A stretch of DNA of 21,635 nucleotides from a virus, in IMG/VR virus record IMGVR_UViG_3300032240_000370, positions 1 through 21,635 of that record; one strand, given 5' to 3'. This document shows positions 1-21,635 of this stretch, piece after piece (positions within the stretch are counted from its first letter, which is position 1; every line of letters starts with the position of its first letter). The notes beneath the pieces are model-generated. The model did no database searches, was not told the origin of the DNA, and was given only the letters and a program-made list of their open reading frames with translations. The position numbers and the translations under genes were made by a program.

Positions 1-56
1 GAACTGAATATCTCGGTAAGGTAGCCAACAAAAATGTTGAAACTTTAACGAAATAA
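1..56 (+). CDS. C-terminal end of an upstream phage gene (partial, possibly portal)
   Basis: Reading from base 3, an open frame codes for 17 residues (TEYLGKVANKNVETLTK) and stops at TAA 54-56. The other two forward frames close almost at once. The next gene's Shine-Dalgarno AAGG overlaps this stop, as at other junctions in the window. In portal-scaffold-capsid gene orders the gene ahead of the scaffold is usually the portal, so that is the likeliest identity. The visible residues are too few to prove it. Confidence 0.55.
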   Translation, partial: TEYLGKVANKNVETLTK

Positions 57-64
57 GGTAATAT

Positions 65-1174
65 ATGTCAGACGTAATCGCTAATGCGACCGCCACTGAG
101 CAAACTGGTGTGAATCCTGTAGATGCTATCGCAGGGATGATTGCCGCCAACAGGCGTAACACTCCCCCTACCGAAGCAGCTGCACCACCAGCAGGACAAG
201 AAGAAGCGAAAGCTGAATCCCCTGAGGCGACTCCTGAGGAAGGAATCGAACCTGAAGATAGTATTGATGGGACTACAGACACTGTAGATTCAGAAGATGC
301 GGATGAGGCCACCGATGGTGTAACCGAACCAGTCAACTTCTTGGAGTTTGCAGAGCAGAATCCTGACATGATGTGGAGAATTCCCAATAAGGATGCCGAA
401 GGTGGCTTTATTGAGATTCCTGTATCAAAGGCGGCTGCTATTCTTGGTCAAGGAAGTGCTATCCATGAGAATGCTCGTAAGCTTAAAGCCGAAAAAGCAG
501 ACTTTGAAGAGTATGAAAGTAAGCGCAGAGCTGAATTAGATGGTTTGCAAATTGGATTGGAATTAACTGTAGTACCTCAGTTGCAACAAGCGGCTGACGA
601 ACTGGTAAAAATTCAAGGATTCAACCAGCAATGGAAGCAAATCTATGACAATGCTACTGATGATGTTCGTAGAAGTGAAGCGGAAGCTGCAATTCGACAA
701 AACAACGAACTGATTCAGGAAAAGTCAGAATTCATCAAGGCGAATAGACCGAGAGTTGAACAGTTTTTTAATCATAGAAGTGAGTTTGTAAAGCAACAGC
801 TTGAACAATCTCGACAAAGCTTCAAAGACAAAGAACTGGCAAACAAAGCGGTTTTTACTGAATTACGAGACAAATTGTCTAAAGAGTGGAATGGTGCAAG
901 CGGTTCATTTGTTCCTGGTGTCCAAAACATTGATTTGGTATCCAGTGATGAATATCTTTTAGGATTGATTCGGGATGGTATGAAATTCCGAGAAGGTCCT
1001 AAAGTCAAGAACGCTGGAGGTTCATTGGCAGCAGCCAGTAAACCAATGGCTCGTGGCAAAACAGCACCTGAAGACAAGACAGTTGAACTTCAAAGGAAAG
1101 CCCAATCTGGTGATAAGAATGCGGCTCGTGACCTTTTAGCAACCATGCTTGCAAACAATAAACGCAAGCGTTAA
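65..1174 (+). CDS. Scaffold-like capsid assembly protein
   Basis: This 369-residue protein has the build of a phage scaffolding protein. Residues about 35-90 are very acidic and rich in Pro, Ala, Glu and Asp. Residues about 130-275 are highly charged and predicted helical or coiled-coil. The C-terminus (about 310-369) is basic and ends in KRKR, comparable to the basic tail by which P22-type scaffolds bind coat protein. It sits directly before the major capsid gene, the usual place for a scaffold, with 15 nt between them. The start has AAGG six bases upstream. There is no obvious protease motif, so a scaffold-protease fusion is unlikely. The call rests on architecture and position, not on a clear sequence signature. 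It probably acts inside the procapsid and leaves or is lost before DNA packaging. Confidence 0.6.
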   Translation: MSDVIANATATEQTGVNPVDAIAGMIAANRRNTPPTEAAAPPAGQEEAKAESPEATPEEGIEPEDSIDGTTDTVDSEDADEATDGVTEPVNFLEFAEQNPDMMWRIPNKDAEGGFIEIPVSKAAAILGQGSAIHENARKLKAEKADFEEYESKRRAELDGLQIGLELTVVPQLQQAADELVKIQGFNQQWKQIYDNATDDVRRSEAEAAIRQNNELIQEKSEFIKANRPRVEQFFNHRSEFVKQQLEQSRQSFKDKELANKAVFTELRDKLSKEWNGASGSFVPGVQNIDLVSSDEYLLGLIRDGMKFREGPKVKNAGGSLAAASKPMARGKTAPEDKTVELQRKAQSGDKNAARDLLATMLANNKRKR

Positions 1175-1189
1175 TTCAGGAGAATTATT

Positions 1190-2344
1190 ATGGCAACGAT
1201 TACAAGTACATCGCTCGGTAACGGCAATGGCGCATATGCTACCGACATCGTGGTTAAAGACCTCGACATGACAGTTTCTAACTATGTTAAGGATCGTACA
1301 CCGCTCACTAACATGGCTATGAGCAAAAAGCGCAAAATCAATTCGACTTTGCACATTTGGCCTAACGACTATTTCCGTACACCAGCTTTGAACGCTAAGT
1401 TGGAAGGTGCTGCTGTTGATTCAAGCGCAGCTGCTTCTAACACACGTTCTAACTTGGGCAACTACACACAGATTTTCACAACTGTGATTGGTGCTACAGG
1501 TACAGCTCGTGCCGTGGAACAAGCTGGTGGCGACCCACAAGCATATCAAGAAGTCAAGCAATTGACTGAGATCATGTTTGACGTTGAGTTGCAGATGGTT
1601 CGTGCCGATGGCGCATCTATCAAGTACTCTGGTCAAGCCGCTACTCAAGGCGCATCACCCAACAATGGCCGTCGTTTTGGTTCTTTGTACTCTTTTGCTG
1701 GCACACGTTCAGGCAACCCAACTTCTGGTACTGCCGTTCTGAACTTGGCTGCATCTGACAGCAACGACACAACTTCTACCACATCTACCAACACTCCTTT
1801 CAATGGCGTGTTGAGCAATGCTGGTTTGGGTTATTTCAGCTTCTCTTCTGGTCAAACTCTGCAAGCTTTCAGCCCCGTGCTGTACAAGCAGTTGGTGACT
1901 GTTGCTGAACAGCGTTTCAATGCCAAGATTACCAACATGGTAGTCCCAACATCGTTGCGTACCACCATCTCTGACAACATTCCTCAGAGCCGTTCTATCA
2001 ATCGTTTCAACCCTGCTGACAAGGGCGACACGATTGGTACATACGAAGGTGACTTCAACTACACCTACCAGATCGATGACTCATGGGTTATGGACCAAAC
2101 TGGTGCAGACAACACTTCCATCTTGTTCTTGAACCCTGACGTTGTTCAGTGGGGTTCTTTGCGTGAACTCGGTCCTAACAACGAAGTGTTCTCTAACGCT
2201 GATGCCTCTTTGGATCAGTACATCATGGAAGGCACACTGATCGTGCGCAATCCTGCTGGTGTTGCTGTTCTGGCAGGTATGACAACTGGTGCTGTGGTAA
2301 CTTCACCTCGTTCTTCTACACAAGTACAGCGTTACTTGGCCTAA
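1190..2344 (+). CDS. Major capsid protein (SU10/DUF5309-like, HK97 fold)
   Basis: This 384-residue protein should form the icosahedral head shell. The N-terminal part has the pattern of the DUF5309/SU10 major head protein family as I recall it: a segment around residues 31-75 with VKDRTPLTN and later FRTPALNAKLEG, then NYTQIF (91-96) followed by a Thr-rich strand and a helix with conserved Gln and Glu (about 119-135). Length is normal for an HK97-fold coat. A strong AGGAGA Shine-Dalgarno (1178-1183) lies six bases before the ATG, fitting high expression. Codon use is tidy, with many GCT, AAC and GTT codons typical of a highly expressed gene. It follows the scaffold-like gene and is closed by a hairpin terminator. 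Exact family membership is from memory, but the role is well supported by sequence and position. Confidence 0.85.
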   Translation: MATITSTSLGNGNGAYATDIVVKDLDMTVSNYVKDRTPLTNMAMSKKRKINSTLHIWPNDYFRTPALNAKLEGAAVDSSAAASNTRSNLGNYTQIFTTVIGATGTARAVEQAGGDPQAYQEVKQLTEIMFDVELQMVRADGASIKYSGQAATQGASPNNGRRFGSLYSFAGTRSGNPTSGTAVLNLAASDSNDTTSTTSTNTPFNGVLSNAGLGYFSFSSGQTLQAFSPVLYKQLVTVAEQRFNAKITNMVVPTSLRTTISDNIPQSRSINRFNPADKGDTIGTYEGDFNYTYQIDDSWVMDQTGADNTSILFLNPDVVQWGSLRELGPNNEVFSNADASLDQYIMEGTLIVRNPAGVAVLAGMTTGAVVTSPRSSTQVQRYLA

Positions 2345-2358
2345 CCTTAGGGTTTCTG

Positions 2359-2383
2359 AAGAAGGTCTTCACGGGCCTTCTTT
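2359..2383 (+). terminator. Intrinsic terminator-like hairpin after the capsid gene
   Basis: AAGAAGGTC (2359-2367) pairs with GGCCTTCTT (2374-2382) to give a 9-bp stem with one G-T wobble and a six-base loop. It sits 14 bases after the capsid stop codon. The T-run is short (TTCTTT, partly inside the stem), so termination may be incomplete, which would let some transcription run into the tail genes. This is in the longest intergenic gap of the window. Confidence 0.6.
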
Positions 2384-2393
2384 GGAAAATCAT

Positions 2394-2397
2394 GGAG
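2394..2397 (+). promoter_or_regulatory. Shine-Dalgarno GGAG that sets the start at 2404
   Basis: GGAG lies six bases before ATG 2404 but inside the codons that follow the earlier in-frame ATG at 2392. The earlier ATG has no comparable site (TTTGGAAAATC, with a weaker GGA). The later start is therefore preferred. Confidence 0.55.
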
Positions 2398-2403
2398 CAT
2401 GGC

Positions 2404-2913
2404 ATGGAATTGAATCTTAATAACGAAGAAGCCAAAGTAAACGAGGATTACTACACTGGTGGTGTTCTTGCCGGAGGCTTAGAAGGTGCGTTAATTAAAA
2501 ACGACAAGATGTTCAATGAAGTTAAGTCTGGAACATGGTCGCAAACATTTAACACACCCAATATCAATTACAAGGTTGGTGCTATTGATGGTGAGCGTTA
2601 TGTTCAATATGAACAAAAGAACGTGGAATCCGTCAGGCAGTATTGCAAAGATCGCAGAGAGTTTTACAAGATGATTGGCACAACGGACAACCCGTTATTT
2701 GCTGGTACTTTTGAAGCGATGAATCTGCCAAAGTGCTTTGCCCATGAAATTAGCTCAAAGTGGTTTAATAACCGCCCATGGGAATTGATCAAAATGGACA
2801 AAAAAGACAAAATTTTGTTTTATGCCATTGTGAACCAATATTACAGCGACTTTGTTTGCCACCCTAGCGGAAAAATCCCACTCCCTTATAATCCAATTGT
2901 CCCGACCAAATAA
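2404..2913 (+). CDS. Unknown capsid-adjacent phage protein
   Basis: I do not recognise this 169-residue protein (173 if started at 2392). It begins MELNLNNEEA and is a soluble, mixed alpha/beta protein without signal peptide or membrane segment. The middle is charged and aromatic (around EQKNVESVRQYCKDRR), and the end is Pro-rich (LPYNPIVPTK). It has four cysteines but no evident metal site. It lies between the capsid gene and an adaptor-like gene, which in short-tailed phages often holds head-completion, decoration or neck proteins. One of those roles is an inference from place only. The GGAG at 2394-2397 favours the start at 2404. The stop is followed after 9 nt by the next ATG, so the two are probably translated from one message. 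Confidence 0.75.
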   Translation: MELNLNNEEAKVNEDYYTGGVLAGGLEGALIKNDKMFNEVKSGTWSQTFNTPNINYKVGAIDGERYVQYEQKNVESVRQYCKDRREFYKMIGTTDNPLFAGTFEAMNLPKCFAHEISSKWFNNRPWELIKMDKKDKILFYAIVNQYYSDFVCHPSGKIPLPYNPIVPTK

Positions 2914-2922
2914 GGATGTTCT

Positions 2923-3909
2923 ATGGCTCTTTTTATCCAATCCGGTAACGCTTTAGTTACTCGTGTAGCACAATGGGTAGGAGCTATTCCAGCCTCAATC
3001 GGCATAAATGCCACAGCTTTTAATTCCTCAACTGGCGTACTTACTGCAGCATCTTCTGTCGATGGAATTATTCTTCCTGGTGACTTTATTGGTCCTAGTG
3101 CTTTAAAGTCTTACACCACAGTTTTGGCTGTTTCTGGTACTTCCATTACAGTCAGTGACATTGAAAGCGTTTGGGCAGGTACAACATACCCAACAGCCAT
3201 ATTGAAGTTGCCAACTCAATCAACTTCCGAAATCATGTCTTCTATCCAGTTGTGCGAACTCAAGATGCGTACAATTGAACTTCCCGCTTTACGCTCAAAT
3301 CCTTATGGTGATACACCCGCAGTTTTGGTGACTGATGCCCAAGGCATGGCTCCAATCCCTGCGGACATGAACAAGCCAATCTTGTTCTTCCAAGAAACGC
3401 CTAATAGTTCTGTGCCACCAGGCACTCCTGCTGCTTCCATGGGCCCTTGGATCATTTATGACCGAGTTGGTGACCGAGAAATCATTCGCAGACGCATGAT
3501 TGACCAGTTATATGTGCGTCCATTTGGTGTGCCACGAGTTATTCGTGCTTCATTCTCTGAAGTTGGTCAAAAATATGTGTTTACGCCAAACCCTGGTGAA
3601 AACGTCAATATTAAAGCTTATTACCAACGCACATTCCCATTTTTGTTTGGGCCAACAGATGATGCATTGAATCCTATTGTTCAAAACAATGCTGCTTTGG
3701 CTTCATTCCCTGAAGGTTATTTGTATGGCACATTGTGGGCATACTACGACAAGAACAAGAATAACGAAGAAGCTCAAAAATGGAGCGCACGTTATGAAGA
3801 TGCATATGGTTTGATTGAAGATCAGAACTTTAAGGGCAAGTGGCTTGGTGGAGATCAACATCTCACATCCGAGTTCCAACCACGCAATTATCGTTACAGC
3901 TTCAAGTAA
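2923..3909 (+). CDS. Head-tail adaptor-like protein (SU10-adaptor type)
   Basis: The second half of this 328-residue protein (about 100-315) resembles the adaptor proteins of SU10-like and T7-like phages, which sit under the portal and connect head and tail. Visible signs are an early helix with IQLCELKMRTIELPAL, a PIPADMNKPILFF element like the LPxDF stretch of the family, a basic patch (DREIIRRRMI), a VFTPNPGENV strand, a KAYYQRTFPFL segment, and a C-terminal helical pair with FPEGYLYGTLWAYY and the KW..RYEDAYGLI helix. Residues about 20-92 form an additional Thr/Ser/Val-rich beta region ahead of the adaptor helices, which may be an extra domain. AAGGA precedes the ATG. The position just after the capsid genes agrees. 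It could instead be a tail tubular or gatekeeper-like protein; I favour adaptor. Confidence 0.6.
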   Translation: MALFIQSGNALVTRVAQWVGAIPASIGINATAFNSSTGVLTAASSVDGIILPGDFIGPSALKSYTTVLAVSGTSITVSDIESVWAGTTYPTAILKLPTQSTSEIMSSIQLCELKMRTIELPALRSNPYGDTPAVLVTDAQGMAPIPADMNKPILFFQETPNSSVPPGTPAASMGPWIIYDRVGDREIIRRRMIDQLYVRPFGVPRVIRASFSEVGQKYVFTPNPGENVNIKAYYQRTFPFLFGPTDDALNPIVQNNAALASFPEGYLYGTLWAYYDKNKNNEEAQKWSARYEDAYGLIEDQNFKGKWLGGDQHLTSEFQPRNYRYSFK

Positions 3910-3918
3910 GGAAAATTT

Positions 3919-5538
3919 ATGGCTACAAGCGGTCTTTACGGAAGCAGTCCTACAGGCGGGTTGGTTGCGGCTCCTGGTGCTGAGTCAGCAGGTTTGTATG
4001 GTAACTCTACAAACTTTGGCGGCACATATTTTGAGTGGTTTGTTTTTCAAGAATCAGCCACTGCGCCAGCAACCCCAACAGGCGGTTCATGGAACTTTCT
4101 GACCAACACTGGAACACCTCCAACAGGTTGGACAACTGCACCTCCTACAAACCCAACAAATACTGTTTGGTTTTCTATTTCGATTGTCAACAGTCGTAAT
4201 AATGCGGCATTGGTTTGGACAACACCTGCGCCTTTGATTAAGTCTGGACCCACCGGACCTACAGGCAGTGTTGGACCTACAGGCAGTGCAGGACCTACGG
4301 GCGCAGCCGGACCCACAGGAAGTTCAGGACCTACTGGAAGCGCAGGGCCTACAGGCGCAGCAGGTGCGGCAGGACCCACAGGCCCCACTGGAAATGTTGG
4401 ACCCACAGGAAGTATTGGCAATACAGGACCCACAGGTCCTACCGGAGCCGCATCCACAGTAGCCGGACCTACAGGTGCAGCGGGACCCACCGGACCCACA
4501 GGAGCAACTGGAGCCGCATCAAGTGTTGCCGGACCAACCGGACCCACGGGCACACAGGGAAATGCTGGACCAACAGGCCCCACAGGAAGTACTGGAGCGG
4601 CTTCTACAGTGCCAGGTCCCACAGGCCCCACAGGCAGTGTTGGAAGCTCAGGACCCACGGGTCCCACAGGCGGTGTCGGACCTACAGGTCCTGGTGGTGC
4701 TTTGGCTTATTGGGGTTCTTTTTGGGACACAACAACTCAAACTGCTGCTTCAATTAATACCCCATATTTAATTACGCTAAATAGCTACGATACTGCAAAC
4801 AATGGCATTTCTGTTGTTTCTGGCAGCCGAGTAACTTTTGCAAATGCGGGTGTTTATAGCCTAACATTTTCAATTCAATTTACAAATCACAGTACAGCAT
4901 TAGGAAACACACAAGTTTGGTTGCGTAAAAATGGAACTGATTTATCAGATACCAATTCGCATTACGATGTTCCTGACAAACAAGGAAGTTCATATTCTTC
5001 ACAAGTTTTAACAGTTAATTTTGCATTTCAAATTGCCGCATCGGATTACATTGAATTAGTTTGGGAAACAGCAAATACAAATGTTTATATAGAAACATTG
5101 TCGGCAGGAAGTAATTATCCAAGAACACCAGGTGTTATTTTTACTGCCACTCAAGTGATGTATACCAACCTTGGACCCACAGGTCCTACTGGAAGTGCAG
5201 GAAGTGCAGGAACTACGGGACCCACAGGCCCCACCGGAAGTGCAGGAACAAACGGACCCACTGGCCCGACAGGTGCTAACTCTACAGTTGCAGGACCTAC
5301 AGGCCCCACAGGTGCAAACGGAACAAATGGAGCCGCAGGACCTACAGGTCCCACTGGAGCAAATGGAACTGCCGGAAGTGTTGGACCAACAGGCCCGACT
5401 GGAACAAACGGAACTGCGGGACCCACGGGACCTACAGGTGCGGCATCAACTGTTGCCGGACCCACAGGTCCTACTGGAAGTGCGGGACCTACAGGTAGTG
5501 CAGGTGCGGGTAATGCTTACGCATGGTTTATAGTTTAA
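3919..5538 (+). CDS. Collagen-like tail fibre with jelly-roll insert
   Basis: This 539-residue protein is a fibrous virion protein, probably a side fibre or head fibre for adhesion. Residues 1-40 are Gly/Ser-rich. Residues about 41-105 form a small module with PATPTGG, GWTTAPP and a VWFSISIV strand, also found in the fibre gene at 11521-13242. Residues 110-260 are collagen-like Gly-X-Y, mostly Gly-Pro-Thr. Residues about 261-413 form a beta domain resembling C1q/TNF jelly rolls ([30 protein letters not shown]). A second Gly-Pro-Thr block spans 419-530, and the protein ends in NAYAWFIV. Such proteins form trimers through collagen triple helices capped by a jelly-roll trimer. Five short interruptions of the A-(A/N)-S-(T/S)-V type break the triplet phase. 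Neighbouring genes are also adhesins. Confidence 0.85.
4246..4698 (+). repeat. Collagen-like Gly-Pro-Thr repeat block 1
   Basis: About 150 residues of Gly-X-Y triplets with about two dozen Gly-Pro-Thr units, often paired (GPTGPTG) and alternating with SVG, SAG or AAG. At DNA level the unit is a degenerate 9-mer such as GGACCCACA, with many synonymous variants (GGACCTACA, GGACCAACA, GGCCCCACA), so the repeats are not identical copies. Three phase-breaking hinges (AASTVA, AASSVA, AASTVP) lie at residues 177, 199 and 227. Confidence 0.9.
5173..5508 (+). repeat. Collagen-like Gly-Pro-Thr repeat block 2
   Basis: About 112 residues of Gly-X-Y triplets after the jelly-roll domain. Units are GPTGPTG pairs separated by triplets rich in Asn, Thr, Ala and Ser (GANGTNGAAG type), giving more Asn than block 1. 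Two hinges (ANSTVA at 453 and AASTVA at 508) match those in block 1. The DNA units are synonymous variants of the same 9-mer. Confidence 0.9.
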
Positions 5539-5547
5539 GAGGTATAT

Positions 5548-6369
5548 ATGTCAACTCTAGTCCTTGATTCAACACTAAAAACCATTAAGGTTTCAATGTC
5601 GGGTGCTGCGGCAACGACTAATCCAGACTTTACTGTTTCTTATGCAGATAATAATGGAACTACTTTTACTGAAGGTGCTTCTGATGGTGCTTTAACAGGT
5701 GCAACAGATGCAACTGTAGTATCAGCTCCTGCAAGTGGTTATCGCAGAATTATTAAAAAGATTTTCATTGAAAACAAAGATACTGCCGCAGTAACAATTA
5801 CTGTTAAGTATGACAACAATGGAACTCAAAGAAACATTGTTAAAGTAACTCTTAATGTTGGAGATACTTGGTCAACTGATGGCACATTTGATACTTATGG
5901 TGCTTTAAAACAAACATTAGGTACTGTTAATCTTTCAAGTGTTACTGGAACATTGGCTGTAGCTAATGGTGGTACTGGAGTTACAACTTCTACTGGCACA
6001 GGATCAGTAGTATTGTCATCATCACCAACATTGACAAATCCAACTGTTACAAACTATGTAGAAACCGCATACACAGCAAATAGTTCAACTGCTATTACTT
6101 TGGCATTGACTAACGGCACAGTACAAATCATTACCTTGACAGGCAATGCAACAATTACCATGCCTACTGCTGGCGCAGGTAAATCATTTATTTTGTTGTT
6201 ACGCCAAGATGCTACTGGCTCACGCACAGTTACTTGGTCAACAGTCAATTGGGCTGGCGGTACTGCACCTACCGTTACTAGCACCGCAAGCAAACAAGAC
6301 ATTTATTCTTTCTTTAGCGATGGCACATCTTGGTATGGTGTAACTGTTGGACAGAACTACACACAATAA
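5548..6369 (+). CDS. Tail fibre protein with NGGTGVTT linker
   Basis: This 273-residue protein is a virion fibre or adhesin component. Residues 1-115 form a Thr/Asp-rich beta region that may be the attachment part. Residues about 138-165 hold the widespread phage-fibre linker NGGTGVTTSTGTGSVVLS followed by SSPTLTNPTV, which in many fibres separates the shaft from the C-terminal domain. Residues about 180-273 are a small beta domain with TLTGNATITMP, GKSFILLLRQD, VTWSTVNWAGG and a SDGTSWYGVTVG ending, a C-terminal pattern I associate with phage fibres. There is no signal peptide or membrane segment. It lies 9 nt after the collagen-like fibre with GAGG before the start, and is probably made together with it. 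The receptor is unknown. Confidence 0.75.
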   Translation: MSTLVLDSTLKTIKVSMSGAAATTNPDFTVSYADNNGTTFTEGASDGALTGATDATVVSAPASGYRRIIKKIFIENKDTAAVTITVKYDNNGTQRNIVKVTLNVGDTWSTDGTFDTYGALKQTLGTVNLSSVTGTLAVANGGTGVTTSTGTGSVVLSSSPTLTNPTVTNYVETAYTANSSTAITLALTNGTVQIITLTGNATITMPTAGAGKSFILLLRQDATGSRTVTWSTVNWAGGTAPTVTSTASKQDIYSFFSDGTSWYGVTVGQNYTQ

Positions 6370-6378
6370 GGAATAGTA

Positions 6379-8361
6379 ATGTTTGCTGCATCCAAAACAT
6401 CAGCACCATCAGGCGGCCCTAAGGACGCACAGTTTAATTACGTCACTATGCTTTTGCATGGTGATGGTACTAATGGCGCACAAAACAATACGTTTGTAGA
6501 TGGCAGCATCAATAACTACAGTATTACCCGTAACGGCAATACAACCCAAGGTTCTTTTTCGCCTTATGGGTCTAATTGGTCTAATTACATTGGTTCTGGA
6601 AATAAACTTGATGGGCCAACAAATGCAGCGTTTGCTTTTGGTACTGGCGACTTTACAATCAGCGCATGGGTGTTTATTGCAGATGGAACATCATCACAAA
6701 TTATTTGGACAAACCAGACAACAAGTTCCGCAAATGCACCAAACCTTGTTTTTTTTATTTTAAACAACAATGTTTGTATTGCTAACACCAATACAGCTCA
6801 TGTTCCATCAAGCGGAACTATTGCAAACAATACATGGAATTATGTCGGTGTAACAAGGTCATCAGGAACATATACTTTTTACATCAATGGTTCCACATCG
6901 GGAACAACATCAAGCATTGGAACTGACAACATTACAGAGAATGCTTGTCATATTGGTTATGGTAACTATGGAAGTAGTTATTATTTTGGTGGATACATTT
7001 CCAACTTAAGAGTAATTAAGGGTTCTGCCGTAACCCCTACAGTACCAACAACACCATTAACTGCTATATCAGGCACAAGCCTTTTAACTTGTCAATCTAA
7101 CCGATATATTGATAACAGCAGTAACGCATTTACCATTACTACAACAGGCACACCAAGCGTTCAACGCTTCAACCCATTTGGTACTTCTACCGCCTACTCC
7201 ACAAGCGTGATTGGTGGGTCAGGGTATTTCGATGGCACTGGTGACAATTTAACTGCGTCAACAAACATTTCTTTAAGTGGTAATTTTTGTATTGAAGCAT
7301 GGTTTAAAACAACAACTACAACAACCTATGCTTGTATTTTTTCAGATGAAAGCGTAAGTAATGGAACAACAATTCTTTTGAATAATGGTTCAAACAATGG
7401 ACAAATTACTGTTTATTCAAAAAATATTGTTACAAATTTTGCATCTACTGTAACGGGTTTAAATAACAACGCATGGCATCATGTTGCTTTTACTAGAAGT
7501 GGCTCTACTTGTTATTTGTTTGTAGACGGAGTTCAGCAAAATACAACTACTGGTTCTGGAACTTCAACAGGAAGCACAGCGTTAATTGGCACAAGTTTTT
7601 TTGCTTCTCGTGATTTTTTAGGATATATCAGCGACTTTAGGTTTGTTACTGGTTCTGCCGTTTACACATCTGCATTTACTCCACCAACAACACCGTTAAC
7701 CGCAATTAGCGGAACACAACTTTTGTTGTCAATGCAAAATGGCGCAATCTACGACAACGCCATGATAAACAATTTAGAAACTGTAGGTAATGCACAGATT
7801 TCTACAAGCGTTAAAAAGTTTGGAACAGGGTCTTTGTATTTTGATGGGACAGGGGATTATTTAACATTAACAAATTTAAATGCGTTTACTTTAACAACGG
7901 GAAATTGGACAATTGAAGGATGGGTAAACCCAACAACAATTAGTGGTTCTGCCGCTTCAAATACTATTTTTGCTAACGGCTATCCCGTGCAAATTTATGT
8001 ACAAAATAATAATGTAGCCATGTATGTTTCTTCTACAAATACATCAGGTACATATTTTGTAAACCCCGCTTTAGGCCCAACAAGTTCATTATCAACAAAT
8101 GTTTGGTCGCATTTTGCTTGTGTTAAAAATGGCAACAATTACACAGTTTATGTAAATGGTGTTGCGGGAACAACTGTAACTTCATCAACTGCACCAGCCG
8201 CACCAAACACCACAACTGCAATGAATGTTGGTTCTTGGAATAATACCAATGCTTACTATACGGGATACATTGATGATTTACGAATCACTAATGGTTATGC
8301 ACGATATACAAGCAACTTTACCGCACCAACAGCAGCATTCTCTAATACTGGCCCAATTTAA
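6379..8361 (+). CDS. Triple LamG/concanavalin-like adhesin
   Basis: This 660-residue protein carries three laminin-G/concanavalin A-like lectin domains. Each has the family pattern of a FDGTGD strand, an (I)EAW or (I)SAWV core strand, a W..V/W.H.A..R strand, a Y.FYING or VNG turn, and a GYISDLR ending. They lie at about residues 80-215, 280-425 and 485-640. The two linkers share PTTPLTAISGT and an LL motif, so the protein grew by tandem duplication of a domain plus linker. The N-terminal 60 residues (LLHGDGTNG, NNYSITRNGN) form a partial version of the same fold or a virion-anchor segment. LamG folds usually bind sugars or glycans, so this is likely the receptor-binding protein for surface polysaccharide. 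The three domains have diverged strongly at DNA level. No catalytic site was seen. Confidence 0.8.
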   Translation: MFAASKTSAPSGGPKDAQFNYVTMLLHGDGTNGAQNNTFVDGSINNYSITRNGNTTQGSFSPYGSNWSNYIGSGNKLDGPTNAAFAFGTGDFTISAWVFIADGTSSQIIWTNQTTSSANAPNLVFFILNNNVCIANTNTAHVPSSGTIANNTWNYVGVTRSSGTYTFYINGSTSGTTSSIGTDNITENACHIGYGNYGSSYYFGGYISNLRVIKGSAVTPTVPTTPLTAISGTSLLTCQSNRYIDNSSNAFTITTTGTPSVQRFNPFGTSTAYSTSVIGGSGYFDGTGDNLTASTNISLSGNFCIEAWFKTTTTTTYACIFSDESVSNGTTILLNNGSNNGQITVYSKNIVTNFASTVTGLNNNAWHHVAFTRSGSTCYLFVDGVQQNTTTGSGTSTGSTALIGTSFFASRDFLGYISDFRFVTGSAVYTSAFTPPTTPLTAISGTQLLLSMQNGAIYDNAMINNLETVGNAQISTSVKKFGTGSLYFDGTGDYLTLTNLNAFTLTTGNWTIEGWVNPTTISGSAASNTIFANGYPVQIYVQNNNVAMYVSSTNTSGTYFVNPALGPTSSLSTNVWSHFACVKNGNNYTVYVNGVAGTTVTSSTAPAAPNTTTAMNVGSWNNTNAYYTGYIDDLRITNGYARYTSNFTAPTAAFSNTGPI

Positions 8362-8370
8362 GGAAGCATC

Positions 8371-8829
8371 ATGCAAATTGCAATTTTGACAAATCCAATC
8401 ACAGTAGGCGATTACCGCGAACTGTTTGCTAATACATCATTTCCACCAAGTGGTCCAAGTGATGAATTCTTGGCAGCCAATAACGCAAAGAAGGTCAATG
8501 CTTTCAAAACGCACAATAGCCTCACCCAGAAGCTAGTGTCATGCTCTGCTTATGACGATGGCGAGTTTGTTTGTGTTGTCCAAGTGGCAAACATGAGTGC
8601 TGAAGAAATCCAAGCAGCCAAAAACTCTGCAATGGCACAATTGAGAACCACTCGAAATGCTTTGTTGACTGCTTGCGACTGGACTCAAATTGCTGACTGC
8701 TCTATTCCTAAAAAGGCAGAGTGGGCAACATACCGCCAGACATTGCGTGACTTTCCTGCAACTGTGTCTGATGCACGAGAAACTATCAATTGGCCTCATA
8801 ATCCTGATTGGGTTGAGCCAACAATTTAA
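8371..8829 (+). CDS. Tail/fibre assembly chaperone-like protein (Phage_tail_APC type)
   Basis: This 152-residue protein ends in a domain (about 83-146) that matches the Phage_tail_APC family as I recall it: R.TRN.LLTACDWTQIADC, then EWATYRQTLRDFPATV and WPHNPDW. The N-terminal 75 residues form a separate domain starting MQIAILTNPITVGDYREL. Proteins with this C-terminal domain occur next to phage tail fibre genes, and some are thought to help fibres fold or assemble. It follows the LamG adhesin by 9 nt with AAGGAAG before the ATG. This gene is likely the chaperone or a structural partner for one of the three preceding fibres. It is soluble and has no membrane segment. Confidence 0.7.
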   Translation: MQIAILTNPITVGDYRELFANTSFPPSGPSDEFLAANNAKKVNAFKTHNSLTQKLVSCSAYDDGEFVCVVQVANMSAEEIQAAKNSAMAQLRTTRNALLTACDWTQIADCSIPKKAEWATYRQTLRDFPATVSDARETINWPHNPDWVEPTI

Positions 8830-8849
8830 TTGTATAGATTGGAATAGCA

Positions 8850-9905
8850 ATGAAAATAGCCGTGTACGCAATCAGTAAAAATGAAGAACAATTTGTTCAG
8901 CGTTTTTGTGATTCAGCCAAAGATGCAGACCTGATCTTGATTGCCGACACAGGCTCTACTGACAAAACAGTTGAATATGCTTTGGAATGTGGCGCAAAAG
9001 TCCACGATATATGTATCAGCCCATGGCGATTTGATAAAGCTCGGGATGCTGCCCTAGCTCTAATCCCAAGAGACTTTGATGTCTGTATTAGCCTAGACTT
9101 GGATGAAGTTATGGAACCAGGCTGGCGGGAAGAAATTGAGCGGGTTTGGCAGGAAAACACCACTAGGTTGCGCTACAAGTTTGATTGGGGATGTGGAATC
9201 TCCTTTTTTTACGAGAAAATCCACCACCGCCATGGGTATCACTGGCATCATCCAGTCCATGAATATCCTCGTCCTGATGGCAGAACGCAGGAAATCTATG
9301 CCCATACGGATATGCTTTTGGTCAGCCATCACCCTGATCCTACCAAATCCCGTGGTCAATATATGCCACTGCTTGAGTTGGCTATTAAAGAAGACCCACA
9401 TTGCCCTAGAAACGCTTTTTATCATGCCCGAGAACTCACCTTCTATTCTCGTTGGCAAGAGGCTATAGAGGCTTTAAATCGCTATTTAGCCATGCCTGAG
9501 GCTACTTGGCCTAACGAGCGATGCTATGCCATGCGTTTATTGGGTAAAGCACATGAAGAATTAGGCATGGTTCACGAGGGTTTGAAATGGTACAGACTGG
9601 CTTGTGCAGAAGCCCCCAATACCCGAGAGCCATGGTGCGAGTTGGCGGTGGCAACCTACAGATTAAGTATGTGGCCTGAGAGCTATGGAGCGTCACTTTC
9701 AGCCCTGAATATCACTGACAGACAGTTGGTTTACACCTGTGACCCAAGCGTTTGGACTGAAAAACCATACGATTACGCCAGTATTGCCGCTTGGAGGCTT
9801 GGATTAAAAGATCAGGCTATCGAATTCTGTAAGAAAGCTTTAGAATTTAACCCTACAGACACCCGTCTATTGACCAATCTCCAGCAGATGGAAGAAGTGA
9901 CATGA
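8850..9905 (+). CDS. Family 2 glycosyltransferase with TPR tail
   Basis: This 351-residue enzyme should transfer a sugar from a nucleotide-sugar donor. The N-terminal GT-A domain (about 1-165) has the GT2 start AVYAISKNEEQFV, the DTGSTDKT motif (33-40) for nucleotide binding, and the metal-binding D-x-D inside SLDLDEVM (D83, D85). An unusual HHRHGYHWHHPVHEYP stretch (about 125-140) lies where the acceptor side is expected. Residues about 187-345 form TPR-like helical repeats (EAIEALNRYL, GKAHEELGMVHEGLKWYRLA, KDQAIEFCKKALEFNP), as in other GT2-TPR proteins that modify proteins. It has no membrane segment, so acts in the cytoplasm. It overlaps the next tail gene by four bases (ATGA), implying co-translation. 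A virion protein is a plausible substrate. Host surface glycan modification is the main alternative. Confidence 0.85.
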   Translation: MKIAVYAISKNEEQFVQRFCDSAKDADLILIADTGSTDKTVEYALECGAKVHDICISPWRFDKARDAALALIPRDFDVCISLDLDEVMEPGWREEIERVWQENTTRLRYKFDWGCGISFFYEKIHHRHGYHWHHPVHEYPRPDGRTQEIYAHTDMLLVSHHPDPTKSRGQYMPLLELAIKEDPHCPRNAFYHARELTFYSRWQEAIEALNRYLAMPEATWPNERCYAMRLLGKAHEELGMVHEGLKWYRLACAEAPNTREPWCELAVATYRLSMWPESYGASLSALNITDRQLVYTCDPSVWTEKPYDYASIAAWRLGLKDQAIEFCKKALEFNPTDTRLLTNLQQMEEVT

Positions 9906-11521
9906 GCGACTATACCCGCCTCCGTACTCCGTTTACCAACATGAGCTTCACGCCCGATGTGCCAAGCAATGCTTTGGGTCCAAATGAGTACAACTTGGGT
10001 AAAAATATTGAGGCTGATGTTCGTTCTATCAAGAAAATCTTTGGTGAAAAGGAAATTGCTTCCACAATCACTGATACGCCTATCTTTATGGAAGGTGGGT
10101 TTCGTTCTGAAACCTCTTGGGTTTACATAGTTGCCACTCGTAATTCATCCAATCAAGGCAAATGGTGGATGATTACTGCTACTGGCATTTCCAATATCAC
10201 GCCTGGTGTGGGTGCAAATCCTTCAGTTTATCTGTCTGGCTATACAGAAGACTTAAATATTACTTTTTCATGGGTTGGTAATGTCTTCTTTATGAATGAC
10301 ACAATTAGCAATCCTATGTATTTCTTGCCGACAAGCAATGAAATCACAGTAACGTCTAATGCTTCATGGAACTATGATGTTGGCGTAACATCTACTCGGG
10401 CAGGATTTGTTAGAAACTACTGCTCACCCAATGTTGGCAATATTCTGATTGCAGGTAATCTGACCAAAGATATTGGTGGAACACTGTATAACTACCCAAC
10501 AACAGTCCGTTGGTCACAGGCTTTTGCTAATCAAGGTTACCCTGCGACATGGGAACCAACCCTATCTAACGTGGCTAACGAACAAGAAGTGCCAGTCCGT
10601 GGTCCTTTGATTGATGGATTTTTCCTTGGTGGCAACTTTTATGTGTGTAGCTATTGGGATACAGTAGTTTTCTCTCCCATTTCCTATCAAAACAGCACTG
10701 CTCCTATTTTTGGTGTGCGTCTTTTGAATCAAGGCCGTGGACTGTTTAACAATAATTGTTGGACAAATACTGATGCTAATGTTTACGGCATTGATGCTCG
10801 TGATATCTGGGTGTTTAATGGCTCAGAATTCTCGTCATTGGGCAACCAGAAAGTTAAAGATTACTTTTTTGCCAATTTGAATCCTTTGTATTCTCAGCGT
10901 ATGTTCATGGTGAACAACACGCAGAAATATCAAATTGAGATTTACTATCCCGATCTGACATCGACTGGTTGGTGCAACAAGATGCTGTCATACCGCTATG
11001 ACCTTCAAGTCTGGAATGCTCCTAAAGATATTGCCAATGCAGTTATGGGCACTGAAGGTCCTCGTTGGATAGATAGCTCACCAGATTACTTTAACCTGTC
11101 TTCTAGAGCTGTTGTCTATGCTCGTGCATTAAGTACCTCTAAGTTAATTGAAACCAACATTGGTAATTCTTTTATCAATTCAGGCGCAATTGATTCTCAG
11201 TTTGAGCGTACCAATATTGCCTTGCAAACTGCAAATGGTCCTGTGCCTTATTCATCTAAAGTTTACATTCATAGAATCTTGCCTGAGATGGCGGGTACTG
11301 GAAAAATTGATGTGACTATTGGTGGTGCTAATTCAACTCAGCAGACACCTACATATGGTCAGACAGGTTCAGTAATTATTGACACTGACAATCCATGGGT
11401 GACAACTCAGCAAAATTCTGTGCGTACAGTAGCAGTTAAGTTTGGTTCAAACGATGCAACAGACACATGGAAAGTAAGTGCTTTGAACTTGCAAGCAACA
11501 GTAACTGAGGATGCGTTCTAA
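9902..11521 (+). CDS. Beta-propeller-like tail protein (P22 gp10 / T7 gp12 type)
   Basis: This 539-residue protein is all-beta by inspection, with repeated short aromatic/Gly strands and hairpins that suggest a propeller. Examples are TSWVYIVATR, NITFSWVGNVFFMND, GNILIAGN, TVRWSQAF, GFFLGGNFYVCSYWDTVVF and GIDARDIWVFNGSEF (about residues 72-310). The pattern of 'write a site, then ask what is displayed there' (RWS..., G.F.GG, ...WVFNG) resembles P22 gp10-like and T7 gp12-like tail tube or nozzle proteins, which form the tail's lower tube. The C-terminal third (about 400-539) is another Ser/Thr-rich beta domain. The ATG overlaps the glycosyltransferase stop and the stop overlaps the next ATG (TAATG). 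A missing tape-measure gene fits a short tail. The family is uncertain but a tail role is well supported by context. Confidence 0.6.
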   Translation: MSDYTRLRTPFTNMSFTPDVPSNALGPNEYNLGKNIEADVRSIKKIFGEKEIASTITDTPIFMEGGFRSETSWVYIVATRNSSNQGKWWMITATGISNITPGVGANPSVYLSGYTEDLNITFSWVGNVFFMNDTISNPMYFLPTSNEITVTSNASWNYDVGVTSTRAGFVRNYCSPNVGNILIAGNLTKDIGGTLYNYPTTVRWSQAFANQGYPATWEPTLSNVANEQEVPVRGPLIDGFFLGGNFYVCSYWDTVVFSPISYQNSTAPIFGVRLLNQGRGLFNNNCWTNTDANVYGIDARDIWVFNGSEFSSLGNQKVKDYFFANLNPLYSQRMFMVNNTQKYQIEIYYPDLTSTGWCNKMLSYRYDLQVWNAPKDIANAVMGTEGPRWIDSSPDYFNLSSRAVVYARALSTSKLIETNIGNSFINSGAIDSQFERTNIALQTANGPVPYSSKVYIHRILPEMAGTGKIDVTIGGANSTQQTPTYGQTGSVIIDTDNPWVTTQQNSVRTVAVKFGSNDATDTWKVSALNLQATVTEDAF

Positions 11522-13242
11522 TGCCATTCGCTCTTACCAACGATCCATCTCAATCGGAAATATCCGAGGCCATTAATTATTTGTTGGCTAACTTTGGGCC
11601 TAACCTAGCTGCTGATCCAAATAATGGACAGATTAGCGGTCCATCGGGTGTAATCATTGCCTATTTGTATCAATACATTGCAGTCAAGTATGCCGATAGT
11701 TTTGATGGCTCATTGAACTTTAGCAATAGTCCTACAGGTCGTTTGTACTATGGTTTGAGAAATAGTAACGATTCTGTAGAGTCTACCAATCCTGCTGATT
11801 ACATTTGGTATCAAGCTACAGGTGGTTTTGGTTCTACTAAGTTTTTGTATTACCAAACAAATGGTGGTCGGCAGATTAACTTTGTTGTTGCCACTACAGC
11901 TCCTAATTCAACTTATTTAAAAGAGTCAGGTTCATCTATTGATCTAGATGTAGTGACCACAACTACGGCATATAACACTGCCGCACCATCTATTTATCAA
12001 TGGACTTCTAGTTCTACACCACCCACTCGCCCTAGCACTACATCAACATATACATGGGCAACAGGTGCTTATACAGCTCCTAGTGGTTGGACAACTGCGC
12101 CTACATCAAATACAACGCCTGGTTATTATTTGTGGGCTATTACCATACCTCTGGTGGTTAATGCCAATACAGTAACTTCTACTTTGGATTGGACAAACAC
12201 TTCTTATCCAATTTATGCGTTTTCATCTAATGGTGCAACAGGTACTACAGGTGGAAATGGTATTAGTGCGTTAACTGCTTACAGGGCGCAAAGTCAAAGT
12301 TCTGCTGCTCCTGCTACACCATCAAATACAACTGGAGCTACAGCACCATCTGGTTGGTCATTAACTGCTCCTAGCGTAGCTGTTGGACAAGTTCTTTGGT
12401 ATTCTTTTGGACGTTACAATTCTACTGCCGCTACATTAGATGGTGTTCCTGCTGGACAAACTGCATGGGGTACACCAACTGCGGCTTCCATATTTCAAGA
12501 TATTCGATCTGACAATTGGAATGGTTCAACACCGCCAACTTATGGAACACCTTCAAGTTATGGAACAACAGGTTATTACATAAGTCAATCAACTGGTAAC
12601 TGTTATTTCAACAATGGTATTTTTAGAGGCAGCATTACTGGTGCTTCTGGCACTTTCTCTGGTGATATCAGCACTACAGGTGATGCCAAGTTCCAAGGTC
12701 AAAATACTGCAGTTCAAACAGTTGTTATTGCAGGAACAACCTACAACATTGATTACAGCTCTGCTTCCTATGCAACATCTAACGCAAGTTCAGGAACAGT
12801 GCGTACAGGTGTGTTTGGATATGGCAACTCAATATCAAGTGCAATTAATGTAGGTGTATTAGGTGTTGGCCTAAACAATTCATTGAGTTATGGTGTTGTT
12901 GGTCAAAGTACTACGACATCTGGTGCAGGTGGATTTTTTACATCTGCTAGTAGCTCTGGTTCAGGACTTGTAGCAAGCAATACAAACTCAGGTACTGCGC
13001 TTCAAGTTGCTGGTCCTATGACCATGACCAACAGCACAATGGTCACCAACCTAAACTCTGAGTTTTCCAATAAGTTGCTTGGGTCTGCGGGTACAAATAC
13101 TTTGAGGTTTGTTCAAGGACCAGTTACAGGTTCTGGTATTTCTACTTTTGTAGGCACAAACAAGCCTGGCAGTTCTACAAACAATACATGGTTGCAGATT
13201 ACAGTTGATTCAACCACTTATTACATACCTGTGTGGACATAA
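11521..13242 (+). CDS. Large tail tip / central fibre protein
   Basis: This 573-residue protein is a virion fibre or tip protein. The first 130 residues form a globular N-terminus that may anchor it to the preceding tail protein. Residues about 155-232 and 255-320 contain two copies of a Ser/Thr/Pro-rich module with P(S/T)GW(T/S)...AP and a following Tyr/Trp strand (YYLWAI, VLWYSF). The same module is present in the collagen-like fibre at 3919-5538. Residues 360-385 have CYFNNGIFRGSITGASGTFSG, similar to a segment common in host-specificity (J-like) tip proteins. The remainder is Gly/Ser/Asn-rich with repeats such as GVFGYGNSISS, GVLGVGLNN and GVVGQSTTTSG, which suggest a beta-solenoid shaft. 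It starts with a one-base overlap on the previous stop. Confidence 0.7.
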   Translation: MPFALTNDPSQSEISEAINYLLANFGPNLAADPNNGQISGPSGVIIAYLYQYIAVKYADSFDGSLNFSNSPTGRLYYGLRNSNDSVESTNPADYIWYQATGGFGSTKFLYYQTNGGRQINFVVATTAPNSTYLKESGSSIDLDVVTTTTAYNTAAPSIYQWTSSSTPPTRPSTTSTYTWATGAYTAPSGWTTAPTSNTTPGYYLWAITIPLVVNANTVTSTLDWTNTSYPIYAFSSNGATGTTGGNGISALTAYRAQSQSSAAPATPSNTTGATAPSGWSLTAPSVAVGQVLWYSFGRYNSTAATLDGVPAGQTAWGTPTAASIFQDIRSDNWNGSTPPTYGTPSSYGTTGYYISQSTGNCYFNNGIFRGSITGASGTFSGDISTTGDAKFQGQNTAVQTVVIAGTTYNIDYSSASYATSNASSGTVRTGVFGYGNSISSAINVGVLGVGLNNSLSYGVVGQSTTTSGAGGFFTSASSSGSGLVASNTNSGTALQVAGPMTMTNSTMVTNLNSEFSNKLLGSAGTNTLRFVQGPVTGSGISTFVGTNKPGSSTNNTWLQITVDSTTYYIPVWT

Positions 13243-13244
13243 AT

Positions 13245-13520
13245 ATGCCAAGACAAATAACCATTCCTGCTGAAACTATCTATGAAGATATTCAATCTTT
13301 ACAGGAATTTCCTGATAATCAGATAGTTAATGTAATTGTTGGTAAAACTGATGCTGATGGGAACTTCATTATTCCCCAACAGTTTAGTACTTATCAAATT
13401 ACAGGCCAAATGTATACTGACTTGAACTCTGCAAATCCAAGTTGGCATCCTGGCAAACCAGCCGGAACTTACTTTAATCAAGATTTGTGGCATTTTATTG
13501 ATCTTTTAAGGGGCGAATAA
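13245..13520 (+). CDS. Small unknown tail-region protein
   Basis: This 91-residue protein (MPRQITIPAETIYEDIQS...) is soluble, mixed alpha/beta, and unrecognised. ATG 13245 is chosen because a GGA (13235-13237) lies seven bases upstream. A GTG four codons earlier, at 13233, falls within the last codons of the preceding gene and has no site. It contains GKTDADGNFIIPQQF, reminiscent of short beta domains in tail parts, and ends in a helix WHFIDLLRGE. The next gene starts on its stop (TAATG, one-base overlap), with AAGGGG before it. It is likely a minor tail or assembly protein. Confidence 0.65.
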   Translation: MPRQITIPAETIYEDIQSLQEFPDNQIVNVIVGKTDADGNFIIPQQFSTYQITGQMYTDLNSANPSWHPGKPAGTYFNQDLWHFIDLLRGE

Positions 13521-13960
13521 TGGGTGGTTTTTCAGCACAAGTACAGCCTTCTCAGTCATCTGCCCCTGCGGGTAAAGGTGCGGGAATGTCTGCCATGCAA
13601 ATGGGTCAAAATCCCATTCAAGTATCTCCTGACAAGCAGATGATGAAAATGCAGCAGCTTCAGATGGAGCAACCTGATTTTTCTCAAGCTAACCAAATCC
13701 AACCTAATATCCAAGATGGAACTCAATTGGGTGGTCTTGGTGGTGCTTTGGGTGGCCTTATGGGTGGTCAAGGAATGGCTGGTGGAACTGGAATGATGGG
13801 TGGTCGAGTCACCATGCCAGGTCAGGGTGGTCAGCCTCAATTAGGTATGCCTAATGCCTATTCAAATACCATGCAACCATGGGATAATTCAGTCAATCAA
13901 CAAGGCCGACCTTCTGGCAAAGGTATGGGCGCATCCGGTGCATCCGGTAAAGGAGCTTAA
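13520..13960 (+). CDS. Gly/Gln/Met-rich low-complexity protein
   Basis: This 146-residue protein is rich in Gly, Met, Gln and Pro, with many MGG, GGQG and MQ runs (for example GGLGGALGGLMGGQG). It has little predicted fold and no signal peptide. Low-complexity proteins of this sort often appear among internal virion or ejection genes of short-tailed phages, and it sits directly before candidate ejection proteins. I do not recognise the family. The AAGGGG Shine-Dalgarno (13508-13513) and one-base overlap with the upstream stop show it is a real translated gene. It may be virion-packaged or a disordered assembly factor. Confidence 0.65.
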   Translation: MGGFSAQVQPSQSSAPAGKGAGMSAMQMGQNPIQVSPDKQMMKMQQLQMEQPDFSQANQIQPNIQDGTQLGGLGGALGGLMGGQGMAGGTGMMGGRVTMPGQGGQPQLGMPNAYSNTMQPWDNSVNQQGRPSGKGMGASGASGKGA

Positions 13961-13962
13961 TC

Positions 13963-14673
13963 ATGGGCGGTGGAAAATCATCAGGTAGTTCATCTGCGGT
14001 ATTAACCCCAGAACAAAAAGAACTATTAGGTCTTCAAACTAATGCTCTTAAAGAGACATTTCTTCCTGCTTACCAAAATACAGTAACTGGTGCTAAAGAG
14101 CGCATGGATTTGGCGCAACCTTATGTAAATGAGGCGGCTAAATCTGCTTATGCTCAAGCGGGTGATATTTCTCAATCTGGAACTCAAGCTGGTAAAGCTG
14201 CTTATGGCGCAGGATTAGGTCAATTAGGTCAATTGTTTGATCCTAATTATGAGAAAAACCAGATTAATGCCGCATTACAAGCAGGTCGTGAATCTGCCCG
14301 TGAATCCCAAGCAGGTCAAAATGCCATGTATGGAGCCGCAGGTGGTCTAGGCTCATCTCGTATGGCTTTGGCAGATCAGAATTTGGCTTCTTTAAATGCT
14401 CAACGACAGGCTACTGCAGCTGCTGGCGCACAATCTCAAGTTCAACAAAACCGCATGGCTGCCGCCAATTCTATGTTGGGTGCAGGTCAGAACTTAATTA
14501 ATACTGGCCTTGGAGCTGCAAGCCAACAAGTCGGTTACGCTGGCGCACCTTTAGACTTGTATTCCAAATATGCGGGTATCGTTTATGGTACTCCTCAAGG
14601 TTCTACAACACCTAACTTCTCTGGTACTCAAGGTTCAAATACATCAAGCAAAGGTTTTGGATTTAAAGTCTAA
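13963..14673 (+). CDS. Candidate internal virion / DNA ejection protein 1
   Basis: This 236-residue protein begins MGGGKSSGSSSAVLTPEQK. Its middle is helical, Ala/Gln-rich and almost without Cys, Trp or strong beta signals, with long heptad-like stretches (for example EKNQINAALQAGRESARESQ, AGGLGSSRMALADQNLASLNA). It ends KGFGFKV. Such Ala/Gln/Gly-rich helical proteins with a GGLGSSR-like segment are typical of the small internal virion or ejection proteins of podoviruses, comparable to P22 gp7. It starts 2 nt after the previous stop. The function (leaving the capsid to help DNA cross the host envelope) is inferred from composition and order. Confidence 0.55.
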   Translation: MGGGKSSGSSSAVLTPEQKELLGLQTNALKETFLPAYQNTVTGAKERMDLAQPYVNEAAKSAYAQAGDISQSGTQAGKAAYGAGLGQLGQLFDPNYEKNQINAALQAGRESARESQAGQNAMYGAAGGLGSSRMALADQNLASLNAQRQATAAAGAQSQVQQNRMAAANSMLGAGQNLINTGLGAASQQVGYAGAPLDLYSKYAGIVYGTPQGSTTPNFSGTQGSNTSSKGFGFKV

Positions 14674-14681
14674 GGATTAAT

Positions 14682-15017
14682 ATGAAAAACTTTGATTTTG
14701 CCAGTCCCGCTCAATATGGTGATTGGGCACAATATGCCGGATTTAATAGAACAACTGGCGAAATTGAAGGAATGAAAGCTCCTCAAGAAGGTGTTGCTCC
14801 TCCTGAAAATTTAGGTGATTACATGAGTCAGAGATTGGGTTCTGCCTCAAGTATGGCAGGTGCTGTTGTTCCTGCACTTGCACAATTAGCAACTGGTAAT
14901 GTCATGGGTGCTGTCAATACTATGCGTCAGGCTCGTAACCCGATGCAACAGCAAAATATTGCTACACAACCTACTCCTATGGTTGGATATGACTATACCC
15001 ATGGTTTAGCTGAATAA
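14682..15017 (+). CDS. Small protein between ejection genes
   Basis: This 111-residue protein has an aromatic N-terminus (MKNFDFASPAQYGDWAQYAGF) and a small hydrophobic Ala/Val-rich middle (SMAGAVVPALAQLATGNVMGAV, about 57-78) that could be an amphipathic or membrane-contacting helix. The end is Gln-rich. I do not recognise it. It lies 8 nt after one candidate ejection protein and 9 nt before the next, with AAGGA before its ATG. A role in the ejection complex is inferred only from place. Confidence 0.6.
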   Translation: MKNFDFASPAQYGDWAQYAGFNRTTGEIEGMKAPQEGVAPPENLGDYMSQRLGSASSMAGAVVPALAQLATGNVMGAVNTMRQARNPMQQQNIATQPTPMVGYDYTHGLAE

Positions 15018-15026
15018 GGATTAAAA

Positions 15027-16514
15027 ATGGCTGAAGCTATTGCACCACCACAGGAAAATCAAGCTGTACCGCCTTCATTTGGCGGTGGCATGGTTGAAAC
15101 TATTACTCCTGCCGATCCTAAAAGTGAATCGTCAATTGCAAAAGTAACTTTGGATTATCCAACTCGTTTCAAAGAGATTATTGCGGATGTTCCTAATGCA
15201 AATACGCCTGATGCACGGATGCGTATTGCTAACAATGTTGCTGCTCACGAAGAAGAAACAAAACAATATCGTCCTAACCAGTCAACTCAATGGGATAAGG
15301 TTCTAGTCAATGTATTAAGCCGTAACTATAACGAGGCATTGAAATGGTACAACGGAGGCGGTGTTAAAGAAAAAGAAGCTAGAGACATTAACAACAATTT
15401 GTTTTACAAAGAAGAAAATGAATTGGGCGTTACTGGTCGTATCAAAGATGGTTTAACAGGTCGTGTATTAACTCCTAAAGAAGTTACTGCCCTGCAAGAT
15501 CGTGGCGGTATTTTTACTGATACAGACACAAAATCTTTGCAAACATTGCCTTGGGTACAAGGTAAATACAATGCTGAATTGGCTAACAAAGGTTTAACAA
15601 GCCAACTGCAATTAGCAACTAATGATGCGTACAACTCTGCTCGTATTGCGGGTGGTGCTAACCAAAACATTGATGAACAGTTAAGTTTAGCTAACCGCTT
15701 AAAGCCTGTTCTTAACCACATCTCTTCATTACCTGAAGACCAACGCAAGCGTATTCTTGGTTATGTAAGCCGACTGAACCAAATTGGTTCTTCATTAGGT
15801 TCACAACAAGAGCGTGGCCTTAATGTTAATGCTGGTGGTCAACAGACTGTTGGTGCTAATGTCAGTGGTAATGCTGCTTTAGGTGCAACTGGTACTGAAG
15901 GTGGAGTTCCTCCTGCAGGTTCCAAAGGTGGTATTGGTGGAAGCATGGGTGCTAATACATCCGCTACTACTCAAGCTGGTGCATCTGGTCGTGAGTCTGC
16001 TACAGGTTCTGCTTCTCGCAATGAAATGTTGCAAGAACAACAGAATCTTGAAAGAGCAATCTTCCAAGAATTGCAAGGCGTTATTAAGACTCCTGCTGAA
16101 TTCCAATCATTTGTTCGTTTGAATGCTTTGAATGCTGCCAATGATGTGGCTTACAAAAACATTCCAGAACACGTTAAGCCACCAACATGGAATACTGTTC
16201 CTGATACCGATCCATACACAGGCGGTGCAGAGGCAATGATTGCTAATCGTGTTAATCAACAGCGTAACAATGCTTTGATGGCGGCTTGGTCTAAAGAATT
16301 GTTGGCTTCTCAGCGTGAGATGGCAAGAACTGGTAAAGCTGTAGACCTTGGTCAACTTGCTGATAACTTCCAAAAGTCTGAGATTTTCCAAGCCATTAAC
16401 AATACTTTCCAACATAAGATGAGATCACAATTAGAAGGTAGAAGTGTTCTTCCTCCTAAAGGCTCTCTGATGGTAAATGGTAGAAATCAATTAGTACTGT
16501 CACCAGGAGAATAA
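15027..16514 (+). CDS. Candidate internal virion / ejection protein 2
   Basis: This 495-residue protein is long, mostly helical and Cys-free. Residues about 35-250 form a helical region with WDKVLVNVLSRNYNEALKWY and EQLSLANRLKPVLNHISSLPED. A Gly/Ala/Ser/Thr-rich flexible linker follows (about 253-332), then a second helical region (about 333-470; EQQNLERAIFQELQGVI, NRVNQQRNNALMAAW). Low-complexity linkers between helical blocks are common in ejection proteins that must unfold to pass the portal. The WYNGGG segment and surrounding helix could be membrane- or DNA-contacting but this is not proven. It starts 9 nt downstream of the previous gene with AAGGA. No lytic transglycosylase motif was seen. 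Confidence 0.5.
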   Translation: MAEAIAPPQENQAVPPSFGGGMVETITPADPKSESSIAKVTLDYPTRFKEIIADVPNANTPDARMRIANNVAAHEEETKQYRPNQSTQWDKVLVNVLSRNYNEALKWYNGGGVKEKEARDINNNLFYKEENELGVTGRIKDGLTGRVLTPKEVTALQDRGGIFTDTDTKSLQTLPWVQGKYNAELANKGLTSQLQLATNDAYNSARIAGGANQNIDEQLSLANRLKPVLNHISSLPEDQRKRILGYVSRLNQIGSSLGSQQERGLNVNAGGQQTVGANVSGNAALGATGTEGGVPPAGSKGGIGGSMGANTSATTQAGASGRESATGSASRNEMLQEQQNLERAIFQELQGVIKTPAEFQSFVRLNALNAANDVAYKNIPEHVKPPTWNTVPDTDPYTGGAEAMIANRVNQQRNNALMAAWSKELLASQREMARTGKAVDLGQLADNFQKSEIFQAINNTFQHKMRSQLEGRSVLPPKGSLMVNGRNQLVLSPGE

Positions 16515-16515
16515 C

Positions 16516-17742
16516 GTGGCATCACCTTACGAAACAATATCCAAAGAAGAGGCTAGTTCTTTTCTTTTTGGTGGACAACCTCAAGAGCAAATGGCTCCTC
16601 CACAAGTTGCTCCTGTAGAAACTGCGCCTCGTAAAACAAAACCTATTGTTCCTCCTTCAATGGGTACTCCTAATGTTGCCGAACTGAATGCTCCAAATTT
16701 GGTGCAACAAGTTACTCAAGCTAATAAGGCTGTTCAAGCTCAAACCCCTGCTCCGCAAGCACCCTCTGCAGTTGGTGCATTGATTGACCAAATGGTAAGC
16801 AATTGGGCACTTCCTGCCTTGGGTTTAGGTGCTTTGGCTGCCGCAGGTTATTCAGGATATAAGGCCGGTAAAGGTGGTGAAGGTTTAAAAGCTAGAGATA
16901 TTACTCAGCGTATTGAACCAACTATGGATGGCACAGACCTGTCCAAGCCTACACCGACTGCTGTGCCTGTTCCTAAACCAGAACCACAAACTAAGTTTGC
17001 TCAAGACTTTGAAATTAAATATGGTGTGCCATTAGCTAAAGCTGAAGAGATTAGTGGTGGCAAGATTACTAAGCAGTGGGAAGCAGATATTGTTGGTAAT
17101 GCCATCAAGAACCAGTTGCCTATTACTGTGAAGAAAGAAGCACCTGTTATTACGACTACAACAACTCCACCTGCAACTATGGCGGCTCCTGTTGCTCCTA
17201 CTGCTGAAGCTCCTACAACAGTTGCACCTAAAGAAAAACCTGTTTCAAAAGCCAAAAAACCTATTGATCCTTCAGAGGCAGGCTTGACTAAAGAACAGAT
17301 TGGCATGAAGCGTTACTTAGAAAGCAATTATGGCGGTGGAGAAGTTGGCGCAAAAACTTACGCCAAAGTTGGAGAAATACTTGGTTATACACCTGCTTAT
17401 GAACCAGGCAAAGGTGGCGGTTTAAATCCTGAAGAAAATAAAATTATCAAAGGCTACCGCAAAGAAAACATTGAAGGCCCAAAAGTTAATCTTGACAAAG
17501 AAATGAAACGGGCTTTAAAAGGTGGCGCAGCAGTTTCTGCTTTAATGGCTATACCTGGCTTTGCAGATGCCGCTCAAAAGAAAGATTATGGTCGCATGGC
17601 TGATATTGCTAGTGACTTTATTGTGCCTCCATTTGCCGGATCAACAGAGTTAGGTGTTTCAACTCTTGGCGAGAAACAATTAAAAGCATATGAAAACGCT
17701 AAAAAGCTAGGCAGTCCTTATCGTTCTGTTCCACCGAGGTAA
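16516..17742 (+). CDS. Candidate ejection protein 3 with hydrophobic segment (GTG start)
   Basis: This 408-residue protein starts with GTG (16516-16518), selected because AGGAGA at 16505-16510 lies five bases upstream and the previous stop ends only 1 nt before it. The N-terminal 95 residues are Pro/Gln-rich and disordered. Residues about 97-116 are a hydrophobic Gly/Ala helix (ALPALGLGALAAAGYSGY), followed by a charged stretch. Residues 130-160 and 203-245 are Pro/Thr/Lys-rich linkers. A second hydrophobic element (about 334-352, LKGGAAVSALMAIPGFADA) is near the C-terminus. Membrane-active segments in an otherwise disordered late protein suit a third ejection protein. The C-terminus may contact the lysis genes only by position; the next gene follows after 3 nt. 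Confidence 0.5.
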   Translation: MASPYETISKEEASSFLFGGQPQEQMAPPQVAPVETAPRKTKPIVPPSMGTPNVAELNAPNLVQQVTQANKAVQAQTPAPQAPSAVGALIDQMVSNWALPALGLGALAAAGYSGYKAGKGGEGLKARDITQRIEPTMDGTDLSKPTPTAVPVPKPEPQTKFAQDFEIKYGVPLAKAEEISGGKITKQWEADIVGNAIKNQLPITVKKEAPVITTTTTPPATMAAPVAPTAEAPTTVAPKEKPVSKAKKPIDPSEAGLTKEQIGMKRYLESNYGGGEVGAKTYAKVGEILGYTPAYEPGKGGGLNPEENKIIKGYRKENIEGPKVNLDKEMKRALKGGAAVSALMAIPGFADAAQKKDYGRMADIASDFIVPPFAGSTELGVSTLGEKQLKAYENAKKLGSPYRSVPPR

Positions 17743-17745
17743 ATC

Positions 17746-17973
17746 ATGGATGAAAAAGTCACCCACGAACAAATCTACGCCAGACTGCTTGCAGTTGAAA
17801 CTAAGGTAGACGCTATAGACAAGAACACTAAAGGTCTTGTAGAGGCTATAAATGCCCTTGATGGGGCTTTTAAAGTACTTGGGTGGATTGCTTCTATTGC
17901 CAAACCTATTCTTTGGGTTGGTGGGCTTGTCATGGCTGCCGGTGCTATTTGGCAGACTTGGATTAAAAAGTAA
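17746..17973 (+). CDS. Holin-like / XhlA-like membrane protein
   Basis: This 75-residue protein has a charged N-terminal coiled-coil region (EQIYARLLAVETKVDAIDKNTKGLVEAI) and one C-terminal membrane span (about 50-70, ASIAKPILWVGGLVMAAGAIW) with a positive tail WIKK. The layout matches XhlA-type lysis proteins and small one-span holins, which sit in the inner membrane with the coil in the cytoplasm. It follows the ejection genes by 3 nt with GAGG six bases before the ATG, and begins a lysis region. No charged residue interrupts the span. It may work with the 3TM-type holin at 19281 or control its timing. Confidence 0.6.
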   Translation: MDEKVTHEQIYARLLAVETKVDAIDKNTKGLVEAINALDGAFKVLGWIASIAKPILWVGGLVMAAGAIWQTWIKK

Positions 17974-17984
17974 TTGGAGGTCTT

Positions 17985-18137
17985 ATGAAAAATGGTTTGT
18001 ATGCCAATATCCATGCTAAACAAGAGCGGATAGCACATGGATCAAAAGAAAAGATGCGTAAGCCTGACACTAAGGGCGCACCTACTGCCAAAGCATTTAA
18101 AGAGTCAGCCAAGACTGCTAAGAAGGCCAAGAAATGA
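17985..18137 (+). CDS. Small basic protein, 50 residues
   Basis: This open frame codes for a strongly basic 50-residue protein (MKNGLYANIHAKQERI...) with many Lys and a Lys/Ala-rich C-terminus (KAFKESAKTAKKAKK). A strong TTGGAGG Shine-Dalgarno lies five bases before ATG 17985, and the stop overlaps the next start by four bases (ATGA), so it is clearly translated. The motif GLYANIHAK with a K-P-G/A-P-T-A-K-A-F segment is one I associate with small conserved phage proteins of unknown function. Its charge suggests a nucleic acid or membrane partner. It has no membrane span. Confidence 0.75.
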   Translation: MKNGLYANIHAKQERIAHGSKEKMRKPDTKGAPTAKAFKESAKTAKKAKK

Positions 18138-18424
18138 AATCCCCCGCATGGCAACGATCTGAGGGTAAGAACCCAAAAGGTGGGTTGAATGCCAAGGGCA
18201 GAGCAAGTGCTAAAGCTCAAGGCATGAATCTCAAAGCACCTGTTAAATCTGGTGACAATCCAAGACGAGCAAGCTTCCTAGCTCGAATGGGCAACATGGC
18301 AGGTCCTGAGTACAAAGATGGCAAGCCAACCAGATTGTTGTTGTCATTGAAAGCTTGGGGTGCTTCTTCCAAGGCTGATGCAAAAGCTAAAGCCAAGAAC
18401 ATTTCAGCAAGAAATAAAAAATGA
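18134..18424 (+). CDS. Basic DUF6321-like protein
   Basis: This 96-residue basic protein has the pattern WQRSEGKNPKGGLNAKGR near the N-terminus, then LKAPVKSGDNPRRASFLARMGNM and a C-terminal LLLSLKAWG element. This agrees with the DUF6321 family as I recall it, found in phages and without known role. It is rich in Lys and Arg and lacks membrane spans, so nucleic acid binding or packaging is plausible. The start overlaps the preceding stop by four bases (ATGA) and its stop overlaps the next ATG the same way. The two neighbouring basic genes probably form a translationally coupled pair. Confidence 0.65.
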   Translation: MKSPAWQRSEGKNPKGGLNAKGRASAKAQGMNLKAPVKSGDNPRRASFLARMGNMAGPEYKDGKPTRLLLSLKAWGASSKADAKAKAKNISARNKK

Positions 18425-18513
18425 AAGATTGGGCTGTTGCATTTGTTGCCGCAGCCCTTCTTATTTGCACTATTGTTTGGTGCTTTTACATAATTCTTTG
18501 GGCTATGTTGTGA
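18421..18513 (+). CDS. 30-residue single-span membrane protein
   Basis: This short frame codes for MKDWAVAFVAAALLICTIVW and ten further residues, nearly all of it one membrane span (about 5-29) with charges only at residues 2-3. The start overlaps the preceding stop (ATGA) and the stop overlaps the next gene's GTG (GTGA), so it sits in an unbroken coupled series. Size and composition resemble tiny holin or antiholin-like proteins. It could instead be a leader-like peptide for coupling. It is too small to judge by family. Confidence 0.55.
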   Translation: MKDWAVAFVAAALLICTIVWCFYIILWAML

Positions 18514-18791
18514 GATGGCTATTACTAATTCCTTTTGTCCTGATAGTAAATGCAAAGTCTCCATGCACCATTACAGACTTCTATGCGATTAGCTGGATAA
18601 ATGATCCAACTCTTAGGCATATGGAATTATCTAGATGGCTAACAACAAATGGTGATAACTGTTCATCTGAACAATTGGTGTTAATTTGGAATAGATTGGC
18701 AGAGTGGGCGGGTGCTTCTGATTCTGCTGAACTTAGAGCAAAGATTCTTTACTTTTATGCCAGAGCAAGAGAAAGGGAGGATAAAAAGTGA
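18510..18791 (+). CDS. Small secreted protein with signal peptide (GTG start)
   Basis: The GTG at 18510 overlaps the previous stop (GTGA) and gives a 93-residue protein beginning MRWLLLIPFVLIVNAKSPC. Residues about 1-16 are a signal peptide with a cleavage site near NA-K. The mature protein is soluble and helical, with two cysteines that could form a disulfide, and a charged C-terminus (AREREDKK). A longer frame that begins upstream at 18360 is not credible because it runs through the two preceding genes. The role is unknown. Its position among the lysis genes suggests a periplasmic helper, perhaps spanin-like or an exclusion function, but spanin features such as a lipobox or a long coiled coil are not evident. 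Confidence 0.6.
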   Translation: MRWLLLIPFVLIVNAKSPCTITDFYAISWINDPTLRHMELSRWLTTNGDNCSSEQLVLIWNRLAEWAGASDSAELRAKILYFYARAREREDKK

Positions 18792-19024
18792 TTGATAAAA
18801 TCCGCTTGTTTCCGATGGTTAATGCTTCTGGTTATCCACAAAAAGTAGATGCCGAACAAAGACGTATTGAAAAACATCAAGAAGAATATAGAGCAGTTGT
18901 TAAGGCCAATAAAGCAGAACGAAAAATAGAAAATTTATTGCTTGAGCTGTACAACAAGAAGGCTGAACAACAAAAACTCAGGATTGAAATATTCAACAAT
19001 CGTAAGTTAGATATTTATGTGTAG
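18788..19024 (+). CDS. Small helical protein (GTG start)
   Basis: This 78-residue protein starts with GTG overlapping the previous stop (GTGA). GGGAGG at 18775-18780 lies seven bases upstream and decides this start. It is charged and helical, probably a coiled coil over residues 25-70 (RIEKHQEEYRAVVKANKAERKIENLLLELY). It has no signal peptide or membrane span. I do not recognise it. Its stop TAG overlaps the Shine-Dalgarno of the next gene. A cytoplasmic partner of a holin, or a cytosolic regulator, is possible. Confidence 0.6.
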   Translation: MIDKIRLFPMVNASGYPQKVDAEQRRIEKHQEEYRAVVKANKAERKIENLLLELYNKKAEQQKLRIEIFNNRKLDIYV

Positions 19025-19032
19025 GAGGTTCT

Positions 19033-19278
19033 ATGGAAGACATTAAAAGCAAATTGACTTATTCAGTTACTTTGATGGTCAGTGCCACATTGTGTATTTC
19101 TATTCTTGCTATGGTCACTGCATTCATGCTTGGCCTCTGGGCAAAACAGGTTGATAACCACGAGATATTCAAACTGATTAGCCCTGCTTTTCAGACTATT
19201 GTTGGTGGATTTATTGGTTTATTGGCGGGTGTAAAGCTCTCGCACGATGAACATAAATGTAAACATTGTGGAGAATAA
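19033..19278 (+). CDS. Two-span membrane protein, holin-like
   Basis: This 81-residue protein has two predicted spans (about 11-35 and 51-68) separated by a short polar loop with WAKQVDNHEIF, so both ends should lie on one side of the membrane. The C-terminus, SHDEHKCKHCGE, holds a CxxC with several histidines, which could bind a metal. Two spans and a short charged tail suit a class II holin. An AGGAGG Shine-Dalgarno (19023-19028) lies four bases before the ATG. It is flanked by other lysis-region genes and a 3TM-type holin follows, so it may act as a second holin or antiholin. Confidence 0.6.
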   Translation: MEDIKSKLTYSVTLMVSATLCISILAMVTAFMLGLWAKQVDNHEIFKLISPAFQTIVGGFIGLLAGVKLSHDEHKCKHCGE

Positions 19279-19280
19279 AT

Positions 19281-19775
19281 ATGTTTGAAATGCTATCTGG
19301 CGGTTTATTAGGCTCTATCTTTGGTGGGGTATTTCGTTTAGCCCCTGAAGTATTGAAATGGCTTGATAAAAAGAATGAGCGTGAGCATGAGCTTGCCATG
19401 TTTAAGAATCAGTGCGAGTTAGAAGCACAGCGTGGTCAACAGAAGTTGGCTGAGATTGGCGCACAGCGTGAAGCCGCAGTAGATGTTGGCGTGATGGATG
19501 CGTTCAATAGTGCTATCCAACAGCAAGCTGAGATGGTTAAAGCCGCAGGTGGATGGGTTGCTAGTCTGTCTGCTTCTGTGCGCCCTGTAGTGACTTATTG
19601 GGTGCTGTTTGTGTGGTCATTCATTCATGTTTGGTTTGCATGGAACGCATGGTTAGCAGGTGCGCCAGCTACTGAAGTTTTTAAGACAATGATGACACCA
19701 GACTTTTCTGCTCTGTTATCAGGAACAATCAATTACTGGTTCCTTGATCGCACTTTATCTAAGCGTGGGTTATGA
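19281..19775 (+). CDS. 3TM-type holin (GTA_holin_3TM-like)
   Basis: This 164-residue protein starts at ATG 19281, favoured by GGAG at 19270-19273 seven bases upstream. An upstream TTG extension at 19266 lacks a site. A hydrophobic N-terminus (about 4-19, MLSGGLLGSIFGGVF) is followed by a charged helical middle (about 28-90), then a membrane span (about 100-125, VRPVVTYWVLFVWSFIHVWF) and a terminal region with NYWFLDRTLSKRG. The SVRP segment and the FWF-D/G-R-like ending match, from memory, the GTA_holin_3TM family. Holins form inner-membrane lesions that release the endolysin. The lysozyme gene follows with a four-base overlap (ATGA), confirming the pairing. Confidence 0.75.
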   Translation: MFEMLSGGLLGSIFGGVFRLAPEVLKWLDKKNEREHELAMFKNQCELEAQRGQQKLAEIGAQREAAVDVGVMDAFNSAIQQQAEMVKAAGGWVASLSASVRPVVTYWVLFVWSFIHVWFAWNAWLAGAPATEVFKTMMTPDFSALLSGTINYWFLDRTLSKRGL

Positions 19776-20212
19776 ACTTAGAGATTGCTGCGAAACTATG
19801 TAAACAGTTTGAAGGGTTTAGAAGTAAACCCTATCTCTGTCCTGCTGGTATTCCCACGATTGGCTATGGGTCTACTTACTATGCCAATGGCAACAAAGTA
19901 ACGCTACAAGACTGTCCTATTGATGAGCCCACTGCAAATGATTTACTGATGCATGAGCTTAACCATACTTATGCGCCAGGCGTTCTAAGAAACTGTCCGA
20001 TTCTTGCAACAGATGAAAGAAGACTTAATGCAGTAGTAGATTTCTGCTATAACCTCGGCACTGGAAGACTGCAGACAAGCACTTTAAAAAGAAAGATCAA
20101 TGCCCAAGATTGGGAAGGTGCTAAAGAAGAGTTAATGAAGTGGTCAAAAGCTGGTGGTAAGGTTTTGCCTGGTTTGCTCAAAAGAAGACAAGCCGAATGT
20201 AACTTTATGTAA
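19772..20212 (+). CDS. Endolysin, GH24 lysozyme
   Basis: This 146-residue enzyme cleaves the N-acetylmuramic acid to N-acetylglucosamine bond of peptidoglycan. Its catalytic signature is E14 (FEGF), C23 and T29 (IPTIGYG), the spacing E-8aa-D/C-5aa-T of T4/P22-type lysozymes. Cys instead of Asp occurs in part of this family. Other family signs are NLGTGRLQTSTLKRKIN, WSKAGGKVLPGLLKRRQAE and the NAVVDFCYN helix. Length is normal. There is no signal peptide or SAR segment, so it needs the upstream holin for release. The start overlaps the holin stop by four bases. It is the clearest enzyme of the lysis cassette. Confidence 0.9.
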   Translation: MNLEIAAKLCKQFEGFRSKPYLCPAGIPTIGYGSTYYANGNKVTLQDCPIDEPTANDLLMHELNHTYAPGVLRNCPILATDERRLNAVVDFCYNLGTGRLQTSTLKRKINAQDWEGAKEELMKWSKAGGKVLPGLLKRRQAECNFM

Positions 20213-20217
20213 GAAAT

Positions 20218-20592
20218 ATGCCCAATATTCCAAGCCCTGATGACGCAAAGTTGTTTGCACAGAGTGTCAAAAAGTGGCAACAGATGTTAAGCCTTGGTGA
20301 TTGGCGTATTGAAAAGGGCATGAAACCTGCAAAACAAGCCATGGCTTCTGTCGAGTTCAATGACTCTGCGAGACTTGCAACTTACAGGTTGGGGGACTTT
20401 GGTGCTGAAAAGATAACGCCAGAATCCCTTGATAAAACTGCTTTACATGAGCTACTCCATGTATTTCTGCATGATTTGATGATGGTAGCAACAGACCCAA
20501 AATCCTCTGATGAGGATATTGAAATGCAAGAGCATAGGGTTATCAATCTGCTAGAAAACTTATTGTATAAGGATTGCAATGGGATCGAGTAA
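20218..20592 (+). CDS. HExxH metallopeptidase-like protein
   Basis: This 124-residue protein contains HELLH (H77, E78, H81) in TALHELLHVFLHDL, the zincin motif that binds zinc and provides the catalytic Glu. A third ligand may be H85 or an acidic residue in the later MQEHRVINLLENL helix. The N-terminal half has a W-x-I strand and a VEFNDSARLATYRL strand, a minimal alpha/beta zincin plan as in small phage metallopeptidases. It has no signal peptide or membrane segment. It follows the lysozyme by 5 nt with only a weak Shine-Dalgarno (TAAGA). The target is unknown. The stop overlaps the next gene by 14 nt. Confidence 0.65.
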   Translation: MPNIPSPDDAKLFAQSVKKWQQMLSLGDWRIEKGMKPAKQAMASVEFNDSARLATYRLGDFGAEKITPESLDKTALHELLHVFLHDLMMVATDPKSSDEDIEMQEHRVINLLENLLYKDCNGIE

Positions 20593-21568
20593 TCACAATG
20601 AAAAATGCTCAGATGAGGAATTTATTGCCCTATGGCAAAAACACCAATCTGTTACAAAAGTAGCAAAGATTCTCCAAGTTTCAGAAAGGTCTGTTAATTA
20701 CCGCAGACGCAATATGGAAAAGTTCCATGAGACTAAGTTGCCAGCAGCAGATTTCAGAGGTGGTATTTATGATGCCAAACAGAAATCCCATTCTCCTTTA
20801 AAGCAGATTAATCTTGGCATAGAAGACGGATCAATCTTAGTCTTCTCTGATGCCCACTTCATACCTGGTCAACGCTCTACGGCCTTTAAAGGGCTTCTAT
20901 GGGCCATCCAAGAGTTCAAGCCTAAAGCCATTATCTGTAATGGTGACGCATTTGATGGTGCATCCATCTCTCGCCATGATGTTACCGATATGCCTCAGAC
21001 TTCTGTTATCCAAGAGTTAAAGGCTTGTCAGGGTGCGCTTGACGAAATTGAGGAACTTGCAAAGAGTGTCAGACATAATGTAAAGCTAGTGTTTACATGG
21101 GGAAATCACGATGTCAGGTTTGGTAATCGTTTGGCACAACACGCACCGCAGTTTAGAGATGTCGTGGGTTTTAAGTTAACTGACCACATCCCAAATTGGG
21201 ACTTTTGTTGGGCAGTATGGCCTACTGATAGGGTCATTATTAAGCACCGATACAAGGGCGGCATTCATGCAGCACACAACAATACTGTTAACGCTGGAGT
21301 TTCTATTGTTACTGGGCATCTTCATTCTTTAAAAGTCACGCCATTTAGTGACTACAACGGAAACAGGTTTGGTGTTGATACAGGAACACTGGCAGAACCA
21401 GATGGTCCACAGTTCAATTATTCTGAACTTAATCCCTCAAATCACAGGTCAGGCTTTGCAGTTCTGACCTTTTTTAATGGTCGATTTCTTTGGCCTGAGT
21501 TGGTCCATAAATTTGGCGAGGGGCTTGTCGAATTTAGGGGGGAAGTGATTGATGTGAGTGAGCTATGA
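20579..21568 (+). CDS. HTH-metallophosphoesterase fusion
   Basis: This 329-residue protein joins an N-terminal helix-turn-helix (about 12-45; VTKVAKILQVSERSVNYRRRN) to a calcineurin-like metallophosphoesterase. The metal-binding motifs are in order: D91-x-H93 in FSDAHF, G122-D123 in NGDAFD, G175-N176-H177-D178 in WGNHDV, and G246-H247-x-H249 in GHLHS. A further KGGIHAAHNN lies at about 226-235. It could act as a nuclease or phosphatase directed to DNA by the HTH. Related phage enzymes with a HTH are seen without known role. AAGGA (20569-20573) lies five bases before ATG 20579. The next gene starts on its stop with a four-base overlap (ATGA). Confidence 0.85.
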   Translation: MGSSNHNEKCSDEEFIALWQKHQSVTKVAKILQVSERSVNYRRRNMEKFHETKLPAADFRGGIYDAKQKSHSPLKQINLGIEDGSILVFSDAHFIPGQRSTAFKGLLWAIQEFKPKAIICNGDAFDGASISRHDVTDMPQTSVIQELKACQGALDEIEELAKSVRHNVKLVFTWGNHDVRFGNRLAQHAPQFRDVVGFKLTDHIPNWDFCWAVWPTDRVIIKHRYKGGIHAAHNNTVNAGVSIVTGHLHSLKVTPFSDYNGNRFGVDTGTLAEPDGPQFNYSELNPSNHRSGFAVLTFFNGRFLWPELVHKFGEGLVEFRGEVIDVSEL

Positions 21569-21635
21569 GTGCTTGGCTAATCATTCTCACAGGCGCAATC
21601 TACGCCTATATCGCTGGTGAACAGCTATTAAAAGA
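21565..21635 (+). CDS. Start of a small membrane protein (partial)
   Basis: ATG 21565 overlaps the preceding stop by four bases and opens a frame to the window edge, beginning MSAWLIILTGAIYAYIAGEQ. The visible residues are mainly a single hydrophobic span (about 3-17). Short proteins of this type are found in many phages and their role is unknown. It continues past the window. Confidence 0.6.
   Translation, partial: MSAWLIILTGAIYAYIAGEQLLK

Follow-up and report, generated by a model that had tools for sequence, protein, structure and literature searches.

A TPR-bearing phage glycosyltransferase that tracks collagen-like tail fibres and probably modifies them

The glycosyltransferase (GT) encoded at positions 8850..9905 of the window, which is the whole stretch of 21,635 bases of a virus record analysed here, is very likely a polypeptide O-glycosyltransferase, soluble and located in the cytoplasm, whose dedicated substrate is the collagen-like tail fibre of the phage itself. 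This assignment is made because the enzyme combines its GT2-TPR architecture and intact motifs with a predicted peptide-GT fold, because it recurrently co-occurs with GPT-collagen, and because it is homologous to bacterial enzymes encoded beside BclA-like collagen. The link between enzyme and fibre, which the earlier note had drawn as an inference, is supported by comparisons among sister phages, among more distant GT clades and with Clostridiaceae. It is also reasonably probable that a widespread phage collagen-modification system exists, in which a dedicated GT2-TPR enzyme puts an O-linked sugar on Gly-Pro-Thr fibres, is gained and lost with the shaft in unrelated lineages, and is homologous to clostridial spore-collagen glycosylation.

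The enzyme and the fibre in the window

The window carries genes for an SU10-type major capsid protein and adaptor, fibre genes, conserved virion genes, a lysozyme gene and a metallophosphoesterase gene, in this order. No PADLOC match was found in it that would favour a defence-system reading. The features described below lie on the plus strand unless stated otherwise. The adaptor gene (2923..3909; PF24175, E 2.4e-10) is followed by that of the collagen-like tail fibre of 539 aa, the proposed substrate (3919..5538; Pfam Collagen, E 1.5e-27; PHROG tail fibre). The fibre gene lies 3.3 kb upstream of the GT gene in the same direction, with three genes in between. As described in the earlier note, the GT gene is situated inside the tail genes and overlaps a structural tail gene by four bases: the ATGA at 9902..9905 contains the GT stop codon (TGA, 9903-9905) and the start codon (ATG, 9902) of a conserved virion structural gene (9902..11521; PHROG 3287 virion structural protein, E 1.5e-33). 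That description is refined in one respect, in that the gene adjoining the GT gene on its 5' side (8371..8829; PF16778, E 4.8e-17) encodes a tail fibre assembly chaperone and not a fibre.

The GT ORF starts with ATG and encodes 351 aa, and its assignment draws on Pfam, PHROG, motifs, an AlphaFold2 model and the SunS/ThuS folds. Pfam Glycos_transf_2 matched residues 8-104 (28.5 bits, cut-off 23.3), TPR_14, TPR_1, TPR_2 and TPR_8 exceeded their Pfam cut-offs in the C-terminal half, and PHROG 13126 matched the protein from end to end (residues 1-349, E 3.8e-100), so that it is a full-length member of that family. In the AlphaFold2 model, built with 71 relatives (pLDDT 96, pTM 0.89), a GT-A catalytic domain (residues ~1-165, 8850-9344) is followed by a helical TPR solenoid (residues ~168-349, 9351-9896). 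The DTGSTDKT motif (residues 33-40, 8946..8969) corresponds to the nucleotide-sugar site of GT-A enzymes, and the D-x-D-E motif (residues 83-86, D83-L84-D85 and E86; 9096..9107) to the metal/UDP-sugar site. By the Pfam match, the D-x-D and nucleotide-sugar motifs and the predicted GT-A fold, the protein is a GT2-type GT-A enzyme, and the earlier note's description of a GT2 enzyme with D-x-D, DTGSTDKT and a TPR tail thus holds. No variation was seen at D33, T34, G35, S36, D38, D83, D85 and E86 among 71 diverse relatives, with identities as low as 36%, and the enzyme is therefore very probably active.

GmaR of Listeria, a flagellin O-GlcNAc transferase, likewise joins a GT2 domain to TPRs, and its GT domain matched the window GT by sequence (E 8e-6). 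GmaR acts on flagellin and has a second role as the MogR antirepressor (PMC9638930), whereas the window GT is linked to a collagen fibre. This double role offers a precedent for a non-catalytic chaperone or regulator, whose TPRs would fold collagen-like chains while glycosyl transfer was lost or incidental (PMC9638930). The invariance of all of the GT-A motif residues predicts retained catalysis instead, and we regard a non-catalytic role as very improbable.

The closest solved folds to the GT model were those of SunS and ThuS (Z 22-23, compared with Z 18 for the next family), and the similarity extends over the GT-A domain plus the helical domain; SunS (7msp_A) aligned over 264 residues with an rmsd of 2.5 and Z 23.2. 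SunS, which is prophage-derived, and ThuS are peptide S-glycosyltransferases acting on ribosomally made peptides. They differ from the window GT in that they modify small bacteriocin precursors and are 19% identical to it, and their family model TIGR04195 scored only 16.6 bits on the GT against a cut-off of 350. The label of PHROG 13126, 'beta-1,4-glycosyltransferase', implies a saccharide acceptor, whereas the evidence on the window GT favours a polypeptide acceptor.

The fibre consists of an N-terminal anchor of ~108 aa (3919..4242), a Gly-Pro-Thr-rich collagen shaft (4243..4704), a TNF/C1q/BclA-like jelly-roll knob (4705..5154), a second Gly-Pro-Thr-rich collagen shaft (5167..5508) and a short tail. 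It contains 82 Gly-X-Y triplets in runs of at least six, of which 41 are GPT, in agreement with the GPT-rich fibre noted earlier upstream of the GT; Thr occupies the Y position in 45 triplets, out of 96 Thr in total. The minus strand over the collagen repeats carries long ORFs (4047-4667 and 5151-5465), which are a mirror effect of the GPT codons and not evidence of genes.

The knob was modelled by AlphaFold2 with a pLDDT of 96.8, and Foldseek matched it to the BclA C-terminal domain, BxpB, ExsFA and TNF-family ligands. A jelly-roll of the TNF/BclA type is the usual trimerising partner of collagen stalks. The fibre is thus BclA-like in its Gly-X-Y repeats and in the predicted TNF/C1q-like fold of its knob; Pfam BclA_C reached 18.1 bits on the fibre, below its cut-off of 38, and the predicted resemblance to BclA is one of fold, with no claim of family membership. 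The same knob was also seen in randomly picked viral contigs (L417:813-1238, L425:5442-5885 and L447:5299-5739). The records L417 and L425 had no collagen match, which indicates that non-collagen proteins also bear such a knob.

Co-occurrence of the enzyme and the collagen shaft in sister phages

The earlier note had proposed a gene-neighbourhood search for co-occurrence of this GT2-TPR with GPT-collagen fibres, and had held that an equal frequency of the enzyme in phages lacking collagen-like or Thr-rich fibres would speak against the link. Sister phages were fetched by the downstream structural gene regardless of the GT, and were supplemented with GT-selected loci and one annotated phage. 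Only loci that contained the adaptor gene as well were kept, which made the entire fibre block visible between the adaptor as left flank and the structural gene as right flank. After removal of duplicates, 45 distinct loci remained, 32 with the GT (GT+) and 13 without (GT-).

GPT-collagen was present in 32/32 GT+ and 0/13 GT- sister phages (Fisher p 1.4e-11). All 32 GT+ loci had 13-63 GP[T/S]G motifs in one fibre-block ORF, whereas 12 of the 13 GT- loci had none and the remaining one had 5; the cut-off of 9 motifs for collagen was set after a first look, and the two groups do not overlap. The GT state switches ~9 times on a tree built from the structural protein, and in 8/8 independent contrasts on supported branches the GT and collagen change together (sign test p 0.0078, the lowest value that 8 contrasts can give). 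In the closest pair, the structural genes of L031 (GT+) and L097 (GT-) are 93% identical in DNA; their fibres have the same anchor, joined to a GPT-collagen shaft in L031 and to a non-collagen shaft in L097. The co-occurrence that the earlier note asked about was therefore observed, and the equal frequency that would have counted against it was not. In L031, neighbouring fibre-block ORFs (5347-9983) share a glycine-rich 'VEYLVVAGGGGGG' start and are apparently duplicated tip proteins.

The GT was not found anywhere in the 13 GT- records, 8 of which are ~40 kb long, by a whole-record search that detected 3/3 positive controls, and relocation of the GT elsewhere in these genomes was thereby ruled out. 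The anchor of the window fibre matched GT- fibres over ~103-108 aa with 55-81% identity. The Ser+Thr content of the fibres did not differ between GT+ and GT- loci (p 0.63), and Thr alone was modestly higher in GT+ loci (p 0.008). Since the anchor at the N-terminus and the overall Ser+Thr content are common to GT+ and GT- fibres, it is the collagen shaft that the GT tracks, and a link of the GT to Ser/Thr-rich fibres in general was rejected.

These comparisons bear on what else the enzyme might modify. Glycosylation of phage DNA against host nucleases has been proposed for the glycosyltransferases of freshwater actinophages (PMC10202952). For the window GT we consider such a role extremely improbable, since its fold is that of peptide glycosyltransferases. 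Moreover, we know of no reason why a DNA-modifying enzyme should track a collagen fibre.

Alternatively, the GT might glycosylate another protein of the fibre block, such as a laminin-G fibre, the downstream structural protein or a partner of the chaperone, and be linked to collagen via block swapping. The fibre block does recombine, so that part of the linkage could reflect co-transfer of neighbours. In the window, the GT gene adjoins a different virion gene and is separated from the fibre by three genes, which counts against a dedicated collagen enzyme, and the spacing to the downstream virion gene is -4 or +1 nt in 29/32 GT+ sister loci. Enrichment with the GT was likewise seen for the chaperone (18/32 GT+ and 1/13 GT- loci), an association weaker than that of collagen. 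However, a laminin-G fibre gene was present in only 4/32 GT+ loci (0/13 GT-), and the downstream structural gene and the adaptor were present in all of the GT- loci. The genes between collagen and the GT vary freely whereas both ends stay; in L136 the GT immediately follows the collagen gene and is remote from the structural gene; and the other GT clades, described below, keep only the collagen pairing. We consider another virion protein as the substrate quite unlikely.

Other phages and bacterial relatives

Among viral contigs chosen by a GPTGPTG DNA pattern, 19/80 had a strong match to PHROG 13126, compared with 0/50 records chosen by a GPQ pattern, which gave three weak matches. In 50 random viral records, picked by an arbitrary 14-mer, neither the PHROG 13126 GT (0/50) nor collagen (0/50) was found; these records are shorter on average, and both rates are only indicative. 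With the sister-phage test, these random controls led us to reject a chance neighbourhood of GT and fibre. Weaker GT2-TPR relatives were seen in three GPQGPQG-pattern phages (L526, L527 and L528; E about 1e-27 to 1e-32), which hints at another GT2-TPR subfamily.

Relatives of two divergent GTs were gathered by GT sequence as clades 2 and 3, whose seeds came from collagen-bearing contigs and therefore carry a mild ascertainment bias. Collagen was present in 24/24 clade 1 loci with at least 8 kb upstream, in 42/44 clade 2 loci (~36-41% identity) with at least 1.5 kb upstream, and in 37/40 clade 3 loci (~43-51% identity) with at least 5 kb upstream. In clade 2 the GT mostly starts 13 nt after the collagen stop codon, and Thr occupies 74% of the Y positions. 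Hits in annotated phages, found regardless of collagen, agree with this: two collagen genes lie 3-4 kb upstream of the GT in Actinomycetia phage DSL-LC01, and in a phage scaffold from human faeces the distance from collagen to the GT downstream of it is 11 nt.

For glycosyltransferases of freshwater and marine phages, a role in modifying LPS, teichoic acid or capsule on the host surface, by which superinfection would be blocked, has been proposed (PMC10202952, PMC7029224), and PHROG 13126 is filed under moron/host takeover. Such a role does not predict that the GT is lost whenever the fibre loses its collagen shaft, nor that in unrelated phages it follows a collagen gene at a distance of 13 nt. 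In the window, moreover, the GT gene lies within the virion structural block, and the best fold matches are to enzymes that glycosylate peptides and not to LPS enzymes. We consider a host-surface role quite improbable.

Among the GPT-pattern phages, the fraction of Thr at the Y position did not differ between those with and without the GT (p 0.52), whereas the GPT fraction was higher with the GT (p 0.002); in both comparisons the contigs without the GT may be fragments. Many GPT-collagen phage records, some of them fragments, lack this GT family, suggesting that another enzyme acts there or that the sugar is not always needed.

Distant GT2-TPR genes (24-37% identity) were also found in jumbo phages (PaBG, Lu11, HRDY3 and Alexandra-like phages, L552-L559), in a conserved order near DNA ligase and prohead protease genes; the collagen genes of PaBG, Lu11, Alexandra and others lie far from the GT. 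These phages were excluded as collagen-free counter-examples, since collagen above the Pfam cut-off is present in 8/8. Of the jumbo phages that lack the GT, 2/7 have collagen as well, and the 8 GT+ ones are close to one lineage, so that this co-occurrence weakly supports the link between GT and collagen.

In a scan of 84,980 species genomes, two relatives of the GT were found, both in Clostridiaceae and 41% and 39% identical to it. In both, a (GPT)n BclA-like gene begins 73-75 nt downstream, and we read its product as having a C-terminal region of the BclA type. In a third genome of the same bacterial order, the GT lies beside a BclA-like C-terminal fragment; one further contig of this order breaks off behind the GT, and another genome carries tandem GTs that have no collagen gene next to them. 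Both Clostridiaceae loci also contain a second, divergent GT2-TPR-like gene (L531:9012-9992 and L532:9006-9992), which shares 4 nt with the beginning of the SgtA-like gene.

The arrangement in Clostridiaceae is that of sgtA-bclA3 in C. difficile, where sgtA is directly upstream of bclA3 (PMC7157674). SgtA has a GT domain (aa 1-260) and four TPRs (aa 262-358), transfers beta-O-GlcNAc in vitro from UDP-GlcNAc onto Thr of BclA3 collagen-repeat peptides, and its gene inactivation abolishes the signal of glycosylated BclA3 from spores (PMC7157674). By this published architecture, SgtA is like the window GT in its length of ~350-360 aa, in the order of an N-terminal GT-A domain and C-terminal TPRs, and in its pairing with a collagen-like, Thr-triplet-rich protein. 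The earlier note had cited Bacillus BclA as the bacterial precedent; SgtA/BclA3 of C. difficile is a nearer precedent than Bacillus BclA (PMC7157674). The two systems differ in that SgtA/BclA3 belongs to the spore exosporium and the window pair to a phage tail fibre, and in that the window pair is split by three genes. A GT encoded with a Thr-triplet collagen is common to both; the two genes are direct neighbours in clade 2 and in Clostridiaceae, but not in the window.

Proposed modification of the fibre

During virion morphogenesis, the TPR arm or groove would hold the extended Gly-X-Y chain, before or during trimerisation, and the GT-A domain would move one sugar from a UDP-sugar to the Y-position Thr of Gly-Pro-Thr and similar triplets. 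Repetition of this transfer many times per chain would yield a densely glycosylated shaft. Both the glycosylation of the fibre and Y-position Thr as its acceptor sites are inferred. The likeliest donor, by analogy with SgtA, is UDP-GlcNAc, and UDP-Glc is possible by analogy with SunS.

A polymer of Gly-Pro-Thr folds only poorly into a triple helix when its Thr residues carry no sugar; the GT may therefore play the part in the phage that prolyl hydroxylation plays in animals, with the sugar perhaps standing in for hydroxyproline as the stabiliser of the viral triple helix. The benefit to the phage would most likely be a stabilised hydroxyproline-free triple helix, protease resistance or altered surface recognition; the earlier note had suggested a tunable surface or protection from proteases.

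In the literature covered, the roles given to phage glycosyltransferases are protection of DNA or exclusion of superinfecting phages (PMC10202952, PMC7029224), and glycosylation of virions is noted only for mycobacteriophages. These place glycans on their own virion proteins, and the glycans are described, in Freeman et al. 2023 as cited in PMC12619734, at the C-termini of capsid and tail tube proteins, not on collagen-like fibres. No report of a phage collagen glycosyltransferase or of a GT-collagen pairing in phages was found in a literature search that left subscription papers mostly outside, and priority is not established. The present results suggest that sugar-coating of collagen fibres by enzymes of viral origin is widespread, though it has so far escaped notice, and the GT-fibre pair would be a viral form of a known kind of enzyme-substrate pair. 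A family in freshwater phages, actinophages, possibly jumbo phages, and Clostridiaceae would thereby be tied to a definite protein substrate, in contrast to the usual assignments to DNA or the host surface. If correct, this would give a function to hundreds of phage genes, mean that phages encode their own machinery for post-translational modification of collagen, explain how hydroxyproline-free collagen fibres might be stabilised, and provide a compact two-gene system for producing glycosylated collagen. It would also bear on phage recognition and fibre evolution.

In DSL-LC01, a gene for a tryptophan-halogenase-like FAD enzyme (PF04820; L083:8433-10004) overlaps the start of the GT gene by 4 nt. 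As a recurrent partner of the GT, the halogenase was dropped, having been found at only two distinct loci; at the second (L534:7966-9468) a distant homologue (26%) likewise adjoins the GT, and this halogenase-like enzyme might be a second fibre-modifying enzyme.
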